Origin: an uncultured Planctomycetota bacterium
Lineage (GTDB): Bacteria > Planctomycetota > Brocadiia > CAIUPP01
Direction of reading: 5' to 3'
DNA length: 64,000 nucleotides
Assembly (NCBI GenBank): GCA_903901045.1
Contig: CAIUPP010000123.1
Coordinates: forward strand, 62,001-126,000
Shown: positions 1 through 64,000 of the stretch, piece by piece
How the letters are laid out: each line of letters opens with the position of its first letter
How positions within the stretch are numbered: the first letter of the stretch is position 1
Program-made: the position numbers and the translations under genes
The notes under the pieces: model-generated
The model's database searches: none
Told to the model about the DNA's origin: nothing
The model's input: only the letters and a program-made list of their open reading frames with translations

Positions 1-1
1 A

Positions 2-208
2 CAGCCGCTCTCCGACGAAGACCGCGAGTTCATTTCCTTGCTGGGCAAGGAGGCCGACGAGGCGCAGGGCCTCTGCTCGCCGCTCTCGTTCTGCATGGAC
101 AACACGATCTGCCCTCCCTGCGCGCAGATCGGCCTCTGCCTGCGCCGCTATCTCGAAACGCACCAGCCGGCCGCTGCGCCGGCGCGCGGCGGCGCGGAAA
201 CGGCGTAG
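2..208 (+). CDS. C-terminal part of a cysteine-rich protein, 5' end outside the window
   Basis: An open frame runs in from the left edge and stops at TAG 206-208, giving the last 68 residues of a protein. The visible part is acidic at first, then has a cluster of five cysteines (GLCSPLSFC, then TICPPC and GLC) followed by a low-complexity Ala/Pro/Gly tail. Five closely spaced cysteines suggest metal or Fe-S binding, but this is inference; I do not recognise the family. It is codirectional with the RNase R gene that starts 52 bases downstream and could be in one operon with it. Confidence 0.5.
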   Translation, partial: QPLSDEDREFISLLGKEADEAQGLCSPLSFCMDNTICPPCAQIGLCLRRYLETHQPAAAPARGGAETA

Positions 209-260
209 TTCTCCCCCGGCGCCTCCGTGGCGAGAACTTCATGGAAGGAAGGGCTAACCC

Positions 261-2417
261 ATGACGACCGACCGTGAACTTCTCAAGCTCGTGCGCGGAC
301 GGCGCTACAGCCCCATGACCCGCGAGCAACTCGCCCGCGCCCTCGACGTGCCACCGGAGGAAATGGAAGCCTTCCTCGCCCTCGTCCGCGAACTGGAACT
401 GGCCGGGGAACTGGTCGAGGTCAAGAACAGGCAGCTTGCCGACCCGGAGCGCGTGGACCTGGCCGTGGGGAAATTGATCTGCAACCCCCGCGGCTTCGGC
501 TTTGTGCACCCGGCGCGTGAACGCGACGGCGAGGATATGTACATCGGCGCGGGCAATATGAGCAGCGCCCTGCATGGCGACGTGGTGGTCGTGCGCGTCC
601 CGCCTTCCTCGCGCAGCCGCGCGGAGTCCTTCCGCGGACGGAGAACGCCTCAGCGCGGTCGCAAAGGCGGGGGGGACCGCCCGGAGATCAAGATCGTCTC
701 CGTTTTGCAGCGCGGCCGCACGGAGATCGTCGGCACCTTCCGCCAGGAAGGGAACATGCGTTTCGTCGTCCCGGACGATCCTCGCCTTTTCCGCGACGTC
801 GTGGTGGCCGCCGAGGATGCCGGCGACGCGCAGATCAACGACAAAGTCGCCGTGCGCATTACCGTCTGGCCCTCGCGCCACATCAACCCCGCCGGCGTGG
901 TGAGCAAGGTCTTCGGCCAGCGCGGCGGCCTGGAGGCTGAGCGCCTCTCCGTGATGCATGAATACAACCTGCGCTCCGAATTCCCCCCCGAGGCCCTGCG
1001 CGACGCCGAGAAATGCGGCGGCGAAGTCTCCCCCGACGATCTGAAGGGGCGCGTCGATCTCACCGGCGAGGAAATCTTCACGATCGACCCGGAGGACGCG
1101 CGCGACTTCGACGACGCCGTCTCCATCCGCCGGTTCGGCGAAGGATGGGAGATCGGAGTGCACATCGCCGACGTCACCCACTACGTCAAACCCAATAGCG
1201 CGCTCGACCGCGAGGCGCGCGCGCGCGGCACCAGTTGCTATCTCCCCGGCCAGGTCATCCCCATGCTTCCGGAGGCGCTCTCCAACAACCTGTGCAGCCT
1301 CCAGCCGCACAAAGTGCGCCTCACCAAAACCGTCCGCATGCGCGTCGGCGCCCAGGGGGAGCTCGGCGAGTTCGACGTGTACGACAGCTTCATCCGCTCC
1401 ATCCATCGCTTCAACTACAAGGAAGTCCAGAAAGTCCTCGAAGGGGAACCGCTGCCAGCCGACCAGAAGCGCCTGCAGGAACTGCTCCTCGAAATGCACA
1501 AAACGGCGCAGACGCTCCGCGGCGCGCGGCGGCGAGCGGGGATGATCGAAATGGACATCCCGGAGTCGCACATCGTCACCGACAACGAGGGGCGGACCAT
1601 CGGCGTCGACCTGCGGCGCAGCGACTCCTCGCACCAACTCGTCGAGCAGTTCATGCTCGCCGCCAACGAGTGCGTGGCCGGCTACCTCATCCGCCATCAC
1701 CTGCCTTACATCTGCCGCGCGCACGACGAGCCGGAGCCGGAGAGCCTCGCGGACTTCCGCGCGACCGCGAAGATCCTCGGCCACAACCTCCCCGGCCCCG
1801 GCACCCGCGCGCAGATTCAGAAATTCCTCGACCGCCTCGCCGGCAAGCCCGACGCGTACCTGATGAATTATCTGCTCCTGCGATCGATGAAAATGGCGGA
1901 ATACTCCGCCGATAAGAAGCCCCACTACGCCATCGCCGCCGACCATTACCTGCACTTCACCAGCCCCATCCGCCGCTATCCGGACCTGCTGGTGCACCGC
2001 GTCTTGCAGGAGCATTGGAGCGGGCGGCTGAAATCGGAAGGGCGGGCGGAGTACTGGCGCTCGGGGATGCCGGTCTGGGCGGCGCACGCCACCGAGACGG
2101 AGCGCAACGCGCAGATGGCCGAGCGCTCCATCAACACGCGGCGGCTGCTCGAATTCGTCGGCGCGCACAAAGCCCCGATGGACGCCGTCATCACCTCCGT
2201 CGAGAATTACGGCCTGCGTGTGCACCTGCGGGAGTTCCTGCTCGACGGCGTCATCCGGCTCTCCGCGCTCTCGGACTCCTTCTACCACGTGAACAAAGAA
2301 CGCGGCACCGTCTCCGCGCACGGCCGCCGGGACTTCAAAGTGGGCCAGTTGATCCAGGTGCGCGTGCTGCACTTCAACGAACTGAAGCACCAGATCGAAT
2401 TTGAGCCGGTCAGGTGA
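261..2417 (+). CDS. rnr: Ribonuclease R (RNB-family 3'-5' exoribonuclease)
   Basis: This 718-residue protein is a processive 3'-5' exoribonuclease that degrades structured RNA in the cytoplasm. It has an N-terminal helix-turn-helix/cold-shock region, a central RNB catalytic domain and a C-terminal S1 domain (about residues 635-718). The RNB signature IDPEDARDFDD (about 275-285) carries the acidic residues that bind the catalytic metals, and SPIRRYPDL later in the domain is also typical. A Lys/Arg-rich stretch near residue 130 and the S1 domain fit RNase R rather than RNase II. The ATG is preceded by GGAAGGAAGG. A long antisense frame over the gene is a GC-codon shadow. Confidence 0.95.
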   Translation: MTTDRELLKLVRGRRYSPMTREQLARALDVPPEEMEAFLALVRELELAGELVEVKNRQLADPERVDLAVGKLICNPRGFGFVHPARERDGEDMYIGAGNMSSALHGDVVVVRVPPSSRSRAESFRGRRTPQRGRKGGGDRPEIKIVSVLQRGRTEIVGTFRQEGNMRFVVPDDPRLFRDVVVAAEDAGDAQINDKVAVRITVWPSRHINPAGVVSKVFGQRGGLEAERLSVMHEYNLRSEFPPEALRDAEKCGGEVSPDDLKGRVDLTGEEIFTIDPEDARDFDDAVSIRRFGEGWEIGVHIADVTHYVKPNSALDREARARGTSCYLPGQVIPMLPEALSNNLCSLQPHKVRLTKTVRMRVGAQGELGEFDVYDSFIRSIHRFNYKEVQKVLEGEPLPADQKRLQELLLEMHKTAQTLRGARRRAGMIEMDIPESHIVTDNEGRTIGVDLRRSDSSHQLVEQFMLAANECVAGYLIRHHLPYICRAHDEPEPESLADFRATAKILGHNLPGPGTRAQIQKFLDRLAGKPDAYLMNYLLLRSMKMAEYSADKKPHYAIAADHYLHFTSPIRRYPDLLVHRVLQEHWSGRLKSEGRAEYWRSGMPVWAAHATETERNAQMAERSINTRRLLEFVGAHKAPMDAVITSVENYGLRVHLREFLLDGVIRLSALSDSFYHVNKERGTVSAHGRRDFKVGQLIQVRVLHFNELKHQIEFEPVR

Positions 2418-2456
2418 CGGACGTGAGTGCAGAATGCAGAGTGCAGAATGCAGAAC

Positions 2457-2492
2457 GTGGTGGAGCGCGCTGTCCCAGCGCGCTTGACGTTG
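2457..2492 (+). repeat. Palindromic repeat, family B (TGGTGGAGCGCGCTG type)
   Basis: The core is a near-palindrome, AGCGCGCTG-tcc-CAGCGCGCT, inside a longer conserved unit that starts TGGTGG and ends TTGACGTT. It is preceded by a tandem of TGCAGA/TGCAGAATG units (2430-2455). The same composite occurs in the opposite orientation at 13733-13800. Further copies are at 13553-13587, 27081-27109 (inside a gene) and 47892-47921. Confidence 0.85.
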
Positions 2493-2543
2493 TCGCCGCA
2501 AGACCGCGTGGGAAGTCCAGATGGGTTCTGGAGGAACTCAACT

Positions 2544-2759
2544 ATGGGCGGTCGACAGAGTAGGGCAAGCCTTACGATTGCCGCATTGCTGGCAATCTGG
2601 GTGGTCACAGCGCATGCGCAGGAGGATGTCCATTTGTGGCTCGTCCAAATCACGGACACGCACTTCGGCAATGCGGGCAGTGCAGAGCGGGCACGACGGG
2701 TCGTTGATGAAATCAACGCTTCGCCGATGTCCATCGCGTGTCCGGAGTCTAATCGCTAG
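2544..2759 (+). pseudogene. Truncated metallophosphoesterase, N-terminal fragment only
   Basis: An ATG preceded by GGAGGAAC opens a 71-residue frame. It has a clear signal peptide (hydrophobic TIAALLAIWVVTAHAQ) followed by VQITDTHFGN, the first metal-binding motif of calcineurin-like phosphoesterases. The frame stops after about 45 mature residues, whereas this family normally needs 250 or more and further His/Asp/Asn motifs, none of which are seen downstream. It therefore looks like the 5' relic of an exported phosphoesterase whose remainder was deleted. The next gene starts 61 bases later. The family assignment rests on one motif and is moderate. Confidence 0.5.
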
Positions 2760-2820
2760 GGGGGGCGGCTGTGCCGCTCAGCGACTAGTTTCTCGACGGC
2801 CTGTCAGGAGATCCTGTGCG

Positions 2821-3642
2821 GTGACCTGGACCTTATCCATAATCCTGGCGTTCCTCTTCGCCGCCAGTTTTCTTCTCGGCATGAAGCTGGGGCGGCGAGG
2901 GCGGAAGACCGCGCTGGTGGGCGTGCTCATCTCCCTTCCGCTGTTTCTCCTATGCGCCGCCTTCTGGTTCTGGCCCAGCGCGGGCTATGCCCTCGCGCGG
3001 CTGGGGCCGTGGGGGCGACTGTATCCCTGGTGGATCACTTTCTTTGCGTTTGTTCTGCTCGGAATCGCTTCTTCGCCTGTCATGCCGCGTATGCCGCGGA
3101 TCGCTTTCATTACGATCTCCATTTGCTATTCCTGCGCAGTTCTCTTTCAATTGTCCGGGGCGCACTGCTGGGACACGGCGCGGCTTCCCGGCAAGTCCGG
3201 GCGGGATGGCCTGTGCTTCCAGAGCAACGGATGGACTTGCGGTCCCGCGGCGGGCGTGACATTGCTTGCGCAGTTGCGGATTCCCACGACCGAGGCCGAA
3301 ATGGCCCAACTCTGCGGGACCCAACCGTGGCTGGGGACCAGTGAAGTTATGCTTGCGCTGGCTGTGCGCGAAAAGGCATCCTTCGCGGGCTACGAAGTCG
3401 CCGTGATCCGATCGAACTGGCAGGATTTGGGGATACGCCGGATGCCGGTCATTGCAGAGGTCATGCTGCCGCACTTCACTTTCCATTACACCGTCATCCT
3501 CGCGGTGGACGACAAGCAAGTTACTCTTGCGGACCCGCTACGCGGAAACATTTGCCTGTCGCGCGAAGAATTCATGGCCGAGTGGATGAAGACGCTCGTG
3601 ACCGTCGAGAGTGGCGATGGAGGGGAAGGGAAAAAGCTGTAG
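2821..3642 (+). CDS. Membrane-anchored C39-like cysteine peptidase
   Basis: This 273-residue protein has about four N-terminal membrane segments (roughly residues 2-21, 32-54, 67-85, 95-115) followed by a peptidase C39-like domain. The catalytic Cys is in NGWTCGPAA, with the oxyanion Gln just before it (CFQSNGW). The His is in HFTFHYTVIL and the Asp in VTLADPLRG, in the usual order. C39 enzymes cleave double-glycine-type leaders or related peptides, but no ABC transporter domain or cargo gene is seen here, so the substrate is unknown. I chose the GTG at 2821 because AGGAG lies 10 bases before it; an upstream ATG in the frame would add residues derived from the neighbouring relic and repeat. 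Confidence 0.7.
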   Translation: MTWTLSIILAFLFAASFLLGMKLGRRGRKTALVGVLISLPLFLLCAAFWFWPSAGYALARLGPWGRLYPWWITFFAFVLLGIASSPVMPRMPRIAFITISICYSCAVLFQLSGAHCWDTARLPGKSGRDGLCFQSNGWTCGPAAGVTLLAQLRIPTTEAEMAQLCGTQPWLGTSEVMLALAVREKASFAGYEVAVIRSNWQDLGIRRMPVIAEVMLPHFTFHYTVILAVDDKQVTLADPLRGNICLSREEFMAEWMKTLVTVESGDGGEGKKL

Positions 3643-3764
3643 AACGCATCCTGCTGCGCCCGTCCAAACCCGAACGCCGTTCTCCGTGGCTCTCCGTCTC
3701 CTCCGTGGTGCAGTCCGTTTCCGTCCTCTGCGCTCTCCGCCTCTCCGCGGTGCAACCCGTTTCC
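3643..3764. other. Short intergenic stretch with low-complexity CTCTCCGTC/TCCGCGG units
   Basis: Pyrimidine-rich imperfect repeats of the type CTCCGTGG, CTCTCCGTCTCC and CTCTCCGCGGTGCA fill the gap before the promoter of the next gene. No coding frame with a plausible start is seen. Confidence 0.4.
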
Positions 3765-3794
3765 TTGACGTCCCGTTCCCCGCGCTGATAGAAT
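3765..3794 (+). promoter_or_regulatory. Sigma-70-type promoter for the glycosyltransferase pair
   Basis: A -35 box TTGACG (3765-3770) and a -10 box TAGAAT (3789-3794) are separated by 18 bases, 22 bases upstream of the glycosyltransferase start codon. The match to the consensus and the position are good; the start site is inferred. Confidence 0.55.
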
Positions 3795-3815
3795 CCGGTG
3801 ACCTTGGAGGGCTGA

Positions 3816-4949
3816 ATGAAACTCAAGCTCGACTGCCGCCACTTCCGCGGGGACAAACCCTGCATTCACCATTGCAGGTGCGAGGGGTGCACCCACTACT
3901 CCCCGATGGGGGAGCGCATCCTCATCATCAAGCTCGACGCCATCGGCGACGTCGCGCGCACCACCCCCATCCTCCAGCCGCTCCACCGCGCCTATCAGCC
4001 CTGCCACGTCACCTGGCTGACGCATCCCATCTCCGAGGAGATGCTTCGCGGCAACCCGCTCATTAACGTCCTCCTGCCTTATCGTCCGGAATCGCTCGAA
4101 CCGCTGCGCGTGCAGCGCTTCGACCGCGTCCTCAGCCTGGACAAGACCGCGCGCGCCGCCGCCGTGGCGGAATGGGTCGATGCCCGCGTCAAGCTCGGCT
4201 TCGGCCTCAGCCGATTCGGCACGCTCTACACGTTCAACAAGGAATCCGAGTACGCCTTCCAACTCGGGCTCGACGACGACCTCAAGTTCCGTCGCAACAC
4301 GCGAAGCTATCAGGAGATCATCTTCGAGGTCGTCGGCTTGAAATATCAGCGCGATGAGTACGTCATCGAGATCGACGCGAACGACCGCTGCCACGCCGAC
4401 GCGCTGCTTTCGGGGCTGGGGGTGAGTCCCGATGAGGCGCTGATCGGCCTCAACCTGGGCGGGGGGAGCGCCTTCGCCAATAAGATGTGGTCCGCCCCGC
4501 GCGCGGTGCAATTCCTCCGCGCGCTGCTGAAGCAGGTGGAGTGCAATGTGCTGCTCTTCGGCGCGGAGCGCGAGCGCGCGGCCATCGAGGAGATCCTGCG
4601 CGCGAAACTGCCGCGCGTCTTCAGCGCCGGCACCGGCAACACCATCCGCCAGTTCCAGGCGCTCGTGGGGCGCTGCGCCCTGCTGGTCACCGGCGACTCC
4701 CTCGGAATGCACCTGGCCATCGCCGAGCGGCGGCCCGCCATCGTCCTCTTCGGCCCCACCTGCGCGCAGGAGATCGAGCTGTACGACCGCGGCGAGAAGG
4801 TCATCAGCGCCGCGCCATGCGTTCCCTGCTATCGGCCCACGTGCGAACAATCCCCCACTTGCATGGAGGGGATCGAGCCCGGCCCGGTGCTGGAGGCGGT
4901 GAAACGATGGCTGGCGCACGAAAAGAAACTGAAGCTCCTCGGGGGCTGA
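3816..4949 (+). CDS. Glycosyltransferase family 9 (heptosyltransferase-like)
   Basis: This 377-residue enzyme belongs to the GT9/heptosyltransferase family, which adds sugars to LPS core or similar glycans on the cytoplasmic face. The family start motif is ILIIKLDAIGDVARTTPIL (about residues 35-53), and the C-terminal half has the nucleotide-sugar region LVTGDSLGMHLAIA followed by VLFGPT. Before the domain lies an unusual 30-residue extension with five cysteines (C7, C16, C20, C22, C25), resembling a small metal-binding knuckle. More cysteines near the C-terminus (CVPCYRPTCEQSPTC) suggest a second cluster. GGAGGG precedes the ATG. The next glycosyltransferase overlaps its 3' end by 43 bases, so the two are probably cotranslated. 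Confidence 0.85.
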   Translation: MKLKLDCRHFRGDKPCIHHCRCEGCTHYSPMGERILIIKLDAIGDVARTTPILQPLHRAYQPCHVTWLTHPISEEMLRGNPLINVLLPYRPESLEPLRVQRFDRVLSLDKTARAAAVAEWVDARVKLGFGLSRFGTLYTFNKESEYAFQLGLDDDLKFRRNTRSYQEIIFEVVGLKYQRDEYVIEIDANDRCHADALLSGLGVSPDEALIGLNLGGGSAFANKMWSAPRAVQFLRALLKQVECNVLLFGAERERAAIEEILRAKLPRVFSAGTGNTIRQFQALVGRCALLVTGDSLGMHLAIAERRPAIVLFGPTCAQEIELYDRGEKVISAAPCVPCYRPTCEQSPTCMEGIEPGPVLEAVKRWLAHEKKLKLLGG

Positions 4950-6118
4950 ACGTCGCGCTCCTGGCAGGGGGCTTTCCGAGCCTGTACGAACACTCCCTCC
5001 TCGCCGAGATTGCCGCCGTCGCCAGGCAGAAGGTCGCCTGCCGCGTTCTCGCCCTCTTTCCCAGCGGTCGCGCTCTGCCCGAGTCTTTCGACGGCCTGCC
5101 GATTGCCGTTGAATATCTCGGCTCGGATTCCCTGACGGGAGCGCTGGCGGCCAATGCGCTGGGACTGCCGGGAGAACTCTTCCGCCGCCCGCGCGAGACC
5201 TTGCGCCATCCCCGCATGGTGCGCTGGCGCGCGCGGCTGCAGCGGACTCTCTCCGCCGAGCCCCCGAGCCTCCTGCACGCGCAGTTCGGCCACCTCGGGC
5301 TCATGGCTGCGCCGGTTGCGCGCGCCCTGGAAATTCCGCTGGCCGTCAGTTTTCGCGGACAGGATGTGGGGCTGGTGCGCCGGGCCGCTCCCTCCGACCT
5401 GGGCGCGTTGCAGCGGCAGGGGCGGCTCTTTCTCGCGCGCTCCGACGCCATGCGCGCCGAGCTCATCGCGATGGGCTTTCCCCCCGAGCGGACCGAAACG
5501 CTCCCCTCCGGGATCGACGTTACCTCCATCCCGTTCCGTGAGCGGACCGCCCCCGCGCGCGGCGAGCCGGTGCGCCTGCTTGCGGCGGGGCGGCTGGTCG
5601 CCAAGAAGGGGATCGACGATGCCCTCCGCGCCCTCGCCGAGTGTCCGGACGTTGCGCTCGAAATCGTCGGCGACGGCCCGGAGCGGCCCCGGCTGGCGCA
5701 GAGGATCGCCCGGATGCGCCTCACCGGTCGCGCCCGCCTCGCCGGCGTGATGTCGCGCCAGGCGCTGCTGCTGCGGATGCAGGCCGCTGATCTCTTCATC
5801 CTTCCCTGCAAGAGCGCTCCCGACGGCGACCGCGAGGGCATCCCCAACGTCCTCAAGGAGGCGCAGGCCTCCGGCCTGCCGGTGATCTCCACCCGCCACG
5901 CGGGGATTCCCGAGTGCGTCGAAGAAGGGCGCAGCGGGTTGCTCTCCGAGGAGGGGGACGCCGCCTCCCTCGCGCGCAACCTGCGCGAACTCGCGACCCA
6001 CCCGGACCGCTGGGGCGCCATGGGCCGCCGCGGCCGCGAAATCGTCCAGGCCCGCTACGATCTTTCGCCCCTTGCTTCCAAGCTGGTCCGCCTATACCAT
6101 GAGATAGCAGGACGTTAG
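4907..6118 (+). CDS. Glycosyltransferase family 4 (colanic-acid/EPS type)
   Basis: This 403-residue protein is a retaining GT4 glycosyltransferase. The N-terminal acceptor domain contains LHAQFGHLG and FRGQDVG. The C-terminal nucleotide-sugar domain contains LLAAGRLVAKKG, EIVGDGPERP and the E-x7-E signature in REGIPNVLKEAQASGLPV. The pattern resembles exopolysaccharide/colanic acid transferases. I chose the ATG at 4907, preceded by GGAGG, which overlaps the upstream glycosyltransferase. The stop codon TAG (6116-6118) is formed at the edge of a MITE-like element that starts immediately there, so the native C-terminus may have been altered by the insertion. Confidence 0.88.
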   Translation: MAGARKETEAPRGLNVALLAGGFPSLYEHSLLAEIAAVARQKVACRVLALFPSGRALPESFDGLPIAVEYLGSDSLTGALAANALGLPGELFRRPRETLRHPRMVRWRARLQRTLSAEPPSLLHAQFGHLGLMAAPVARALEIPLAVSFRGQDVGLVRRAAPSDLGALQRQGRLFLARSDAMRAELIAMGFPPERTETLPSGIDVTSIPFRERTAPARGEPVRLLAAGRLVAKKGIDDALRALAECPDVALEIVGDGPERPRLAQRIARMRLTGRARLAGVMSRQALLLRMQAADLFILPCKSAPDGDREGIPNVLKEAQASGLPVISTRHAGIPECVEEGRSGLLSEEGDAASLARNLRELATHPDRWGAMGRRGREIVQARYDLSPLASKLVRLYHEIAGR

Positions 6119-6280
6119 AAGCTGTTTCAAAACTGTGGCGTGGATTACTTGCCCTGGGCGCAGTCGAATGGGTCAAACCCGCCAGAAACATTGCGCGGAC
6201 TCGCCGCTCGACTCCGCACGCGGCCCCGAGCCAGTCGAGGGGTTAGTCCGCGCCGCCTGCCGAGTTGTGAAACAGCTTCT
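6117..6280. mobile_element. MITE-like element, copy 1
   Basis: This non-coding element of about 164 bp is bounded by terminal inverted repeats AGAAGCTGTTTCAAAACT (left) and its complement with one mismatch (right). Both ends are flanked by TA in this copy. The interior is GC-rich and contains an imperfect palindrome (CTCGACTCCGC ... CCAGTCGAGG). Closely related copies are at 17093-17191 (lacking the inner palindrome) and 39710-39848. No transposase is encoded. Confidence 0.8.
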
Positions 6281-6324
6281 AGTTGAAACCCTCCTGCGAA
6301 CCCCCGCAGGGGGTGATGGATAGT

Positions 6325-6491
6325 AGCCCACGGCGAGCGAAGCGAGTCGTGGGGAACGACACGACTTGGGAGGCAAGAGAGCCCCCGAAGGGGGCGACGG
6401 AACCTTGGCGGGAGTCTCCGTCGCCCCCTTCGGGGGCTCGGGGGGGTGGGTACGACTTTGACCCCACGACTCGCTTCGCTCGCCGTGGGCT
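6325..6491. repeat. Nested long inverted repeats (cruciform-forming)
   Basis: A perfect 30-bp outer inverted repeat (6325-6354 with 6462-6491, beginning AGCCCACGGCGAGCGAAG) encloses a perfect 22-bp inner inverted repeat (6380-6401 with 6417-6438, beginning AGCCCCCGAAGGGGG). The structure fills most of the gap between the MITE and the receiver-kinase gene. AAAACAGCTTCC at 6549-6560 resembles the MITE terminus, so this may be a larger composite element. Confidence 0.85.
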
Positions 6492-6573
6492 AAAGTCCGG
6501 CGGCCGCTGCGCGGCCTGACGAATGGAACAGTGTGATTTCAACAGATCAAAACAGCTTCCAGTGGGGCCGAAA

Positions 6574-7833
6574 GTGACCGACCGCATCCTCATTGCCGAC
6601 GACCACCCTCAGACTGTCGCGGCCTGCCGCGCCGCCCTGGCCCAGACCGGAGCGGAACTGCTCGCCGCCGCCGACCTGCCCTCCGCTGCCGCCCTCCTGC
6701 GCGGCGGACTGCGCGTCGCCATCCTCGACGCCGCGCTGCCCGGAGGTCTCGTGCAATCCTTCTGCCTGCGCGCGCGCAGCGACGGCGTTCCCATCCTTCT
6801 CCTCGCGCCGCCCCGTTTTCCCGCCGAAGCCCTCGACTCCCTGCGCCCCCTCGTCGACGCCATCCTCTTCAAGCCCTTCGACATCGAGGAATTCAAACAG
6901 CGAGTGGCCGCGTTGACCGTCCCGCGGGCGGCGCAGGAACCGGAGCAGACCGGAGCCGGACCGGGCGGGCCGCGCGTTGGCGAAGCCGCCCCCGGCGGCC
7001 CACAGGACTTGAGCGGCATGCTCATAGCCGGCTGCCTTCTCCAGCGACTCCTCGGACGCGGCGCAAGCGGCTCCGTCTGGCTCGCCCGCCACGAACTGCT
7101 CGACCTTCAGGTCGCCGTGAAACTCCTCCCCGCCGACCTGCTCCAATGGGGTCCCCAGGACCGGCAGCGCTTCATCCGCGGCGCGCGCGCCGCCGCACAG
7201 ATCCAGCACCCCGGCGTCGTCCAGATACTCAACGCCGGCGAAGAGCAGGGACGCCTCTTTCTCGTGCAGCGTTACGTGGAAGGGGAGAACCTGCGGACGC
7301 GCATCGAGCGCATGGGACGCCTGCCCGAGCGCGAAGCGCTGGACATTCTCTCGCAGATCGCCGCGGGACTCGGCGCCGCGCATCGCCTCGGCCTCGTCCA
7401 TCGCGACGTCAAACCCGCCAACATCCTGCTCGACGCCGCCGGCCGCGCCATGCTCACCGACTTCGGCCTTGCGCGCGCCATCGGCGCGCCGGACATCTCC
7501 AGCGTCAGCGCCATCATCGGCACCCCGCTGTACATCTCCCCCGAGCAGGCCGCCGGCCGCGCCGTGGACGGCCGCTCCGACCTCTACTCCCTCGGCGCAA
7601 GCATCTACCACGCCCTCACCGGCCGCGCCCCCATCCAGGGCGACACCCTCCTTGCGATCCTGCAGGGCGTCGAGCGCACGAAACCGCCCGCCCCGCACGA
7701 AGTGGTTGCCGGAATTTCCCCCGCCGCCTCAGCCCTTGTAATGCGCCTGCTGGAGAAGTACCCTGCCCGCAGGTTTTCCAGCGCCGAGGAATTGGAGCAA
7801 GCCGCGCACAAGGCGGCAAGGCGGGATGGTTAA
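6574..7833 (+). CDS. Receiver domain fused to a Hanks-type Ser/Thr protein kinase
   Basis: The 419-residue protein joins an N-terminal response-regulator receiver (about 1-120) to a Ser/Thr kinase domain (about 150-415). In the receiver the acidic pair is DD at 9-10, the phosphoacceptor Asp is in AILDAALPG (about 52) and the conserved Lys is in LFKPFD (about 100), so it should be phosphorylatable. The kinase has GRGASGSV, the ATP-binding Lys in AVKLL (about 183), HRDVKPAN (276) and DFG (296). No transmembrane segment or extracellular sensor follows. I prefer the GTG at 6574; the alternative ATG at 6523 would add residues encoded by repeat sequence. It probably lets a histidine kinase control a Ser/Thr kinase. 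Confidence 0.88.
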   Translation: MTDRILIADDHPQTVAACRAALAQTGAELLAAADLPSAAALLRGGLRVAILDAALPGGLVQSFCLRARSDGVPILLLAPPRFPAEALDSLRPLVDAILFKPFDIEEFKQRVAALTVPRAAQEPEQTGAGPGGPRVGEAAPGGPQDLSGMLIAGCLLQRLLGRGASGSVWLARHELLDLQVAVKLLPADLLQWGPQDRQRFIRGARAAAQIQHPGVVQILNAGEEQGRLFLVQRYVEGENLRTRIERMGRLPEREALDILSQIAAGLGAAHRLGLVHRDVKPANILLDAAGRAMLTDFGLARAIGAPDISSVSAIIGTPLYISPEQAAGRAVDGRSDLYSLGASIYHALTGRAPIQGDTLLAILQGVERTKPPAPHEVVAGISPAASALVMRLLEKYPARRFSSAEELEQAAHKAARRDG

Positions 7834-7866
7834 TGAGCGGCGCGTAAGCAGCTTGAGACGCAAGTG

Positions 7867-7888
7867 GGGGCAAGGCATGCCTTGCCCC
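7867..7888. repeat. Palindromic repeat, family A (half-site GGGGCAAGGCA)
   Basis: A perfect 22-bp palindrome lies between convergent genes and ends CCCCTACAA. Other copies are at 13428-13449, 14172-14193 and 14274-14295 (both inside the helicase gene) and 47813-47834. Confidence 0.9.
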
Positions 7889-7947
7889 TACAAAGACATT
7901 AGCCAGGGATCATTGACCGCCGCCCATTGCCTCGTGAAGCCCTTCCC

Positions 7948-8982
7948 TCAACCGGCTTTCGGCGTTCGGCTCGCTTCGCCCCGCAACTGCTTCAGGGTCA
8001 GCCCCTCGGCCCACAGGAACGCAAAGCCTGCCACGATCACCGGCGGAATGCTCGCCGCCCAGGCGAGCCATGCGTAGCTCACCACCGCGCCGGCCGGCCC
8101 CAGCGCCAGGATCGCCGCGGCCATCTTGACTCCCCCCTGGTAAATCCCGATGTATCCCGGCGTCGGCACCGCACCCAGCGCCAGCGCCGTAATGGCGAAC
8201 ATGAGCATCGCCGCCGGGAAACCCAGATGGAGCGCCGGGAAGCAGAACCCGATGAACAGGAAGAACAGCACCTGGAGCATCCAGTGCGCAATCGAAAGCG
8301 CGATCAGCACCGCCACCTGGCGCGGACTGCGGATGGCGTCCAGCCCCTTCAGGAACGACTTCAGGAAATTCGCCACGTGCCCCTGCGCCTTCGCCGGCAG
8401 CCAGGAGACGCTCTTGAGGACCAGCCGCGTCGTCATCTCCGGGCGGACCCGCAGGAACACCAGGAACAGCACCAGCAGCACGAACGCCGCCGCCACCGCC
8501 AGCCCGGTCACTTGCAGCAGCGCCAGTTGAGCCGACCCCGCGCTGGAGATATCGCGGCGCAGCCAGAGCAGCGACGTCGCCAGGAACAGCAGCACCACGC
8601 ACATGTCGAACAGCCGTTCCAGCGCGATGCTCGCCAGCCCCGCCGGCATGCGCACCTCCGTCTTGAGCGACAGCACCAGCGGGCGCACGATCTCCCCGAT
8701 CCGCGAGAAGATGCAGTTGATCATGAAGCCGATCATGATGGCGGAAAGCAGGGGCCGCCCCGGCGCCGGATTGTCGCGCCCGAGAATCAGCCGCCAGCGC
8801 AGCGCCTTGACCGGGAACACCACCATCTGCATCAGGATCCCCAGCGGCAGCCAGCCCCATCGCGCCGAGCGGAAGGCGTCCGCCACCCCCGCGTAGTCCA
8901 CCTTGCTGAACACCCATCCCAGCAGGAGCAGAATGACGGCGGTCATCGCCAGCAGCAGGAGAATTCCATGTCCTCGTTTCAT
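7948..8982 (-). CDS. LPG synthase-type integral membrane protein (flippase-like, UPF0104)
   Basis: The 344-residue protein has about eight to nine hydrophobic segments and matches the transmembrane domain found in lysylphosphatidylglycerol synthases and related AglD-type proteins. Recognisable parts are RWGWLPLGILMQM, ALRWRLIL near the start and IGEIVRPLVLSL in the middle. The soluble aminoacyl-transferase domain is absent, so it is more likely a lipid or glycolipid translocation component than an LPG synthase. Its ATG overlaps the stop of the upstream maf gene (ATGA), suggesting coupled translation. Confidence 0.75.
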   Translation of the reverse strand: MKRGHGILLLLAMTAVILLLLGWVFSKVDYAGVADAFRSARWGWLPLGILMQMVVFPVKALRWRLILGRDNPAPGRPLLSAIMIGFMINCIFSRIGEIVRPLVLSLKTEVRMPAGLASIALERLFDMCVVLLFLATSLLWLRRDISSAGSAQLALLQVTGLAVAAAFVLLVLFLVFLRVRPEMTTRLVLKSVSWLPAKAQGHVANFLKSFLKGLDAIRSPRQVAVLIALSIAHWMLQVLFFLFIGFCFPALHLGFPAAMLMFAITALALGAVPTPGYIGIYQGGVKMAAAILALGPAGAVVSYAWLAWAASIPPVIVAGFAFLWAEGLTLKQLRGEASRTPKAG

Positions 8983-9566
8983 CGGCCCTCTTTCTGCGAT
9001 TCCAACTCCATCTGCTCCAGCAGCCGTTCCAGAAGCTCCATCGGGAGCCCCACCACGTTGCTCAGGCTCCCCTCGATTCGCTCCACGAACCGGTCGCCGC
9101 TCTCCTGGATCGCGTACGCTCCGGCCTTCCCCATCGCCTCGCCGCTGTCCACGTACTCCTCAATCTCGCGGCGTTCCATCCCGCGCATGTGGACGCGCGT
9201 GCGCTCGCAGGCGGAGAGCCGCCGTCGGGTGCGCGCGTCGATCAGGCACAGCCCCGTGATCACCGTGTGCGCGCGGCGGCTCAGACATTCCAGAATGCGG
9301 ATGGCATCCGCGCGGTCGGACGGTTTGCCGATGAGGTCGGAGCCGGAGGTGACGATCGTATCGGCCCCGATCACAATGCCGTTGGTGAGGCGGGAGGCGA
9401 CCGCCTCCGCCTTGCGGCAGGCCAGGAGTTCCGCGGCCTCCGCGGGGGAGAGCCCTTCCGGCACAGACTCCTCCGCATCGGAGGGGACCACCCGGAACGT
9501 CCGCCCGGTCGCCGCCAGAAGCTCGCGCCGCCGGGGGGAGGCGGACGCCAGAATCAGTTCATCCAC
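8979..9566 (-). CDS. maf: Maf-family nucleotide pyrophosphatase
   Basis: The protein hydrolyses non-canonical or UTP/dTTP-type nucleoside triphosphates to monophosphates. The Maf signature LILASASPRRREL is at the start, followed by GADTIV with the catalytic Asp, IGKPSD, and the C-terminal GAYAIQESGD region. I chose the GTG at 9566 because GGAGAG lies seven bases upstream and it gives 195 residues, the usual size. The frame also extends to ATG 9602 and beyond, but that part is encoded by an interspersed repeat (9623-9656) and has no ribosome site. Confidence 0.88.
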   Translation of the reverse strand: MDELILASASPRRRELLAATGRTFRVVPSDAEESVPEGLSPAEAAELLACRKAEAVASRLTNGIVIGADTIVTSGSDLIGKPSDRADAIRILECLSRRAHTVITGLCLIDARTRRRLSACERTRVHMRGMERREIEEYVDSGEAMGKAGAYAIQESGDRFVERIEGSLSNVVGLPMELLERLLEQMELESQKEGR

Positions 9567-9622
9567 GCCGCTCTCCGGTGGTCTCTTCAAATCCCCTGAC
9601 ATGACGAGCGAGGCGACTTCAG

Positions 9623-9656
9623 CGTCATTGCGAGGAGCCCAGCGACGAAGCAATCT
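9623..9656. repeat. Interspersed repeat, family F (CGTCATTGCGAGGAG ... GACGAAGCAATCT)
   Basis: This unit beginning CGTCATTGCGAGGAG and ending CGACGAAGCAATCT is an imperfect inverted repeat seen in many unrelated bacterial genomes. Variants occur at 16877-16930, 25212-25255 and 43653-43702, some with extra palindromes in the middle. Confidence 0.75.
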
Positions 9657-9782
9657 TTCGGAAGCGATCACGCCGACAGGAACGCATAACGCATTGGCTC
9701 ACCCGGCGTCATGAAATGGCTTCGTCCTCTTCCCGCCCAAAGCAAAGTCGAACGGCGGGAAGGCTCTCAGAGCGTCCGGGCC

Positions 9783-11996
9783 TCACTTCGCCTTGGCCCC
9801 AAGCTCCAGCAGCCACGTCTCGCGTTCGCTCTGGGAAATGTCAGCCACCGACAGCGCTCGCATCGCCAGAACGGACACCTGCGCGTCCGCGTCCGCGGAG
9901 AGCTTGCGGACCAGGGAGCGCTGCTCCGGGTCGAGCTTCGGCGCATAGACCAGCGTATTCAGGAACGCGGCCCCCGCCGCGCGGCGGACCTCCACCGGCT
10001 CCTTTGCGCTCGCGAAGATCCCGAACATCGCATCGCGCGGCTCCGCGCTCGGCATCGTCGCGATCACCTGCATCGCCAGAATGCGTATCTCCTGCGGATA
10101 GCCGACGCAAAGCCGCATGACCGTCCCGGCCAGTTCCGTCGTCGGGTACCTGGAGGCGCGCGGCACGCGGCTGAGCGTCATCAGCGTCTTCTTCACCATC
10201 TCCGTATCCTGCAGGATATCCTCGGTTGGCGGCGCTTTGGACGCGGCCACTGCGGCGAAGGACATCTTCCTCAACTCCTCTGCGGCCGGCGGGATCGCCA
10301 GCACGCCCACGGGGAGCCCTGTCGCCCCCTTGCGCAGGTTCGCAACGTCACCCGGCGGCGCGAGCAGAATCGCCGGCGGCGCATTCTCCCCGAGCTCGTT
10401 GTGCAGCAGCTTCGTAATCGCCAGCCCGCTCGCCCCCTTCAGGCGCGTATCCAGAATCAGCAGGCTCACCGGCGGGGTCATTGCGCGGATGCGCTCCATC
10501 AGCTCGAGCTGGTCGCGGCGGCATTCCGGCGCCATCGTCCAGGAAGTGATTTGGCCTGCCAGCGACTTGTAGAGCGTGTCGTTGTCCGTCAGCACCAGCA
10601 CGTGCGGGCGGACCGTCGCCCCCAGCGCGCCTACCACCGTGCCCACGACTTCGTTCGGCGCGCCCGCCTCGCCGGTGGGATACAGGAACATCAGCGTCTC
10701 CGCCGCGTTCGTCCGCACCACCTTGTCCGGGTAGGAAAGCGCCTGCACCAGGGTATTCTGCCCGGTGGGAGGACGCGGGTCACCGATCGCCCGGAGCGAG
10801 CCGATGCAATCCTGCGCCAGCGGCGTCGTGCCGTCCTTGAGCGCGCGGCCCAGCACCCCGTATAGATTGGCAACGCCCAGCGATTCGTTGATCCGGCGCA
10901 GCGGCTCGATGGCCGTCAGGCGCGCCGCGTCCTTCGCCGCCTGCGCTTCTTCGATCTCCATGTAGTTGTTGCATACGTACAGTTCAAGCAACTCCGGCTG
11001 CTGGTGGGGGAGCTTCATCCCTTGGAGCAGCAGCGCTTCCGCGCGCAGTCGGGGGTACACGTACGCCGGGATATTCTCGAACGTCAGGGACTCCGCGTAC
11101 AGCTTCCCTTGCGCGTTCCACTTCCAGTTCACGCGCTGCCAGAGCGGGACGATCTCGATCAGCGCCACGTCGTTGTAGTAGTAGCGCGTCGCCAGCTCCA
11201 GACAGGCCTGGGCGGCGGTCATTTCGGGCGCGGGCTGCTTCGCCTTCGCCGGCGCGGTGGGAGCGGGGCGGATCATATTCAGCGCGTCGGTCGCGGCCTG
11301 CCGCAGGAACTCCGGCGCCTTCGGATTCTGCATCGTCGCCATCAGCGCGGGGATCGAGCGCGCATCCGGAGTCTCCCCCAGCATACGCGCAAGGCGAACG
11401 GCCGCCTCAGGCTTCGCGTTCTCGAACGCCACCAGCAGCGGCGGAATGGCCGCCGCGCCCATCTCGCGGATGATCCTCAGCGCCGCCACGCGGCGGCTCG
11501 TCAGCGAAAACGGATCATCGCTCATCGCCTGGTCCAGCAAGAAGGGCACAGCGAACGGCCCGATGGCGATCAGCCGCCGGACCGCCGTCTCGCGCAGGAT
11601 GTACTCCTCGCTCCCGGTCTGGTCCACCAATGCCTTGATCGTCGCCGGGTCGCGCTGGAGCTTGGAGGACTCCTCGGCCGCCTTGCGCAGGATCATCGTC
11701 GCCGCGTCGCGGACCTTCGGGTCGCTCAGCATCTTCACGAGGATGCCCATCCCCGCCTCTTCGCGCAGCAGCAGCGCCTCGTGCGAGGAGGGGTTCGCCT
11801 TGATCACTTCATCCAGCAGCTTGGCCGACTGCTCGTAATTCCCCTGGGAATAGAGCTTCACGGCGCTGGTGAACTTCTTCATCAACTCCAGCGGGTCGGC
11901 CTTCTTCTCCTGGGCCTGAAGCGCGGGGGCGATGAGGGCGGCGGTCAGCAGGACGGCGGGCAAGAGGATGGCAAAGCGTGATCGGTTGAGCGGCAT
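9783..11996 (-). CDS. Exported TPR/HEAT-repeat protein with an embedded degenerate receiver domain
   Basis: The 737-residue protein starts with a signal peptide (hydrophobic IAPALQAQ region, cleavage near residue 28). A TPR-like segment follows (YSQGNYEQSAKLLDEVIKAN), then HEAT/ARM-like helical repeats. Residues about 465-576 look like a receiver fold: HVLVLTDND, then LLILDTRLKGASGL with an Asp at the phosphoacceptor position, then PAILLAPPGD. The conserved Lys is replaced (VLAIPPAAEE). HEAT repeats resume to the C-terminus. A receiver-like fold on the outer side of the membrane is unusual; it probably acts as a structural or binding module. GGAGGAG precedes the ATG. Confidence 0.65.
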   Translation of the reverse strand: MPLNRSRFAILLPAVLLTAALIAPALQAQEKKADPLELMKKFTSAVKLYSQGNYEQSAKLLDEVIKANPSSHEALLLREEAGMGILVKMLSDPKVRDAATMILRKAAEESSKLQRDPATIKALVDQTGSEEYILRETAVRRLIAIGPFAVPFLLDQAMSDDPFSLTSRRVAALRIIREMGAAAIPPLLVAFENAKPEAAVRLARMLGETPDARSIPALMATMQNPKAPEFLRQAATDALNMIRPAPTAPAKAKQPAPEMTAAQACLELATRYYYNDVALIEIVPLWQRVNWKWNAQGKLYAESLTFENIPAYVYPRLRAEALLLQGMKLPHQQPELLELYVCNNYMEIEEAQAAKDAARLTAIEPLRRINESLGVANLYGVLGRALKDGTTPLAQDCIGSLRAIGDPRPPTGQNTLVQALSYPDKVVRTNAAETLMFLYPTGEAGAPNEVVGTVVGALGATVRPHVLVLTDNDTLYKSLAGQITSWTMAPECRRDQLELMERIRAMTPPVSLLILDTRLKGASGLAITKLLHNELGENAPPAILLAPPGDVANLRKGATGLPVGVLAIPPAAEELRKMSFAAVAASKAPPTEDILQDTEMVKKTLMTLSRVPRASRYPTTELAGTVMRLCVGYPQEIRILAMQVIATMPSAEPRDAMFGIFASAKEPVEVRRAAGAAFLNTLVYAPKLDPEQRSLVRKLSADADAQVSVLAMRALSVADISQSERETWLLELGAKAK

Positions 11997-12037
11997 GCGT
12001 GGACTCCTCCAACGTGTTGCGGCGGTCCGTCACCCGG

Positions 12038-13309
12038 TCATTCGCCGCGGGTCAAATCATCGTACGTTTCTCTCTTGCGGATCACTCGCGCGCGTCCGCC
12101 GGACACCAGCACCTCCGCCGCGCGCGGACGCGAGTTGTAGCTGGAACTCATCGACATCCCGTACGCTCCGGTGCTGAACAGCGCCACGAGCTCTCCCGCG
12201 CGCATCCGGGGAATCCGGCGCTCTCGCGCGAAGCAATCGGTAGTTTCGCATATCGGGCCGACGATGTCCACGGTTTCCAGCCGCGCCCCCTTGCGCGCCC
12301 GCCCGCCCAGGATCGGCGCGGCCGGCCCGCGCACAGGCCAGATCTGGTGATAGGAGCCATACAGCGCCGGGCGCATGAGATCGTTCATCCCCGCGTCCAG
12401 TATCACGAACTTGCGCCCCAGCCAGCCTTCCTTCACGTACGTCACCCGCCCAAGGAGAAGGGCGGAATTTCCCACAATGAACCGCCCCGGCTCGATAATC
12501 AGCCCCAGCCCCATCTGCCGGACGGCGGGCAGAATCGCCCGGGCGTAATCGCGCGGGGCGATCACCTTCTGCCCCTCGTACGAAATGCAGTAGCCGCCGC
12601 CCATATTGATCGTGCGCAACTGTGCGCCCGTTCCGCGCACCTCCGCCACGAAAGAGCGCATCTTCTCCAGCGCCTTGCGGTACGGCTCGACGGTGTAGAT
12701 GGGGGAACCGAGGTGCAGGTGGATGCCCGTAATATCGAGGTTCGGATAGCGGCCGTGCCGCGCGAAAATCTCCCGCGCATGCGGTAGCGCAATCCCGAAC
12801 TTGTTATCCTTGCGGCCCGTCGTCGTCTTCGCATGCGTCCGCGCATCCACATCGGGATTGATTCGCAGCGCCACCGTCGCCCTGCAATGGAGCGCCTTCG
12901 CCGCCGCGTCGGCGGCCTGCAACTCCGCCTCCGACTCCGCATTGAACATCCGGATCCCCGCCCGGATAGCCGCGGCGATCTCCCGGGGGCTCTTGCCCAC
13001 CCCCGCGAAAACAATCTTCGATGGATCAGCCCCCGCGTTCAGCGCGCGGAACAGTTCCCCCCCGGACACGATATCGAACCCTGCCCCCGCCTTGCCCAGG
13101 AGCCGGAGAATGGAGAGATTGCTGTTGGCCTTGACGGAATAGCAGATAAGCGGGCTGGCCGGGGCGAACGCCTCCTGCAGCTCCTTCAGGCGGTTCAGCA
13201 GCGCCGAGCGGCTGTAGACGTAAAGCGGCGTTCCATAACGCTCTGCGAGCAACGTCAGGGGAACCTCTTCGCAATAAAGCTGCCCCGCTCGGTGCGTGAA
13301 ACCGTCCAT
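12038..13309 (-). CDS. lysA: Diaminopimelate decarboxylase
   Basis: This 423-residue PLP enzyme converts meso-diaminopimelate to lysine, the last step of that pathway. The PLP lysine is in YSVKANSN (about residue 61). HLHLGSPI, the glycine-rich phosphate-binding NMGGGYCISYEG and EPGRFIVGNS are typical of the alanine racemase/ODC-like fold III family. CETTDCFA corresponds to the C-terminal active-site Cys region (usually CESxD), and GAYGMSMSSSYN is the closing family motif. A strong promoter lies 58 bases upstream. Confidence 0.95.
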   Translation of the reverse strand: MDGFTHRAGQLYCEEVPLTLLAERYGTPLYVYSRSALLNRLKELQEAFAPASPLICYSVKANSNLSILRLLGKAGAGFDIVSGGELFRALNAGADPSKIVFAGVGKSPREIAAAIRAGIRMFNAESEAELQAADAAAKALHCRATVALRINPDVDARTHAKTTTGRKDNKFGIALPHAREIFARHGRYPNLDITGIHLHLGSPIYTVEPYRKALEKMRSFVAEVRGTGAQLRTINMGGGYCISYEGQKVIAPRDYARAILPAVRQMGLGLIIEPGRFIVGNSALLLGRVTYVKEGWLGRKFVILDAGMNDLMRPALYGSYHQIWPVRGPAAPILGGRARKGARLETVDIVGPICETTDCFARERRIPRMRAGELVALFSTGAYGMSMSSSYNSRPRAAEVLVSGGRARVIRKRETYDDLTRGE

Positions 13310-13366
13310 AAAATCAGCAGCCTGATGAAGGAAAAGAGGTTGGCCATAGTGGCAAATCGTGGCCTA

Positions 13367-13396
13367 AGTATAAGGGCCGATGCGAACTTCTGTCAA
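13367..13396 (-). promoter_or_regulatory. Sigma-70 promoter of lysA
   Basis: On the minus strand a perfect -35 TTGACA (13396-13391) is followed after 18 bases by -10 TATACT (13372-13367). The predicted transcript starts about 50 bases before the lysA ATG. Confidence 0.75.
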
Positions 13397-13427
13397 GCAG
13401 AAAAGGCGGCGTGTTCAGGTCGTGGTA

Positions 13428-13765
13428 GGGGCAAGGCATGCCTTGCCCCTCGCCGCGTGTAGCGCGGGCTTCAGCCCGCGTCCGTGGATTGCGCAAGGTG
13501 GCCTGTAGCGCGGGCTTCAGCCCGCGGGCCCAGTGCGGCTTTTTGGGGGGGCTGGTGGAGCGCGCTGTCCCAGCGCGCTTGACGTTGGAGCGCAGCGGCT
13601 TTATCGCCCTGAGCGGGTACGATGCCAAGGCGGTTCATTCTGTAGTCGGTAGGGAGGCAAACCACCCATTTCCGGGCTGCCGGGAGGAAGTGGAAGCCGT
13701 TGATTCGGACGATTTGCGACGTGATGGCAAGCACGTCAAGCGCGCTGGGACAGCGCGCTCCACCA
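13428..13765. repeat. Cluster of palindromic repeats between lysA and the helicase gene
   Basis: The 513-base gap 13310-13822 holds no gene. It contains one family A palindrome (13428-13449), two identical family E palindromes of the form GTAGCGCGGGCTTCAGCC (13457-13480 and 13503-13526), and two family B units in opposite orientation (13553-13587 and 13733-13765) enclosing about 145 bases of unique sequence. After the last unit comes a TGCATTCTGCA-type tandem (13771-13805), which mirrors the arrangement at 2430-2492. Confidence 0.85.
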
Positions 13766-13822
13766 GGCTCTGCATTCTGCACTTTGCATTCCACACTCTG
13801 CATTTGTTAACCTAGCCTTTCT

Positions 13823-16717
13823 ATGAAGAAATCGAAAATCAAGGGTCGTTACTCCATCATCGACTGGCCCTCTTCCCCCTCCGGTGGCCTCACGCTCCTC
13901 CGTCTCTCCGATGGACAACCGGATGACCCCGTGGAGGTGTCCGACCCTGCGGAGTTGTTGCAGGAGGTTCAGCCCGTTTGCTTCCGCGCCGCCGAACTCC
14001 TCAAATCGCTGGACAAATCCCTCGCCGAGAAACTCGCCGACCGCCTCCTCGACGCCGACTACGTCGCGCGAGTCATCCTGCCCACCGCCGAATCGCACGA
14101 CCTGTACGCGCTGTGCGCGGAGTTGCGATTGGAGGATGAACCGGGCGCAGCGAACGCCGTTCCTCTTGGTAGGGGCAAGGCATGCCTTGCCCCTGCAACG
14201 GATACAGCGTCACTCGCGGACAAGCGCCCTGCTTCTGCAAAGGCCCCTTCTGCGAACGGGGTTCCTCCCGACAAGGGCAAGGCATGCCTTGCCCCTACAA
14301 CGGGAACAGCTTCCTGCGCGTCCCTCTCCGCCCGCGTCTGGCTCGCGCTGATCGATCGCCTGAACGGCATGCCGCTGGCCGTCCTATCGGAAATGGAACG
14401 CCTCCTGGAGCCGATCGACCATCCCCTGAAGCCCCTCATCTCCGAGGCCGCCGCCGCGGCGCTGCGCAAGGGGTTCGGCGTCAAGCAGAAGACGGCGCGC
14501 GACCTCATCGAATCCGGCGAACCGGTGCCATTCCGCGTCGCGCCGCGCGAGCCGGCCAATCCGCCGCAGCCGCTCGACTTAGACGCCCTTTGCCGCCTCT
14601 TCGAGAAAGATGGCGCAATCGCCGGCCGCTTCGATTCCTATGAATATCGCCCCGAGCAACTGCGCATGGTGCGCGAGGTGGGGGAGGCATTCAACGACGA
14701 CCTCGTGCTGATGGTCGAAGCGGGCACCGGCACCGGCAAGTCGCTGGCCTACCTTGTCCCCGCCATCCTCTGGGCCGTGCGCAATGCCGACCCCGTGGTG
14801 ATCTCCACGAATACGAAGAACCTCCAGGCGCAACTCTTCCAGAAAGACCTCCCGTTCCTCCAGGCCGCGCTGGGGGGCGGGTTCAAGTACGCCCTCATCA
14901 AAGGGCGCGCCAACTACCTCTGCGCGCGCAAGCTGCTCGCGCTGCTGGCCAACGCCGACCGCGAACTCGCGCGCAACGAGCGCCTTGCGCTGCTCCCGGT
15001 GATCTCCTGGCTGGCCGGCACGCGCACCGGCGACGTGGCCGAGAACAGCGGCCTCAAACTGGGGATGCAGTCCGAGCTCTGGCCGCGCGTCAGCACCCAG
15101 CAGGATGAATGCCTCGGCCCCGCCTGCCGCCACTCGCGCCACTGCTTCGTCCGCCGCGCCCGCGCCCTCTCCCAGCAGGCGGATGTCATCGTCGCCAACC
15201 ACGCCACCATTTTCGCCGAAGCGGACGTGCAGAGCGTCGTCCTCCCGGAGTACCGCCGCATCATCTTCGACGAGGCGCACAACCTGGAGGACGTGGCCAC
15301 CGAGGCCTTCAGCGTCGCCGTCACCCCCTGGGTGCTGCCGCGCATCCTCAACCGCCTCTATCGCGGGCAGCGCGACGGGGCCGGCCGCGGCCTCTTCGCC
15401 AACTTCCGCTTCCAACTCTCCCGCGCCAACCCGCCGGAGGAGAAGAAAGATTCCCTCGGCGCGCTCGTTCAGGAATCCATCGAAGAGTTCCCCTCCCTGC
15501 GCTCCACCGCCGACGCGCTCTTCTTCGCCGTCGAGGGGCTCTTCCGCAGTCGGCGCTCCGAAGAGCGCCTCCGCTACGATGCGGACCACCCGCCCGAGGA
15601 GTGGTACGGCGTCTCGCAGGCGATCACGCAGTTGCGCGACCCCGTCACCTCGCTGGCGCTGAAACTCGAACGCATCAAGACCGACGTCGCCGCCTGGCTC
15701 GACGAGCAGAAAGAGGCGTCCGAGGAGGCCTCGGACCTGGCCGACGCCGCCTCCGAGATCGGCGCGCAGGCGCTCAAACTGGGGGAGATCGCGGAGTGGC
15801 TTGACCTGGTGCTGCGCGCGGACGACCCGAAGCGCGTCTATTGGGCGCAGGGGGGCGGCGCGCGCGAGGGAGCGGGTCTGTATGCCGCGCCGCTGGAAAT
15901 CGGCCCGATGATGGAAGAGATGGTCTTCGGCCGCGCGCGCACGGCAGTCTTCACCAGCGCCACCCTTACCGCCGGGGGCAAGTTCGATTTCATGCGCGAC
16001 CGCCTGGGCATTCGCGGCGCCGTCTCGCAGCGCGTGCGCGAAGCCGACCTGGGCACCTGCTTCGACTTCCCCAACCAGGCGCTCGTCACCATTCCCGCCT
16101 TCCTGCCCGACCCCGGCCAGGAAGCCGCCTCCTTCGTCGAGCCCTTCAGCCGCTTCGTCGTGGAACTGCTCACGGCCACCCACGGGCGCGGGTTGGTACT
16201 CTTCACCGCCCACGCCACCCTGCGCGAAGCGGACACGATCATCCGCGCCGGGTTGGGCAAAGCCGGCATCACCGTCATGGCGCAGGGGGTGGATGGCGAG
16301 CGCGCACGGCTCATCTCCCGTTTCGCGCGCGACACCTCCTCCGTACTGCTCGGCACGCAGAGCTTCTGGGAGGGGGTGGACGTACCCGGCGAATCGCTCA
16401 GCGTCCTGGTCGTCGCCAAACTTCCCTTCCGCTCGCACACCGACCCGCTCGTCTCCGCGCGCTGCGAACTGCTCAAATCGCAGGGGCGCAACCCGTTCTA
16501 CGACTACATGGTGCCCGACGCCGTCATCCGGCTCAAACAGGGGATCGGGCGGCTCATCCGCAGCAAAGAGGACCGGGGCGTCGTCGTGCTCTGCGACTCG
16601 CGCCTGGTCTCCAAGAGCTACGGCAAGATGTTCACGCAATCCCTCCCCATGCCCGTCCGCGTGTTCAGGGATGCGGCGTCAACCGTGAAAGCGGCGGCGG
16701 AGTTCCTCGGGGGTTGA
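13823..16717 (+). CDS. DinG/XPD-family ATP-dependent DNA helicase carrying two in-frame palindrome insertions
   Basis: This 964-residue superfamily 2 helicase has Walker A EAGTGTGKS (about 299-307), the DEAH box IIFDEAHNLEDVA (about 480-492) and four cysteines (one in YLCARK near 370, three in CLGPACRHSRHC near 430-442) that fit the XPD-type [4Fe-4S] cluster. C-terminal motifs include TSATLT, GTQSFWEGVDVPG and QGIGRLIRS. It probably unwinds DNA 5'-3' in repair or R-loop/D-loop removal. The N-terminal third carries two copies of the family A palindrome, read in frame as GRGKACLAPATD (about 115-126) and DKGKACLAPTTG (about 150-161), in the linker before the helicase core. No strong ribosome site precedes the ATG. 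Confidence 0.88.
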   Translation: MKKSKIKGRYSIIDWPSSPSGGLTLLRLSDGQPDDPVEVSDPAELLQEVQPVCFRAAELLKSLDKSLAEKLADRLLDADYVARVILPTAESHDLYALCAELRLEDEPGAANAVPLGRGKACLAPATDTASLADKRPASAKAPSANGVPPDKGKACLAPTTGTASCASLSARVWLALIDRLNGMPLAVLSEMERLLEPIDHPLKPLISEAAAAALRKGFGVKQKTARDLIESGEPVPFRVAPREPANPPQPLDLDALCRLFEKDGAIAGRFDSYEYRPEQLRMVREVGEAFNDDLVLMVEAGTGTGKSLAYLVPAILWAVRNADPVVISTNTKNLQAQLFQKDLPFLQAALGGGFKYALIKGRANYLCARKLLALLANADRELARNERLALLPVISWLAGTRTGDVAENSGLKLGMQSELWPRVSTQQDECLGPACRHSRHCFVRRARALSQQADVIVANHATIFAEADVQSVVLPEYRRIIFDEAHNLEDVATEAFSVAVTPWVLPRILNRLYRGQRDGAGRGLFANFRFQLSRANPPEEKKDSLGALVQESIEEFPSLRSTADALFFAVEGLFRSRRSEERLRYDADHPPEEWYGVSQAITQLRDPVTSLALKLERIKTDVAAWLDEQKEASEEASDLADAASEIGAQALKLGEIAEWLDLVLRADDPKRVYWAQGGGAREGAGLYAAPLEIGPMMEEMVFGRARTAVFTSATLTAGGKFDFMRDRLGIRGAVSQRVREADLGTCFDFPNQALVTIPAFLPDPGQEAASFVEPFSRFVVELLTATHGRGLVLFTAHATLREADTIIRAGLGKAGITVMAQGVDGERARLISRFARDTSSVLLGTQSFWEGVDVPGESLSVLVVAKLPFRSHTDPLVSARCELLKSQGRNPFYDYMVPDAVIRLKQGIGRLIRSKEDRGVVVLCDSRLVSKSYGKMFTQSLPMPVRVFRDAASTVKAAAEFLGG
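14172..14193. repeat. Family A palindrome inside the helicase gene (first)
   Basis: The 22-bp perfect palindrome is identical in core to the intergenic copies and is read in frame as part of the helicase linker. Its flanks (TAGGGG, CCCCTGCAACGG) match the intergenic copies too, so it is an insertion rather than chance. Confidence 0.9.
14274..14295. repeat. Family A palindrome inside the helicase gene (second)
   Basis: This copy lies 102 bases after the first, in the same reading phase, with one base change in each outer arm (AGGGCAAGG). It is followed by CTACAACGGGAACAG, similar to the sequence after the first copy (CTGCAACGGATACAG), so the pair may have arisen by local duplication. Confidence 0.88.
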
Positions 16718-16795
16718 CGGACTCAACGTTCAACGCGGGGCGCACTGCGCACCTGATCCAACTTCCAACGTTCAAGTGACTGCTACGCCTAAAAA

Positions 16796-16854
16796 GGGGA
16801 AAGGGGTCTGGCTACTTTTCGGTCGTTCGAAAAGTTGCCTGACCCCCTTTCCCC
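16796..16854. repeat. Palindromic repeat, family C (GGGGTCTGGCTACTTTTC hairpin)
   Basis: A long imperfect inverted repeat can form a hairpin of about 26 bp: GGGGTCTGGCTACTTTTC on one side and GAAAAGTTGCCTGACCCC on the other. A second copy in opposite orientation is at 45922-45978. It lies 79 bases after the helicase stop and could also terminate transcription. Confidence 0.8.
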
Positions 16855-17092
16855 GCGCTGGCCGGTATCAATACGTGGTCATTGCGAGGCCGACCCTGAG
16901 CAAAGTCGAAGGGGAAGGCCGTGGCAATCTTCAAGTTCTCCGTTGCTGTTTGACGTATGTGCGGCAGGCCAGCGGAGACAGCACTTGCCCCGTCCTTTCC
17001 GTTCCTGCAGCGCCGGCATTTCAGAATTCACAAATAGCCATAGACAAATTCTGCCCCTCCATGGGTATAGTATGGTGGAATTCCATGGCATG
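16855..17092. other. Intergenic region with family F repeat and possible weak promoter
   Basis: A family F unit (16877-16930) carries an inner CGACCCTGAGCAAAGTCGAAGG palindrome-like segment. The rest is unique sequence without a coding frame. TAGACA (17041-17046) and TATAGT (17066-17071) could form a weak promoter, with a rather long 19-base spacer, for the sigma factor gene; the MITE copy 2 then lies in its leader. Confidence 0.4.
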
Positions 17093-17191
17093 AGAAGCTG
17101 TTTCAAAACTGTGGCGTGGGTTATCAAACCCGCGAGAAACATAGCGCGGACTCGTTAGTCCGCGCCACCTGCTGAGTTTTGAAACAGCTTC
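17093..17191. mobile_element. MITE-like element, copy 2 (short form)
   Basis: This 99-bp version has perfect AGAAGCTGTTTCAAAACT terminal inverted repeats and the same outer body as copies 1 and 3, but lacks their inner 40-bp palindrome. It ends 26 bases before the ATG of the sigma factor gene, so its hairpin would be in the mRNA leader. Confidence 0.85.
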
Positions 17192-17217
17192 GAAGCAGCG
17201 GGAGCGGGCGCAGGCTG

Positions 17218-17718
17218 ATGAGCCAGAGATATCGCGACGTATTGAACCAAGTCTACGAGCAATTCGGGCAGGACATCTTTCGGTACCTGTCCGTGCTCAT
17301 GGGCAGCCGCGACCGCGCGGAGGATGTCATGCAGGAAGTCTTTCTGCGGCTCGTGCGCATTGCCGGAAAAGACCCCGCCGCGCTGCGGAGCCGCGCCTAC
17401 CTGTTTCGTGTCGCGCGGAATGAAGCGTATCGCGCGTTCGCCAGGGGCGCACGCGCCGCGGCGCAATCCGGAGACCATCTCCTGGAAATACGCGACCCGG
17501 CTCAAGGTTCGGAAAGTGAGCGGATGATGTTGCAGGAGGCGCTTCTCAATCTGCCCGAAGAGCAACGGGAAGTCATTCACCTCAAGATACACATGAACAT
17601 GACCTTCGACGAGATCGGCCAACTGACGGAGGTTCCGCTCGATACCGCCGCGAGTCGGTACCGGTACGCCTTAGAGAAGTTACGGGACATGCTTTCGGAT
17701 ACGGAGGGCCAACCATGA
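17218..17718 (+). CDS. ECF-type RNA polymerase sigma factor
   Basis: This 166-residue protein has sigma region 2 (FGQDIFRYLSVLMGSRDRAEDVMQEVFLRL, core binding and -10 recognition) and region 4 (LPEEQREVIHLKIHMNMTFDEIG with the helix-turn-helix). No region 1 or 3 is present, which makes it an extracytoplasmic-function sigma. I chose the ATG at 17218; an earlier TTG in frame lies inside the MITE terminus. The stop overlaps the ATG of a small membrane protein that probably serves as its regulator. Confidence 0.9.
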   Translation: MSQRYRDVLNQVYEQFGQDIFRYLSVLMGSRDRAEDVMQEVFLRLVRIAGKDPAALRSRAYLFRVARNEAYRAFARGARAAAQSGDHLLEIRDPAQGSESERMMLQEALLNLPEEQREVIHLKIHMNMTFDEIGQLTEVPLDTAASRYRYALEKLRDMLSDTEGQP

Positions 17719-18038
17719 CCGCTGATCCAATCGAACGGAGACTGGCGCGTTACAGTCCCTCCGCCCCGCCGCCGGGGCTCAAGGACCAGGTCATCGGGGC
17801 CGTTGTGTGCAGAACCGCGCGCAGGAGGAGGATGAGAATACTCGGCGCTCTGTTCGGTGCGCTGCTCGTTGCGGGCATCCTCGCGCAGGTGCTGGCCGGG
17901 AGCGCTTATCAGCAGGCGATGCAATTGGCCAACGGAAAGAGCCGCCCCGTGCCGATGCCGGTGATGATGGCCTGCGCAGCCGCGATGGGACTTCATGTGC
18001 CTGACGCCGTAGCGGCCGCGCGCTCGAACGGAGGATGA
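17715..18038 (+). CDS. Small single-pass membrane protein, putative anti-sigma factor
   Basis: The 107-residue protein has a cytoplasmic N-terminus with an amphipathic segment (RLARYSPSAPPPGLKDQVIG), a basic stretch, one membrane helix (about 42-62) and a short outer tail. The ATGA overlap with the ECF sigma gene and the topology match anti-sigma factors. The HxxxCxxC zinc motif common in that group is absent, so the role is inferred from position only. Confidence 0.6.
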   Translation: MTADPIERRLARYSPSAPPPGLKDQVIGAVVCRTARRRRMRILGALFGALLVAGILAQVLAGSAYQQAMQLANGKSRPVPMPVMMACAAAMGLHVPDAVAAARSNGG

Positions 18039-18039
18039 C

Positions 18040-19386
18040 ATGACTGAACAGCCACAGATGCCTGCCGGGAAGAAGCGAACCCGTACCCGCCTTTGGGCGA
18101 AGATTGCCGGCTTGGCGATCATTGCGCTCATACTCCTGGCATTTCTCGCCTGCGGCCTCCTGATGCTCTGGGGCAGCCACCGGATTCGGCGGGAAATACA
18201 GGCCATCAAGGCGCTCAACGAGCCGACCAACTGGGACGAACTGCTTCTGACCGACCGCAGCGGGCATGTTGTTCTCGCAGCCGACGACCCTGCCGAAAAG
18301 GAAGCGGCCTCTTTGTACGCCCGCGCCCTGTCCTTGTCGAAGGGCTGGAACAAGGAATTGCCCCAGGAGTTCTTTACAAAGCTCAGCAAGGAAGCACTGT
18401 CGCCCGAAGAGGTGCAACGCCTCGGCGAGGCGCTTTCTCACTACCAGGAAGCCCTTGACCTTCTCCGCAAGGCGTCGACGTATGACGGGATCATCAACCT
18501 GCCGGAGGCGACCATCGAGCCTGAACAACAACAAATCGATGAGACCACGGCCGTGCGGGAAGCAGCGCGATTGCTGTCGGCGCAGGCGATTCACCGGGCA
18601 ATTCAAGGCAGAGGCGACGAAGCGGCGGATGCCTGTATTGTGCTTCTGCGCTACGCGCGCGCCTTCCCGGGCTACAACGAGATGACCGGCCTTGTCCATT
18701 TCGCCGTTGTCGGAATTGCGTGCCGCACGATCGATCAAACACAGAAGATAGCGCCGAGTTCGGCGGAAGGACTCAATCGCATCATGGCGGAATTGGGGCA
18801 GTCCGTAGACGACGAACCTCTGACGCGCATCTTCTGCGGCGAACGCGTGTGTGGCAACTATCTCTTCCACTCCGAGCGCGTGAAGATGCCTCGCTTCTTC
18901 CTGTGGCCAAATCATGCCGCCTACCTTGAGTTGATGCGTGAAGCAGTTGCGGCCTCGCGCGAACCGTTCCCGGCCTCGTTGCGCATGGGCAAGGAAATTC
19001 GCGCCTCGCATGCGGAGATCGTCGGGCCGCGTTGCACATTCCACATCTTCGCCGCGATGAACTCTTCGATTATTGACGTGCTGCTCGGCAACGGAGCGGA
19101 GTATCAGACGCGCGTTCGCGCCACCCTCGCCAGTCTAGCGATCCGCCGTGCAAGGCTCGATGGCCTGCCGCTGCCGGTCAGCCTACAGGAACTCGTCCCG
19201 AAGTACCTGCCTGCGATTCCGACGGATCCGGTCACGGGCGGACCTCTGAAGTATCGTGTGGACGAGAGTGGATGCAGCATCTACGGCGTCGGGCATGACG
19301 GCGTGGACAACGGCGGCGCGATCAGAGCGGTGACGGGAAGCAGCGGTCGGCCCGAGGAGGATATCGTGGTTCGCCTCCCACGATAG
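18040..19386 (+). CDS. Membrane-anchored protein of planctomycete-type unknown family
   Basis: The 448-residue protein has one N-terminal membrane helix (about 22-46) and a large extracytoplasmic part rich in helices. Its C-terminal segment (SLQELVPKYLPAIPTDPVTGGPLKYR, then SIYGVGHDGVDNGG) is the pattern found at the end of many planctomycete hypothetical proteins and resembles pseudopilin GspG tails. It follows the sigma/anti-sigma pair by one base, so it may be the sensed or effector protein of that module. No enzyme motif is seen. Confidence 0.55.
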   Translation: MTEQPQMPAGKKRTRTRLWAKIAGLAIIALILLAFLACGLLMLWGSHRIRREIQAIKALNEPTNWDELLLTDRSGHVVLAADDPAEKEAASLYARALSLSKGWNKELPQEFFTKLSKEALSPEEVQRLGEALSHYQEALDLLRKASTYDGIINLPEATIEPEQQQIDETTAVREAARLLSAQAIHRAIQGRGDEAADACIVLLRYARAFPGYNEMTGLVHFAVVGIACRTIDQTQKIAPSSAEGLNRIMAELGQSVDDEPLTRIFCGERVCGNYLFHSERVKMPRFFLWPNHAAYLELMREAVAASREPFPASLRMGKEIRASHAEIVGPRCTFHIFAAMNSSIIDVLLGNGAEYQTRVRATLASLAIRRARLDGLPLPVSLQELVPKYLPAIPTDPVTGGPLKYRVDESGCSIYGVGHDGVDNGGAIRAVTGSSGRPEEDIVVRLPR

Positions 19387-19490
19387 AGTTAAATCACGGT
19401 TCCCGCGCTTGAGGTAGTCGTAGTGGTTGGTTGGACGTTGAGCGTTGGACGTTGGATGTTGAAAGTTGAATCCGTTAGCCGTCCCGTCCC

Positions 19491-20153
19491 TCATCCCCCG
19501 TGCGGCTTGATGACCGGGCTTGGCGCGCCGGCTTTGAGCCATTTTTCCCAGCGCGCGCGCGAGGGGGGGAGGCTCTGGCCCGTCATCGCCATCAGCCCCT
19601 GGTGCGCCGCGAAGGCCACGCTCTCATCCGCGTCATCCAGCGCGACGATCAGCGGCGGCACCGCCAACTCGCCCGCCGTCCGGCGCAGCGCAATCACCGC
19701 CTGCAGGCGCACGCGCTGATCGCGGTCCGTATGCAGCACACGCGCCAGTTCCGTCGCCTGCGAAGCATTCCCCAGGCAGCCGATCGTCTCCGTCACGTCC
19801 GCGCGCACGAGCGGCTCCGGATCGTTCAGCGCCGTCATCAGCGCCGGCAGCGCGCGCTCGTCCGCCAGCACGCGCAGACCCACCGCTGCCGTCGCCCGGA
19901 CAATCGCCGTCGGCTCCTTCGCCTGGTCCAGCAGCGCCGCAATCAACTCCGTGGCGCTCAAGTCCCCCGCGTGGGCCAACCGAAGAATCGCCCAGCGCCG
20001 AGTTGTCGGACTCGGATCGCTCAACTCGCGCCGCGCGCCGCCCGGACGGTTCCCCAGCGCCAACTGCGCCCACTTCTCCCCCTTGGGGGGGCCGTACGAG
20101 GAGCAGCCGGTCAGCACCGCAGCCATGAGGAGCGCCAAGAGCGCTGTCTTCAT
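19491..20153 (-). CDS. HEAT-repeat lipoprotein
   Basis: This 220-residue protein has a lipoprotein signal peptide with lipobox LTGC (Cys 16), then at least four HEAT-like repeats (for example ERALPALMTALNDPEPLVRADVTETIGCLG). Such proteins are binding scaffolds; partner unknown. It lies 50 bases downstream of the amidase gene on the same strand and may be cotranscribed with it. Confidence 0.65.
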   Translation of the reverse strand: MKTALLALLMAAVLTGCSSYGPPKGEKWAQLALGNRPGGARRELSDPSPTTRRWAILRLAHAGDLSATELIAALLDQAKEPTAIVRATAAVGLRVLADERALPALMTALNDPEPLVRADVTETIGCLGNASQATELARVLHTDRDQRVRLQAVIALRRTAGELAVPPLIVALDDADESVAFAAHQGLMAMTGQSLPPSRARWEKWLKAGAPSPVIKPHGG

Positions 20154-20203
20154 CGGTTTCCCCGTGCATAGGTCGGATCAGACGGATCGGAAAGATCAAA
20201 ACG

Positions 20204-21370
20204 CTAATTGCCGGCCACGGCGGACGCCAGGTAGCTCATCGTTGCCCGTCCGATAGCCTCCGCGATCTGCGCGCGATAGCCCGGCGTCGCCATCTTCTGC
20301 GCGGAGACGCGATTGGAGAGGAAATCCATCTCCACGATCACCGCCGGCGAGTGCGTCTCGCGCAGCACGTGCAGATTGCGCCGGTCCTCCATCACGCCGT
20401 TGGATTCGTAGAGGCCCGTGATCGGGTCGAGCGCCGTCTGGAGCCGGAAAGCCGCCTCCATGCTGCTCACCCGGAAACTGTCGAAGGCCATCGCCGCGGC
20501 CACGCGCTGCACCGCCGCGCTGATCGGCCCGGCCGCGCCCACCGCGCTGCCGCTGATCGTCGTGCTGCCCCGGCTGCCCGCCGCCGCGCGGAACTGCACG
20601 CCCTCCTTTGGGTACAGCAGCATCGCCCCGCGCAGCGTGGAGACCGGCATCCAGTTGGAGTGAATGCTCAGGTACAGGTCCGGGTTCAGCCGGTTGGCCA
20701 GGTCCGTCCGGTCCGGCAGCGACACCGTCACGTCGCGCGTGCGCGTCATCACCACCTTGACTCCGTGCGCCTGCAAATAAGTCGCCACGCGCTTGGCGAC
20801 ATCGAGGTTGATATCCTTCTCGATCAACCCGCCGCCGTGGGTTCCGGGGTCCTCGCCGCCGTGGCCGGGGTCCACCACCACCGTCGCGGTGGCGTTCAGA
20901 TGCTCGGGGACGACCAGCGGAACCGGCGCGCCGCGCACCGGCTCATCGGACGCCTCGCTGGAGGCCGCTTCGTTGGATGCCGACGCGGGGCCGAACTGCG
21001 CCGTCACCTCGCTCGGGATCATCAGCGAGGAGCCGTTCCATTGAACCGGCTGCGACAGCGTCACCGCCGATCCGTCCACCAGCACGTTCTTCATTCCGTC
21101 GAAGAGGATCACCTCGCGCCCGTTCTTTGAAAGTTTGCAGGCGTGGCTGGTCCCCAGCCCCATGTCCTTGTATTCGAGGCCGTTCGCCCTGGCAAACTCG
21201 GCGGCGCTGAGGTATTCGGCGCGGAGTGTCGATGTCGTGAATAGGAAGCACAACAGCAGGGCTAACGAGGAGACGCCCAGCCGCCCTCCTTTAGTCTCGC
21301 AGGAGGGCAAATGTCTTCGGGTTTGCTGTTTTGGGCATTGCTTCGTCATTCGAGCTTCGTCATTCGTCAT
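20204..21370 (-). CDS. N-acetylmuramoyl-L-alanine amidase (Amidase_3, AmiC-like)
   Basis: The C-terminal Amidase_3 domain (about 160-385) cleaves the amide bond between muramic acid and the stem peptide in the periplasm. Zinc ligands are in VVDPGHGGEDPG, the LIEKDINLDVAKR glutamate and LYLSIHSNW; the catalytic Glu is near VIVEMDFLSN. An N-terminal region with a copper-amine-oxidase-N-like fold precedes it. The signal peptide (LGVSSLALLLCFLFTTSTLRA) begins only at residue 32. The first 25 or so residues, including the ATG, come from an interspersed repeat (21296-21370), so the present start is abnormal. AGGAGG just before codon 30 hints at a former start with a now unrecognisable codon. Confidence 0.85.
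   Translation of the reverse strand: MTNDEARMTKQCPKQQTRRHLPSCETKGGRLGVSSLALLLCFLFTTSTLRAEYLSAAEFARANGLEYKDMGLGTSHACKLSKNGREVILFDGMKNVLVDGSAVTLSQPVQWNGSSLMIPSEVTAQFGPASASNEAASSEASDEPVRGAPVPLVVPEHLNATATVVVDPGHGGEDPGTHGGGLIEKDINLDVAKRVATYLQAHGVKVVMTRTRDVTVSLPDRTDLANRLNPDLYLSIHSNWMPVSTLRGAMLLYPKEGVQFRAAAGSRGSTTISGSAVGAAGPISAAVQRVAAAMAFDSFRVSSMEAAFRLQTALDPITGLYESNGVMEDRRNLHVLRETHSPAVIVEMDFLSNRVSAQKMATPGYRAQIAEAIGRATMSYLASAVAGN
21296..21370. repeat. Interspersed repeat, family G (ATGACGAATGACGAAG units)
   Basis: The sequence GCATTGCTTCGTCATTCG ... CTTCGTCATTCGTCATTT recurs at 45992-46075, and the mirrored unit at 45849-45898. Here it forms the beginning of the amidase gene and abuts the htpX stop. 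Confidence 0.75.
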
Positions 21371-22219
21371 TTATTGCCTTGCTGCCATCTTGCGGAGGCG
21401 CGCGATGCGCTCCTCGATGGGGGGATGCGTGCTGAAGATATTCATCATGCCGCTGCCGCTGAACGGCTTGACGATGAACATGTGCGCCGTCGCCTGGTTC
21501 GATTCCAGCGGCAGTTGACGCGAGGCTCGGTCCAGCTTCCCCAGCGCGCTGGCCAGCAGCAGGGGGTCGTGCGCCAGGTGCGCGCCGGTCGCGTCCGCCG
21601 CGTACTCGCGCGTGCGCGAGAGCCAGAGCTGAATGAACATCGCCGCGATGGGGGCCAGGATCGCCAGCGCCAGCAGCGCAATCGGGTTCCCTCCCTCGTC
21701 GTCGCGGCTGCGTCCCATCCCGCCGAAAATCGCCGCGAACTGCAGGAGTTGGGCCAGCAGGGTGATCGCCGCCGCCACCGTCGCAACGATGGACGCCGTC
21801 AGAATGTCCCGGTTGGTCACGTGCGCGAGTTCATGCGCCAGCACGCCCTTGAGCTCGCCGTCATCCAGGATCTTGAGGATCCCCTTGGTCACCGCCACCG
21901 CCGCATGCTGGGGGTTGCGCCCGGTGGCAAACGCGTTCGGGCTGGGGCTGTCGATGACGTACACCTTCGGCTTCGGAATCCCCGCCGCCTGCGCGAGCTC
22001 CTCCACCATCTCGTGCAGGCGCGGCGCCTTGTCCTGCGGCACCTCCTGCGCGTGGTACATCGCCAGCACGATTTTGTCGCTGAACCAGTAGGTCAGCCCG
22101 TTCAGCACGAGCGCGAGCGCGAACGCGAGGATCATTCCCGTCGTTCCAAACGCGCTGCCGATCAGCATGAACAAAGCGAAAATGGCCAGCATCAGCAAGC
22201 CGGTCTTGATGGCGTTCAT
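21371..22219 (-). CDS. htpX: HtpX-type membrane zinc metalloprotease
   Basis: The 282-residue protein is a membrane-embedded M48 protease that degrades misfolded membrane proteins. It has two N-terminal membrane helices (about 5-50), the zinc site HELAH in GVLAHELAHVTNRD (about 126-130), two further helices and the third-ligand region EYAADATGA. FSTHPPIEERIARL closes the protein. Its stop directly abuts the start of the amidase gene. Confidence 0.92.
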   Translation of the reverse strand: MNAIKTGLLMLAIFALFMLIGSAFGTTGMILAFALALVLNGLTYWFSDKIVLAMYHAQEVPQDKAPRLHEMVEELAQAAGIPKPKVYVIDSPSPNAFATGRNPQHAAVAVTKGILKILDDGELKGVLAHELAHVTNRDILTASIVATVAAAITLLAQLLQFAAIFGGMGRSRDDEGGNPIALLALAILAPIAAMFIQLWLSRTREYAADATGAHLAHDPLLLASALGKLDRASRQLPLESNQATAHMFIVKPFSGSGMMNIFSTHPPIEERIARLRKMAARQ

Positions 22220-22282
22220 GGGGGTCTCGCGAATAGAACAAGGACAAAGGGGACTGCAAGGGCATCAGGGACGACGAACAGC

Positions 22283-22843
22283 TCAAAACTTGAGAATTTC
22301 CTCCGACTTCTTCAGAACGACCGCGTCGATCTTCCCCTCGGAATCCTTGGTGAGTTCCTGGATGTCATCCTTGGCTTTGTGGGACTGATCTTCGGTGATC
22401 TCGCTGTCCTTCTCCATCTTGTCGACATCGCGGTTGGCGTCGCGGCGCACGTTGCGGATGGCCACCTTCGCCTCCTCGCCGATCTTCTTGACCTGCCCGG
22501 CCAGTTGGCGGCGGCGCTCTTCGCTCAGCGGCGGGATCGCCAGGCGGATCAGCTTGCCGTCGCTGCTCGGGTTGATCCCGATATCCGACTGCAAGATCGC
22601 CTTTTCGATGAGCTTCACCACGCTGGGGTCGAACGGGCGGATGACGACCATCTGCGGTTCCGGCGTGGCGATGTTGGCGATCTGCCCCAGCGGCGACATC
22701 GCGCCGTAGTAATCGATGCGGATGTGATCCACCAGCGAGGCGCTCGCCCGCCCCGTGCGCACGCTGCGCAACTGGTGCTCCATCGCGGTGACCGCTTTCT
22801 CCATGCGGTCGGCGGCATCCAGATAGACGTCGTCGGCGCCCAT
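22283..22843 (-). CDS. frr: Ribosome recycling factor
   Basis: The 186-residue protein releases ribosomes from mRNA after termination together with EF-G. The length and sequence (RTGRASASLVDHIRIDYYG near the start, NRDVDKMEKDSEITEDQSHK near the end) are standard. It starts one base after the pyrH stop, in the conserved rpsB-tsf-pyrH-frr order. Confidence 0.95.
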   Translation of the reverse strand: MGADDVYLDAADRMEKAVTAMEHQLRSVRTGRASASLVDHIRIDYYGAMSPLGQIANIATPEPQMVVIRPFDPSVVKLIEKAILQSDIGINPSSDGKLIRLAIPPLSEERRRQLAGQVKKIGEEAKVAIRNVRRDANRDVDKMEKDSEITEDQSHKAKDDIQELTKDSEGKIDAVVLKKSEEILKF

Positions 22844-22844
22844 G

Positions 22845-23570
22845 TCACTTCTCCCCGATGTAGGTCCCTACGGACTTGCCGAAAATAGCGTCGCGGATGC
22901 TCCCCGCCTGGTTCATATCGAACACGATGATCGGCAGCTTTCCCTCGCGGCAAAGCGCGATGGCGGTCGCATCCATCACTCGAAGATTATCGCGCAGCAC
23001 GTCCTGGAAGGTCAACCGGCTGTACTTGGTCGCCTTGGAATTCGTATGGGGGTCGTCGCTGTAGACGGCGTCCACGTTGGTGGCCTTCAGCAGCACCTCG
23101 GCGCCGATCTCCCGCGCGCGCAGAGCCGCGGCGGTATCGGTGGTGAAATGCGGGCTGCCCGTTCCCGCCGCCAGGATCACCACGCGCCCCTTTTCCAGGT
23201 GCCGGATGGCGCGGCGGCGGATGAACGGCTCGGCCACCGCCTGCATCGGGATGGCCGTCTGGAGCCGCGTATCCACCCCCAGGCTTTCCAGCACGTCCTG
23301 GAGCGCCACGCCGTTGATCACCGTGGCCAGCATCCCCATGGTGTCGGCGGCGGAAGGGGTGATGCCGGTGTGAGCCAGCGTGTGCCCGCGGACGATGTTG
23401 CCCCCGCCGATCACTACAGCCATCTGTACGCCGCGGTCGTGCATCTCCACCAGCGGCTTGGCGATGCGCCGGAGGCTCTCGATGTTCATGCCCGACCCGC
23501 TGCCGGATCCGAACGCCTCGCCGCTGAGCTTCAACAGCACGCGCCGATACTTGGGACGCGCGGTGGGCAT
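22845..23570 (-). CDS. pyrH: Uridylate kinase
   Basis: The 241-residue enzyme phosphorylates UMP to UDP. RVLLKLSGEAFG at the start, VVIGGGNIVRG and the ATNVDAVYSDDP region are diagnostic of bacterial UMP kinase of the amino-acid-kinase fold. I set the start at ATG 23570, with GAGGAGG ten bases upstream, rather than a longer open frame that overlaps tsf. Confidence 0.95.
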   Translation of the reverse strand: MPTARPKYRRVLLKLSGEAFGSGSGSGMNIESLRRIAKPLVEMHDRGVQMAVVIGGGNIVRGHTLAHTGITPSAADTMGMLATVINGVALQDVLESLGVDTRLQTAIPMQAVAEPFIRRRAIRHLEKGRVVILAAGTGSPHFTTDTAAALRAREIGAEVLLKATNVDAVYSDDPHTNSKATKYSRLTFQDVLRDNLRVMDATAIALCREGKLPIIVFDMNQAGSIRDAIFGKSVGTYIGEK

Positions 23571-23575
23571 CTGCT

Positions 23576-24169
23576 TCAGGCCTCCTCGCCAACCTCGAAC
23601 CGTACGAAGCGGCGCACCTGGATGTTCTCGCCAAGCTTGGCGTTGACGCTGTTCACGCGGTCGCGCACCGTCATCGAGCCGTCCTTGATGAACGGCTGCT
23701 CGATCAGGCAGATCTGCTTGTAGTAATCCTGCAGTTTGCCCAGGGTGATCTTCTCGATCATCGGCGCCGGCTTCCCCTGAAGCTGGGAGGCGATGATCTC
23801 TTTCTCCTTGGCGACCAGGTCGGCCGGGACGTTCTCCGGCGCCACGTAGAGCGGCCGCGTCGCGGCCACCTGCATGCACAGGTCCTTCAGGAGGCTGTCG
23901 AACTCCGAATTCTTGGCGGCGAAATCCGTCTCGCAGCCCAGTTCCACCAGCACGCCGATCTTCCCGTTCAGGTGGATATACTGCCCCACGCGGCCTTCCT
24001 TGATCTTGCGCGTCGTGCGCAGTTCCGCCGCCTTCAGCCCCTGCTTGCGCAGCAGCTCCTCGGCCTTGGCCGAGTCCCCGCCCACTTCTTCAAGGGCCTT
24101 CTTGCAGTCCATCATACCGAGTCCGGTTCTTTCCCGGAGCTTCTTGACCGTTTCAGCGCTGATAGCCAT
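23576..24169 (-). CDS. tsf: Elongation factor Ts
   Basis: The 197-residue protein is the nucleotide-exchange factor for EF-Tu. It has the N-terminal UBA-like LRERTGLGMMDCKKAL and the EF-Tu contact GCETDFAAKN. It is the short form (about 200 residues, one subdomain missing) found in Thermus, cyanobacteria and several other phyla. AAGGA precedes the ATG. Confidence 0.95.
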   Translation of the reverse strand: MAISAETVKKLRERTGLGMMDCKKALEEVGGDSAKAEELLRKQGLKAAELRTTRKIKEGRVGQYIHLNGKIGVLVELGCETDFAAKNSEFDSLLKDLCMQVAATRPLYVAPENVPADLVAKEKEIIASQLQGKPAPMIEKITLGKLQDYYKQICLIEQPFIKDGSMTVRDRVNSVNAKLGENIQVRRFVRFEVGEEA

Positions 24170-24227
24170 TATCTATATCCTTCGTTTTCGTATCAGTGTT
24201 TATCCGTGTAATCCGTGGTTTCGTCCT

Positions 24228-25010
24228 TCACTGCGCCGGAGCGGCCGCAGGGGCTGCCGGAGCGGCTGCAGCGGCGGGCTTCACCGGCGTAATGGCGGCA
24301 GCGGCGGCGGCTTGCACCTTCGCGCGCTGGCGTTCCTTGCCGGCCAGCGCCGCGTCGGCCAGCGTCTTGAGCACCACCTCGATGGAGCGCATCGCATCGT
24401 CGTTGCCGGGGATCAGCACGTCGGCGACGTCCGGGTCGCTGTCGGTGTCGGCCAGGCAGACGGTGGGGATGTTCAGCCGGTTCGCTTCCGCCACGGCGTT
24501 CTTCTCGCGGCGGGGGTCGATCACGATCACCGCGCCGGGGAGGTTGTCCATCGTGCGGATGCCTTCGAGGTTGCGGCGGATCTTGGCCAGCTCGCGCTTC
24601 ATGCGGGAGCCTTCCTTCTTGGAGTACTGGCTGATCGCGTCGCTCTCGACCGTCGCCTCAAGCTCCGCCATGCGCTGGAGCCGGTCGCGGATCGTGCGGA
24701 AGTTGGTCAGCGTGCCGCCCAGCCATCGCTCGACCACGTACGGCATTCCGCAGCGCTTCGCCTCGGCCTCGACCGCATTGCGCGCCTGGCGCTTGGTCCC
24801 CACGATCACCACCATCTTGCCGCTCGCCACCGTGTGGGTGACGAACATGCTGGCGGTGATGAGGCCGCGCAGCGTCTCCTTCAGGTTGATGATGTGGATG
24901 AAGTTCCTGTGCCCGAAGATGTACGGCTTCATCTTCGGATTCCACCGGCTCACATGGTGCCCGTAATGCATGCCGGCGTCAAGCAAATCGCGTACTGTGA
25001 CTGCTGCCAA
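24228..25010 (-). CDS. rpsB: Ribosomal protein S2
   Basis: The 260-residue small-subunit protein begins LAAVTVRDLLDAGMHYGHHVSRWNPKM, matching the conserved S2 start. An Ala/Pro-rich tail follows the domain (about 225-260). The start is TTG 25010, with GGAG eight bases upstream; a further upstream TTG in frame contains the ribosome site itself and is rejected. The gene heads the rpsB-tsf-pyrH-frr operon. Confidence 0.95.
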   Translation of the reverse strand: MAAVTVRDLLDAGMHYGHHVSRWNPKMKPYIFGHRNFIHIINLKETLRGLITASMFVTHTVASGKMVVIVGTKRQARNAVEAEAKRCGMPYVVERWLGGTLTNFRTIRDRLQRMAELEATVESDAISQYSKKEGSRMKRELAKIRRNLEGIRTMDNLPGAVIVIDPRREKNAVAEANRLNIPTVCLADTDSDPDVADVLIPGNDDAMRSIEVVLKTLADAALAGKERQRAKVQAAAAAAITPVKPAAAAAPAAPAAAPAQ

Positions 25011-25145
25011 AGCTCTTCTCCTCAAATGAACGCGCGCTCGGCGGTTTCTGAGCTTTTCTGGCCGCCCGATGGGACGGGGAGAATGCCCCCAAACGCGTAA
25101 CTAAGGGTTGAAATGGCCCTCCGCACGGAGAACCCAAGTCCCCCG

Positions 25146-25173
25146 ATTATACTGACTTCGGCGGGTATGTCAA
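25146..25173 (-). promoter_or_regulatory. Consensus sigma-70 promoter of the rpsB operon
   Basis: The -35 box TTGACA (25173-25168) and the -10 box TATAAT (25151-25146) are both perfect and 16 bases apart on the minus strand. The predicted leader before rpsB is about 130 nt and includes a small hairpin (GGTTCTCCGTGCGGAGGGCC); such leaders often carry S2 feedback sites, but I cannot identify one here. Confidence 0.85.
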
Positions 25174-25398
25174 CTCGGTAAAGGCGGGGTTGGCGGTTCA
25201 CTGCGCCCCGGCGTCATTGCGAGGACCCCGCCAGAAGCGGGGGACGAAGCAATCTTTTCGTGGGGAAAGCGCAAGCATAATCCGCAGGTTTGCCCGCAGA
25301 GAGGCGGCTTCGCTTCGCTCGCAGTAATGATGAGACGCCGCGCCGGGGGCTCGCAGGTTCGCTTCCGCTATCCCCGTTCCCTTCTTCATTTTGCATCC
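25174..25398. other. Intergenic region between divergent rpsB and respiratory operons
   Basis: No gene is seen. A family F repeat occupies 25212-25255 with an inner CCCCGCCAGAAGCGGGG palindrome, followed by CTTCGCTTCGCTCGCAGTAATGA (25308-25330), which looks like a second decayed unit of the same family. Confidence 0.6.
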
Positions 25399-25427
25399 TT
25401 GACTGCCCCGCAGACCCCCCTTAGAAT
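25399..25427 (+). promoter_or_regulatory. Promoter of the alternative complex III / cbb3 oxidase operon
   Basis: The -35 box TTGACT (25399-25404) and -10 box TAGAAT (25422-25427) are 17 bases apart, ending 41 bases before the actB start codon. Confidence 0.7.
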
Positions 25428-25468
25428 CCAAAGGGTAGGCGCGTTCGCGCCCTGGCCGGAGGAAAGCA

Positions 25469-28402
25469 GTGGAGCCAATCTCACGACGCGCGTTTCTCGG
25501 GCTTGCCGCGAGCGCGGGGGTCGCCATCGCCACGTCGCCCCCCTCCAAGCTTGCCGACCGGCTCATTCCCTACGTCAACCCCCCGGAGTATCCCCCCTCG
25601 GGGCAGTGGGCCACCTACGCGACCACCTGCCGCGAATGCCCCGCCGGCTGCGGAATGCACCTCTGGCACCGGGACGGGCGCGTGACCAAGGCCGAGGGGA
25701 ACCCGGAGCATCCCGTCAACTGCGGCGGACTTTGCGCGCGCGGGCAGTCCTCCCTGCAAGGGCTTTACGACCCGGACCGCCTGCGGGCGCCCCAGCGCAG
25801 CGGGGGGGCATTGGCTTCATGGCCCGACGCCATCACCTCCATTGGCGACAAACTGCGCAACAGGCGAGGGCGCGTGGTGGTTCTCAGCGACCTCCAGACC
25901 GGCGCGCTGCGCGAGGTAGTCGAATCCTTCGCTGCCGCATTCGGCGGCGCGGCGCTCTTCTGGGAGCCGATCAACTGCGAGGCGCTCTGCGGCGCTCATG
26001 ACGCGCTCTTCGGCCTGCCGCAGATTCCCGCCTTTCGCATGGAGCAGTGCCGCCTCATCCTGACCTTCGGCGCGGATTTCCTGGACACCTGGATTTCCCC
26101 CGTGGAGTACGCCGCCGCCTTCAGCCGGATGCACGCCTTCCGCGAGGGGGGAATGGGGCGCATGGTCTATGTCGGGCCGCGCTTGTCCATGACAGCCGGC
26201 AACGCCGACGACTTTCTCTGCGTCCCCCCGGGCGGAGAACTGGCCATCGCCGTGGAAATGCTCCGCGCGATAGCGGAGAAGGGCCGGCCGAAAGGGGACG
26301 CGCGCACCCTGACCGCGCACCTCAAGGCGCTTTCTGCGCGCGCAGGCGGCTTGCCGGAAGGCGTGTCCCGCGCCAGGGTCGAATCGCTCGCCCGCGCCTT
26401 TGTTGAATCCCCATCGAGCGTGGCGCTGGCCGGGCCCGCAGGGGGGAGCGGTTCGGCGGCGCGGGACCTCGCGATGGCGGCGGCGCTGCTGAATTACGCC
26501 GCGGGCCGCATCGGCAGCAGCATGGACTTCGCCGCCCCGCACGCGCTCAGCCGGGCCGCAGGAAATCGCCAGGCGGAGGCGCTGCTGGAGGGGCTGACGC
26601 AGGAGGATATTCTGTTCCTCCTGGGGGCCAATCCCGTCTACGCCTTGAACGGCGCTGAAGCGGCGCTGCGGCGCGCGGGCGCGGTGGTCTGCCTGGGGAC
26701 TATGCCCGACGAGTCGGCGGCTCTGGCGCATTGGACGCTGCCGGTCGACAGCCCGCTGGAATCCTGGGGGGACTACGAGCCGCGCGCCGGAGTCCACGGC
26801 CTCATGCAACCCACTCTGTCTCGGCTGCACAACAGCCGTCCCGCGGGGGATTTGTTTCTTGAAGTTGCCCGCGCGGCGGGCAAGCCGTTGGCGCGTCCCG
26901 GCGGGGCCGGCGCGCCGGAGAATTTTGAGCAATGGCTGCACCTGTGCTGGCGCGAGCTTCACGCGCGGCTGTCGCCATTGACGCCCTTCGATCTCTTCTG
27001 GCACGACTCCCTTCGCCGTGGGGGAGCGTATGAGAAGCCGGCGGAGGTCTCCGTGCAACTGCGCCCGGTCGCCGACAGCATGGTGGAGCGCGCTGTCCCA
27101 GCGCGCTTGGTGAACGATAGCCGGCTGGGGACAGCCGGCTCCACCACGACGGATGCGGAACTATGGGTCTGGCCCTCGGTAATGCTCTTCGACGGTCGCG
27201 TGGCGAACCGGGGCTGGCTGCAGGAAGCGCCCGAACCGACGACCTCGATCACCTGGGGCAGTTGGGTGGAACTCCATCCCCGCAAAGCGCGCGCCCTCGG
27301 GCTGAGCGATGGCGATGTGGTGGAAATCTCCAACGAGCGCGCGGCGATCGAACTGCCCCTCCTCGTCACCGAGGACGTGGCGGAGAACGTGGCCGCCGTT
27401 CCCCTCGGCCAGGGACACACCGCCCTGGGCCGCAACGCCACCCGGCGCGGCGCCAACGCCTTCCGTCTGCTGGGCGGCGTCGAGGGCCCCACCGCCTTTG
27501 GCCCCGTGAAGCTTCGCCCCGCCGGCCGTAGCGCGCCGCCGACCTCCGTCGCCCCCACCCAGGATCAGTACAAACGCGAACTTCTCCAGTGGATGCCCCT
27601 CGCGCGACTGCGCGCGATGAATCCCGGCGACGGCAATCCGGTGGTCCTCCCCTTGCCCGAGGGATTCGACCCCCGGCGCGACCTTTATCAGGGGCGCAAG
27701 TACGATCAGCACCGCTGGGCGATGGTGGTGGACCTTCATCGCTGCACCGGCTGCGGCGCTTGCGGCGTCGCCTGTTATGCCGAGAACAACATCGCCGTGA
27801 TGGGGGAGGAGCAACTCCGCGTCGGCCGGGAACTCGCATGGCTCAAGGTCGTTCCCTATCGCAAAGAGGGCTCCCGCCGGCTCGGCTGGCTGCCCATGCT
27901 CTGCCAGCAATGCGAATGCGCTCCCTGCGAGCCGGTCTGCCCCGTCTTCGCCTCGGTGCATGACGGGGAGGGGCTGAACGCGCAGGTCTACAACCGCTGC
28001 ATCGGCACGCGCTACTGCTCCAACAACTGCCCGTACAAAGTGCGCCGGTTCAACTGGCGCAACAACGAATGGCCCTCGCCCCTGGAGCGGCAGCTCAACC
28101 CGGAAGTGACCGTTCGCTGCCGCGGCGTGATGGAAAAATGCACCTTCTGCATTCAGCGCATTCGCAACGCCGAGCATGTCGCGAAGCGCGCCCGGCGGCC
28201 CGTGAAGGATGGGGATATCCTGCCCGCCTGCGTTCAGAGTTGCCCCACGCGCGCGCTGCTCTTCGGCGACCTGCTCCTCTCTGATTCGGAGGTGAGCCGG
28301 CTCACCCACAACGACCCGCGCCGTTATCACGTGCTGGAAAGCCTCAACGCGAAGCCTGCGATCACCTACTTGATGCGGATAGAGCAAGATGAGCCAGTCT
28401 GA
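25469..28402 (+). CDS. actB: Alternative complex III subunit B (molybdopterin-type domain fused to Fe-S domain)
   Basis: This 977-residue protein is the extracytoplasmic core of a quinol:electron-acceptor oxidoreductase. A Tat signal (SRRAFLG, residues 5-11) is followed by a molybdopterin-oxidoreductase-like domain beginning with a CRECPAGC cluster, then from about residue 745 a ferredoxin-like domain with four cluster motifs (CTGCGACGVAC; CQQCECAPCEPVC; CIGTRYCSNNC with CTFC; CVQSC). This fused order is typical of ActB. Residues about 538-560 (VERAVPARLVNDSRLG...) are encoded by palindromic repeats inserted in frame. The start is GTG 25469, preceded by GGAGGAAAG. The gene overlaps actC by 14 bases. 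Confidence 0.92.
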   Translation: MEPISRRAFLGLAASAGVAIATSPPSKLADRLIPYVNPPEYPPSGQWATYATTCRECPAGCGMHLWHRDGRVTKAEGNPEHPVNCGGLCARGQSSLQGLYDPDRLRAPQRSGGALASWPDAITSIGDKLRNRRGRVVVLSDLQTGALREVVESFAAAFGGAALFWEPINCEALCGAHDALFGLPQIPAFRMEQCRLILTFGADFLDTWISPVEYAAAFSRMHAFREGGMGRMVYVGPRLSMTAGNADDFLCVPPGGELAIAVEMLRAIAEKGRPKGDARTLTAHLKALSARAGGLPEGVSRARVESLARAFVESPSSVALAGPAGGSGSAARDLAMAAALLNYAAGRIGSSMDFAAPHALSRAAGNRQAEALLEGLTQEDILFLLGANPVYALNGAEAALRRAGAVVCLGTMPDESAALAHWTLPVDSPLESWGDYEPRAGVHGLMQPTLSRLHNSRPAGDLFLEVARAAGKPLARPGGAGAPENFEQWLHLCWRELHARLSPLTPFDLFWHDSLRRGGAYEKPAEVSVQLRPVADSMVERAVPARLVNDSRLGTAGSTTTDAELWVWPSVMLFDGRVANRGWLQEAPEPTTSITWGSWVELHPRKARALGLSDGDVVEISNERAAIELPLLVTEDVAENVAAVPLGQGHTALGRNATRRGANAFRLLGGVEGPTAFGPVKLRPAGRSAPPTSVAPTQDQYKRELLQWMPLARLRAMNPGDGNPVVLPLPEGFDPRRDLYQGRKYDQHRWAMVVDLHRCTGCGACGVACYAENNIAVMGEEQLRVGRELAWLKVVPYRKEGSRRLGWLPMLCQQCECAPCEPVCPVFASVHDGEGLNAQVYNRCIGTRYCSNNCPYKVRRFNWRNNEWPSPLERQLNPEVTVRCRGVMEKCTFCIQRIRNAEHVAKRARRPVKDGDILPACVQSCPTRALLFGDLLLSDSEVSRLTHNDPRRYHVLESLNAKPAITYLMRIEQDEPV
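27081..27146. repeat. Composite palindromic insertion inside actB (family B plus related unit)
   Basis: A family B unit (27081-27109) is joined to a second palindrome (AGCCGGCTG-ggga-CAGCCGGCT, 27119-27141) so that the whole 66-bp block starts TGGTGGAGC and ends GCTCCACCA. Its length is a multiple of three and it is read through in frame as 22 extra residues. Confidence 0.88.
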
Positions 28403-30323
28403 AAAAGCGGCGACGGCCGGTCTGCGCGAATGGCCCTCGGAGAAGTTGGACTACGCCGCCATCACGGATACCGTGCTGGATGCGATGCGCCCTCCCTCGC
28501 GCCGCTACTACGTCTGGGTCACGGTACTGGCCCTCGTCGTGGCCGCCGCCTTCAGCGCCTGGATCTACCAGGTCCGCGTCGGCATGGTCGTCACCGGCGT
28601 GAACCATCCCGTCGGCTGGGGCTGCTATATCGGCAACTTCGTCTTCTGGGTCGGGATCGCTCACTCCGGCACCCTCATCAGCGCCATCCTGCACCTCGTC
28701 CGCGCGCGATGGCGCAACGCCGTCAGCCGCTCGGCGGAGGCCATGACCATCTTCGCCGTGCTCACCGCCGGCCTCTTCCCGCTCATCCACCTGGGCAGGC
28801 TGTGGGTGTTCTATTACATTATCCCCTACCCCTCCGAGCGCCAGCTCTGGCCGAACTTCACCAGCGCGCTGGTCTGGGACTTTGTGGCCGTCAGCACGTA
28901 CCTCACCGTGAGCGTGATCTTCTTCTACGTCGGCATGCTCCCCGACCTCGCCTCCGTGCGCGACCGCGCCGTGAGCCGCCTGGGGCCGGATCATATCCAC
29001 GCGCGCATCTACCGCTGGCTGGCCCTGGGGTGGTCCGGCACCGCCCATCAATGGCGGCACTATGGCCGCTCCTACCTCTACTTCGCCGCGCTGGCCACCC
29101 CGCTGGTGATCTCCGTGCATTCCGTGGTCTCCTGGGATTTTGCCATGGGGCTGCTTCCGGGCTGGCACAGCGCGGTATTCCCTCCCTATTTCGTCGCGGG
29201 GGCCATCCACTCCGGCCTGGCCATGGTGCTGGTGCTGATGATCCCCATGCGCCGCTGGCTGCGGTTGGAGTCGCTGGTCACCATCGAGCACTTCGACGCG
29301 CTCGCGCAGACCATGCTGCTCACCACCGCCATCGTGGCGTACGCCTACGTCGTCGAGCCGTTCATCTCCTGGTACTCCGGGGACCTCCAGGAATGGCAGT
29401 TCACGGCGTGGCGCGCCACCGGACACATGGCCTGGATGTACTGGGCGCTGATTCCGCTGAACGTCCTTGCGCCGCTCGCCTTCGTCTTCCGCAGGGTGAG
29501 GCGGAATTTCAAGGCGCTCTTCACCGTCGCCATCCTGGTCACCGTCGGCATGTGGATCGAGCGCTACTTCATCGTCGTTGGCTCCACCAGCCACGACTTC
29601 CTCCCGCACAACTGGGGACCGTACCATCCGAGTTGGGTGGAGTGGACCATCACGGCAGGGTCGTTCGCCTGGTTCATGTTCTGGTTCCTCCTCTTCTCCA
29701 AGACGCTGCCGGTCATTCCCGCCGGCGAGATGAAGGGACTGCTGGCCGAGGGGCAGACGCACGACCTGCATGTGCGGACGCCGCTGGACGCGCATGGGCA
29801 AATCGCGCGCTCGCGCGCGGGGGTGCTGGCGATCTTCCCCGGTCCCGAGCCGCTGCTGCTGGCGCTGCGCGGAATGCATGGCAGCTCTTTCAGACAGTTG
29901 GAGACGCTCTCGCCTGTGAAAGTGGGGGAGGTGGAGCAGTTCCTCGGCCTGTCGCACGGGCCGATCCGCTACTGGACTTTCTTTGGCGCTCTCTCCGGCT
30001 GCATCGGCGGCCTCTGGCTGGCGAGCGGCACCGCCGGGGTGAACGGCCTGATCGTTGGCGGCAAGTCCACCCCCGTCGCCTGGATTCCCTACTGCATCGT
30101 CGCCTTTGAAGGGACCATCCTGATGGGCACGTTGGCGAACCTGACCGGGTTGATTGTCCACGCCCGGCTCGGTCCGCAGCGCGCGCTGCCCGCCGCGTAC
30201 GACCCCGCTTTCAGCCGCGACAAGTTCGGCCTGTTCGTTTCCTGCGAGCCGGCCCGGCTGGAAGAGGCGAAGAGAGAACTCGCGCGTTTCAAGCCCGAGG
30301 AGATTCGTGTCATCCATCATTAG
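28389..30323 (+). CDS. actC: Alternative complex III subunits C and D fused (NrfD-like quinol subunit + DUF3341)
   Basis: The 644-residue membrane protein joins an NrfD-like ActC (about 1-440, some ten membrane helices; the quinol-binding subunit) to an ActD-like DUF3341 domain (about 465-644) with two helices (WTFFGALSGCIGGLWLASG and CIVAFEGTILMGTLANLTG) and a soluble C-terminus. In Rhodothermus-type complexes these are separate genes. It overlaps actB upstream and actF downstream. Confidence 0.9.
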   Translation: MSQSEKAATAGLREWPSEKLDYAAITDTVLDAMRPPSRRYYVWVTVLALVVAAAFSAWIYQVRVGMVVTGVNHPVGWGCYIGNFVFWVGIAHSGTLISAILHLVRARWRNAVSRSAEAMTIFAVLTAGLFPLIHLGRLWVFYYIIPYPSERQLWPNFTSALVWDFVAVSTYLTVSVIFFYVGMLPDLASVRDRAVSRLGPDHIHARIYRWLALGWSGTAHQWRHYGRSYLYFAALATPLVISVHSVVSWDFAMGLLPGWHSAVFPPYFVAGAIHSGLAMVLVLMIPMRRWLRLESLVTIEHFDALAQTMLLTTAIVAYAYVVEPFISWYSGDLQEWQFTAWRATGHMAWMYWALIPLNVLAPLAFVFRRVRRNFKALFTVAILVTVGMWIERYFIVVGSTSHDFLPHNWGPYHPSWVEWTITAGSFAWFMFWFLLFSKTLPVIPAGEMKGLLAEGQTHDLHVRTPLDAHGQIARSRAGVLAIFPGPEPLLLALRGMHGSSFRQLETLSPVKVGEVEQFLGLSHGPIRYWTFFGALSGCIGGLWLASGTAGVNGLIVGGKSTPVAWIPYCIVAFEGTILMGTLANLTGLIVHARLGPQRALPAAYDPAFSRDKFGLFVSCEPARLEEAKRELARFKPEEIRVIHH

Positions 30324-31383
30324 AAAACTGACGGGCCCCAAACGAACCCGCTGGATGGCCGGGGCGGCGGCGCTCTGCCTGGCGGGGCTGGGGGGCTGGC
30401 TGGCCTGCCTCCTGTGCGGCGACGCGCCCCGCGCGTGGCGCGGCCTGCTCATCGCCTTCATCTATTTCACCCCGCTCAGCGCCGGCCTGCTGGTCTGGTC
30501 CCCCATCGTCCTGACCTCGCGCGGGACATGGCTGGGGCCGATTGAACGCTTCAACCTCGCCGGCGTCGCCTTCAGCATCCCCTCGCTCGCGGGCCTGTCG
30601 GCGCTCTGGATCGGCGCGGCGCACTGGGCTCCCTGGGTCGGCCGGACGCTGCCGCAGTCGGCATGGCTGAGCAAGAACTTCCTCTTCGGCCGCGACCTCG
30701 CGGCGCTGGCGCTTTTCTGGGCGCTGGCGCACTGGTACGCCGCGCGCCGCCGCGAGGGGGAGGGCTTGCGCATCGGCCCCTTCCTCATCGCCGCGTACGC
30801 GGTTGTCTTCACGCTGCTGGGGAACGACCTCGTCATGGCGCTGGACCCCACCTGGGCGACGACGCTCTTCGGCGCGTACTTCTTCATCTCCGGCCTGTAC
30901 ATCGCCATCTGCGCGTGGGCGCTCCTTGCCGCGCTCGACGCCGCCGAACGCGGGCGGCTGCATGACCTCGGCAAGCTCCTCGTCACCTTCAGCCTCCTCA
31001 CCACCTATCTCATGTTCTCGCACCTGCTGTTGATCTGGTACGAGAACCTGCCGAGGGAGACCAGTTACCTCGTCCTGCGGATGAACTTCTATCCCTGGAG
31101 GGCCGTCAGCATGGCGCTGGTGGCGCTGGTCTACCTGGGCCCGCTGCTCATGCTGCTCACCGTGCGGGCCAAGCGGTCGGGATGGTTTCTGGGGATGGTC
31201 AGTGTTATCTTGTTGGTGGGATTGTGGGTGGAGCGCTGGTGGCTGGTCGCGCCCCAGTTCAGCAGGGAACTGCGGCTGGGCGCGCCCGAAGTTTCCATCT
31301 CCCTCGCGGCGCTGGGGGCGCTGGCGTTCGGCCTCCTCGGACTTCTGCGTCCCGCGCCGGCCGCGCAGGCGGGGAGGCGCTGA
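30307..31383 (+). CDS. actF: Alternative complex III subunit F (membrane subunit)
   Basis: This 358-residue integral membrane protein has about nine to ten helices and matches the ActF subunit, a second NrfD-type-fold membrane protein of the complex. Recognisable parts are AFIYFTPLSAGLLVWSPIVL, a conserved PWVGRTLPQSAWLSKNF loop and FSHLLLIWYENLPRET. The start is GTG 30307, with GAGGAG five bases before it. It overlaps actC by 17 bases, and its stop overlaps the ActA start (TGATG). Confidence 0.85.
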   Translation: MSSIIRKLTGPKRTRWMAGAAALCLAGLGGWLACLLCGDAPRAWRGLLIAFIYFTPLSAGLLVWSPIVLTSRGTWLGPIERFNLAGVAFSIPSLAGLSALWIGAAHWAPWVGRTLPQSAWLSKNFLFGRDLAALALFWALAHWYAARRREGEGLRIGPFLIAAYAVVFTLLGNDLVMALDPTWATTLFGAYFFISGLYIAICAWALLAALDAAERGRLHDLGKLLVTFSLLTTYLMFSHLLLIWYENLPRETSYLVLRMNFYPWRAVSMALVALVYLGPLLMLLTVRAKRSGWFLGMVSVILLVGLWVERWWLVAPQFSRELRLGAPEVSISLAALGALAFGLLGLLRPAPAAQAGRR

Positions 31384-31946
31384 TGTCCGCGGAACAAGCG
31401 ACAAATCCGCCAACGCCCCGCAGCGGCCCCTCGCGACGCCTCCGCCGCGCCGCCGCCTGGACGGGGGCCGGCTCGCTCCTGCTTGTTCTGGGGATGGTGC
31501 TGCTCTGCTATTTCTATTATCCGGCCGGTCTCGGAAAGGAACAGCCGATCCCGTTCAGCCACCGGGTGCATGCCGGGGACAAGGAGATCAGTTGCCTGAT
31601 GTGTCACACGACGGCTACCGGCGGCGCGCGCGCGGGCATTCCCCCGCTGGAAACCTGCATGCTCTGCCACAGGCGCATCATCATCACCTATCCCAAGGTC
31701 AAAGAACTTCGGGAGCATTACTTCGCCGGTCGGCCGGTGCCCTGGGTCCGCGTGAACGACCTGCCGGACTACGTCTATTTCGACCACAGCATGCACCTCC
31801 TGCGCGGGTTCGACTGCGGAAAGTGCCATGGCGACGTGAAGGGGATGGACCGCATCGTTCAGCCTCAGGAATTCAAGATGGGATATTGTGTGCAATGCCA
31901 CCGGGATAATGGCGCCTCGCACGACTGCACGATTTGTCACAGGTGA
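31383..31946 (+). CDS. actA: Pentaheme cytochrome c, alternative complex III subunit A
   Basis: The 187-residue protein has one N-terminal membrane anchor (about 30-50) and five CxxCH haem motifs in order: CLMCH, CMLCH, CGKCH, CVQCH and CTICH. Further histidines (PFSHRVH, YFDHSMH) can be distal ligands, as in the cytochrome c7/NrfB fold. It is the electron-exit subunit. Gene order is unusual: in most act operons actA is first, here it follows actF and directly precedes the oxidase genes. Confidence 0.88.
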   Translation: MSAEQATNPPTPRSGPSRRLRRAAAWTGAGSLLLVLGMVLLCYFYYPAGLGKEQPIPFSHRVHAGDKEISCLMCHTTATGGARAGIPPLETCMLCHRRIIITYPKVKELREHYFAGRPVPWVRVNDLPDYVYFDHSMHLLRGFDCGKCHGDVKGMDRIVQPQEFKMGYCVQCHRDNGASHDCTICHR

Positions 31947-31952
31947 CGAGCC

Positions 31953-33341
31953 ATGTCGAATGATGCCGGGAAACCGCAAAGCGCCGCCGTGGCCTTCATG
32001 GTCGCCGGGAGCGCCTGGTTCGCGCTCGGGACGATCTACGGCCTCTTCTCGGCGATCCACCTCATGGCCCCGGAGTTCTTCAACAACATCCCCTGGCTCG
32101 TCTTCGGCCGCACCCGCCCCGTCCACGTCAACACCATGATCTTCGGCTTCGTGGCCAACATGCTCATCGGCTGCGCCCTGTACTACGTCCCCGCGCTGCT
32201 GCGCACCCGCCTCTGGTCGCAGAAGCTCGGCTGGATCGCCTTCATCTTCTGGCAGATCGCCGTGCTCAGCGGCCCCGTCACGTTCCCCTTCGCCATCACG
32301 CAGGGGCGCGAGTACGCGGAATATGTCTGGATCTTCGACCTCTGCATCATGATCTCCCTGCTGACGCTGGTCTTCAACTGCGTCCTGACCATCGCCGCGC
32401 GCCGCCAGAACATGCTCTACGTCTCCGTCTGGTACGCCATCGGCGCGCTCATCTGGACCGCCGGAGTTTATCCCATCGGCAACGTCATGTGGCATCCCTC
32501 CTCCGGCGCGCTGCCGGGGCTGATCGACTCGATCTTCCTCTGGTTCTATGGGCACAACCTCGTCGGGCTGCTGCTCACGCCGCTGGCGATCGGTGCAGCG
32601 TACTTCGTTGTCCCGCGTGTGACGCGCACCCCTCTGTACTCGCACACCCTCTCCCTCATCGGTTTCTGGACGCTCCTGGCGCTCTACGCGCACATCGGAG
32701 GGCATCACCTGCTCCAGGCGCCCATCCCCAACTGGCTCAAGTCCATCTCCGTCGTGGATTCCATGGCGATGATCATTCCCGTGTTCACCGTCCTGGCCAA
32801 CGTCTGGCTCACCGCGCGCGGCTCGCTCAGCCGGCTCTGGAAGGACCCCGCCGGGCGATTCGTCCTCGCCGGAACGATCTGGTATCTCATCGTCGGCATC
32901 CAGGGCTCCGTGCAGTCGCTTCCGGCGGTGCAGCGGATCACCCATTTCAACAACTGGGTGATCGGCCACGCGCACATCGCCGTCCTGGGCTTCTCCGGGT
33001 TCATCGCCCTGGGGGCGATGTGGCACGTCCTTCCCCTGGCCGCCGGACGCCGGCTCTACTCGCACCGGCTGGTCAATGTCCAGTTCGGCCTGGCGCTGCT
33101 GGGGCTCATCGGCTTCTTCGCGGTGCTCACCGCCGCGGGCCTCATCCAGGGAGTGGGCTGGTATAACGGCGAGGCGATCTACCGCGTGCTGCCGGAGATT
33201 GCCCCCTTCATGGTCCTGCGCGCCGCGCTCGGCATTCTCATCATGGCCGCCTCCTTCCTCGGCCTCTACAACGCCATCCGCACGCTGCGCGGCGCTCCGC
33301 TGCGCGAGTCCGAGAGCCCGTTGCAGGAGGGGCCCTTATGA
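31953..33341 (+). CDS. ccoN: cbb3-type cytochrome c oxidase subunit I
   Basis: The 462-residue haem-copper oxidase subunit has about twelve helices. Visible metal ligands are His in RPVHVNTMIFGF (low-spin haem), the His in FYGHNLVGLLLTP, the CuB pair in YAHIGGHHLLQAP and GHAHIAVLGF for the haem histidines. It reduces oxygen to water and pumps protons with CcoO and a cytochrome c. The stop overlaps ccoO by ATGA. Confidence 0.93.
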   Translation: MSNDAGKPQSAAVAFMVAGSAWFALGTIYGLFSAIHLMAPEFFNNIPWLVFGRTRPVHVNTMIFGFVANMLIGCALYYVPALLRTRLWSQKLGWIAFIFWQIAVLSGPVTFPFAITQGREYAEYVWIFDLCIMISLLTLVFNCVLTIAARRQNMLYVSVWYAIGALIWTAGVYPIGNVMWHPSSGALPGLIDSIFLWFYGHNLVGLLLTPLAIGAAYFVVPRVTRTPLYSHTLSLIGFWTLLALYAHIGGHHLLQAPIPNWLKSISVVDSMAMIIPVFTVLANVWLTARGSLSRLWKDPAGRFVLAGTIWYLIVGIQGSVQSLPAVQRITHFNNWVIGHAHIAVLGFSGFIALGAMWHVLPLAAGRRLYSHRLVNVQFGLALLGLIGFFAVLTAAGLIQGVGWYNGEAIYRVLPEIAPFMVLRAALGILIMAASFLGLYNAIRTLRGAPLRESESPLQEGPL

Positions 33342-34324
33342 AAATGACCCCCGCGCTGCTGGTCATCGGCGGCATCATGGTGTTCTGGGCCTCCGTGTTC
33401 ATCGTGATCATCCTCCCGTCCATCGTCTGGCAGGAGCCGCCCAGCGCGGCGTGGCAACCTTGGAGCGACGACGAAGCCGCCGGCCACGATCTCTACGTCC
33501 GCAATGGATGCAGCTACTGCCATTCGCAGTACGTCCGCGTCATGGACTGGGGAGAGGGTGCGGAGCGCATCGCGCAACGAGGGGATTACGTCAACCAGCT
33601 CCCGGCCATCCTGGGCACGGAACGCACCGGCCCGGACCTCTCACAGGAAGGGGGGGAGCATCCGGAGGACTGGCAGATTGCGCACTTCATCAATCCCCGC
33701 AACACGCGCCCGCTCTCGCTGATGCCCTCCTGGGAGTTCCTCGGCATGCGCGATATTCGCCACCTCACCGCTTACGTCCGCTCTCTTGGCGGGAAGGACG
33801 CGACCTTCCGCGCGCAGCGGCAGGAGGAATGGAAGCCGCAGGCCGCTGATGCCTACGCCGGGGGCCCCGCCGCCAACATCCAGTGGCTGCACGACCACGT
33901 GCCGGCCCCCTGGCACCCCATGCCCAATCCCTATCCCGCCACCGACGCCGCGCTCCAGCGCGGGCATAAAATCTATCAGGACTTCTGCGCCGGTTGCCAC
34001 GGTGTCGTCGGCGACGGCAACGGCCCGGCAAAGGAGTTCCTGAACCCGCCCCCGCTCAATTTCACCGAACTGCGCGACCACCTCGTCGGGGGGCAGTACA
34101 TCGGCGGCATCTTCTATTACCAGGTCATGAACGGCATCACCGGTACCGGCATGCCTTACTTCAAACGGGAGTTGGAATCCGAGAAGATATGGGACGTCTC
34201 CAATTACATCGCCGTGGACTTCGTCGGCTACACCGACGCCGAGACTGCGCCTCTCGGGATCGACGCCTCCTATGAGCCGGAGTGGAAGAACAACTATTCG
34301 CTCCCGGGCGCGGATGAAAAATAA
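33338..34324 (+). CDS. ccoO: cbb3 oxidase subunit II with an added cytochrome c domain (CcoO-CcoP-like fusion)
   Basis: The 328-residue protein has an N-terminal helix (about 5-28), a CcoO monohaem domain with NGCSYCHSQYVR and TGPDLSQEGG (about 45-140), then a second cytochrome c domain with CAGCHG (about 215-300). The second domain stands in for the separate CcoP subunit, for which no gene is seen, so the oxidase receives electrons through this fusion. Confidence 0.88.
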   Translation: MKMTPALLVIGGIMVFWASVFIVIILPSIVWQEPPSAAWQPWSDDEAAGHDLYVRNGCSYCHSQYVRVMDWGEGAERIAQRGDYVNQLPAILGTERTGPDLSQEGGEHPEDWQIAHFINPRNTRPLSLMPSWEFLGMRDIRHLTAYVRSLGGKDATFRAQRQEEWKPQAADAYAGGPAANIQWLHDHVPAPWHPMPNPYPATDAALQRGHKIYQDFCAGCHGVVGDGNGPAKEFLNPPPLNFTELRDHLVGGQYIGGIFYYQVMNGITGTGMPYFKRELESEKIWDVSNYIAVDFVGYTDAETAPLGIDASYEPEWKNNYSLPGADEK

Positions 34325-34336
34325 GGGAATGCGGCC

Positions 34337-34543
34337 ATGACGAAAGGGCAGTTGCTGCTGGCGATTTGGATTCTCTTCACCGCCATCGGCTTGACGGCGA
34401 TGATCGCCGCGCTCGTCTGGGCGGTCAGGTCCCGGCAATTCTCGGACCAGGAGCGCGCCCGGAGTCTGGCGCTGGAGAGCGGCATTCCCTCCGAGGAAGA
34501 GGAGCGCGCCGCCGCGGCCCATTGCGGAGAGCCTCGAACATGA
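34337..34543 (+). CDS. ccoS: CcoS-like cbb3 oxidase maturation protein
   Basis: The 68-residue protein has one membrane helix followed by AALVWAVRSRQFSDQE, matching the WAVRSGQFDD hallmark of CcoS, which is needed for cofactor insertion into cbb3 oxidase. The C-terminal tail is longer than usual. It overlaps the next gene by ATGA. Confidence 0.7.
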   Translation: MTKGQLLLAIWILFTAIGLTAMIAALVWAVRSRQFSDQERARSLALESGIPSEEEERAAAAHCGEPRT

Positions 34544-34785
34544 TCGGGTTGAACGTCCTTCAGAACCAGTGGCTGATCCTGGCGCTCTTCGGCGGAAGCG
34601 CCACGGTGTTGGCCGTGTTCCTCTGCTACCTGGCCGGCTGGCGGCCGCGGCAGGGGACCGATCAGGCCGGCAACCGGTCGCCGGTCGCCTGGACCCCCTG
34701 GGGGCTCATCGTCGTCTACGCGCTCACCGTCGCTTTCGGCCTCGCGTTCGTGGTCATGGTCGCCCTCAATCCTCCGAACTGGTGA
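34540..34785 (+). CDS. Small two-helix membrane protein of the oxidase operon
   Basis: The 81-residue protein has two membrane helices (about 11-32 and 53-76) joined by a polar loop. It may be an accessory subunit of the oxidase or of alternative complex III; no family recognised. The ATG overlaps the ccoS stop. Confidence 0.6.
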   Translation: MIGLNVLQNQWLILALFGGSATVLAVFLCYLAGWRPRQGTDQAGNRSPVAWTPWGLIVVYALTVAFGLAFVVMVALNPPNW

Positions 34786-34791
34786 ACGGTC

Positions 34792-35070
34792 ATGCAAGAG
34801 CCTGGATATGACGAATACGAGGAGTTCGCTCACCGCGATGCCGGCGGGTCGTGGTCGTGGGCGCTGGTGATCCTCCTGACGCTGCTCATCGTCGGCTGGG
34901 GGGTGCTGCACCTGCTCACGGTCCGGGACCGCGCGCGCGAGTGGGACTATGGCGCGATACCGGGCGCGCCGGGGGAATCGCAATACACCACCCAGCCGCC
35001 GCCCGCCGCGGGGAAAGCGCCGCCGCAATTGCCCCCGCTGCCGGGGGACGAATTGATAATTGATAAGTGA
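34792..35070 (+). CDS. Small single-pass membrane protein with Pro-rich tail
   Basis: The 92-residue protein has an acidic N-terminus (EPGYDEYEEF), one helix (about 22-44) and a Pro/Ala-rich outer tail. Its place between the CcoS-like and ActE-like genes suggests a subunit or assembly role. Its last codons (ELIIDK) run into ATTGATAATTGATAAG repeats, so the C-terminus may be repeat-derived. Confidence 0.55.
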   Translation: MQEPGYDEYEEFAHRDAGGSWSWALVILLTLLIVGWGVLHLLTVRDRAREWDYGAIPGAPGESQYTTQPPPAAGKAPPQLPPLPGDELIIDK

Positions 35071-35102
35071 TTATTGATGATTGATGATTGGGGATTGAGG
35101 AG

Positions 35103-35654
35103 ATGCTGGGTAAAGTCATCGCAATCGGCCTGCTCGTGATCGCCGGCTTCTCGGTGGCCGGGTACCTCGTCTTCTCCGGGCCGCGCATGACCGTCCAGCC
35201 GAACTTGCGCACGTACGATGCGCGGATGCCGCTTCCTCCGCCGGGCATCGTTCCCGTGGAGGCGTTGGCTGAGCCGCGCGTCCCCGCCGCCTCGGAGGCG
35301 CGCGCCCTGGTCAATCCCCTTCCTCCCGGCGAGCGCAACCTGGCCGCCGGGCGAGTCTGGTACAACATGCACTGCGCCTTCTGCCACGGGGGTTCCGGCG
35401 CGGGCGATGGGCCCGTCGGCCGCAGCTTCTCCCCCGCCCCCGCCGATCTGCGCAGTGCGCGAATTGCCGCCATGTCCGACGGCGAACTGCTCCGCGCGAT
35501 GCTCACCGGACCCGGCCACGAGCCGGTGCTTGAGCGCGTCGTGCTACCCGAGCGCCGCTGGCCCATCGTGCTTCACGTGCGGACGCTATCGGCGGGCGCG
35601 GAGATTGCCCCCGCCTCGGGGACCAGCGCGGCTTCGGGCGCGGCGAACCCCTGA
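35103..35654 (+). CDS. Membrane-anchored monohaem cytochrome c (ActE-like)
   Basis: The 183-residue protein has an N-terminal anchor (about 5-25) and one haem site, NMHCAFCHGGSGAGDGPVG (about 93-111), in a pattern close to ActE of alternative complex III. It could also serve as the carrier to the oxidase. The start is ATG 35103 after GAGGAG; a TTG at 35088 is also possible. The last 82 bases overlap the convergent ccoI gene. Confidence 0.75.
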   Translation: MLGKVIAIGLLVIAGFSVAGYLVFSGPRMTVQPNLRTYDARMPLPPPGIVPVEALAEPRVPAASEARALVNPLPPGERNLAAGRVWYNMHCAFCHGGSGAGDGPVGRSFSPAPADLRSARIAAMSDGELLRAMLTGPGHEPVLERVVLPERRWPIVLHVRTLSAGAEIAPASGTSAASGAANP

Positions 35655-37669
35655 ATCCGCGCGGAGTTGCTCAGGACCGTCAGGCTGGACGCGACCATCG
35701 CCAGCGCCGCCACCAGCGGGTGCAGCAGACCCGCCGCCGCCGCCCCCAGCGCCACCGCGTTGTACCCGAACGCCCACGCCAGGTTCTGCGCCATGATGCG
35801 CCGGGTGTAGCGGCTCAACTCGACCAGCCACGGCGTCAGTTCCAGGCGGTCGCCGACCATCACCACGTTCCCCGCCTGCTCCGCCAATTCCGTCCCCGCG
35901 CCGACGGCGATTCCCACGTCCGCCGCCGAAAGCGCGGGCGCGTCGTTCACCCCGTCGCCGACCATCGCGACCGCTCCCTCCCTGCGCGCCGCGCGAATCT
36001 CCGCGATCTTCTCATCCGGCAGCCTTGCCGCGCGGACATCGCGCATGCCGACCGCGCGCGCCACCGCCTCAGAGGCCTCCGGCCGGTCCCCGCTCAGCAT
36101 CGCCACCGCCACCCCCAGGCGGTCGAGTCGCCGCAGCGTCTCCGCCATGCCCGGCCTCACCCGTTCTGAAAAGCGAACCACGCCACGCAGCCGTCCGTCC
36201 CATGCAACGTAAATAACCGGCCCCTCGACTTCGGTCCCCGCCGCTTGTTCTTGCGCTGCCCCGATGAACTCGGCGCTGCCCGCCGCCATCTCCATCGTTC
36301 GCCCCGCCCATTCCACCTTCCCGCGCACCCCGCGCCCGGGCAGAACCTCCGCCTCCCGCAGCGCTCCGAGTGGAAGTCCGCGCCGCCGCGCTTCCTCGCG
36401 CACCGCCCGCGCCAGCGCGTGGTCGCTGCGCGACTCCAGCGCCGCCAGCCGACCCAGCAACTCCGGCTCCGTGACATCGGGCTCGCATGTCCGAATGGAT
36501 TCGATTTCCGGCGAGCCGGTCGTCACGGTCCCGGTCTTGTCGAAGAAGATCGTGCGCACCTGGCCGATTCTCTCCAGCGTATCCCCTCCCTTGACCAGCA
36601 TCCCCGCGCGCGCGGCGCGGTTGATCGCCAGCGCGGCGGCCAGAGGCGCGGCGATCCCCATCGCGCAGGGGCAGGAGACCACGATCACCGACAGCGCCGC
36701 CAGCGCCCCTTTCGCCGGATTCCCCGCCGCCACCCAGAACGCGCCCGCCGCCAGCGCCAGCAGCAGCACTATCGGCGTGAACCACCCCGCCGCTTGCTCC
36801 GACAGCCGCTCCAGCGGCGCGCGCGCCTCCCGCGCCTCCTCCACCATCCCGATGATCCGCCTCAGCAGCAATTCCTCCCCGACGTGTTCCACGCGCAGGA
36901 GAATCTCCCCCTCCCCGTTGACCGTCCCCGCGAACACGCGCTCGCCCGGACCACAGGAACGCGGGCGCGACTCCCCCGTGAAGGAGGCCTCCTCGATCCA
37001 CGTCCGGCCTCGCTCGATTCGCCCATCCGCCGGGAGCGCCCCGCCCGGCGTCACGCGAACCAGGTCGCCCGCCCGGAGCGCGCCGACCGCCACCGGCTCT
37101 TCCCCCTCCGGGCCGACCCGCGCCGCCTGCTTCGGCAGCATCCGCTCCAGGCTCCGCACCAACTGCCCCATCCTCGTCTTGGCCGTCGTCTCGATCAGCT
37201 TGCCGAACGTCACCAGAGTCAGGAGCATCGTCGCCACATCGAAGTAGACATGCCCCTCCCCGCGGATCGTATTCGCCGCGCTCACGCCGTACGCCGTGAA
37301 CGCCCCCAGCGCGATGAGCGCGTCCAGGCTCAGCCGCTTCCGGCGCAGTTCGGCCGCCGCCCCGAGGAGGAAGGGATAGCCCAGAATCGCCATCGCCGGC
37401 GTCGCCAGCCCCAGCAGCGCCCAGCGGAACCCCGGAACCGCGCCCGCCTCCACCGTCCCGGTGTACATCAGCGCCGAGATCATCATGACGTTCATGGCCA
37501 GCAGCGCGCCGACCGCGAGCCTCAGGATATGCCAGGAGCGCGGCGCGTCCTCGCCTCCGCCCACCGCGCGGCTCACGAGGTAGCAGCCGTAACAGCAGAA
37601 AAGTTCGCCATCGCGCTCGTCGGCGGTGGAGAGGGGCAGGCCGCAATAGGAGCAGCAGGCGCGCGCCAT
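35573..37669 (-). CDS. ccoI: Copper-translocating P-type ATPase (CcoI type)
   Basis: This 698-residue P1B-type ATPase supplies copper for cbb3 oxidase assembly. The N-terminal domain has CCSYCGLP and FCCYGCY metal-binding motifs, then eight helices with the intramembrane SCPCAMG site, the FTGES actuator loop, the DKTGT phosphorylation site and GDGVNDAPAL. It starts two bases after the TauE-like gene ends. Its 3' end overlaps the cytochrome gene by 82 bases. Confidence 0.93.
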   Translation of the reverse strand: MARACCSYCGLPLSTADERDGELFCCYGCYLVSRAVGGGEDAPRSWHILRLAVGALLAMNVMMISALMYTGTVEAGAVPGFRWALLGLATPAMAILGYPFLLGAAAELRRKRLSLDALIALGAFTAYGVSAANTIRGEGHVYFDVATMLLTLVTFGKLIETTAKTRMGQLVRSLERMLPKQAARVGPEGEEPVAVGALRAGDLVRVTPGGALPADGRIERGRTWIEEASFTGESRPRSCGPGERVFAGTVNGEGEILLRVEHVGEELLLRRIIGMVEEAREARAPLERLSEQAAGWFTPIVLLLALAAGAFWVAAGNPAKGALAALSVIVVSCPCAMGIAAPLAAALAINRAARAGMLVKGGDTLERIGQVRTIFFDKTGTVTTGSPEIESIRTCEPDVTEPELLGRLAALESRSDHALARAVREEARRRGLPLGALREAEVLPGRGVRGKVEWAGRTMEMAAGSAEFIGAAQEQAAGTEVEGPVIYVAWDGRLRGVVRFSERVRPGMAETLRRLDRLGVAVAMLSGDRPEASEAVARAVGMRDVRAARLPDEKIAEIRAARREGAVAMVGDGVNDAPALSAADVGIAVGAGTELAEQAGNVVMVGDRLELTPWLVELSRYTRRIMAQNLAWAFGYNAVALGAAAAGLLHPLVAALAMVASSLTVLSNSARIQGFAAPEAALVPEAGAISAPADSVRT

Positions 37670-37670
37670 C

Positions 37671-38429
37671 TCAGCGCCCCCCCTGCGGCGGCGTGCCGCC
37701 TTCGCATGCGCAGCAGGGGGGCGTGCCTCCCGCCGCCTGCGATTCCGCCTGCGCCGGGCATCCCAGGAGTTGATGGAACAGCGTCGTCCCGCGCAGAATC
37801 GTGGCCGACCCCAGCAGGATCAAAACCACCCCCGCCACGGTCGTCCCCCAGCGGCGGAGCGGCTGAGTCAGCTTGTGTCCCGTCAGGCCCAGCAGCAGCA
37901 GCGACCAGACCGTCCCCGCCCCCATCGCCCCCATGAGCGCGATCCCTTGCAGCGGCGACGCGCTCTGCACCGACAGCGCCAGGAACGCCAGCACGATGGG
38001 GCAGGGGAGCAGGCCCGTCGCCAGACCCAGCGCCAGCGCCCCGCCCGGCGTCGGCTCCCGGAAGAACTGCCGGAACAGCGAGGCTCCCAGCGGCTCGCCC
38101 CCATCATCAGCGGCGCGCGCGCGTTTCGGCAGCAGGCCGATCAGCGCCAGCCCCATCAGGATCATCACGCCTCCCGCGGCGTACGCGAGCCAATCCTGCA
38201 ATCGCGGAAGGAAACTCGCATGGACGGCCCACGCCCCGGCCCAGCCCGCCATCGCCCCCAGGAACATATAGGTCGTTGTCTTGCCCGCGTGCCAGAGGAG
38301 TTGCCTTGCCATCAGCCTCCCGCGTCCCGCCGGCTGCGCCAGATGCAGCGCGAACCCGCCGCACATCCCCAGGCAATGCGCAAACGCCGCCGCTCCCCCC
38401 GCGAACCCCACCCAGAGATAGCCCGTCAT
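37671..38429 (-). CDS. Sulfite exporter TauE/SafE-like membrane protein (DsbD_2 family) of the oxidase cluster
   Basis: The 252-residue protein has six to seven helices and starts GFAGGAAAFAHCLGMCGGF, the signature of the TauE/UreH-like proteins that sit beside ccoI. LGLATGLLPCPIVLAFLAL is the second half of the family repeat. A Cys-rich tail (PPCCACEGG) could bind metal. It probably helps metal or thiol handling in oxidase maturation. GGAGGAGG precedes the ATG. Confidence 0.8.
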   Translation of the reverse strand: MTGYLWVGFAGGAAAFAHCLGMCGGFALHLAQPAGRGRLMARQLLWHAGKTTTYMFLGAMAGWAGAWAVHASFLPRLQDWLAYAAGGVMILMGLALIGLLPKRARAADDGGEPLGASLFRQFFREPTPGGALALGLATGLLPCPIVLAFLALSVQSASPLQGIALMGAMGAGTVWSLLLLGLTGHKLTQPLRRWGTTVAGVVLILLGSATILRGTTLFHQLLGCPAQAESQAAGGTPPCCACEGGTPPQGGR

Positions 38430-38713
38430 TCCGCCTCCTCCCATCGAGCCGAGCCTACCAAGACTATAGCCCCTCCCTCCGGCCCAAGGCAACGGAGGAA
38501 TCTGAGCCAATTGCCCGGACGCGGCCTCCGGATGAGGCAAGTCTGCTCTGTTGAAACCATCGTGAGAGCGTGTCGTTCTTCCCGTGGGCGAGGTGGGGAC
38601 GGGTCGAGGGGGGGCGTGGTCGAGGTGGGGACACAAGACTTTCCTTTGGAAAGTATTGTGTCCCCCCCGGCCCCTGTCCCCCCCGGCCCCCCCCAGCCCC
38701 AATCGCGCGCCCC
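38430..38713. repeat. Intergenic repeats with a family D hairpin
   Basis: Between divergent genes lies CTCTGTTGAAACCATCGTGA with its downstream GTGTCGTTCTTCCCGTGG (38549-38590), the same segment as at 62330-62368. It is followed by the family D hairpin GGGACACAAGACTTTCC-ttt-GGAAAGTATTGTGTCCC (38628-38664) and a C-rich run. No coding frame is apparent. Confidence 0.75.
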
Positions 38714-38743
38714 TTGAAGCCGAAGTTCCCCGTCGGTTACACT
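38714..38743 (+). promoter_or_regulatory. Possible promoter of the PHP gene
   Basis: TTGAAG (38714-38719) and TACACT (38738-38743) with an 18-base spacer end 28 bases before the ATG. The match is moderate. Confidence 0.4.
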
Positions 38744-38771
38744 CCAAGGCGAAAGGGGTGGAGGAAACGGC

Positions 38772-39698
38772 ATGGGAGTATTCGGCGCGTTCAGTCGGGC
38801 GGGCAGGTGGTTTCGCGGCAACTGCCACACGCACACCACCCTCAGCGACGGCAAGTCCTCCGCGGCGGCAGTCGCCACGATGTATCGTCGGGCGGGATAT
38901 CACTTCCTGTTCCTCACCGACCATCGCAAGGCCCAGCCCGAGGTGGATTCCCTCTGCCGAAGGGGCTTCCTGGCGCTCCCCGGCATCGAATTGCATCCCG
39001 CGGCGACGCTCAAGGGATTCGGTGTCCACCACATCATCGGCCTCGGCATTCGCGCGACGCCGAACGCTTCCTTCATGGACCGGGCCACCGCCGGTTCCGT
39101 CATCCGCTGGATCGAGCGCCAGGGCGGCATTCCCGTCTACGGCCATCCCTACTGGACCGGCCACGACATCCGCGTGATGAACGAGGGGCGGCGCGCGCTG
39201 GGGATGGAGGTCTTCAACTCCGTGTGCGAAACCACGCGCGGACTGGGGGACTCCGGCGCGCAGTACGACCAGGCGCTGACGCTGGGGATGCGTTGGGCGG
39301 CTTTGGCCGTGGACGACCTCCACGAGGTGGAGCGCGACCGTTTCGGCGGATGGATCATGCTCAAGGCCGCCGCGTTGACCGAGCGCGCCATACTCGACGC
39401 GATTCGGCGCAGACGTTTCTACGCCACGCAGGGGCCGGTGATCCAATCGCTGACGCTGCGCCGCAACGTCGCGCGCATCGAGTGCTCGCCGGTGCGCAGG
39501 ATCGTCTGGCATTCGCGCGGGCCGGCCGGCGTGGGCGTCACGGCCGGTCGCGCGCTGCTCACCCGGCATGCGTTCGACGTCAAACATCTCGCCGCGGCTG
39601 CCACCTATCTGCGCGTCGAAATCACCGATGCGCACGGCCTGAAGGCGTGGAGCAACCCGGTGTGGCGCAACCCCGCCGCTCGACGATGGGAAGAGTGA
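38772..39698 (+). CDS. PHP-domain metal-dependent phosphoesterase
   Basis: The 308-residue protein has the PHP motif I NCHTHTTLSDGK (about 16-27), TDHR for motif II, PGIELHP and YGHPYW for later metal ligands and a closing AVDDLHE. The fold binds two or three metals and hydrolyses phosphoesters such as nucleoside 3',5'-bisphosphates or histidinol phosphate; the substrate is unknown. A C-terminal beta-rich segment (about 225-300) follows, as in related PHP proteins that bind carbohydrate. MITE copy 3 lies 11 bases after the stop. Confidence 0.82.
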   Translation: MGVFGAFSRAGRWFRGNCHTHTTLSDGKSSAAAVATMYRRAGYHFLFLTDHRKAQPEVDSLCRRGFLALPGIELHPAATLKGFGVHHIIGLGIRATPNASFMDRATAGSVIRWIERQGGIPVYGHPYWTGHDIRVMNEGRRALGMEVFNSVCETTRGLGDSGAQYDQALTLGMRWAALAVDDLHEVERDRFGGWIMLKAAALTERAILDAIRRRRFYATQGPVIQSLTLRRNVARIECSPVRRIVWHSRGPAGVGVTAGRALLTRHAFDVKHLAAAATYLRVEITDAHGLKAWSNPVWRNPAARRWEE

Positions 39699-39709
39699 GC
39701 CGACACGGC

Positions 39710-39848
39710 AGAAGCTGTTTCAAAACTGTGGCGTGGGTTATCAAACCCGCGAGAAACATAGCGCGGACTCGCCGCTCGACTCCGCTCGCGGCCCCGAGCC
39801 AGTCGAGGGGTTAGTCCGCGCCACCTGCCGAGTTTTGAAACAGCTTCT
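39710..39848. mobile_element. MITE-like element, copy 3
   Basis: This 139-bp copy has perfect AGAAGCTGTTTCAAAACT terminal inverted repeats, extended to 20 bp by flanking GC. Its interior is almost identical to copy 2 with the 40-bp inner palindrome found in copy 1. Confidence 0.88.
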
Positions 39849-40287
39849 GCTAATTATGGGTTCTTGCCCTGAGAAACCCCGCGGGGCAAAATGCCTTGCG
39901 GCAGCGACCCGTGAGAGGTCATTGCGAACCGTTCGACGTAGCTCACGGCCCTGAGCTTGCCGAAGGGGGAGGCGCGTCACCGGAGGTTGCGCGGTCATTC
40001 CGGCAACCGCGCCGACTGCGGCAATCTTCCGATTCCCGAATCCCTCGGCGCGGAGGGACAACCCGGCCTTTGCGCGGGTTGATCAACAGGAAGATCGCCA
40101 CGTTCGCGCCGATGGCCCGTTGTGAGCCAACCTGGTTTGTCGCGGCGCTCTCTCGCGATGACTATTGAGCGATCGGGACACAATACTTTCCTTCGGAAAG
40201 TTTTGTGTCCCAACCCTGTCTCACGCCAAAGGCACCGCCGACGGGATGGTTTCAGCAGAGCAAGACAGCTTCTAGTTGGCGCGCGCC
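39849..40287. repeat. Intergenic repeat region between the PHP and selB genes
   Basis: No gene is seen. The region holds a decayed family F unit (39917-39970), further fragments with TTGCGCGGTCATTCCGGCAA, the family D hairpin GGGACACAATACTTTCC-ttc-GGAAAGTTTTGTGTCCC (40175-40211) and GATGGTTTCAGCAGAGCAAG (40237-40256), which is the complement of the CTCTGTTGAAACCATC segment at 38551 and 62331. Confidence 0.75.
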
Positions 40288-42207
40288 TCAGCCCGTGCGC
40301 GTGCGCAGGACGCGCGAATCTCCCTGCCGGATCGTCACCCCTTCGCGGTCGAGCGTTTCAAGCAGGGGGAGCAGGTACTTCCGGGAGGCCCCCAGCAGAT
40401 CCCGCGCCTGCGCGATGTTCATGCTCCCATTTCGGGCGATGAACTCCACCACCTTGCTCCGGCTTTGGTCGAAGACGCCGGGCAGGATGCAGATATCCTC
40501 CGCCAGCCGCCGGATCATCCCCGCCTCCGTCATCGCCTCAAGCACTCGCTTCTGCTCGGAGGAATTCAGAGCGGCCGCGGCCGCAATCTCCAGCGGCGGG
40601 GGGGCCGAGAGTCCGGACTGCGCGAGGCTCGAAAGTATTTTGTCCCGCGCCTGCGCATAGCGCCCCACCCACTGCGGCGAGTGGCCCGCCAGCGCCAGCT
40701 TCTCGCCTGAGGCGACGACCTTCTTCTGCTCCTGCAGGAGCGCCAGCGCGATGCGGAAACATTCCCGCGTCTCCGGCGACGGCGAGCTCGCCGCCGCCAC
40801 GGCATTGAGCGGAGCGAACGGCCTCAGCGGTTCCTGCGCGTGCAGCTTCGCCATGCAGGAGACGATGGCGGACTGCATCTCCTGCACCGCGCCGCTCCCG
40901 AACCAGAAGTCCTGCCGCCCGGCGCGCGCCTCCCCCTCGGCCTGGAACTGCTCAAGCACCCCGCGCAATTCCGTCTCCAGAACGCCGCAGAGCACCTGGA
41001 GCTTGTCCAGCCGAACCCCGCGCGCGCCCGCCTTGTCGAGGGTCTCCGCGACCGTCTCGGCCAGCGCCGAACTCTCGCGCTTCGCCACCTCCTCCGCCCC
41101 CGCGCGCTTCTGCCGTTTGGGGGGGTGCGCGTCCACAATCGCGCCCCCGCCGATGACGAACATCGGCGAGTACGACCGCATGACGAACGGATCGCCCGCC
41201 ACCGCCACCAGCGCGCTTTCCAGTCGCAACTGCACCAGCGCGGATTCCCCCGGCGGAAGGCTCTCCGTCTCCAGCAGCACCACGCGCGCCATCACCTCCC
41301 GGGTCTGGTGGTGAATCCGGACGCGCGTTCGCTGCCCCAGCGCGCGCGGCGCACGCGACGAAAGGTACAGCCGCGCATCCATCATCAGGCTGGGAGCCAG
41401 CGCGCCCGGCGTGGCCAGCACGTCCCCGCGCTCCAGATCCTCCTTCGACGCGTCGGCGAGGTTCACCGCCGCGCGCTGCCCGGCGAACACCTGCTCGACC
41501 GTCTCGTTGTGCACCTGGAGATTGCGCACACGAAGGTCGAGGCCCTTCGGCAGCGCGACGACGTTCTCTCCCGTCTTCAGGCTGCCCGAAATCACCGTCC
41601 CGGTGATCACCGTCCCCGCTCCCTTGAGGGAGAAAACGCGGTCGATGGGAAGCCGGAAGATTCCCGCCGCGCTGCGCGTGCGCACGCGGGCGGCGATCCG
41701 CGCAAGCTCCTCCTGAAGCGCGGGCAACCCCTCGCGCGTGACGGAGGAGACCGGGAGCACGCGCGCCTCTTCGAGGAACGTCCCCCGGGTGAGCGTCCGG
41801 ACCTCTTCGGTGACTTCGGCGATCCGCTCGGCGGCGGCCTTGTCGCTCTTCGTGAGCGCCACAACGCCGGTGGAAATCCCCAGCGCGCGCACCACTTCGA
41901 GATGCTCCACCGTCTGCGGCATCACCCCTTCGTCCGCCGCGACGACGAAGATCACCGCGTCGATCCCCGTCACCCCCGCCACCATGTTCCGCACGAACAT
42001 TTCGTGCCCCGGCACATCCACGATGGCGGCGGAATGTTTCAGCCCCGGCAGCGGGAGGAAGGCGAAGCCCAGGTCGATCGTCATCTCCCGGGCTTTCTCT
42101 TCGGCCAGGCGGTCGGGATCGGTGCCGGTCAGCGCCAGCACCAGCGAGGACTTGCCGTGGTCCACGTGCCCCGCCGTGCCGAAAATGACGTGCCGTTCCA
42201 CGCTCAT
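40288..42207 (-). CDS. selB: Selenocysteine-specific elongation factor SelB
   Basis: This 639-residue GTPase delivers Sec-tRNA to UGA codons that carry a SECIS element. The G1 motif GTAGHVDHGKSSL opens the protein, then DVPGHE (G3) and TKSD (G4). EF-Tu-like domains II and III follow, and from about residue 380 the C-terminal winged-helix repeats bind SECIS RNA (for example QSRSKVVEFIARNGSMNIAQARDLL). It overlaps selA by four bases and is cotranscribed with it. Confidence 0.95.
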   Translation of the reverse strand: MSVERHVIFGTAGHVDHGKSSLVLALTGTDPDRLAEEKAREMTIDLGFAFLPLPGLKHSAAIVDVPGHEMFVRNMVAGVTGIDAVIFVVAADEGVMPQTVEHLEVVRALGISTGVVALTKSDKAAAERIAEVTEEVRTLTRGTFLEEARVLPVSSVTREGLPALQEELARIAARVRTRSAAGIFRLPIDRVFSLKGAGTVITGTVISGSLKTGENVVALPKGLDLRVRNLQVHNETVEQVFAGQRAAVNLADASKEDLERGDVLATPGALAPSLMMDARLYLSSRAPRALGQRTRVRIHHQTREVMARVVLLETESLPPGESALVQLRLESALVAVAGDPFVMRSYSPMFVIGGGAIVDAHPPKRQKRAGAEEVAKRESSALAETVAETLDKAGARGVRLDKLQVLCGVLETELRGVLEQFQAEGEARAGRQDFWFGSGAVQEMQSAIVSCMAKLHAQEPLRPFAPLNAVAAASSPSPETRECFRIALALLQEQKKVVASGEKLALAGHSPQWVGRYAQARDKILSSLAQSGLSAPPPLEIAAAAALNSSEQKRVLEAMTEAGMIRRLAEDICILPGVFDQSRSKVVEFIARNGSMNIAQARDLLGASRKYLLPLLETLDREGVTIRQGDSRVLRTRTG

Positions 42208-43619
42208 GACGGGCCGCGCTGGAGGGAGTCGCCCACGCCTTGAAGCGCGGCCAGGATCAGCGGCTCCTCGCCCGGCAGGATCGTGCGCGGGTCCATCAGG
42301 ACGCCCTGCTCATGCACCCGCGCGAAGACCGGCGGGTCGCTCAGGCGCAGCCGCTTGGAGAGTTCCGCCGCGGCGATTCGCTCAGAGCGCAGGCGGACGC
42401 AGACCGTCGGAAGCGAATGCCCCGCGAACGACCCACCGCCGATCTCCGAGCGTTCCTCAATCGTATCCGCGTCGAGCCAGCCGGAACACCCCTCGCGGAC
42501 CAGTCGCGCCAGCTCTTCGGCGCGCCGCTGAATCTCCTTCACCGGCATGGCCAGCAGCGCCGTCACCCGATGTTCCTGCGGCAGGCGCTCCGCATCCAGG
42601 AACAGCCGCAGCGTCCCTTCGAGGGCGGAGAGCGTCAGCTTGCAAACCCGGAAAGCGCGGTAGAAGGGGTTCTTCCGCATCGCCTGGAGCGTATCGGTCT
42701 TGCCGAGAATGATGCCGCATTGCGGCCCGCCCAGGAGTTTGTCCCCGCTGAAGAGCGCGGCATCGACCCCGGCCGCGAGGCTCTCCGGCACGTTCGGCTC
42801 GTATGGAAGACCGTATCGCCGGTAATCCAGCAGCGCGCCGCTGCCCAGGTCGTGCACGCAGGCCACTCCCTTGCTGCGCGCCAGCTTCGCCAGTTCCGCC
42901 ACCGGCGGCTGCGACGCGAACCCCTCGATGCGGTAATTGCTCTGGTGCACCGCCAGGATCAGCGCCGTGGCGGGCGTGATCGCCTTCTCATAGTCGGCTA
43001 GGTGCGTGCGGTTCGTGCAGCCCACCTCGACCAGTTGGCAACCCGCGAGTTTCAGTATCTCCGGGATGCGGAACGAGCCGCCGATCTCCACCATCTCCCC
43101 GCGCGACAGGATCACCTCGCGTCCGGACGCCAGGGTATTCAGCACCAGCACCGTGGCCGCCGCGTTGTTGTTCACCACCAGCGCCGCCTCCGCCCCGGTG
43201 ATGCGCTGCAGCAGCCCCAGCACGTGGATCTCGCGGGGGGTGCGTTCGCCGGAATCGAGGCCGGCCTGGACGTTGCAGTAACCGGCCGCCGCCTCGGCCA
43301 GCGCCTCCTGCGCCGCCGCCGAAAGGGGGGCGCGCCCGAGGTTCGTGTGAAGCGCCACCCCCGTCGCGTTCACCGCCCGGCGCAGGCTCCGCGCCGACTT
43401 GCGCCGGTAAAGCTCCATCGCGCGCGCCGCGACGGCCTCCAGTGATGCCCCGGCGGAATCTTCTCCCGCCAGCAGGCGTTGCCGCGCCTCTTCGATGGCC
43501 TCTCTCGCGGCCTCGCGCGCCAGCGGACGATGCGCCTCCGCCAGCGCGGCCATCCTGCCCTGCGCCATCAGGTCGTCAACCCGCGGCAACCGGCGCAGCA
43601 GAGGCACCTTCTCTTCCAT
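42204..43619 (-). CDS. selA: L-seryl-tRNA(Sec) selenium transferase
   Basis: The 471-residue PLP enzyme converts Ser-tRNA(Sec) to Sec-tRNA(Sec) using selenophosphate. It starts MEEKVPLLRRLPRVDDLM, typical of SelA; the PLP lysine is in FSGDKLLGGPQ (about 294). INATGV-type (VNATGVALHTNLGRAPLS) and VVNNNAAA motifs are present. I chose the ATG at 43619, with GGAG six bases upstream; the open frame continues upstream through an interspersed repeat. Its ATGA stop overlap with selB is conserved in many sel operons. Confidence 0.95.
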   Translation of the reverse strand: MEEKVPLLRRLPRVDDLMAQGRMAALAEAHRPLAREAAREAIEEARQRLLAGEDSAGASLEAVAARAMELYRRKSARSLRRAVNATGVALHTNLGRAPLSAAAQEALAEAAAGYCNVQAGLDSGERTPREIHVLGLLQRITGAEAALVVNNNAAATVLVLNTLASGREVILSRGEMVEIGGSFRIPEILKLAGCQLVEVGCTNRTHLADYEKAITPATALILAVHQSNYRIEGFASQPPVAELAKLARSKGVACVHDLGSGALLDYRRYGLPYEPNVPESLAAGVDAALFSGDKLLGGPQCGIILGKTDTLQAMRKNPFYRAFRVCKLTLSALEGTLRLFLDAERLPQEHRVTALLAMPVKEIQRRAEELARLVREGCSGWLDADTIEERSEIGGGSFAGHSLPTVCVRLRSERIAAAELSKRLRLSDPPVFARVHEQGVLMDPRTILPGEEPLILAALQGVGDSLQRGPS

Positions 43620-43652
43620 GTCTCGCTCCGATGTAATGCGCCCGTTGCACGC

Positions 43653-43702
43653 CGTCATTGCGAGGAGGCTCCCCGCAAGAGCGCGAAGATTCCCCGCAAT
43701 GA
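43653..43702. repeat. Family F repeat upstream of selA
   Basis: CGTCATTGCGAGGAGGCTCC and the matching CGCGAAGATTCCCCGCAATGA form the ends of an imperfect inverted repeat in the leader of selA. Confidence 0.65.
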
Positions 43703-43731
43703 CCCGCACGTGACGGGCGCACCGCTCTTCC

Positions 43732-43763
43732 GACCGCGCAACGCGCGGTCATTGTCCCAACGT
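43732..43763 (-). promoter_or_regulatory. Putative SECIS stem-loop of the CD1871A-like gene
   Basis: On the minus strand, 13 nt after TGA 43766-43764, an 8-bp perfect stem (GACCGCGC with GCGCGGTC) carries apical loop GTT. The loop starts 21 nt after the TGA and its first base is G, which fits the described bacterial SECIS geometry. It also lies about 110 nt upstream of selA, where E. coli has a SECIS-like regulatory element, so a regulatory role is an alternative. Confidence 0.6.
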
Positions 43764-43892
43764 TCAGGAGAAGCAGAAATTCTGCGCGTTCTTCAGCACG
43801 TAACCGGCGTCGCCATAGCGCAGCCCGATGACGAGCATCGCCGCAAAAAGCGCCGCCAGCGCGCCCGCAATGATCCACGCTTTCTTATTCAT
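43749..43892 (-). CDS. CD1871A-like small membrane peptide, probable selenoprotein with CxxU motif
   Basis: The ATG at 43892 opens a peptide with one membrane helix (AWIIAGALAALFAAMLVIGL) followed by RYGDAGYVLKNAQNFCFS, then TGA (43766-43764), then ThrLeuGlyGln and a second TGA (43751-43749). From memory, CD1871A-family peptides have the same length and end VLxKAxNICLECIGIG; aligned with that, the in-frame TGA falls on the second Cys of CxxC. Read as Sec, the protein is 47 residues and ends CFSU-TLGQ. A SECIS-like hairpin lies at the right distance, and selA-selB follow directly. If the TGA is a stop, the peptide is 42 residues. It overlaps the preceding 4Fe-4S membrane protein gene by eight bases, the usual partner of this family. 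Confidence 0.72.
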
Positions 43893-44796
43893 CTTTCTCC
43901 GCCCTCCGCTCACTGACACTGACCGCCCGGCCGGCGAGCGTTGCGGAAAGCGCTCCCTCCTCCAGGCAGTTCCGAACGCAGTCCAGGCATAACACGCACT
44001 CCGCCGTCGCTTCCTTCCGCTTCTCGCCGACCGGCACGTGGCGGCACTCCGTCGGACAGACCTTGACGCACCGCATGCAGCGCGTGCACTTCTCCTGGTC
44101 CGTCCTCAGGCGCAGGAGCGAAATTCCCGACGTGAGCGCCATCAGCGCCCCCAGCGGGCAGAGCGCCCGGCAGAAACTCCTGCGCGCGATCACCGCCAGC
44201 CCCAGCACGAGCACCATCAGGCCGATCTTCGACCAGGTGCGATAAGAAGCGTGCGCGCGTCCTTCCGCATCAGTCGCCAGGTACGGCAGGCTCCCTTCGA
44301 GCGTTCCCGCCGGGCAGACCAGCGAGCAGTAATCCAGCGCGCCGGTCTGCTCGCCCGTGATGCGCGCGTTCGGCGTCGTGCCCTTGGCGCTCCCGAAAAT
44401 CAGCGGCAGCGCCAGCACCAGCACAACCAGCAGCGCGTACTTCAGCGCGTTGAACGCCTTCGGCATGCGCCATTTCCACGTGCGAATCCGGTACAGCATA
44501 TCCTGCAGCCAGCCGAACGGGCAGGCCCAGCCGCAGAAGGCGCGCCCCACGGCCACTCCGAGGAGTCCGAGCAGCCCGATGATATAGAACGGAATGCGCC
44601 GCACCAGCGCGAAGGCCGTCAAGCTGCCGATGGGGCAGGCCACCGTCCCCACCGGGCACGAGTAGCAGTTCAGCACCGGGATGCACAGCGCCTTGCCGCC
44701 GGGGCTCAGGAAGTAGCTGTTGAAGGCCGCGAGCGAGAGCAACTGGACCGGCATCCGCCGGCCCGTCCTCCCCGTTTCACTCCTGGATTGGCTCAT
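43885..44796 (-). CDS. Membrane-bound 4Fe-4S ferredoxin-type protein (YccM/NapH-like)
   Basis: The 303-residue protein has about five helices and several cysteine clusters: CYSCPVGTVACPIG near the start, FCGWACPFGWLQD, a third CSLVCPAG, CRALCPLGA, and two classical ferredoxin motifs (CTRCMRCVKVCPTEC and CVLCLDCVRNC). It probably moves electrons across or along the membrane. Its ATG overlaps the methyltransferase gene upstream by 20 bases, and the CD1871A-like peptide follows with an eight-base overlap, which suggests a joint redox function. Confidence 0.85.
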   Translation of the reverse strand: MSQSRSETGRTGRRMPVQLLSLAAFNSYFLSPGGKALCIPVLNCYSCPVGTVACPIGSLTAFALVRRIPFYIIGLLGLLGVAVGRAFCGWACPFGWLQDMLYRIRTWKWRMPKAFNALKYALLVVLVLALPLIFGSAKGTTPNARITGEQTGALDYCSLVCPAGTLEGSLPYLATDAEGRAHASYRTWSKIGLMVLVLGLAVIARRSFCRALCPLGALMALTSGISLLRLRTDQEKCTRCMRCVKVCPTECRHVPVGEKRKEATAECVLCLDCVRNCLEEGALSATLAGRAVSVSERRAEKDE

Positions 44797-45820
44797 CCTC
44801 ACCTCGAACGGCCTGTGTCATGGCGCGCAGATGTTCCGGCGGCGTCGACGGCACCAGCCCGCAGGCCGGCGAGACGATCTGGAACTCCCGCGCCGCTCGG
44901 CGCGCCGAGCGCTGTATGGCCGAAACCGGCCCGCGTTGCAGAAGGATCGCATCCACATTTCCGATGCGGACCACGCCGGGCAGCTCCTCGCGCAGCATCC
45001 GCCCGCTGACCATCGCATCCACGCTCAGCGCCAGCCCGCCGCCGAGGCCGTCGTTCAACTGCCGCAGCGGTTCCAGCACAGGGCGCACATCGCCACATAT
45101 ATGCAGTATATGCGGCGCGCCCCCCTCGCGCAAGGAGCGAAGAAGGCGCGTGAGCGCCGGCGCCGCGAAGCGCGCAAAATGCGCCGCGCCCAGGATCTCC
45201 CCGGTCGCCGAGGGCTCCGCAACCATGACGGCATCTGCCCCCGCGGCGCGTTGCGCCAGCGCGAATTGCAGAACGAACTCCTCCGTGCGCGCCAGCAGCC
45301 GGTCGACCGTTTGCGGTTCCCGCCGCGCCAGGCGGAAGAATATCCCCGCCTCCATAATCGTCGCCGCCAGCGTCACCGGCCCGACCAGCGCCCCGATCAC
45401 CGGGTTGGAGCCGGGGGCGGCCTTCAAGCGCCGCAGCGCCTCCAGGACCGTTCTAACCCTTGGCATCTTTTCCGGATTGAACTGCGGCAGGCCCTCGATG
45501 TCGGCGGCGCCCGCGACACTCTCGGCGAGCACGCAGGGAAGCACCTCGGGCGTGCCCAGCTCCACGCGGCAACCGAGCGCTTCGGCCTCGACCGTCATGC
45601 AGAAGGGGGCGGCGAGGCACTCGAAGCCCGACTCCTCCCGCGTCGCGAGAATCAGGTCGGCCATGGCCGCGGCCTCCGAATGCGCCCGGGGCCACCCGCA
45701 GCCCGTGCGCGCCATGGCGGAGGTGGTCGCCAGCGTCATCATCCCGCCGGGGCAGATCACCGGAGGAGGCTGGACGGCCTCGCCGGCCAGGGCGCTGAGG
45801 AATCGTTCTCGTGAGTTCAT
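44777..45820 (-). CDS. MtaA/uroporphyrinogen decarboxylase-family methyltransferase (second copy)
   Basis: The 347-residue protein has the URO-D fold of corrinoid-dependent methyltransferases. The zinc ligands His and Cys are in LHICGDVRP, and the third Cys is in VSPACGLVPSTP; these are absent from true HemE. It is likely to transfer a methyl group between a methyl donor or acceptor and the corrinoid protein encoded upstream. The start is ATG 45820; the open frame extends through repeats upstream but without homology. Confidence 0.85.
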   Translation of the reverse strand: MNSRERFLSALAGEAVQPPPVICPGGMMTLATTSAMARTGCGWPRAHSEAAAMADLILATREESGFECLAAPFCMTVEAEALGCRVELGTPEVLPCVLAESVAGAADIEGLPQFNPEKMPRVRTVLEALRRLKAAPGSNPVIGALVGPVTLAATIMEAGIFFRLARREPQTVDRLLARTEEFVLQFALAQRAAGADAVMVAEPSATGEILGAAHFARFAAPALTRLLRSLREGGAPHILHICGDVRPVLEPLRQLNDGLGGGLALSVDAMVSGRMLREELPGVVRIGNVDAILLQRGPVSAIQRSARRAAREFQIVSPACGLVPSTPPEHLRAMTQAVRGEDEPIQE

Positions 45821-46070
45821 GGGTTTCCTGCGCGTTGCGGCAGATGCGCGAATGACGAATGACGAAGCCCGAATGACGAAGGAAACGCCAATGACGAAAT
45901 GCCCGCGCGCCCCTTTCTTGAGGAAAAGGGGGTCAGGCAACTTTTCCAGCAGCGGAAAAGTAGCCAGACCCCTTTTCCCGCCCCTTTTCCCCCTGGGGCG
46001 TCGCAGGAGAGCCACGCTTTTCGAGCTGGGGGTTTTGGACATTCCTTCGTCATTCGGGCTTCGGCATTCG
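45821..46070. repeat. Repeat island between the two methyltransferase genes
   Basis: The gap is almost entirely repeats: family G units in opposite orientation at its ends (45849-45898; 46038-46075) enclose the family C hairpin (45922-45978, arms GGGGTCAGGCAACTTTTCC and GGAAAAGTAGCCAGACCCC). The methyltransferase stop at 46071 lies at the edge of the right family G unit. Confidence 0.85.
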
Positions 46071-47108
46071 TCATTTCATCTGCCCATATTCCTGCACCGC
46101 GCTCATCATGGCGTCGATGTTCCGGCTGGCCGTCGCGATGGGCACCTCGCAGCCGCTTCCCAGAATGAACCCCCGCGCGCAGCCGCGCCCGATATCGCAC
46201 AGCGTGCGGACCTCGCGCGTCACATCCTCGGCGTTTCCCTTCAGCAGCGTCTGAGTCGGGCGCACGTTCCCCATCAGCCCGATGCGCCCCCCGACGCGGT
46301 CGCGAGCCTCCGCCATGGAAATATCATCCAGGCTCAGCAGGTTCGCGTTCGTCCCCACCATCGCGTCCAGAATGCGGCTCGTCTGCCCGCAGATGTGAAG
46401 CACCGCGGGGCATCCCCGGCGGCTGATGGCGCCGTGCAACTCCTTCAGGCAGGGTTGAGCGAACTCCTCGAACATGCGCAGGCTCAGCACGCTCCCCGTG
46501 GCCACGGGGTCCACCACGACGGGGATTCCCCCCGCGTCCAGAATGTCGTTCGCGAAATCGCAGGCCGTGGCGGTGGAAAGCTTCAGAAGCTTCAGCGCGA
46601 GGACGCGGTTGCGGATGAGGTCGCGCGCGAACTGGTCCGTCCCCCGCAGGCAGGCCGCCGTGGTGAAGGGGGCCGGCACGCAGCAGGAGACCGGCACCTC
46701 CGAGCCCACGGCCGCGACGGCGACCCGCACCGCCTCGATGAACAGCGGCAGCCGCCCCAGCGTGTGCGCCTGCGTGGTGACGAGCCGGCTCAGGTCGCCG
46801 GGAATCGACACGGCGGGGCGCTCCACCAGCGGCACGTCATCCTCTTGAAAATCCAGCCCCGTCCCCATCGCCTCGGCGAGGATCGCGGTATCCGAGAAGA
46901 TGGCGATCAGATCGTGCCCGTACCGTCGCCACGCGTCGGCATGGCACTGCCCCATCAGCCGGCCATCGCGGTTGTACGCGCCGACCTTCACGCCGTTCAC
47001 CCGCGCGGCGTGGTTCAGAATGAGCGGCACGCAGAGAAAACGGTCCATCGGCTTCCCGGTCAGAAAAGCCGTGAACCGCTCCTTGGGGGTCATTGTGTCC
47101 TGGCGCAT
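46071..47108 (-). CDS. MtaA/uroporphyrinogen decarboxylase-family methyltransferase (first copy)
   Basis: The 345-residue protein is related to methylcobamide methyltransferases. Zinc ligands are in LHICGQTSR, with a further Cys in FILGSGCEVP. MTPKERFTAFLTGKPMDRF at the start is typical of the MtaA/CmuA group. It overlaps the corrinoid protein gene by 19 bases and is surely cotranslated with it. The methyl substrate cannot be told from sequence. Confidence 0.87.
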   Translation of the reverse strand: MRQDTMTPKERFTAFLTGKPMDRFLCVPLILNHAARVNGVKVGAYNRDGRLMGQCHADAWRRYGHDLIAIFSDTAILAEAMGTGLDFQEDDVPLVERPAVSIPGDLSRLVTTQAHTLGRLPLFIEAVRVAVAAVGSEVPVSCCVPAPFTTAACLRGTDQFARDLIRNRVLALKLLKLSTATACDFANDILDAGGIPVVVDPVATGSVLSLRMFEEFAQPCLKELHGAISRRGCPAVLHICGQTSRILDAMVGTNANLLSLDDISMAEARDRVGGRIGLMGNVRPTQTLLKGNAEDVTREVRTLCDIGRGCARGFILGSGCEVPIATASRNIDAMMSAVQEYGQMK

Positions 47109-47749
47109 GGCAGGCTCCTTGAAAGTCGGTCGGCCAGTTCGACGGCCTCCTTCGCGTTGCGCCCGAATCCGTCCGCATCGATCTCCGCGGCGAAGCGCGC
47201 GCTCGCGGACGCGCCCCCGATCATCACCCGGAAGTCCCCCCGCAGCCCTGCTTCCTTCAACCCGCGCACCACCCGCGCCATGTTCTCCAGCGTGGTGGAC
47301 ATGAGGCTCGACAGCCCGATAATTCCCCCTCCCGCCGCGCGCGCGGCCTCGACGAACCGCTCCGCCGTCACGTTGCGCCCGAGGTCGATCACCTCATACC
47401 CCGCGGCATCCAGCAGAATCTTGACGATGTTCTTCCCGATGTCATGGATATCCCCCTCGATGACCCCGAGGATCACCTTGACCGGTTTGCGCGTGGCGTC
47501 CGCCTTGATGTGCGGCTTCAGAACGGCGATGGCCGCGTTCATGGCGTCCGAGCAGATGAGGATCTCCGGCACGAAATACTCGCCGCTGTCGTAGAGTTCC
47601 CCCACCTTGCGCATCCCGGCGGAGAGTCCCTCCGTGATGGCCAAGTATGGGTCGAGCCCTTCTGCGACGACTCGGTTCGCCGCCGCCACCGCGCGCTCCT
47701 CATCCATGGCGACCACGGCGTTCGCCAGCTCTTTGTGAAGTGGATTCAT
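47090..47749 (-). CDS. Corrinoid (B12-binding) methyl-carrier protein
   Basis: The 219-residue protein has the N-terminal helical cap of methionine-synthase-type corrinoid proteins (about 1-85) and a cobalamin-binding Rossmann domain with EGDIHDIGKNIV (the His that ligates cobalt, about 100), LSSLM and MIGGAS. It shuttles methyl groups between the methyltransferases encoded downstream. I chose ATG 47749; an upstream ATG lies in a family A palindrome. Confidence 0.92.
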   Translation of the reverse strand: MNPLHKELANAVVAMDEERAVAAANRVVAEGLDPYLAITEGLSAGMRKVGELYDSGEYFVPEILICSDAMNAAIAVLKPHIKADATRKPVKVILGVIEGDIHDIGKNIVKILLDAAGYEVIDLGRNVTAERFVEAARAAGGGIIGLSSLMSTTLENMARVVRGLKEAGLRGDFRVMIGGASASARFAAEIDADGFGRNAKEAVELADRLSRSLPCARTQ

Positions 47750-47943
47750 AGGGGGTCCCAGCCGTTCTGTGAGAGGAAATGCGTCGAATCGTGCGCGCCT
47801 CGACCGTCCGCAGGGGCAAGGCATGCCTTGCCCCTACAACATCCTGGGCTTGCTGCGTCAGAACTCATGCGAATCGAATACGCCAGGAAGTTGGTGGAGC
47901 GCGCTGTCCCCAGCGCGCTTTGGAAATACGCCGCGCGGGAGAA
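47750..47943. repeat. Repeat-filled gap between the corrinoid gene and tRNA-Sec
   Basis: A family A palindrome (47813-47834) and a family B unit (47892-47921) lie here; the latter ends 22 bases from the 3' end of the tRNA gene. No coding frame is seen. Confidence 0.8.
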
Positions 47944-48041
47944 TGGCGAGAGCGTGTGGGAATCGAACCCACCAGGGACCTTATTAGGGCCCCGCACCGG
48001 GTTTGAAGCCCGGCAAGATCCACCAGGACCCATCCGCTCCC
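47944..48041 (-). tRNA. selC: Selenocysteine tRNA (anticodon TCA)
   Basis: The minus strand gives a 98-nt tRNA with CCA encoded. The D stem is six base pairs with a four-base loop (GGGTCC-TGGT-GGATCT), a selenocysteine tRNA feature. The anticodon arm is CCGGG-CTTCAAA-CCCGG with TCA in the loop. A long variable arm (GGGGCCCTAATAAGGTCCC) follows, then the T arm GTGGG-TTCGATT-CCCAC and the acceptor strand ACGCTCTC with discriminator G. The acceptor pairs over seven base pairs plus one G-A mismatch. It reads UGA as selenocysteine. Confidence 0.93.
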
Positions 48042-48224
48042 ATAACAGGGTTGATTGCGCGGAATCCGTAAGCAGGGGCGCGGCATACTGCACCCGCAGA
48101 ACGCCTTCCGATTTCCGCGTCGCAGAGCAATCGCTCCCCGTTCGCCGTCCGGAAACCAGACGGGCGCCGGAAGTGCACTCCTTCCGGCGCCCGAAAATTG
48201 CAGCGGCTCTATACAAAACAGCCC
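48042..48224. other. Spacer before tRNA-Sec with a strong hairpin
   Basis: No gene is seen apart from the hairpin at 48161-48193. The upstream side of the tRNA has no clear promoter, so the tRNA may be processed from a longer transcript. Confidence 0.4.
48161..48193 (-). terminator. Stem-loop after the exported-protein gene
   Basis: A perfect 13-bp stem (CGGGCGCCGGAAG paired with CTTCCGGCGCCCG) has a seven-base loop. It lies 32 bases past the distal stop of the exported protein. No T-run follows on either strand, so termination may need other factors or be partial, letting transcription reach tRNA-Sec. Confidence 0.55.
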
Positions 48225-49011
48225 TCAGCGCATGACGGCCGTCGTTTGACCTTTCACGATCCCCAGCGGGCCCGCGTCGATGGTCGCTTCGCACGTCACC
48301 TTGCCTTTGATCGCCACTCCAACGGAGTAGCAGGGGTTGCCCCCTCATGAGAAGCCGAAGGAACTGATCGGTTTCGCTACGTTCGCGATTTCCTTCCCGG
48401 CGCTGTCGGTCGTCCTCATCTGGAGGTTCACCTCCACGCCGTTCTTCTGCACACCCGTCAAATCCGCAGTGCCGGCCTTGAGATGCACCCCCACGCCCAG
48501 CGTGCGCGCGCTGTCCTTGGTCAAATCCTTCGTGGCCACTTCCAGCGTCAGCTTGTCCATCGCCGGGACATCCAGGACCACATCCTTCTTCTGCGCCTGC
48601 ATCCCGGCCAGAGTGGTCAGGTAGGTCCAGGGTATCTTCTCTTTATCCAGCCGAGTCACCTTCAGCATGGCGAGCACATAGGACTGGCCCTGCGCTTGGG
48701 GATAGATCATCACCTGCGCCTTCATCCCCGTGCAGCCGGTCGGAAGCATGTCGGCGGGAATCGGCAACGGCGTTTCCGCGAAGCGCGGGGGGGGGGGCGC
48801 CCTGCGACTTCAGCGCCGTCGCCGTAGCCACCCCTTCCAGCGTCGAGGCCATGCGCAACTCATTGCCATTGGCCTGAGCGAAAATCGTCACCTTGTCGGA
48901 TATTTTGAACTGGAAATTGATCACGCTCGGTGCGGCTGTAGCCCCTGAAACCCACGCACCAGCCACCACCGTTACGGCAGCCAACCATCGCCAAGTGCCT
49001 TTGTGCAGCAT
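48225..49011 (-). CDS. Exported protein of unknown family, frameshifted in a G tract, with in-frame TGA proposed as selenocysteine
   Basis: ATG 49011 (AAGGAG eight bases upstream) starts a signal peptide (WLAAVTVVAGAWVSGATAA) and a beta-rich exported protein. At 48787-48797 an 11-G tract (C on the coding strand) shifts the frame; with 10 or 13 bases the frame continues as PPPPRFAETPLPIPADML. This second frame reaches TGA 48347-48345 after ISSFGFS, and then continues as GGNPCYSVGVAIKGKV to TGA 48227-48225. Codons after the TGA keep G/C third positions. If read as Sec, U222 is followed by Cys 227 and Cys 240 in a 261-residue protein. A SECIS-like stem-loop follows the TGA. It lies between selD and tRNA-Sec on the same strand. 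Alternatively it is a decaying gene. Confidence 0.6.
48314..48344 (-). promoter_or_regulatory. Putative SECIS stem-loop of the exported protein gene
   Basis: On the minus strand, 14 nt after the TGA (48347-48345), a 7-bp stem CTACTCC/GGAGTGG (one T-G pair) holds the loop GTT, which starts 21 nt after the TGA. A smaller GGGG-GCAA-CCCC hairpin lies between. The loop sequence and distance are the same as in the element at 43732-43763. Confidence 0.55.
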
Positions 49012-49177
49012 GGTTGCGCTCCTTACAGAGTTTCCCCTCCGTGCATCCACTTCATTATACGTCGCATCGCCAGTGTGTCAAGAAAATCCGGCCTTTTCCT
49101 GCATTTAATCGCACGCTCGCCCGGACGCGTGCCGTATGTGGCACAGCCGCCCTCGGCTGTGCCGGTACAAGATGCCC

Positions 49178-50749
49178 CTACGCCGGCCCCTTCTCCTGCC
49201 AGAACATCATCGCCTTGCAGCCGCCGAAAGCGACCCCCATCCACGCCGCCTCGCGGACGCGCTCGGGCGCGATACCCAGGTTCCGGCATTTCTCCAGATG
49301 AATGCGCAGGCAGGGCTCGCACTGCACCGCCACCGAAAGCGCCACGATCATCAATTCCTTCTGAACGGCATCCAGCGTGCCCGGCGCGGTCACCGCCGCC
49401 ATGAACTGCTTGAACGCCTCCGGCGCGCCCGGCGCGGCGGGGGAGGCCGCCTGCGAACAACTCTCCGCCCCCGGCGCGCTCTCGACGCCGGAATGCGCGG
49501 CGCAGCAGGGCGACTGCTTGGCAGAAACTCTCGCCGGGGAATCCGTCTTCTTTCGGGTCACCACGATCTTCCCTTTCGATTTCTCGACCACCCGTCCGAT
49601 CACAGCCGCGTCGCGGCAGCCCGCGGCCCGCAACTGAGAGACCATCTCCGCAGCCTTCGCCTCCGGGAGCGCAATCAACAGCCCGCCCGAAGTCTGGGCA
49701 TCGTAAAGAATGTCCAGCGCGTGCTCAGGCAGCCCCTTCGCCGCCTCCACAAACGCGCCGGCGAACTCCCGGTTGCGTTCCGCCGCGCCGGAGCCGATCC
49801 CCTGCGCCGCGTACTCCGCAACCCCTGGCAGCAGCGGCATCGCTTCCCACCACACCTCCGCCGTCACCCCGCTCTCGCGCACCACGTGCCGCAGGTGGCC
49901 CAGCAGCCCAAACCCGGTGACGTCCGTGCACGCGTGCGCCCCCATCCGGACCATCACTTCGGAGGCGCTTTTGTTGAGCGTCGACATGGACAGCGCGGCG
50001 GCCCGCGCCGACTCCGCCGAGGCGCGGCCCATCTGCGCGGCGAATGAGATAATCCCCGTTCCGAGCGGCTTGCTCAGAATCAGCGCGTCCCCCGGCTGCG
50101 CCCCCGCGTTCGTCACAATCGCGTCCGGCCTCACCACCCCCGTCACCGCGAAGCCGAACTTGATCTCCTCCTCATTGATACTGTGCCCGCCCACCAGCAG
50201 CACCCCCGCCTCGTTCAGCTTGTCCAGTCCCCCCTTGAGCATCTGGTACATCGCCTCGTCGCCGAGGGTGTGGATCGGATAGCCGATAATGGAAAGGGCC
50301 GTCAGCGCCGCGCCCCCCATGGCATAGACGTCGCTCAGCGAATTGCACGCGGCGATCTGGCCGAACTGGTACGGATCATCCACGCAGGGGGCGAACACAT
50401 CCACCGTCTGTACCAGGCAGAGGTCGGGCGAAATCTGGAAGACCCCGGCATCATCCGCCGTCGCCAGCCCGACCAGCAGCCGCGGATCGCTGGCGGCGGG
50501 CAACCGCGAGAGGATCCGCGCCAGGTCCGCCGCGGGAATCTTCGACGCGCACCCCGCGTTCTTCATGCGCTTCATCAACCCCGGCTTCTCCGCCGAGAGC
50601 GGCTCCTCAAGCCGTTCCCCCGCGCAAAGGCAGACATCGCGCTGGAGGAAAATGTCGCACGGGCAATTCTTGCGCGGGTCGCAGATGCAGTGCCCCAGCG
50701 CCTTCGACCGGGCCATCACGCGCGCGCGTTTGGATGATGCTTCGGACAT
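49178..50749 (-). CDS. selD: Selenophosphate synthetase fused to an AhpD/CMD-like domain and a Cys-rich N-terminus
   Basis: The protein makes selenophosphate from selenide and ATP, the selenium donor for SelA. The SelD core (about 55-400) has the catalytic Cys and Lys in AGCASKIP, ATADDAGVF and VDVFAPCVDDPYQFGQI for metal and ATP binding. Before it is a cluster of CxC motifs (CICDPRKNCPCD, CLC; about 21-42). After it, from about 435 to the end (523), a carboxymuconolactone decarboxylase/AhpD-like domain has the CEPCLRIH redox pair. This three-part architecture may couple thiol chemistry to selenide delivery. AAGGA precedes the ATG. Confidence 0.9.
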   Translation of the reverse strand: MSEASSKRARVMARSKALGHCICDPRKNCPCDIFLQRDVCLCAGERLEEPLSAEKPGLMKRMKNAGCASKIPAADLARILSRLPAASDPRLLVGLATADDAGVFQISPDLCLVQTVDVFAPCVDDPYQFGQIAACNSLSDVYAMGGAALTALSIIGYPIHTLGDEAMYQMLKGGLDKLNEAGVLLVGGHSINEEEIKFGFAVTGVVRPDAIVTNAGAQPGDALILSKPLGTGIISFAAQMGRASAESARAAALSMSTLNKSASEVMVRMGAHACTDVTGFGLLGHLRHVVRESGVTAEVWWEAMPLLPGVAEYAAQGIGSGAAERNREFAGAFVEAAKGLPEHALDILYDAQTSGGLLIALPEAKAAEMVSQLRAAGCRDAAVIGRVVEKSKGKIVVTRKKTDSPARVSAKQSPCCAAHSGVESAPGAESCSQAASPAAPGAPEAFKQFMAAVTAPGTLDAVQKELMIVALSVAVQCEPCLRIHLEKCRNLGIAPERVREAAWMGVAFGGCKAMMFWQEKGPA

Positions 50750-50779
50750 GGGGTCCTTTCAAGGGCTGCGGAAGAACCC

Positions 50780-50808
50780 ATGCTAACAGTCGGATGGGGG
50801 GACGTCAA
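50780..50808 (-). promoter_or_regulatory. Promoter of selD
   Basis: On the minus strand TTGACG (50808-50803) and TAGCAT (50785-50780) are 17 bases apart and end 31 bases before the selD ATG. Confidence 0.55.
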
Positions 50809-50870
50809 CGCAAACGGGAGACGTTTTTCCGCGGCCGAATACCCCCTCGCCGGCGGTCAGATAAGTTCTT

Positions 50871-50899
50871 GACTCGCCCGGAATCGTGGCCTATAGTTG
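50871..50899 (+). promoter_or_regulatory. Promoter of spoVG
   Basis: TTGACT (50871-50876) and TATAGT (50894-50899) are 17 bases apart. The predicted start is near 50906, giving a leader of about 95 nt before the spoVG ATG. Confidence 0.75.
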
Positions 50900-51001
50900 A
50901 GCAGAGCCGGGGGATGTTCCATTCTCGGAGGGCTGAGTGCGAGGTTGCGGCAACTGACGGCCTCCAATTCACGAGGCGCGGGCGCCGCCGGAGGCAGTGT
51001 T

Positions 51002-51430
51002 ATGGAAGCCATCGAGGCGAAGGTCCGGCTGGTCGAGGACAGAACCGAGCGTCTGCGAGCTTTCTGCACGGTCACCTTGGACAGCGAATTTGTCATTCGC
51101 GACATCAAGATCATCGACGGGGTCAAGGGGCTGTTCGTCGCCATGCCGAGCCGCAAGTTGACCGACCATTGTCCCCAATGCCGCTTGAAGAACCACCTGC
51201 GCGCCAAGTACTGCAACGAGTGCGGCAACCGACTGCCCGGCAATCGCGCGCCGGACCCCGCCGAAGGGGGGAGCAAGCTGCACGTGGATGTCGCCCATCC
51301 GATCAACAGCGACTGCCGCGCGCGATTCCAGAAGGCCATCCTGGCGGCGTACGAGCATGAACTGGAACGCGCCAAAGCCCCCGGGTACGTGCCGCCGGAT
51401 TTGGACGCTATCGGGCGAGAGAGCAAGTAG
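51002..51430 (+). CDS. spoVG: SpoVG-family RNA/DNA-binding regulator with zinc-ribbon insert
   Basis: The 142-residue protein has the SpoVG fold: EAKVRLVEDRTERLRAFCTVTL, FVIRDIKIIDGVKGLFVAMPSRKL and the C-terminal VAHPINSDCRARFQKAI helix. Between them a two-knuckle zinc ribbon (CPQC and CNEC, about residues 58-77) is inserted in the loop. SpoVG proteins act as site-specific nucleic-acid binding regulators. The start is ATG 51002, with GGAGG eight bases upstream. Confidence 0.9.
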   Translation: MEAIEAKVRLVEDRTERLRAFCTVTLDSEFVIRDIKIIDGVKGLFVAMPSRKLTDHCPQCRLKNHLRAKYCNECGNRLPGNRAPDPAEGGSKLHVDVAHPINSDCRARFQKAILAAYEHELERAKAPGYVPPDLDAIGRESK

Positions 51431-51546
51431 GGACGGATGATTTGCGATTGGCGATTACTGATTGGCGATTTGCGATTTCGTTGACGATTGGCGGCGGTGC
51501 GCACAAAGGGCCGTTGATTCGCAAATCAGTAATCGCCAATCGCCGT
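51431..51546. repeat. Inverted GATTTGCGATTGGCGATTAC-type repeats
   Basis: TTGGCGATTACTGATTGGCG on one side and CAGTAATCGCCAATCGCC on the other can pair into a long hairpin between convergent spoVG and rimO genes. It could act as a bidirectional terminator. Similar ATTGATAATTG/ATTGCCAATTGG runs occur at 35055-35098 and 53867-53993. Confidence 0.7.
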
Positions 51547-52848
51547 TCATTCCGCCTCAGCCGCGAGATCGTATTCCTTCCACCCCGTGATCCGCACCTT
51601 CACGAACTGCCCCGGACGAAGGTTCCTGCCGGTTACGATCGTCACGCTGTCCACGTCAGGCGCTTGAATCGCCGTCCGGGCGAGCCATGAGCCGTCGGGG
51701 CGCGCGGCGTCGATCAGCGCTTCGGCGCGGCTTCCCACCAGCGCGCGATTGCGCGCGAACGCAATTTCCTGCTGCGCCGCCATGATCTCGCGCCGCCTCC
51801 CCTCCGCCGTGCGCCGCGAAACCTGCGCCCGCATCCGCGCCGCGCGCGTTCCCTCCTCGCGCGAGTAAGCGAACACCCCGAGGTACTCGAAGCGCAGCGC
51901 CACAACCAGCCGCAGCATCTCCCGGAATTGCTCGCGCGTCTCGCCGGGGAACCCGGTGATCAGCGAGGTGCGGATCGCCACGGCAGGCACGCGCTCGCGC
52001 AACCGCTCGATCAGCCCCAGCACCTGCGCTTGAGTCACCCGGCGGCCCATCCGCCGGAGAATGTCGTCGTTCAGATGCTGCAACGGAAGGTCTACGTAGG
52101 GGACCAGCCGGGGTGTATGCGCGTACGCCTCGATCAGCGCCTCGGAAAAATGCGCCGGGTGCGTGTAGAGCAGGCGCAGCCAGTGGAGTTTCGGAATGCG
52201 CGACAGCCGCGCCATCAACTGTTGGATGCGCGGCGCGCCGCCGAGGTCGTTGCCGTAGAGGCTCGTGTCCTGGCCGATCAGGTTCAGTTCGCGCGCCCCC
52301 CGGGCGACCAGTTCGCGCGCCTCGGCCAGCAGTTCCTCGGCGGGGCGGCTGCGGAAGGGGCCGCGAATGTCCGGGATGGCGCAGTAGGCGCAGCGGTTGT
52401 CGCACCCGTCGGCGATGCGAAGGTATGCCATGTGCTTCGGCGTCAGCAGGAACCGTCCGGCGTGCGCCCCCGCATGCGCGCGCAGGCCGCAGGCGGCGAG
52501 AATCGCCTCCTGCTCCGCCAGCCCGAAAATGCCGTCCGCCTCGGGAATCTGCTCGCGCAACTCCGCAGCGTACCGCTGGGCCAGGCACCCCATCACCAGC
52601 AGCGCGCGGCAGCGGCCGGTGCGCTTGAAGCGCGCCAGCCGAAGGATGGTCTCGACGGATTCCTCTTTCGCGGGCTGGATGAAGCCGCAGGTGTTGACCA
52701 GGATGACGTCGGCCTCTTCGGGGGGGGCGTTGACGACCGCGCCGGCTGCGGCGAGGCGTCCCAGAATGCGCTCCGAGTCCACCAGGTTCTTGGCGCAGCC
52801 CAGGCTGGCCAGATGGACGCGCAGCGTCGGCTCCCGGTTACTCGTCAT
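51547..52848 (-). CDS. rimO: Ribosomal protein S12 methylthiotransferase RimO
   Basis: The enzyme of 433 residues adds a methylthio group to an Asp of S12. The N-terminal domain has cysteines in LGCAKN, NTCGF and GCLAQR; the radical-SAM cluster is GCDNRCAYCAIP, and a C-terminal TRAM domain follows. VDLPLQH and LGCAKNLVDSE favour RimO over MiaB. I chose the ATG at 52848; its first codons overlap the scpA stop. Confidence 0.92.
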   Translation of the reverse strand: MTSNREPTLRVHLASLGCAKNLVDSERILGRLAAAGAVVNAPPEEADVILVNTCGFIQPAKEESVETILRLARFKRTGRCRALLVMGCLAQRYAAELREQIPEADGIFGLAEQEAILAACGLRAHAGAHAGRFLLTPKHMAYLRIADGCDNRCAYCAIPDIRGPFRSRPAEELLAEARELVARGARELNLIGQDTSLYGNDLGGAPRIQQLMARLSRIPKLHWLRLLYTHPAHFSEALIEAYAHTPRLVPYVDLPLQHLNDDILRRMGRRVTQAQVLGLIERLRERVPAVAIRTSLITGFPGETREQFREMLRLVVALRFEYLGVFAYSREEGTRAARMRAQVSRRTAEGRRREIMAAQQEIAFARNRALVGSRAEALIDAARPDGSWLARTAIQAPDVDSVTIVTGRNLRPGQFVKVRITGWKEYDLAAEAE

Positions 52849-53863
52849 CCTCATCGTCCTCATCATCCTCGTCGTCGTACTCATCCTCTTCGTCGTCGAA
52901 CTCCTCCTCCTCGGAGGGTTCGCCTTCGCTGCCCGGAGGGGGAGCGGTGTGGGGGATGGGAGGGGTGTCCGGGACCTCCGGCACGTCGGGAAGTTCGATC
53001 TCGGAGGCGGCGTCGGGCCATTCCTCCTCGGTCTCGCCCGCTTCGATCAGCGCCCCTTCCGGCGGGGCTGCGGGCCCTTCGACGGGGGCGGAGGAGGCGG
53101 CGACGTAGGGGGCATCCTGCTCGCGCTCCTCGGGCGGAACGTAATTGATCCATATCTCCCCGAACGTCCCTTCCTGGTCGGCGCGCATCACCTGGAGCTT
53201 CACCAGTTCCAATAGCGCCAGGAAAGTGCCCATCAGCCGCGGGCGCGTCACCTGCCCCTCGAACACCTTGAAGAAGCTGATCCGCCCCGCCGTGCGCACG
53301 CGCTCTTCCAACTCCGCCTTGATCTGCTCCTGCGGAATGTTGTCGATCACCAGCCGGTGGAACGGCTTGGAGCCGGTCTGGTCGAGCACCTTGTTGAACG
53401 CCTCGATTAACGCCCAGAGGCTCACGCCGGCGGGGGTCTCCGCCTTCAGGTCGCGCGCCCCCTCGGGGTGCTCCCCCGGGCGCGCGAAGCGCTCCGACTG
53501 CGACTGCGCGCGCTCCGTCAGCGCCAGCGCCGCCTCCTTGAACCGCTTGTACGCCATCAACTGGCGCACCAGCTCCAGGCGCGGGTCGCCGCCTTCCTCC
53601 TCCTCGGGCATCGCCTCCGGCTCGGGGGTCATCATCCGCGACTTGATCTCGATCAGCGTCGCGGCCATCACGATGAACTCCCCCGCGACGTTGATGTTCA
53701 TCTCCTGCATCAAATCGAGGTACTTCACGTATTGTTCGGTAATACGGGCGACGGGAATGTTGAAGAGATCCACCTCTTCGCGGCGGATCAGGTAGAGCAG
53801 CAGGTCGAGCGGGCCGCTGAAAGTGTCCAACTCGACGCGATAATCGGCGGAAGGTTCATTCAT
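52838..53863 (-). CDS. scpA: Segregation and condensation protein A with acidic tail
   Basis: The kleisin subunit of the SMC-ScpAB complex that compacts and separates chromosomes. DTFSGPLDLLLYLIRREEVDLFNIP at the start and the C-terminal winged helix (TFLALLELVKLQVMRADQEGTFGEIWI) are typical. From about residue 260 to 341 comes a Pro/Glu/Asp-rich tail that ends in a run of Asp/Glu, not present in most ScpA proteins. No scpB is seen in the window. Confidence 0.92.
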   Translation of the reverse strand: MNEPSADYRVELDTFSGPLDLLLYLIRREEVDLFNIPVARITEQYVKYLDLMQEMNINVAGEFIVMAATLIEIKSRMMTPEPEAMPEEEEGGDPRLELVRQLMAYKRFKEAALALTERAQSQSERFARPGEHPEGARDLKAETPAGVSLWALIEAFNKVLDQTGSKPFHRLVIDNIPQEQIKAELEERVRTAGRISFFKVFEGQVTRPRLMGTFLALLELVKLQVMRADQEGTFGEIWINYVPPEEREQDAPYVAASSAPVEGPAAPPEGALIEAGETEEEWPDAASEIELPDVPEVPDTPPIPHTAPPPGSEGEPSEEEEFDDEEDEYDDEDDEDDEDDE

Positions 53864-53994
53864 GGGTCAATAATCAATGGGTCATTGGCAATGGGCAAAA
53901 AACGAAACGGCGCATGACAACACGGAACGCATCCGACGCATGCCGGCGCCGTTCATTGACAACTGCCCATTGACCATTGCCAATTGGCGATTGA
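53864..53994. repeat. Intergenic CAATGGGTCATTGGCAATGG-type repeats
   Basis: Left and right halves (53868-53900 and 53956-53993) are short-unit imperfect inverted repeats of ATTGGCAATGG / CCATTGCCAAT type. Nothing else is seen. Confidence 0.55.
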
Positions 53995-55638
53995 CTACGG
54001 CTGTGCAACCGGAATCTTCAGCTTCTGCCCGACCTGGAGGCGGCCTCCGTCGGCCAGGCTGATGTTGTTCAACCGGGCGATCGCCACCCAGTTGTCCTCA
54101 GACTTGAAGTAGGTGCGGCTGATGGAACGCAGCGAATCGCCCTGGCGCACCGTGTACTCGGCGTAACGCTTCGCCGCCTGCAGCGTCGTGGTCGGGCTGG
54201 AAATATTCAGCACAGTGACGGGCGCCGGCGCGCGGTTCGGCTGCACCGCCGGCGGGACGTACGCGGCCGGCCTCGCCGGCGTGCCAACCTGCGCGGCGCG
54301 GCCCGGGGCCTGCAGCGACGCCAACTGCGCGCGCTGGTTCGCTTCGATGTTCGCGACATGGAACAGGCCGAAAACCGCAATGGCGATGATCCCGGCCGCC
54401 ACCGCGCCTCCCATGGCCGCCATGCGCTTGACGCGCTGCAACCGGCGCTGGATCAGCCACATCTCCTGCTCCGCGCGCTTGTGCAAGTCCGTCGCCTCGC
54501 GCTCGAAATGCGTCCGCAGCGTCTCCAACTCCGACTCGCGCGCGGTGATCTTCTCCTGCAACTCCTCGACCGCGTGTTCCTGCGACTGAATCTGGTCGCG
54601 CAACTGGGAGTGCTGCTCCTCGCTGCCGGAGAGGTCCTTCTCCAGCTCGGCGATCCGCTCCGACTTTGCCTGCTCGCTTTCCTTCAGGCGGTCGGTCATG
54701 TTCTTCACCGAGGCCAGTTCCGCCCCGGTCTTGGAGATCTGCTCCTGCGCCGCGTCGAGCTGGCGCAGACGCACGCTCTGCTCCTCCATCTTCGAGGCCA
54801 GCTCTCCCGCGCGCGCCACGGCCCCTTCGCGCTCCTTGCGTTCCTTGGAAAGGGTCTCGTGCAACTCGCGCAGCGTCGCATCCTTCTCCGCCAGCACGGT
54901 GTCTTTCTGGATCAGCGCGAGTTCGCGCTCGTTCAGGCGCTTCTCGATGGACTGGCGCGCCTCGATCAGGCGCGTCATCTCGCCGCGCGCGTCCGCCAGT
55001 TCCTTATGCGCGGATTCGAGCTGGCTCACCTGTGTGCGCAACTCCTTCACCTGCTCCCCTTCGGTCTTGAGGCGCGCGATCTCCGCCTGCGACTTCTGAA
55101 TCTGCGCGGCGATCTTCTGGCGCTCCTTCTCGAACTCCTCTTGCGACTTCGTCATCTGGGCGGCGAGCTTGTCGCGTTCCTTCTGGAGCGCGGCCGCTTC
55201 TTTCTTGACGGAGGAAAGTTCCTTCTGGACGGAGCGAAGGTCCGGCGCGCGGGGCGCCGCCGGTTCGGGCGCTGCCGCGGGTTCGACGGCCACAGTGGGT
55301 TCGGGCGCGGATGGAGCGGCAACGGAAGCGACGACCGGTTCGGGCGCGGGCTCGGCGGCAGGCGTCGGAGCGGTCGCCTCGACAGGCGCGGGAGCGGTTG
55401 CCTCGACGGGCGCGGGTGCGGGATCGGCTGCGGGCGTCGGCGCTGTTTCGACCGCGGGCGGCACATCCAGCCGCGTCACTTCCTCGGCGGGTGCGACGGC
55501 CTGGACCGGCGCGCTCTCCAGCAGCTTGAGCACTTCCGAGCGCAGCGGCTCGGGCCGCATGCTGGCGATGATTCTTATCCTATCGTCGGGATACCCTTTA
55601 CGGCGATAGTCCGCCACGAATTCTTCCGCGCTCCTCAT
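53995..55638 (-). CDS. Coiled-coil membrane protein with C-terminal LysM domain
   Basis: The 547-residue protein begins with a short helical region (about 1-45), an Ala/Pro-rich linker (45-135), a long coiled coil (about 137-400), one membrane helix (MGGAVAAGIIAIAVFGLF, about 408-425), a Pro-rich spacer and a LysM domain (YTVRQGDSLRSISRTYF, about 493-545). LysM binds N-acetylglucosamine polymers, so the protein would link a cytoplasmic coiled coil to peptidoglycan. Function unknown; cell shape or division scaffolding is plausible. Confidence 0.7.
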   Translation of the reverse strand: MRSAEEFVADYRRKGYPDDRIRIIASMRPEPLRSEVLKLLESAPVQAVAPAEEVTRLDVPPAVETAPTPAADPAPAPVEATAPAPVEATAPTPAAEPAPEPVVASVAAPSAPEPTVAVEPAAAPEPAAPRAPDLRSVQKELSSVKKEAAALQKERDKLAAQMTKSQEEFEKERQKIAAQIQKSQAEIARLKTEGEQVKELRTQVSQLESAHKELADARGEMTRLIEARQSIEKRLNERELALIQKDTVLAEKDATLRELHETLSKERKEREGAVARAGELASKMEEQSVRLRQLDAAQEQISKTGAELASVKNMTDRLKESEQAKSERIAELEKDLSGSEEQHSQLRDQIQSQEHAVEELQEKITARESELETLRTHFEREATDLHKRAEQEMWLIQRRLQRVKRMAAMGGAVAAGIIAIAVFGLFHVANIEANQRAQLASLQAPGRAAQVGTPARPAAYVPPAVQPNRAPAPVTVLNISSPTTTLQAAKRYAEYTVRQGDSLRSISRTYFKSEDNWVAIARLNNISLADGGRLQVGQKLKIPVAQP

Positions 55639-55801
55639 GGCGTTCCTCCATGCCCCAAACCACCATATTTGGGTGCCAACAGTTATAGCACCCCCTATGG
55701 AATGGATATTTTAGCAGGTTGCACAGTAGTGTCAAATGAAATCATTGAATTTCCATGAATCCGCAACCCGGGCGGCCGCGTCGTTTCGGCCCGAATTTTG
55801 C
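55639..55801. other. Intergenic region between divergent genes, upstream part
   Basis: AT-richer unique sequence without a gene or a recognised repeat. Confidence 0.4.
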
Positions 55802-55830
55802 TTGCAAAACCGTTCCGCCGACGCTGGAGT
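55802..55830 (+). promoter_or_regulatory. Conserved promoter-like block upstream of the RCC1 gene
   Basis: TTGCAA (55802-55807), 17 bases and TGGAGT (55825-55830) lie within a 41-base block (55802-55842) that is repeated almost exactly at 57914-57954. The shared core is AAAACCGTTCC, CGACGCT and GAGTCTGGGCCG. It could be a sigma-70 or an alternative sigma promoter. Confidence 0.5.
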
Positions 55831-55994
55831 CTGGGCCGCACGGCCAGGGAAGAGGACAAAGGGGGCGGCTTCGCGGCCCAGCAAACGGAGCTTCCACTGA
55901 GCCACTACGGCTTAGTGGACATTGCGTCATGCCATTTGATATACAAACGACTGCATAGGTGGGATCAGGAAGTTCATTTTATCAGGAGTTGGGC

Positions 55995-57725
55995 ATGGAC
56001 CTTCGGAAATCCGGTCGGCTGCTGGGGTTTTCCCTCTTCGTCGTGCTGGCGGTTATCAGCACGCCGGCTTGGGCGAAGAAGACCGCGTTCTTTGGGACAG
56101 GGGAGAATAGGAGAGGGCAACTGGGAATGGGGGATACGATTTCCCGTCCCACGTTCACACTCATTCCCGGAATGTCGGATGCCGAGTCCATCGAAGCCGG
56201 TTCCTACAACACCGCTTTCGGACTGAAAGCGGGGGGAGTCATCTATTCCGTCGGCGCAGGCACCGGCGGGGAACTCGGATTGGGCAGCGGGGCGGATCGG
56301 AATACGTTCACGGCGGTAGGCTCACCCACGGGGGTGAGCGCGTGTGCCGCCGGCGATTATCACACGGCGGCGCTGAAAGAGGGCGCCATCTGGAGCGCGG
56401 GGGACAACGGCAATGGCGCGCTCGGACTGGGGGACTACGACAATCGGGATGTCTTTACTCAGGCCACCGGCCTCACAAACGTTACCGCCATTTCAGCGGG
56501 GGGGAACTTCACGCTGGCGCGGAAGAGCGATGGCACCCTGTGGGGAGCGGGGGGCAACTACTTCGGGCAACTGGGACGCGGGACAGCCGAGCAAACCTAC
56601 AACACGTTCGGGCAGGCGGTGAACATCACCGGCGTGACGGCGGTTGCCGGGGGGAGCGGCCATGCCCTGGCGCTCGACAGCGATGGTCTGGTCTGGGCGG
56701 CCGGTCTCAATAACATGGGACAGCTTGCGGTGGCGGACACTACCGACCGCAACGTTTTCACCCAAGTCAGCGGCCTCGCCAGCGTGGCCACCGCCATTGC
56801 TGCGGGCGAGACGCACTCCATGGCGTTGATGGCTGATGGCACTGTCCGGGTGGCCGGCGGCAACGGGGACGGACAGCTCGGGTACGGTTCCGACTTCTCC
56901 TCCGCCACCGCTTTCGTGGAGGCGCCGGGCCTCACGGAGATCGTCGCCATCGCGGCGGCAAAATCCGGCTCGCTGGCGATCAAGGATGACGGCACGTTGT
57001 GGGTGGCAGGCGACAACACCGGCGGCGGGCTTGGCCTCGGAAGCAAGCTGGCCAGCGTCTACTCCTTCACCCAGGTGCCCGGCCTCACGGGCGTCCAGGC
57101 CGTGACGGGCGGCTGGGGGTTCGCCATCGTGAAAGCTTTCTATGGCGCCGAGGTGACGTATCCTTCCGATGCGGATATCGTCCTGGAGCGGGGCGGGACG
57201 TATAACATCAGGTGGAATAGGTTCAACCTGCTCCCCAAGAGCGCCGTGAAGATTGAACTGGTCAAGGGGGGAACCACCGCGATCACGCTCTGCGAGAGCA
57301 CGACCAAGATGCCGTTCAAGTGGATCGTGGGCGCGGCGGCCAAGGGAGCCGCGCCATACGCCGATGGAGAGGATTTCAGGATTCGCGTCAGCCTGGTTGA
57401 TGGGAGCGATTCGGACGAGAGCGACAATGAGTTCGCCATTGACCACGTCGTGAGCCTCACGATAGACGGATCGGAGTCGTTCGTGGGGGGCGACGCGCCG
57501 GAGGAGTACACCTGCACGGCGAATTACGGCTTCGGCGGGAAGCAGGACGTCACCAATCTGGTCAAGTGGAGTTGCACGAAAGTCAAGGGCGTCAAGATGG
57601 GCAAGACCGGCACCCTGACCACTGTGCCGGTTCTCTCGGATACGCCCTGCGAGATCACCGCGACCTATGGGAAGGGGAAGCCGCCCCTCACCGGGTCGTT
57701 GCCGATCACGATACAGGCAGAGTAG
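55995..57725 (+). CDS. Secreted RCC1-repeat (beta-propeller) protein with shared C-terminal module
   Basis: The 576-residue protein has a signal peptide (GFSLFVVLAVISTPAWA, about 10-26) and seven or so RCC1-like repeats (each with GxNxxGQLGxGD-like blades, for example NRRGQLGMGD and GDGQLGYGSD; about 30-380). Residues about 385-576 form a Ser/Thr-rich Kre9/KNH-like beta domain plus a bacterial-Ig-like domain (LERGGTYNIRW; GKGKPPLTGSLPITIQ), also found in the next gene and in the gene at the right edge. It is probably exported to the surface; target unknown. AGGAG precedes the ATG. Confidence 0.8.
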   Translation: MDLRKSGRLLGFSLFVVLAVISTPAWAKKTAFFGTGENRRGQLGMGDTISRPTFTLIPGMSDAESIEAGSYNTAFGLKAGGVIYSVGAGTGGELGLGSGADRNTFTAVGSPTGVSACAAGDYHTAALKEGAIWSAGDNGNGALGLGDYDNRDVFTQATGLTNVTAISAGGNFTLARKSDGTLWGAGGNYFGQLGRGTAEQTYNTFGQAVNITGVTAVAGGSGHALALDSDGLVWAAGLNNMGQLAVADTTDRNVFTQVSGLASVATAIAAGETHSMALMADGTVRVAGGNGDGQLGYGSDFSSATAFVEAPGLTEIVAIAAAKSGSLAIKDDGTLWVAGDNTGGGLGLGSKLASVYSFTQVPGLTGVQAVTGGWGFAIVKAFYGAEVTYPSDADIVLERGGTYNIRWNRFNLLPKSAVKIELVKGGTTAITLCESTTKMPFKWIVGAAAKGAAPYADGEDFRIRVSLVDGSDSDESDNEFAIDHVVSLTIDGSESFVGGDAPEEYTCTANYGFGGKQDVTNLVKWSCTKVKGVKMGKTGTLTTVPVLSDTPCEITATYGKGKPPLTGSLPITIQAE

Positions 57726-57761
57726 GGGAAAAGCCGCGCAACCGGGATGAATGATTGCGGG

Positions 57762-57795
57762 ATTGTGGCGCGGGTCAAAAGGCCCGCGCCACAAT
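57762..57795 (+). terminator. Terminator-like hairpin after the RCC1 gene
   Basis: A perfect 13-bp stem ATTGTGGCGCGGG / CCCGCGCCACAAT with an 8-base loop begins 36 bases after the stop. Confidence 0.7.
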
Positions 57796-57814
57796 TGTTA
57801 CATCGGGCCAAAAA

Positions 57815-57894
57815 GTCGGGACATAATACTTTATAGTCACACAACTCGCTCTGCTGACTATGGTTAAGTTGAATAGAAAGTATTGTGTCCCGAC
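57815..57894. repeat. Family D repeat with enlarged loop
   Basis: The arms GTCGGGACATAATACTTT (57815-57832) and AAAGTATTGTGTCCCGAC (57877-57894) match the family D hairpin but are separated by 44 bases instead of three. Other copies: 38628-38664, 40175-40211 and 62377-62413. Confidence 0.8.
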
Positions 57895-57913
57895 TTTCTG
57901 TCACGAATCGTGT

Positions 57914-57942
57914 TTGTAAAACCGTTCCAACGACGCTAGAGT
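57914..57942 (+). promoter_or_regulatory. Conserved promoter-like block upstream of the beta-helix gene
   Basis: TTGTAA (57914-57919), 17 bases and TAGAGT (57937-57942) form the same block as at 55802-55842, ending 70 bases before the ATG. Confidence 0.5.
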
Positions 57943-58012
57943 CTGGGCCGTATGTTGGGGAGGAGGCCGACGGGGCCACCCAAGGATCTGAACCCCGATA
58001 GGAGCGAAAGAT

Positions 58013-60457
58013 ATGAAATTGCGATGGCTGGCCCTTTGCCTGATCGTCGGATCGTGCGCGTGCGTTGCGAATGTATCGGGGAATACGATCTACGTGAAAT
58101 CAGGCGCTACGGGAGAGAATGACGGAACCTCCTGGGCCGACGCTTGCCCGTTCCTTCAGCAGGCGCTCACCGCGGCGGCTTCCGGAGACGAGATCTGGGT
58201 GGCGGCGGGGACCTACAAGCCCACCATCGATTACGGCCTCGTGGCCTCCGGCACGCTGGTCCAGGATCGCCTGAAGCATTTCGAGATGAAGGCTGGGGTG
58301 GCCCTCTACGGCGGGTTCGCCGGGACTGAAACCGCTCGCGACCAGCGGGACTGGACGACCCACCTCTCCCTGCTCAGCGGCGATATCGGCATCGCCGACA
58401 CGGTCGACGACAACTGCTATCATGTGCTTTATCTCCCGGACGGGCTGGACCTGGACTCCACCTCCGTTCTCGATGGCTTTACGGTGAGCAGCGGCAATGC
58501 GAACGGCTCCGGCGACTGGTACTCCAGCGTGGGCGGCGGCATGTTCATGGACTTGTCTTCCCCCGCAATCGCGAACTGCACTTTCAGCTCCAACGCGGCC
58601 CTGGATGGCGGCGGGATGGAACTCTCCTCCTCCGCTCCGGCGATAGAGGCCTGCATCTTCACCGGCAACAGCGCCGAATTCTATGGTGCCGGGATGGAGA
58701 TCATCAATTCGTCCCCCTACCTGGCGGATTGCACGTTCACCTACAACGCCTCATCCTCCTCCGGCGGGGCGATGGAGAACTACACCGCGAACCCGCTGAT
58801 CGTGCGCTGCACCTTCGACAGCAACAGCGCCACCGACAAAGGCGGCGCAATGTTCAACTGGGAATCCGCCTCCCCGCTCGTGGTGGACTGCCTGTTCAGC
58901 GGCAACGTCGCGAAATTCGGCGCGGGAATGTGCAACCTGGATTCCTCCAACCCGACCGTTGCGTACTGCTCGTTCGCGGGCAATTCCAGCGGCACCGGCG
59001 ACGGCGGCGGGATGACCAACAACGACTCATCCCCGGAGATCTCGGACTGCGAGTTCATCAACAATTCGGCCTGGCACAGCGGCGGCGGAATGTTCAACAC
59101 GACTTCCTCCTCCCCGACGATCAGCGGCTGCACGTTCAGCGGGAACTCGACGCACGCTTTCGGCGGCGGGATGGCGAACGAGACTTCCTCCCCAACGATC
59201 ACAAGCTGCGCGTTTAGCGACAACTCCTCATCTAACGGCGACGGCGGCGGGATGTACAATAACGACGCCTCCTCCCCGACGATCTCGAACTGCCTCTTCA
59301 GCGGCAACAGCTCGCTCAGCAACGGTGGCGCGTTCTACAACGCCATGTCTTCATCCCCCGCCCTGACCAACTGTGTGCTCGTCGGCAACTCGTCGGGAGT
59401 CGGCGGCGCACTGTACGGCTATCAGTCTTCACCCACCCTGACGAACTGCTCATTGATTGGCAACAGCGCAACGACCTCCGGCGGCGCGCTGTACAACAAC
59501 AATACCTCTTCCCCGCACCTGAATAACTGCATCCTGTGGGGCGACAGCGCCGCGACCGATGCCGAAGTGTACAACCTCTCCTCCAGCGTGCCGGTCTTCC
59601 GGTACTGCGACGTGCAAGGCTCCGGCGGCAGCGACGCGTGGGTCGCCACCCTGGGCACGGACAACGGAGGGAATATCGACGGCGATCCGCTCTTCATCGA
59701 TGCCGCCTCGGACAACTATCGCCTGACGCAAGGCTCTCCCTGCATCGACGCCGGCGACGGCGCCCTGGCGCCGCAGTACGACGCCAGCGGCAATGTCCGA
59801 TGCGACGACCCCGAAACGGTCAACACCGGCGCCGCGTCGCCCGCCTACACCGATATCGGCGCGTACGAGTATCAGTTGCTCCATATCACGTTCCCGACCG
59901 ATTCCGGCATCACCCTCGAACGGGGGGCGACTTACAATATCGCCTGGACCAGCAGCCTTCCCAAAGGGGCGAAGTTCAGAGTTGAACTGCTGAAGGGAGT
60001 GGATGAAGGAGACTGGCTCGTTTCCGCCGCCGCGACGAAGAGCCCGTTGAAATGGACCGTCGGGGCATTGAAAGCGAAGGGGCAGGAAGTGTATCCCGAT
60101 GGCGACGACTACCGGATTCGCATCACTGCGCTGGACGGGAGCACCTCCGACGCGAGCGCGAATGCCTTCGCGATCGGTACCGTCGGTTCACTCACAGTCG
60201 ACGGCCCGACGGCGGTTCCGGGGGGCGTCACCGTGGCGCATTACACCTGCACCGCGCATTACAACTTCGGCGCGGACCGGGACGTCACCAGTGAAGTCAA
60301 GTGGGGCTGCACGAAGGTGAAAGGCGCCAAGATGAGCAAGACCGGCGCGCTGACGACGGCGGCGGTGGGGGCGAATACGGCCTGCGATATCACGGCGACC
60401 TACGGCAAAGGAAAGCCGCCCCTCAGCGGCACACTATCCATCACCATTCAGAAGTAG
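58013..60457 (+). CDS. Secreted right-handed beta-helix protein (Pmp-like repeats) with shared C-terminal module
   Basis: The 814-residue protein has a signal peptide (about 1-23), a DUF1565-like start (IYVKSGATGENDGTSWADA) and about a dozen repeats of GGGM..N..SSPTISNCTFSGNS type (about 165-560), as in polymorphic outer membrane proteins and parallel beta-helix adhesins. LFIDAASDNYRLTQGSPCIDAG closes the helix. Residues about 623-814 are the C-terminal module shared with the RCC1 gene. It is likely a surface adhesin or glycan-binding protein. Confidence 0.82.
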   Translation: MKLRWLALCLIVGSCACVANVSGNTIYVKSGATGENDGTSWADACPFLQQALTAAASGDEIWVAAGTYKPTIDYGLVASGTLVQDRLKHFEMKAGVALYGGFAGTETARDQRDWTTHLSLLSGDIGIADTVDDNCYHVLYLPDGLDLDSTSVLDGFTVSSGNANGSGDWYSSVGGGMFMDLSSPAIANCTFSSNAALDGGGMELSSSAPAIEACIFTGNSAEFYGAGMEIINSSPYLADCTFTYNASSSSGGAMENYTANPLIVRCTFDSNSATDKGGAMFNWESASPLVVDCLFSGNVAKFGAGMCNLDSSNPTVAYCSFAGNSSGTGDGGGMTNNDSSPEISDCEFINNSAWHSGGGMFNTTSSSPTISGCTFSGNSTHAFGGGMANETSSPTITSCAFSDNSSSNGDGGGMYNNDASSPTISNCLFSGNSSLSNGGAFYNAMSSSPALTNCVLVGNSSGVGGALYGYQSSPTLTNCSLIGNSATTSGGALYNNNTSSPHLNNCILWGDSAATDAEVYNLSSSVPVFRYCDVQGSGGSDAWVATLGTDNGGNIDGDPLFIDAASDNYRLTQGSPCIDAGDGALAPQYDASGNVRCDDPETVNTGAASPAYTDIGAYEYQLLHITFPTDSGITLERGATYNIAWTSSLPKGAKFRVELLKGVDEGDWLVSAAATKSPLKWTVGALKAKGQEVYPDGDDYRIRITALDGSTSDASANAFAIGTVGSLTVDGPTAVPGGVTVAHYTCTAHYNFGADRDVTSEVKWGCTKVKGAKMSKTGALTTAAVGANTACDITATYGKGKPPLSGTLSITIQK

Positions 60458-60493
60458 GGCGGTGTCGCGCGGAGTTGATGAACGACGGTCGAA

Positions 60494-60540
60494 AAGCAAC
60501 GCGGGTCGAGAGGCTGAAGGGCCCTCGACCCGCGTTGCTT
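60494..60540. terminator. Terminator hairpin between convergent genes
   Basis: A perfect 17-bp stem (AAGCAACGCGGGTCGAG with its complement) and a 13-base loop lie 37 bases after the beta-helix gene and about 110 bases past the opposing lipoprotein gene. It can serve both. Confidence 0.75.
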
Positions 60541-60647
60541 CATCTTGCAGTTGATCCGCTTCGCCCGCATCCCCCGGGGTGGCTTTCCCCTTCTTCGTCC
60601 CGAAGCAGATCCCCGTAATCGATATGCTTCCCCGGATAACCGACGCC

Positions 60648-62285
60648 TTACGGCTTGGCCCCGCCAGCCGGCCGGCCCAGAAGGTCCATGTTCTCGATTT
60701 TGAATGGCGTGACGTATTCCCTGAGGTTGTCATACATCTGCGCGAGGATGTGCGCCTGCGCCGGGAACTCCCCCTTGTGAATGAATGTCAACTCACACGT
60801 CTGGTTCATACTCATCGTTCCCTGCGGCTTGGCCTCGATCTCTCCACCCTGCGCATCCAGGAAACGGACCCCCTTGATCGCGTCGGAGGTTGCGTTGAGG
60901 GTCAGCACCAGTTCCGACGAACCCTCCTGCCAATCGCTCTTGCCGACGGACTTGATCGTCGAGTCAAGCTCTTTCCCCTTCGCATCCGCCTTCAGCGGCA
61001 CCGTCCCGAGGTCCACATCCTTTGTGCCGGCGGCCACCACGTACGTCAGCGTCCCGGAGAGTTCCCTGATCCCCTTGACGGCTGGGTCGGGCAACTCCGT
61101 CGCCACGTCAAAGCAGACGGTCACATGGTCCTCCGCCAAATGCGGGAAATGGATGCGGCGGTCCCATTCCTTGGCATGCAGAAGATTATCGCCGTTGTCC
61201 GCCACGGCGGTCTTCAATTCCCCCTCCTTCACGGAGAGCACCGAGCCGGGAAGTTCGCCGGCCAGAGAAACGCCATAGCCCTTCTCGTGCTGGAACGGGC
61301 GAATGCCTTTGTCGTTGTCGGTCTCGGTCGCGAGCAGCACGCCCACGACGCGCAGGTGCATGATCGCCCCGCCGGCGGCAGGGGGGGGCAGCGCGGAGGT
61401 TTCGTCCAGCTTCAGGCGCGCCTTCATCGCCGCGAAACCCGCCTTGGCCGCCGCCATCTCGGCGGCGTAGTCGAACTGGTTCTTCAGCGGCGCGCGGACG
61501 AAGGTCTGGATCGGGCCGCGCGTTCCGAAGAGCTTTTCGTTCAGCGCATTTCCCTGCGGGCCATCCTTCGCGAAGTCCGCCCCCGACGCGGCCTGCTCCT
61601 TCCAGAACGCCTCGTCGCCCGGGAGTTTGTTGAGCGCTTCGAGCATCTTCGGCCCGTCATACACGATCCGGACGGTGTTCGGCGCGCTGGCCACCTTCTC
61701 GAAATTGACCGTCTTCTCCGGCGCGCCCGGAAGCGCGACGGACCACTCGCTGCGATACTCCGCCAGCATCGCCGCGAACATCGGCAACTGCTGCTTGAAC
61801 TTGTTCTTTGCGTCGGTCGCGCGCTGTGCGATCTCCGCATCGCTCAGCTTGGCCGGCTCCGCGTGGGGCTTCTTGTCATCCCGAGTTACCAGCTCCAACT
61901 GCGCGCCATCCCCCTCCGCGCGCCACGCCAGCCGCATGTTCGTATTCGTGCTGCCATGGAGGCTCAGCTTGTTCAGGTCGCGGAAGTACGCCGTCCCTTT
62001 GAAAGCCAGCAGGCCGTCCTTGTCCACCTCGAACGAGACATCCTTCCAGGCGTCGACGCCGTCGGAATTCTCCAGTATCTTGGCCGCTTCCTTGCGCGCC
62101 TGCCTGGCGGTATCCTCCTTGCCCGTGCCGCCGCCGGACATGTCCATCAGCGGCAGGTGCGCCTCGTACACCACCCGGCCCGACCCGTCGGCGTTCAGCG
62201 TCGCCTCCCGCTTCTCCTTCAGACAGCCCGGCAGCATAATGGCCAGCGCCGCGCACATCGCCAACGCTCTCATCACCTTCTTCAT
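60648..62285 (-). CDS. Large lipoprotein of unknown function
   Basis: The 545-residue protein has a lipoprotein signal with lipobox MLPGC (Cys 21 or so), followed by KEKREATLNADGSGRVVYEAHLP, a start seen in other uncharacterised lipoproteins of planctomycete-like genomes. The rest is mixed alpha/beta with no recognised domain. The start is ATG 62285, after GGAG; the open frame extends further upstream through repeats but has no signal peptide there. Confidence 0.65.
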   Translation of the reverse strand: MKKVMRALAMCAALAIMLPGCLKEKREATLNADGSGRVVYEAHLPLMDMSGGGTGKEDTARQARKEAAKILENSDGVDAWKDVSFEVDKDGLLAFKGTAYFRDLNKLSLHGSTNTNMRLAWRAEGDGAQLELVTRDDKKPHAEPAKLSDAEIAQRATDAKNKFKQQLPMFAAMLAEYRSEWSVALPGAPEKTVNFEKVASAPNTVRIVYDGPKMLEALNKLPGDEAFWKEQAASGADFAKDGPQGNALNEKLFGTRGPIQTFVRAPLKNQFDYAAEMAAAKAGFAAMKARLKLDETSALPPPAAGGAIMHLRVVGVLLATETDNDKGIRPFQHEKGYGVSLAGELPGSVLSVKEGELKTAVADNGDNLLHAKEWDRRIHFPHLAEDHVTVCFDVATELPDPAVKGIRELSGTLTYVVAAGTKDVDLGTVPLKADAKGKELDSTIKSVGKSDWQEGSSELVLTLNATSDAIKGVRFLDAQGGEIEAKPQGTMSMNQTCELTFIHKGEFPAQAHILAQMYDNLREYVTPFKIENMDLLGRPAGGAKP

Positions 62286-62461
62286 TCCCGGCTCTCCTCT
62301 CGGCCCCGGTAGTGGGGGCGTCATTGCTCTGTTGAAACCATCGTGACAGCGTGTCGTTGTTCCCGTGGTCGAGGTGGGGACACAAAACTTTCCAAAGGAA
62401 AGTACTGTGTCCCCACCGGCCCGGCCGCCTCCGGCTGTGCAGATGCAGGCGAGATTTCTCG
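62286..62461. repeat. Intergenic repeats with family D hairpin
   Basis: CTCTGTTGAAACCATCGTGA and GTGTCGTTGTTCCCGTGG (62330-62368) are followed by the family D hairpin GGGACACAAAACTTTCC-aaa-GGAAAGTACTGTGTCCC (62377-62413), the same composite as at 38549-38664. Confidence 0.85.
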
Positions 62462-64000
62462 TTACGGCGTAATCGTCACATCCAGGGTGCCGATGATCGC
62501 CCCGGTCTTCTTGCCGTAGCTTGCCGTCACCGTGCACGGCCCAGGGTCCGTCACGGGCTTGGCGGTCAACAACCCCCCCTTGCCCATCTTGGCAGACTTC
62601 GTCCCCGAGCAGGACCATGCAACCAGCGCCGTGACATCCTGATCGGCGCCGGTGCTGAAATGCCCCGTGCAACTGTACTGTTGCGGAACGCCGGCGCTCA
62701 CGGTGGCGGAACCGGTGACCGTCAGCAGCGTGAGATGCCCGATCGCGAACGCGTTATCGCTCACATCCGCGATCAGGCCCTCCGCCGTGCTGACGCGGAT
62801 CGTGTAGTCGGTTCCCTCCGGATAGGGGGCAACCCCCTTGATCGCCTTGCCCACGCTCCACTTGAACGGGCTCTTCGTGGCGCTCGCGCTGAGGGTCCAT
62901 GCCTGCGTTCCCCCCTTCACCAACTCGATCATCACCTTGCTCTTCGGAGGCAGGTTCACTGAGGACCAGGCGACGCTGCAACTCTGGCCCGTCATCAGCG
63001 TTATTCCCTCGGCGTCGGGATAAAGCACCTTCAGGCTGTTCTGACTGTAGTAGGCCGTCGCCGTCCTATCCTCGGTCATCGTGAAAGTCGCCGGGTTCGC
63101 GATCACCGTCCCCCCGACCATCCAATTCAAGCAGGTCCAATCCGTCGGAACCCCCGCGACCTTCGGTGCGTTCAGCGTCACCCGTGCACCTTCATCGATC
63201 TGGGCGGTGTAGCTGGTGGAATCCAGCACCGCATCCGGCGCGCCGCCGATCGGCACATCGCCCACCGGGTTCGACTGCACCGTCAGCGCATGCAGCGGCA
63301 GCTTCCCGTACTTCGCCACGAAGAGGTCCGTCCCTCCCGCGGAGGTCAGCGCCACCTGACCGGAGGGAAGTCCCACCTTCATCGCCACGTCGAAATCGCC
63401 CGTAAGAATCAGCGCGGTGGGGGAGGGCCACGCAACCCCTCTCCCCGCGTCCGAACCCTCGCCGCCGAGCCTCCACGCCGCGGAGAGCGCGCCGTTGGTG
63501 TCGTACTCCGCCACGAACGCATCCCACCCGCCCTCCGAAACCAGCGTGACCTGCTGCTCCCCCTCGCCGAACGTCGCCGACTCGTTGAAATAACCGGTGA
63601 CCGCCGCGCTGCCGTCCGGAAGAGCGGCGACCGCCAGGCCCACATCATCCTCCACGCCCCCGGCGCTCTTCGCCCAGAGGAACGACCCGTCGGACCCGTA
63701 CTTCGCCACGAAGAGGTCCCAGAAGCCCTCGGAAATCAGCGTCACCTGCGACGGCCCTTCGCCGAAGGTGCAACTTCCCTGAAACGCGCCCGTCACAACC
63801 GCGCCGCCATCCGCGAGCCTGGCCACGGCAAGCGCCTGATCGGAGTTCGCGCCCCCGGCCTGCTTCGCCCAGACCAGCGCGCCGTTCGTGTCGTACTTGG
63901 CCAGGAAGACGTCATAGCTCCCGGCTGATGTCAGCGAGACCTGTTGCAAGCCTTCGCCGAACGTCGTCGTTCCGGCGAACCAGCCGGCCACCACCGCGCT
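62462..64000 (-). CDS. Secreted SBBP-repeat protein with shared C-terminal module, 5' end outside the window
   Basis: At least 512 residues are visible. The N-terminal part has beta-propeller (SBBP) repeats such as DLFVAKYGSDGSFLWAKSAGG and ATFGEG, each about 55 residues. A bacterial-repeat-like segment (TVQSNPVGDVPIGG ... FTMTEDRTATAYY) follows, then the Kre9/KNH-like plus Ig-like module (YPDAEGITLMTGQSCSVAW; TVTASYGKKTGAIIGTLDV) in common with the genes at 55995 and 58013. It is exported or surface-located by analogy; its signal peptide lies beyond the right edge. Confidence 0.78.
   Translation of the reverse strand, partial: SAVVAGWFAGTTTFGEGLQQVSLTSAGSYDVFLAKYDTNGALVWAKQAGGANSDQALAVARLADGGAVVTGAFQGSCTFGEGPSQVTLISEGFWDLFVAKYGSDGSFLWAKSAGGVEDDVGLAVAALPDGSAAVTGYFNESATFGEGEQQVTLVSEGGWDAFVAEYDTNGALSAAWRLGGEGSDAGRGVAWPSPTALILTGDFDVAMKVGLPSGQVALTSAGGTDLFVAKYGKLPLHALTVQSNPVGDVPIGGAPDAVLDSTSYTAQIDEGARVTLNAPKVAGVPTDWTCLNWMVGGTVIANPATFTMTEDRTATAYYSQNSLKVLYPDAEGITLMTGQSCSVAWSSVNLPPKSKVMIELVKGGTQAWTLSASATKSPFKWSVGKAIKGVAPYPEGTDYTIRVSTAEGLIADVSDNAFAIGHLTLLTVTGSATVSAGVPQQYSCTGHFSTGADQDVTALVAWSCSGTKSAKMGKGGLLTAKPVTDPGPCTVTASYGKKTGAIIGTLDVTITP

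Follow-up and report, generated by a model that had tools for sequence, protein, structure and literature searches.

A candidate selenocysteine-containing CxxU membrane peptide encoded beside a NapH-like iron–sulfur protein in a planctomycetal selenium island

In a 64,000-nucleotide (nt) stretch of DNA from an uncultured Planctomycetota bacterium (hereafter referred to as the window), a small membrane-peptide gene contains an in-frame TGA codon followed by only four further codons and a second TGA. Does the first TGA end the peptide, or does it encode selenocysteine (Sec)? Here we report that it is very probably a Sec codon, as judged from four features of the sequence: the TGA lies at a Cys position of the CD1871A peptide family, a SECIS-like hairpin follows it, the gene sits in a selenium island, and the same layout recurs in other genomes. 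Taken as a whole, a reading in which Sec at this codon completes the CxxU tail of a CD1871A-type peptide, which in turn forms a transmembrane relay with a NapH-like protein, is likely, with less assurance than the codon assignment itself.

The peptide gene and its selenium island

The peptide gene starts at an ATG at position 43892, closely preceded by GGAG, and continues through the first TGA (43766–43764) to the second (43751–43749), its C terminus reading NFCFS-TGA-TLGQ-TGA. The peptide, its coordinates and both TGA codons had been proposed in a first-pass annotation and are all borne out by the sequence (Table 1), as is the proposed location directly upstream of selA–selB and overlapping a 4Fe–4S membrane protein gene: the NapH-like gene, with its stop codon at 43887–43885, and the peptide start share 8 nt, and selA starts (43619) 129 nt 3′ of the peptide gene. 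Gene finders would cut the peptide short at the TGA.

Table 1 Features of the peptide gene and the surrounding selenium island in the window
Feature	Position	Strand	Evidence
SECIS-like hairpin, 9 bp (8 Watson–Crick and one U–G), loop GUU	43731..43751	minus	single copy in genome
CDS of peptide MNKKAWIIAGALAALFAAMLVIGLRYGDAGYVLKNAQNFCFS-U-TLGQ, 47 aa, single TM, predicted C-terminal CxxU	43749..43892	minus	sequence and CD1871A-type profile
TGA read as candidate selenocysteine codon, aligned with second Cys of CxxC tail	43764..43766	minus	HMM alignment
NapH-like membrane protein: two C-terminal 4Fe–4S motifs, CxxxCP motifs, extra N-terminal Cys cluster	43885..44802	minus	
selA	42204..43619	minus	TIGR00474, 525 bits
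selB	40288..42207	minus	TIGR00475, 358 bits
tRNA-Sec (selC), anticodon TCA	47944..48041	minus	
selD fused to carboxymuconolactone decarboxylase/AhpD domain	49178..50749	minus	TIGR00476, 359 bits; PF02627
MtaA/CmuA-like corrinoid methyltransferase (URO-D superfamily)	44777..46042	minus	
Second MtaA/CmuA-like methyltransferase	46071..47108	minus	
Methyltransferase cognate corrinoid (B12-binding) protein	47090..47824	minus	

The minus strand carries, in order, selD-AhpD, tRNA-Sec, the corrinoid protein gene, the two methyltransferase genes, the NapH-like gene, the peptide gene, selA and selB, and the Sec machinery is complete (selA, selB, selC and selD). The methyltransferase pair and the corrinoid protein gene (44777–47824), a type 1 mlp-like arrangement, lie directly upstream of the NapH-like gene. 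The SelD-AhpD/CMD fusion begins with a Cys-rich stretch (GHCICDPRKNCPCDIF), and proteins matching a SelD-CMD query sit in the Sec islands of G003, G164, G342, G296 and other genomes. Between the peptide gene and selA, an inverted-repeat-like element (gtcattgcgggga...ctcgcaatgac) occupies positions 43640–43727 of the window, with one short second match genome-wide.

Relation to the CD1871A family

The curated CD1871A model, NF040920, gives the peptide (U read as C) 15.1 bits (E 0.015) against a cut-off of 32 bits, so that the peptide is a non-member by the rule of that model. A direct NF040920 search across the class returned weak chance matches only, and the window peptide used as a query against 58 relatives found no clear homologue. 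Wider profiles recover the peptide. An HMM built from 32 CD1871A-type peptides at NapH-like partner loci, with the window left out, scores it at 32.9 bits, a value reached by 0 of 6,000 shuffled versions, and places its U on the second family Cys, in agreement with the position assigned in the first-pass annotation. A 25-row CD1871A-type alignment, again excluding the window, was run in six frames over 343 genomes of the phylum and matched in six of them at E ≤ 0.001; besides the window peptide (E 4.8e-5 genome-wide), the matches comprise five clear CD1871A peptides. The original description of the peptide as CD1871A-like therefore stands by the wider profiles and falls short by the NF040920 cut-off, and we class it as a divergent peptide of the CD1871A type that lies beyond the curated model.

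The peptide resembles CD1871A in its length, its single transmembrane (TM) segment, its ...VL.KA.N.C..C tail and the position of its gene next to that of a NapH-like 4Fe–4S membrane protein, which belongs to the same subfamily as the CD1871A partners. It differs in having TGA at the second Cys, in ending CxxU-TLGQ rather than CxxC-IGIG, and in gene order, as the window peptide gene comes after the NapH-like gene whereas CD1871A genes come before it. The residues trailing this position are equal in number (four), as had been claimed, but the Gly thought to coincide is at +3 here (U-T-L-G) and at +2 in the family (C-I-G). The window peptide was the only CD1871A-bodied one found with candidate Sec at exactly the second Cys.

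Sec forms at related loci

The tails encoded at NapH-like loci occur in three states: CxxC, UxxC and CxxU. The CxxC state is that of CD1871A in Bacillota, Thermodesulfobacteriota, Acidobacteriota, WOR-3 and others. In the UxxC state, found in six CD1871A-type genes (at L085 (Poribacteria), L136, L138 (Chloroflexi), L139, L162 (Desulfamplus) and L164 (Deltaproteobacteria)), the first Cys is replaced by TGA and followed by conserved SCIGIG/SCIGLG; the L085 peptide, with U read as C, scores 32.8 bits, above the NF040920 cut-off. One Desulfamplus contig (L162:3104–3400) carries a tandem pair of UxxC genes (NGATLUTSCIGLG) upstream of the NapH-like gene, and a formate dehydrogenase alpha gene with a TGA is present in several UxxC genomes.

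The CxxU state, in which CPTU, CSTU, CKTU, CATU or CFSU is followed by 0–4 residues and a stop, comprises 22 genes including that of the window, that is, at least 21 other loci, in Sumerlaeota and in the window's own phylum, Planctomycetota. These genes adjoin NapH-like homologues or share a sel cluster with them, mostly within selA/B/C/D islands. Across 20 fetched regions, the CxxU and NapH-like genes are mostly accompanied by selA, selB, tRNA-Sec and/or selD; G093 and G257 have their CxxU gene across tRNA-Sec–selA–selB from the NapH-like gene. The CxxU-tail proteins of these Planctomycetota/Sumerlaeota-type Sec islands have in common with the window peptide the C-terminal CxxU, one TM segment, a NapH-like partner, the sel neighbourhood and the SECIS-like hairpin, but they form a sister group with a longer outer segment, and their profile gives the window peptide 0.6 bits (no match). 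Five CxxU products scanned against NCBIfam had no meaningful family match.

In other genomes that have selB, read-through searches recover TGA in place of a tail Cys: six CD1871A-type genes have it at the first Cys, and at least 21 sister-group genes linked to homologous NapH-like proteins have it at the second; no homologue from a genome lacking Sec machinery was seen to end at FCFS. Of 24 Sec-form genomes, 23 have a selB above the curated cut-off, compared with 26 of the 44 genomes with a Cys form; the Fisher p of 0.0014 is a guide only, because the genomes are not independent. In L110, a CxxU genome that may be an incomplete MAG, no selB above the cut-off was found.

A SECIS-like hairpin past the TGA

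The first-pass annotation had noted an 8-bp stem with a GTT loop 13 nt past the first TGA. This inner stem (43750–43732) is present as described, and counting the outer U–G pair moves the onset of the hairpin to 12 nt. A 47-nt segment folds at −18.8 kcal/mol (z −2.22), with 3 of 200 shuffles equally good; a 54-nt fold in the GC-rich window gave no z-score signal (z 0.17). An Rfam search matched nothing relevant. Two other identities for the hairpin were ruled out: a genomic repeat, as the hairpin has one copy in the genome, and a terminator, as it has no downstream T run. The second UGA sits at the base of the hairpin and would be too near the loop for this element to recode it as well.

Hairpins were compared across genes by a fixed-distance rule (a hairpin shortly past the UGA, loop 3–7). 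Under this rule, the window hairpin has 9 pairs (shuffle p 0.002), and stems of at least 6 Watson–Crick pair-equivalents follow the TGA in 17 of the 22 CxxU genes, compared with 8.2% of 487 control TGAs that end long frames (Mann–Whitney p 2.6e-11); the remaining 5 of the 22 lack a strong hairpin. Among 11 tri-loop hairpins, seven of eight pairs are changed on both sides, with covariation of 0.82 versus 0.34 in shuffled sets (0 of 500). Choosing the best stem inflates the paired fraction, a bias that does not affect the contrast with the control TGAs, which were scored by the same rule.

These observations bear on an alternative in which translation really ends at the TGA, leaving a truncated CD1871A relative without the second Cys and a hairpin that is incidental or contributes to mRNA stability. 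By default TGA is read as a stop, and the genome has no close relative against which conservation of TLGQ could be judged. Yet such a gene would have acquired a correctly spaced hairpin, single-copy in the genome, within a complete selA/B/C/D island, and would be paralleled elsewhere by TGA forms that share its layout and have covarying hairpins; we consider this explanation improbable. The recurrent TGA/Cys exchange, together with hairpins at a fixed distance that carry compensatory changes, instead supports the selenoprotein interpretation first given to this gene.

The position of the hairpin, 112–132 nt ahead of the selA start, raises the further possibility that the UGA–hairpin is mainly a regulator, at which bound SelB controls translation of selA–selB (or, in relatives, of the NapH-like gene), the peptide being secondary. 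A comparable SECIS-like control of selAB exists in Escherichia coli, where SelB autoregulation through a SECIS RNA is described (Thanbichler and Boeck 2002, as cited in PMC8124441). At L165–L168, the start region of the NapH-like gene shares sequence with the SECIS-like hairpin, an arrangement that could couple recoding to NapH-like translation. Against a mainly regulatory role, conservation extends to both the membrane body and the CxxU/CxxC motif, and it also holds in CD1871A genes outside selenium islands. We regard such a role as unlikely, if marginally less so than a true stop, and it would be compatible with a Sec-containing peptide.

The NapH-like partner and a proposed relay

The NapH-like partner carries an extra conserved N-terminal Cys cluster (C40/C46/C49/C56) and has no FMN-binding domain, and the membrane part of its predicted fold (mean pLDDT 79.5) has no solved structural match. 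A tail peptide is encoded near or beside the NapH-like gene in most cases across the phylum and the named genomes, and at nearly all of 80 named loci, with the partner itself having served as the anchor for finding peptide relatives. In a quick tree of 98 partners, those of CxxU peptides cluster (20 rows, plus two for which no tail was found), and those of CxxC/UxxC peptides occupy the opposite side, with the window partner as a long branch at their base (SH-aLRT 91); the AU test does not reject (p 0.11) a topology that places the window partner in the CxxU group. The UxxC label requires three changes on this tree.

NapH-like proteins have been proposed to carry electrons across the membrane (PMC8238504). 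The window partner shares with those extracytosolic electron transfer systems a PF12801 multi-TM iron–sulfur protein as the proposed electron mover, and differs in the missing FMN-binding domain and in having a thiol/selenol peptide as its outer partner. In the mechanism that we propose, the hairpin just past the first TGA would steer SelB with Sec-tRNA-Sec, and the second TGA would terminate the peptide. The CxxU peptide would then be anchored in the membrane by one helix and present its redox pair on the outer side, an N-in/C-out topology suggested by the positive N terminus. Electrons would pass from cytoplasmic ferredoxin or quinol through the NapH-like iron–sulfur protein to the CxxU/CxxC pair and on to an acceptor outside. 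We put forward this relay, with its topology, electron direction and acceptor, tentatively, at somewhat short of even chances.

For the Cys relatives, the acceptor is probably a TlpA/ResA-type thioredoxin. Five scanned NapH-like homologues (L107, L112, L130, L147 and L163) are fused to a C-terminal redoxin/TlpA domain, and a TlpA/redoxin gene lies in the fetched flanks of 44 of 80 CD1871A loci, compared with none of about 50 background loci. The 20 Sec-island regions and the window yielded no redoxin gene. In the window's selenium island, an oxidised or methylated selenium compound that feeds selD may serve as the acceptor, a reasonable guess because the neighbouring methyltransferases are of a type assigned to methyl-selenide recycling (PMC10418091). 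In the type 1 mlp gene clusters of that study, too, Sec machinery sits next to genes for MtaA-like methyltransferases and a corrinoid protein; the window yielded no Ram/RACE activase.

The same neighbourhood can be read differently. The tail might be a metal- or selenium-binding site, as a ligand of an Fe–S/Se centre or a selenium carrier, rather than a thiol-exchange relay, and both the partner's extra Cys cluster and the corrinoid methyltransferases linked to methyl-selenide recycling (PMC10418091) would suit such a role. The Cys relatives, fused or linked to TlpA/redoxin domains, favour thiol exchange, and we hold a binding site to be the less probable function, although a more credible alternative than either a true stop or a regulatory element. 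Continuing with the relay, it is conceivable, if doubtful, that Planctomycetota/Sumerlaeota Sec islands carry a ferredoxin-driven selenol relay, composed of the NapH-like protein and the CxxU anchor, that reduces extracytoplasmic selenium compounds for acquisition. No formate dehydrogenase alpha (TIGR01591, E ≤ 1e-60) was found in this genome (G000) or in most other CxxU genomes, so that in some genomes the CxxU peptide may rank among the main products made with the Sec machinery.

Discussion

The first-pass annotation knew of no described Sec form of CD1871A, and the sources consulted agree. In a 2026 review of prokaryotic selenoproteins (PMC13188914), Table 1 lists no CD1871A, NapH-linked peptide or CPTU-tail family, so that neither the UxxC nor the CxxU group appears in that inventory, and NF040920 and 'CXXC motif-containing' are absent from its text. 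PMC10418091 seems not to describe the peptide/NapH-like pair, because CXXC, 4Fe–4S and transmembrane are absent from its main text. A literature search returned no paper naming CD1871A, with a mention in Haft and Gwadz 2023 or Haft and Tolstoy 2025 possible. We rate as new the candidate Sec forms of the Cys family CD1871A, together with a sister group so far seen only with Sec.

Annotation truncates or misses the CxxU and UxxC genes because they are tiny and their TGA lies few codons from the end. Homology methods that need a Cys version could also miss the CxxU group, because none was found in the phylum sample; deep-Sep states the requirement for a Cys homologue as its own limit (PMC12013277). 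The present findings would add two uncatalogued selenoprotein groups, the widespread CxxU tails and the UxxC forms within CD1871A. That Cys and Sec are repeatedly exchanged at both tail positions, in association with a NapH-like carrier and with redoxins, points towards a general membrane pathway from ferredoxin to thiols, which would be an alternative to DsbD/CcdA.

Follow-up and report, generated by a model that had tools for sequence, protein, structure and literature searches.

In-frame TGA codons followed by SECIS-like hairpins in two genes of a planctomycetal selenocysteine locus

In a contig of an uncultured Planctomycetota bacterium, two minus-strand genes (genes 1 and 2) contain an in-frame TGA followed by a hairpin, close to genes for selenocysteine (Sec) decoding. 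This locus raises the question of whether both TGAs are Sec codons, each with its own SECIS element, or whether one or both simply end a gene. In order to answer it, we examined the stretch that carries the locus (64,000 nucleotides, referred to as the window), the rest of the same genome and other Planctomycetota genomes.

The selenocysteine locus

The Sec-decoding set is complete in the window, with selA, selB, selD and the tRNA-Sec gene (Table 1). An earlier sequence-only reading had placed these within 5 kb; when measured, they span about 10.5 kb (40288-50749). At what we take to be the catalytic site of SelD, read by eye, there is Cys instead of Sec. The NapH-like gene lies immediately upstream of gene 1, and its 3' end is overlapped by the gene 1 ATG.

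Table 1. Features of the locus, with positions in the window.
Feature	Position	Strand	Basis and remarks
SelB, C-terminal winged helix	40288..42207	-	TIGR00475, E 8e-107; PF09107
SelA	42204..43709	-	TIGR00474, E 2e-157
SECIS-like hairpin of gene 1	43731..43751	-	folding; loop GTT 43742-43740, 21 nt past TGA
Gene 1, small membrane protein of 47 aa (MNKK...NFCFSUTLGQ)	43749..43892	-	translation; in-frame TGA (Sec43) 43766-43764, stop TGA 43751-43749
NapH-like membrane polyferredoxin	43885..44802	-	PRK09477/TIGR02163 below cut-off; Fer4_5
MtaA/MtbA-like methylcobamide:CoM-type methyltransferase	44777..45820	-	NF004889 above cut-off
Second MtaA/CmuA-like (URO-D) methyltransferase	46071..47108	-	HMM matches
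Corrinoid protein, methyltransferase type	47090..47746	-	TIGR02370; B12-binding domains
tRNA-Sec, anticodon TCA	47948..48041	-	Rfam RF01852, 69 bits; ARAGORN
Gene 2 (...FGFSUGGNPCYSVGV...)	48225..49011	-	translations; in-frame TGA 48347-48345, stop 48227-48225
SECIS-like hairpin of gene 2	48312..48332	-	folding; loop GTT 48323-48321, 21 nt past TGA
11-base G/C run, frame change of gene 2	48787..48797	-	sequence; assembly error suspected
SelD with C-terminal AhpD/CMD domain fusion	49178..50749	-	HMM matches; relatives of equal length exist

It is very probable that both TGAs are Sec codons with SECIS hairpins decoded via the SelB of the locus, and that genes 1 and 2 have the roles proposed here. 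SelA and SelD would make the Sec-tRNA-Sec, which would be loaded on SelB. Each hairpin carries its G-U loop at the apex, 21 nt from the TGA, and would be recognised by this SelB as a SECIS element, so that the UGA would be read as Sec. Gene 1 would then encode a membrane peptide with a CxxU tail, coupled to the NapH-like polyferredoxin, and gene 2 a predicted exported protein with Sec in a loop of an Ig-like domain (U-G-G-x-x-C). That TGA is instead reassigned throughout the host has next to no probability: under table 11 the standard genes here, selA, selB and selD among them, give clean frames without internal TGA, tRNA-Sec and SelB are present, and nothing in favour of a genome-wide code change was found.

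Geometry of the two hairpins and its rarity

When the hairpins were recomputed at 43766 and 48347 on the minus strand, the GTT loop 21 nt past each TGA and a stable stem were recovered. The gene 1 stem has eight Watson-Crick pairs (43750-43743 with 43739-43732), or nine with an outer U-G, and the gene 2 stem nine pairs including a U-G, close to the eight and seven given before. Both hairpins start about 12-14 nt past the TGA. Folded alone, they reach -15.6 kcal/mol (gene 1) and -12.6 kcal/mol (gene 2), and in both cases 0 of 200 shuffles were as good. In a 45-nt context, the z value is -3.3 for gene 2 and a weak -1.8 for gene 1, which was equalled by 10 of 200 shuffles.

The bacterial SECIS consensus of bSECISearch has its loop 16-37 nt from the UGA, an apical loop of 3-9 nt with G in position 1 or 2, a stem of 4-16 bp and a minimum free energy of at most -7.5 kcal/mol (PMC13188914). 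Both hairpins fall within it (3-nt GUU loop, 8-9 bp, 21 nt, with the energies above) and show no essential difference from it, that of gene 1 overlapping the gene 1 stop codon and lying mostly 3' of it. Since loop position and leading G are expected by this model (PMC13188914), a geometry shared by two hairpins is normal. The earlier argument from shared geometry thus stands insofar as the pattern is real and not due to chance, whereas the spacing and the leading G are ordinary for SECIS elements and the GTT identity is no family trait: among the relatives of gene 2 the loop is not conserved, and TGG, GGT, CGTGC and others are used.

The exact geometry (a 3-nt loop at 21 nt, G first, at least seven pairs) was found at 2 of the 1589 TGA trinucleotides of the window, which are the TGAs of genes 1 and 2 only. 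It was found at none of 1089 TGAs in other loci of the same genome, and at 4 of 10,702 in 20 further stretches of it (400 kb), where the four matches lie in short frames, with 6-28 codons upstream. None of the 375 TGAs ending open frames of at least 200 codons in these stretches has it. The expectation that chance would hardly produce the pair is borne out by these counts, and the genome background check that had been proposed with it thus found such hairpins to be rare past ordinary TGA stops. When the same genome was searched for a known selenoprotein to compare with, Fdh-alpha only, none emerged; three partial matches below cut-off, without TGA, were obtained.

These counts bear on the simplest alternative, in which both TGAs are ordinary stops, the hairpins are due to chance or terminator-like, and the open frames downstream are a coincidence. 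Gene 1 offers only four codons beyond its TGA, too few for a downstream coding signal to show, and a broad bSECIS-like hairpin follows 52 of 399 ORF-ending TGAs. However, the exact geometry follows none of these 399 and none of the 375 above, the domain of gene 2 and its relatives goes on past the TGA, and TGA-bearing genomes are associated with selA (see below). We consider it very improbable that both codons are plain stops.

The gene 2 family in Planctomycetota

Relatives of gene 2 carry a TGA at the same place. In 392 sampled Planctomycetota genomes, 79 of the 93 sequences retrieved have the in-frame TGA; they come from 51 genomes, with up to seven sequences per genome, and a search of the class added three more (two in G012, one in G020). 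Among 61 aligned members, which were chosen for having the TGA, Sec is the sole invariant column, and the domain runs on past the TGA in gene 2 as in these relatives. Thirteen of the 14 sequences without TGA were read (G119:C60 was left out). By eye, Cys stands at or near the Sec site in G129, G260:C17 and G426; neither Sec nor Cys is present there in G123:C186:3545; and three sequences (G119:C42, G157, G290) stop short of it. The other six (G085:C32, G107:C124, G201:C22, G246, G390, G109) seem unrelated or are without the motif. Further candidates were rejected as family members: G411, G239 and G310 (twice), without TGA, are flagellin-like or unrelated by eye.

Of 81 family sequences, 56 have their hairpin axis between +22 and +23.5, and another 11 have it a codon later, at +26; G136:C73, which has the TGA, was too short for these counts. 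A strict criterion of axis plus G is satisfied by 42 of the 81 and missed by 39, and the broad criterion is missed by 22. After synonymous recoding only 3.6 sequences (at most 9 in 50 recodings) satisfied the strict one. As the axis range was picked after the family sequences had been seen, the held-out count is the fairer one: 29 of 66, against 2.4 recoded (at most 6 in 200). When the held-out sequences were thinned at 80% identity, the count was 22 of 49 against 1.6. G107:C85 has a different peptide past Sec (GGTAQCVWNA) and still keeps a stem of 8 bp. To judge by these sequences, the stems of the family are kept far beyond synonymous chance.

Furthermore, selA is present in 46 of the 51 TGA-bearing genomes versus 245 of all 392 (hypergeometric 2.5e-6, with kinship ignored). 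Three of the other five have selB over cut-off; G275 and G328, which are 77 and 72% complete, have TGA sequences and neither selA nor selB over cut-off. In 33 genomes the position of selA was compared with that of the family gene, and 11 of these have the two at most 20 kb apart; G012 retains the order family gene, tRNA-Sec, selA, selB. Through the Sec-aligned TGA, the upkeep of the stems and the association with selA, the relatives make the reading of these codons as Sec, with SECIS elements, strongly supported at the sequence level.

Gene 2 itself changes frame at the 11-base G run, a break that the earlier reading had passed over. Such a break would be expected if the gene were a decaying pseudogene and its SECIS element a relic that once functioned. 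This is rather unlikely: the frame change sits at a homopolymer in a metagenome assembly, the stem is intact, the downstream domain is conserved, and the three closest relatives have a single unbroken frame.

By eye, the N-terminus of gene 2 resembles a signal peptide, and structure prediction gives an Ig-like C-terminal domain. The predicted fold may be that of Ig-like/FN3-like beta sandwiches, such as the 6xi3 adhesin repeat and many others, a likeness not necessarily of descent; the best Z is 7.9 over 87 residues, and such middling scores are typical of a common arrangement. Foldseek gave no match at E <= 0.001, and a sequence comparison with the PDB gave two, at E 0.03-0.05. NCBIfam and Pfam HMMs identified no credible family among the 61 members. 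In a genome contig collection, a search with the single gene 2 sequence found nothing, and one with the alignment found only two loci, both in one Planctomycetota MAG (RA.bin122).

Like known prokaryotic selenoprotein families (PMC13188914), genes 1 and 2 would have Sec at a UGA, with a SECIS-like element downstream. Table 1 of a 2026 inventory lists 119 such families (PMC13188914); neither NF040920 nor a YGUGGxC Ig-like family was noticed there, and our literature searches found no description of the gene 2 family or of the CPTU-tail family described below. The gene 2 family is apparently a large, undescribed selenoprotein family; SECIS-directed Sec insertion is already known, and it is this family that is new, as far as the searches reach. 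It may overlap with the selenoproteins reported in two marine planctomycetes (PMC4807772). Its members are predicted exported beta sandwiches whose invariant residue is Sec, with few Cys forms, and gene callers that treat TGA as a stop would truncate their genes. Pipelines relying on Cys homologues would likely miss them, as the deep-Sep authors state of their own method (PMC12013277). According to PMC13188914, most selenoproteins characterized to date are thioredoxin-like, so that Sec in a predicted Ig-like domain raises the question of extracytoplasmic chemistry with redox partners or metals.

Gene 1 and probable tail-CxxU peptides

Gene 1 matches the CD1871A family (NF040920) weakly, with 15.2 bits (E 0.014). 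Because this is below the NCBI cut-off of 32 bits, we call it a relative and not a member. Both have a short N-terminal membrane helix, a tail of the form ...VL-KA---C--C/U and a NapH-like 4Fe-4S gene as neighbour. In gene 1, Sec replaces the second Cys (CFSU, a CxxU), so that the C-terminal CxxC of NF040920 is absent, and the tail ends in TLGQ instead of IGIG. Moreover, gene 1 follows its NapH-like gene, whereas the CD1871A gene precedes it. Cys relatives of gene 1 were found in four genomes, with tails CLECIGIG or CRECIGIG and adjoining NapH-like genes; in all four, the second Cys aligns with the Sec of gene 1, the protein being short and identity 27-36%. On this alignment, gene 1 is a Sec relative of the CD1871A CXXC peptides.

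No second Sec form of gene 1 came up in 75 genomes of the class. A single-sequence search returned gene 1 itself and rows that we took as chance matches, and so did the class search, made with five sequences. In addition, a similar tail-CxxU family gave seven sequences, with CPTU or CSTU in the other genomes. Six were read, two of them sources of the search profile, and in every one the frame meets a TGA at the corresponding position, with hairpins after it. As far as NCBIfam, Pfam and the 2026 inventory show, this CPTU-tail family is new.

Gene 2 could still be the sole selenoprotein, with the gene 1 TGA a true stop and its hairpin, for example, a terminator or regulator before selA. The shortness of gene 1, its score below the CD1871A cut-off, the overlap of its hairpin with the second TGA stop and the lack of another Sec form in the class would fit. 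However, in the alignment its Sec takes the place of the second CxxC Cys, the NapH-like partner of the Cys relatives is kept, and the six CxxU sequences repeat the arrangement of TGA and hairpin; we therefore regard this as improbable.

With both TGAs read as Sec, a wider scheme can be put forward tentatively, as a possibility that we do not favour: a cell-envelope selenoprotein system of Planctomycetota encoded with the sel genes. The CxxU peptide would take electrons from the NapH-like polyferredoxin and would keep the Sec of the exported Ig-like gene 2 family reduced. The corrinoid set may supply or use selenium, for example via demethylation of methylated selenium compounds; corrinoid methyltransferase genes share the locus both in the window and in G105.

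The two TGA codons and their hairpins

The in-frame TGA codons and downstream hairpins that the sequence-only reading had placed in genes 1 and 2 were confirmed. Gene 1 encodes MNKKAWIIAGALAALFAAMLVIGLRYGDAGYVLKNAQNFCFSUTLGQ, a second TGA serving as stop; gene 2, read past its TGA, gives FGFSUGGNPCYSVGV, with 39 codons between Sec and the stop. Each TGA is followed by a hairpin (-15.6 kcal/mol for gene 1, -12.6 kcal/mol for gene 2) whose stem of 8-9 pairs carries a GUU loop 21 nt past the codon. Among the 1589 TGA trinucleotides of the window, only these two have the exact geometry. In a background check of the kind which that reading had proposed, run on 400 kb from elsewhere in the genome, 4 of 10,702 TGAs shared this geometry, as did none of the 375 that terminate long open frames. 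Both TGAs very likely code for Sec.

The common loop and distance, taken by the sequence-only reading as a shared SECIS geometry, hold for genes 1 and 2, but its exact form (a 3-nt loop at 21 nt, G first) occurs in only 2 of 81 members of the gene 2 family, gene 2 included; GUU at 21 nt is therefore one of several forms. What genes 1 and 2 share in geometry conforms to the ordinary bacterial SECIS model, and the discovery lies in the protein families, above all that of gene 2.

The gene 2 family in Planctomycetota

When 58 relatives were searched first, genome G012 yielded two homologous genes, both interrupted by a single in-frame TGA; a further, weak row lacked it. Searching with a three-sequence alignment added a fourth sequence, also with TGA, and a four-row search of 392 genomes of the phylum added more. 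Finally, a 15-row profile yielded 93 rows in 59 of the 392 Planctomycetota genomes; the in-frame TGA was present in 79 of the 92 rows read (51 genomes) and absent from 13. The motif is mostly YGUGG-like (YGUGGTCRYSWRVP in the best rows). Sec is the sole invariant column in an alignment of 61 members which, being selected for TGA, shows that the TGA always falls in the same column, where other residues may occur. A few Cys forms exist, one in a genome (G426) that lacks selA and has no selB over the cut-off. Two relatives beside SelD/SelA carry an extra Cys three residues ahead of Sec (CVTU, CVGU).

The hairpins were surveyed in the 81 members with enough sequence. Most of them (56) have the axis of their best hairpin between +22 and +23.5; in 11 it lies at +26. 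A strict criterion, combining the axis range, G at loop position 1 or 2 and a stem-score threshold, was satisfied by 42 members, against a mean of 3.6 after synonymous recoding (maximum 9, 50 runs), and by 8 of 399 ORF-ending TGAs. Because the axis range came from family rows, the count was redone on rows outside the 15-row profile: 29 of 66 passed, where recoding gave 2.4 (maximum 6, 200 runs). Dropping near-identical rows left 49, of which 22 passed, compared with 1.6 recoded. In the 33 axis-23 rows, pairs 15-31 to 20-26 are maintained by two to four Watson-Crick types each; the paired fraction is 90% in the true register, a value inflated by selection of these rows by hairpin, and 31-50% in slid registers.

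selA is present in 46 of the 51 genomes with TGA rows, against 245 of 392 overall (p 2.5e-6, kinship not removed); three of the other five have selB over the cut-off. In 11 of the 33 genomes for which the position of selA was compared, at least one family member is encoded no more than 20 kb away from it, and G012 shares with the window the order gene 2, tRNA-Sec, selA, selB.

AlphaFold modelled the 179-residue gene 2 piece of the window as a mostly beta fold (mean pLDDT 83.7), in which Sec141 follows strand 126-133; similarity to Ig-like/FN3-like sandwiches is middling (Z up to 7.9). The N-terminus resembles, by eye, a signal peptide, on which basis the protein is predicted to be exported. 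Both a redox role of Sec with U-x4-C and a role as metal ligand are possible. The gene 2 frame shifts at an 11-G run, probably an assembly error.

The family has no match in NCBIfam or Pfam (61 members scanned), and the named relatives of gene 2 that were found all lie in one Planctomycetota MAG.

Gene 1, NapH-like partners and CxxU tails

Gene 1 weakly matches NF040920 (CD1871A family CXXC motif protein, NCBIfam). In Planctomycetota this model also detects Cys members, three over the 32-bit cut-off and one just below, which end in CLECIGIG or CRECIGIG and precede a NapH-like gene. Gene 1 and its NapH-like neighbour form the same pair in reverse order, and Sec stands at the second Cys.

A second type of small membrane protein in sel neighbourhoods ends in CPTU, CSTU or CTAU, with SECIS-like hairpins 3' of the TGA. 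A four-row CxxU profile found 7 rows in 149 genomes, with TGA at the CxxU position in all six read, two of which were sources of the profile. No NCBIfam or Pfam match was found (four and two members scanned), and these proteins apparently form a second undescribed selenoprotein family. Neither this family nor that of gene 2 was seen in Table 1 of a 2026 inventory (PMC13188914), and literature searches found no published description of either, though an older planctomycete list (PMC4807772) may overlap with the gene 2 family.

The sel locus

The source genome comprises 4.77 Mb in 154 contigs (window, C123:62001-126000). The locus runs SelD-AhpD fusion, gene 2, tRNA-Sec, corrinoid protein, two MtaA/MtbA-like methyltransferases, NapH-like polyferredoxin, gene 1, SelA, SelB, all on the minus strand.

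Features in the window and in sel loci of other genomes (L-numbers, with offset)
Position	Strand	Feature
43749..43892	-	Gene 1; in-frame TGA 43766-43764
44777-47746	-	Corrinoid protein and two methyltransferases
48225..49011	-	Gene 2; in-frame TGA 48347-48345
48787-48797		11-G run in gene 2
49178-50749	-	SelD fused to AhpD/CMD domain; Cys-rich N-terminal stretch (HCICDPRKNCPCDIFLQRDVCLCAGE)
25622-25861		Partial Fdh-alpha match
L185:1009, L189:11484		Gene 2 relatives, CVTU and CVGU
L177:9950, L186:13538, L189:6044, L192:6330, L195:14587; L216-L221		CPTU/CSTU/CTAU small membrane proteins, mostly adjoining NapH-like polyferredoxin

Another genome (G105, locus L178) has, near selA and selB, consecutive genes for a family member, the corrinoid protein, the two methyltransferases and SelD; the other 20 loci compared had no corrinoid or methyltransferase match. 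A role of this set in handling methylated selenium is a guess. Long SelD matches occur in several planctomycete sel loci. Elsewhere in the window, the Fdh-alpha match lies inside a 987-aa open frame without TGA, perhaps another molybdopterin enzyme.

Follow-up and report, generated by a model that had tools for sequence, protein, structure and literature searches.

A putative exported selenoprotein family of the Planctomycetota, encoded beside the selenocysteine machinery

Does an in-frame TGA in a gene lying between selD and the gene for tRNA-Sec encode selenocysteine (Sec), or does it simply end the protein? The question is raised by a locus in a 64-kb stretch of DNA, referred to here as the window, that was analysed together with genomes from across the phylum. 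The gene (48225..49011, minus strand), delimited from its sequence and its homologs, is predicted to comprise a signal peptide, a beta-rich N-terminal part and a C-terminal Sec domain. It is flanked on the same strand, as originally described, by selD (50749 to 49178), which a domain search found to be fused to a C-terminal CMD/AhpD-like domain, and by the tRNA-Sec gene, selC (48041 to 47944; Rfam tRNA-Sec, 69 bits). Downstream, also on the minus strand, lie selA (42240..43598, the extent of the TIGR00474 match; G000:C123:104240-105598, E 2.2e-157) and selB (40303..42189, the extent of the TIGR00475 match; G000:C123:102303-104189, E 4.3e-106, over cut-off), and a search of the window and three further loci at the Rfam gathering threshold returned tRNA-Sec only.

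The original prediction placed the gene from 49011 to 48225 and read it through the TGA; its coordinates, strand and features all hold. The TGA (48345..48347, minus strand) sits in the motif FGFS-U-GGNPC, and beyond it the frame stays open for 39 sense codons before a TGA stop, with cysteines five and 18 residues on and a coding-like composition (third-position G/C of 0.80), just as had been inferred from the DNA alone. The same measure is 0.84 over the 146 codons upstream of the TGA; the other two frames give 0.56 and 0.54. The signal peptide (MLHKGTWRWLAAVTVVAGAWVSGATAA; 48931..49011, minus strand) was recognised by eye, without a signal-peptide program, and export of the product is an inference from it.

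Homologs that end at FGFS would have refuted the prediction, but the two closest relatives, both found in genome G012 by a first search of 98 genomes, carry one in-frame TGA each and keep the C-terminal tail, aligning as FGFS-U-GGAPCYSVRVA...IDAGPLG and FGFS-U-SGPSC-SVRVA...VDAGPLG. One of these copies lies directly before tRNA-Sec, selA and selB. A scan of the genome contigs with an early three-row alignment, run with Cys patterns, returned the two G012 loci only, and a profile search then reached a remoter branch in G020, where two tandem copies with FEYG-U-GGTCRYSWRVP are divergent from selA. The final profile was applied to Planctomycetota genomes only. Phylum-wide (392 genomes, E<=1e-5) the domain was detected in 34 genomes. 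Of its 58 matches, 54 contain a single TGA and no further stop, and four contain no stop at all. Within the class of G342 (347 genomes, E<=1e-3) it occurs in 49 genomes with 155 matches, up to 13 per genome; among the 150 matches listed, 139 contain a single TGA without any TAA or TAG, and 11 are free of stops. The window's own class is sparser: four of 75 genomes hold the domain, all four have selA, and seven of the eight matches carry the TGA. G001, the sole other genome of the window's taxonomic family, has neither selA nor a family gene.

At the loci examined, overlapping loci included, TGA occupies the Sec column in 100 of 116 profile matches, and the 70 distinct TGA sites among these, a non-random sample, were used for the comparisons below. 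The window TGA falls in the same column as the others; that column is invariant in alignments that by construction hold TGA copies. A cysteine follows the Sec position by four residues at 63 of the 70 sites, by five at three (the window included) and by six at two, and the remaining two have none within eight residues. Weak TGA-less matches at L026, L027, L029, L030 and L031 were excluded as members, as was the match at L028.

The window copy is a member of a small divergent branch, and in the present assembly (154 contigs, 94% complete) its reading frame breaks at an 11-base run of C (48787..48797, minus strand). This is the longest homopolymer of the window, the next longest being 8. In two-sequence comparisons the sequence on either side of the run matches the same intact G012 protein (E 1e-5 for the N-terminal part, 4e-25 for what follows the run), so the two parts form a single gene whose frame is interrupted. 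As the cause of the break we favour an error of sequencing or assembly, or a tract prone to slippage, over decay. It remains possible, albeit unlikely, that the family is real and the window copy a pseudogene in which a true frameshift has become fixed: the frame does break, and the assembly is fragmented and incomplete to the degree given above, but beyond it the reading frame stays open and looks like coding sequence, with TGA, hairpin and tail all intact, the adjacent sel genes are intact, and the run is the only homopolymer above 8 in 64 kb, a usual sign of slippage. A long tract of C near the start of a gene for an exported protein is also the classic layout of phase variation, and the tract could act as a slippage switch that turns the exported protein on and off. 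The layout fits and runs of 8 or 9 occur in three of the other 69 genes, but with a run of at least 8 in only four of 70 genes the tract is not a family trait, and sequencing error explains it equally well; we regard a switch as improbable, no less so than a fixed frameshift.

There is much less room for the view that the TGA is an ordinary stop, with the downstream frame decayed or open by chance. Such a view could appeal to the break at the C run and to the relatives that lack a TGA (11 of the 150 matches listed, and four of 58 phylum-wide), yet the sequence after the TGA is conserved as a tail, and the great majority of matches (139 of 150 and 54 of 58) have the one TGA and neither TAA nor TAG. 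Furthermore, dN is lower than dS after the TGA in all 28 pairs that could be formed from eight copies in three genomes of one genus, paralogs included (ratios of about 0.12 to 0.74), which bears out the selection that the original prediction entailed. With the covarying hairpin and the linkage to selA described below, an ordinary stop becomes very hard to sustain. In G716, G494 and G426 (copies L079, L081 and L082), which belong to one genus and all lack selA, the Sec column is occupied by cysteine; in the remaining copies without a TGA the residue is Gly, Thr, Ala, Tyr or Phe. Of two such cases at L074/L075, one is a tandem domain of G472 that has Thr in this position and the other is a G693 copy that has Gly but otherwise retains GGTCAYSW.

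A SECIS-like stem-loop after the TGA had been proposed, and stem search, covariation and folding support one at 48312..48332 (minus strand): a 9-bp stem (UGCUACUCC/GGAGUGGCG) that includes one G-U pair, with the loop GUU at 48323-48321, 21 nt from the TGA. A 48-nt piece containing it folds at -22.2 kcal/mol (z -3.18), and the hairpin goes beyond chance, because relatives keep both it and the TGA. The loop of the best stem lies 20 or 21 nt past the TGA at 65 of the 70 sites, and the commonest apical loop is UGG (48 of 70). In the alignment of the 70 sites all eight of eight pairs change on both sides with pairing kept, and the 40 compensatory cells observed compare with a mean of 7.6 in shuffled alignments, none of 500 shuffles reaching that number, and with at most 16 in slid versions of the alignment. 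Against a null that preserves the encoded peptide, drawing synonymous codons for the given amino-acid sequences, 6.99 of 8 pairs were seen and 5.13 expected; this null is conservative, since codon usage was pooled from these same segments. Where the peptide departs from YSWRV, as at L022 and L025, a hairpin is retained with other letters. In the second G012 copy (L004) the hairpin is kept with its register shifted, and at L070, L072, L037 and one L086 copy the best stem is not the standard hairpin.

The accessible part of a 2026 review gives a bSECIS model with the apical loop 16-37 nt from the UGA, a G in the first two loop positions and an energy limit of MFE <= -7.5 kcal/mol (PMC13188914), limits within which the window hairpin falls. 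A held-out covariance model was built from 64 of the 70 sites, without the window, the two sites of G012 and the divergent L020, L022 and L037. It did not recover the window or G012 hairpins at E<=10; the supposed, untested reason is that the model is dominated by YSWRVP-type sites and the window branch is divergent. The only match of this model across the window genome (E 0.07) falls in no family gene and was rejected as probably spurious.

The family also follows the Sec machinery across genomes. Among the 347 genomes, selA is present in 39 of the 43 with TGA copies and in 85 of the 304 others (Fisher p 1.5e-15, uncorrected for phylogeny), and in 25 of the 41 genomes that have both the family and selA, a family member and selA share a contig at a distance of no more than 20 kb. 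The four genomes with TGA copies and no selA match (G567, G639, G684 and G731) are 83-88% complete, and G684 has a selB over the cut-off nonetheless. G731, a single contig, has neither selA nor a selB over the cut-off, which is unexplained; its TGA copy (L064, G731:C1:1573080-1573421) has a perfect 7-bp hairpin. Meanwhile, the 70 genes end in TGA (34), TAG (23), TAA (12) or off the contig edge (1), so TGA continues to serve as a stop in these genomes. Reassignment of TGA to an ordinary amino acid, for which in-frame TGAs in many genomes might be cited, is scarcely conceivable given one TGA per match in one column of the aligned matches, the use of TGA as terminator by 34 of those 70 genes, and a TGA that tracks selA.

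The selenoprotein reading of the original prediction is thus supported by the TGA homologs, the kept tail, dN below dS, and cysteine where selA is absent. The TGA at 48347-48345 very probably encodes selenocysteine, and from comparison of sequences we consider it nearly certain that the gene encodes a true selenoprotein belonging to a new, Planctomycetota-wide family, although direct evidence from expression, mass spectrometry or selenium measurement is lacking.

The prediction had further called this a candidate second selenoprotein, and here it was not upheld: no first one was found, nor any other convincing in-frame TGA in the window. A screen for in-frame TGAs with at least 80 codons upstream and at least 30 downstream passed 11 candidates, the present gene included; nine others look antisense or non-coding by composition, and the candidate at 34783 looks like two ordinary adjacent genes. 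No formate dehydrogenase (TIGR01591) was found over the cut-off in the window genome. A weak match to the N-terminal part of the formate dehydrogenase alpha subunit was noted at 25622-25861, inside a stop-free open frame of 987 aa that is probably a molybdopterin oxidoreductase.

Sequence searches relate the family to little that is known. Of a full-length set of 35 members, 32 were used; the set was chosen by a hydrophobic N-terminus and is therefore silent on the fraction exported. Pfam gave no family at E<=1 for the window segments, and for the 32 full-length members only a weak GEVED match in two and a weak MG2 match in one. None of the 32 matched NCBIfam release 20.0 at E<=0.01, five domains searched at E<=1 gave one unrelated weak match only, and no PDB sequence matched the full-length profile at E<=0.1. 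AlphaFold modelled a full-length relative with a pLDDT of 89.9 and a pTM of 0.83, and the window segment only middlingly (pLDDT 69.6). The full-length model is mostly beta, or all-beta besides short helices and the signal helix, and its neighbours are Ig-like, albeit by prediction only. Its last (Sec) domain has Ig-like and macroglobulin-type matches (Z up to 7.7), the model of the window segment has Ig/FnIII matches (Z up to 9.7), and the Sec domain is accordingly modelled as an Ig-like beta-sandwich. Z values of this size indicate a common arrangement, not kinship or function. Superoxide reductase (4bfk; Z 8.9, rmsd 3.2, 96 aligned) and the TT0351 protein (1v8h; Z 8.9, rmsd 3.0, 89 aligned) are structural neighbours of the Sec domain, but they tie with many unrelated Ig/FnIII folds, and sharing a fold shows no function. 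A Foldseek search with the full-length model gave three matches at E<=0.001 with TM-scores near 0.1, which were uninformative.

Selenoproteins decoded by a bSECIS, such as the formate dehydrogenase alpha subunit, likewise combine a UGA and a 3' hairpin within the coding region with selA, selB, selC and selD. The criteria for membership in that system are met here in a conserved in-frame UGA with conserved sequence on both sides, a hairpin within the published limits and the presence of all four sel genes in the window genome; that of Cys homologs is met too, albeit by three clear cases only. No sequence relation to formate dehydrogenase alpha or other bSECIS selenoproteins was found with NCBIfam for the 32 members, and the redox pair differs, being usually U-x3-C in the family as against UxxC or CxxU. 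As far as the prediction goes the fold differs as well, most characterised selenoproteins being thioredoxin-like according to the review (PMC13188914). The portion of its list available includes a selenoprotein with a DUF1573 domain (PF07610) and the motif UGC (PMC13188914). Like the present family this is a predicted bacterial selenoprotein of unclear function, but PF07610 is matched by none of the 32 members and its UGC contrasts with the family's UGGTC. The DUF1573 domain may be Ig-like as well. Hypothetical protein DG (NF049953, GUxG) occurs in Desulfosediminicola and has Cys homologs, as far as the available text of its report goes (PMC12013277). Its GUxG motif also fits the YG-U-GG of the family, but neither the 32 full-length members nor the five domains have an NCBIfam match to it.

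Comparison shows that UGA, downstream sequence and 3' hairpin are conserved together, in a gene that in the window belongs to a selD-selC-selA-selB locus. By extension from what is known of Sec in bacteria, the hairpin would be a bSECIS bound by SelB in complex with Sec-tRNA(Sec), and the ribosome would as a result insert Sec at the UGA without stopping. The Sec and its partner cysteine, usually four residues on and five in the window, would then probably cycle between a selenenylsulfide and a selenol/thiol pair, which is likewise inferred. What the protein does is a more tentative matter: the likeliest role, though one that falls short of being probable, is that of an extracytoplasmic thiol/selenol redox or detoxification protein, perhaps with reduction via a nearby 4Fe-4S membrane protein. 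Such a protein, which we take to be of the NapH/CcoG type, is encoded in the window at 43885..44802 (minus strand; Fer4_5 and other domain matches), and as a candidate electron donor that might reduce the exported Sec protein it forms the weakest step of the inference.

Neighbourhoods were compared between 26 family-positive loci and 12 selA-positive, family-negative loci; loci were chosen by the presence of the family and selA, so only other genes are informative. Relatives of the 4Fe-4S membrane protein occur at nine of the 26 (window included) and none of the 12, and SelD homologs at 17 of the 26 and two of the 12, those two being plain, without an N-terminal extension. Two further genes, whose names are our assumption with no family search behind them, are a presumed SAM-methyltransferase-like protein (nine of 26 against none of 12) and a presumed HgdB/BcrC-like protein (eight of 26 against none of 12). 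These recur together near selA in other genomes, the former with a CCC(S/T)GAG motif, at L085, L094, L096, L099, L100, L104, L109 and L112, and they possibly represent a selenium-linked reductive pathway.

The family appears to be undescribed, new as far as can be seen. The review counts 119 prokaryotic selenoprotein families, and its table, so far as accessible, has none with a matching motif and scaffold (PMC13188914). No report of the family was found in the literature, a search that left out most subscription papers, preprints and supplementary tables (e.g. S9 Table, PMC4807772). The authors of deep-Sep state, in the available part of their paper, that selenoproteins without Cys homologs may escape their method (PMC12013277), a blind spot that a family with rare Cys versions fits. 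Current search methods depend largely on homologs with Cys and standard gene calling ends at TGA, and if the present reading is true, a discovery method for which such homologs are a requirement would have overlooked the family. To the roughly 119 known families would be added one that is large and apparently unlisted, with a predicted scaffold that differs from the usual thioredoxin fold and a peptide motif, YSWRV, that is at once an RNA hairpin. It is conceivable, if somewhat doubtful, that these are exported Ig-like selenoproteins on the scale of a phylum in which Sec is near-obligatory, perhaps forming an extracytoplasmic selenol system that an adjacent 4Fe-4S membrane protein supplies with electrons, or a selenium or metal carrier. 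The family could then be the main reason for keeping selenocysteine in many Planctomycetota, and it provides a gene set with which to ask why they retain this costly system.

Some minor features of the locus may be recorded. Between selC and selA the window encodes, on the same strand as these, a corrinoid protein and two URO-D-type methyltransferases (44777-47824), an insert absent from the G012 locus, where selA directly follows selC. The window SelD (49178-50749) has a Cys-rich N-terminal extension (CxCDPxxxCPCxxF...CLCAGER) and a Cys, not Sec, in what we presume to be the active-site loop; SelD genes that resemble it are found at many other family-positive Sec loci. A very strong 13-bp hairpin (48161-48193; -36.0 kcal/mol for a 75-nt piece) lies between the selenoprotein gene and tRNA-Sec and is perhaps a terminator or processing site.
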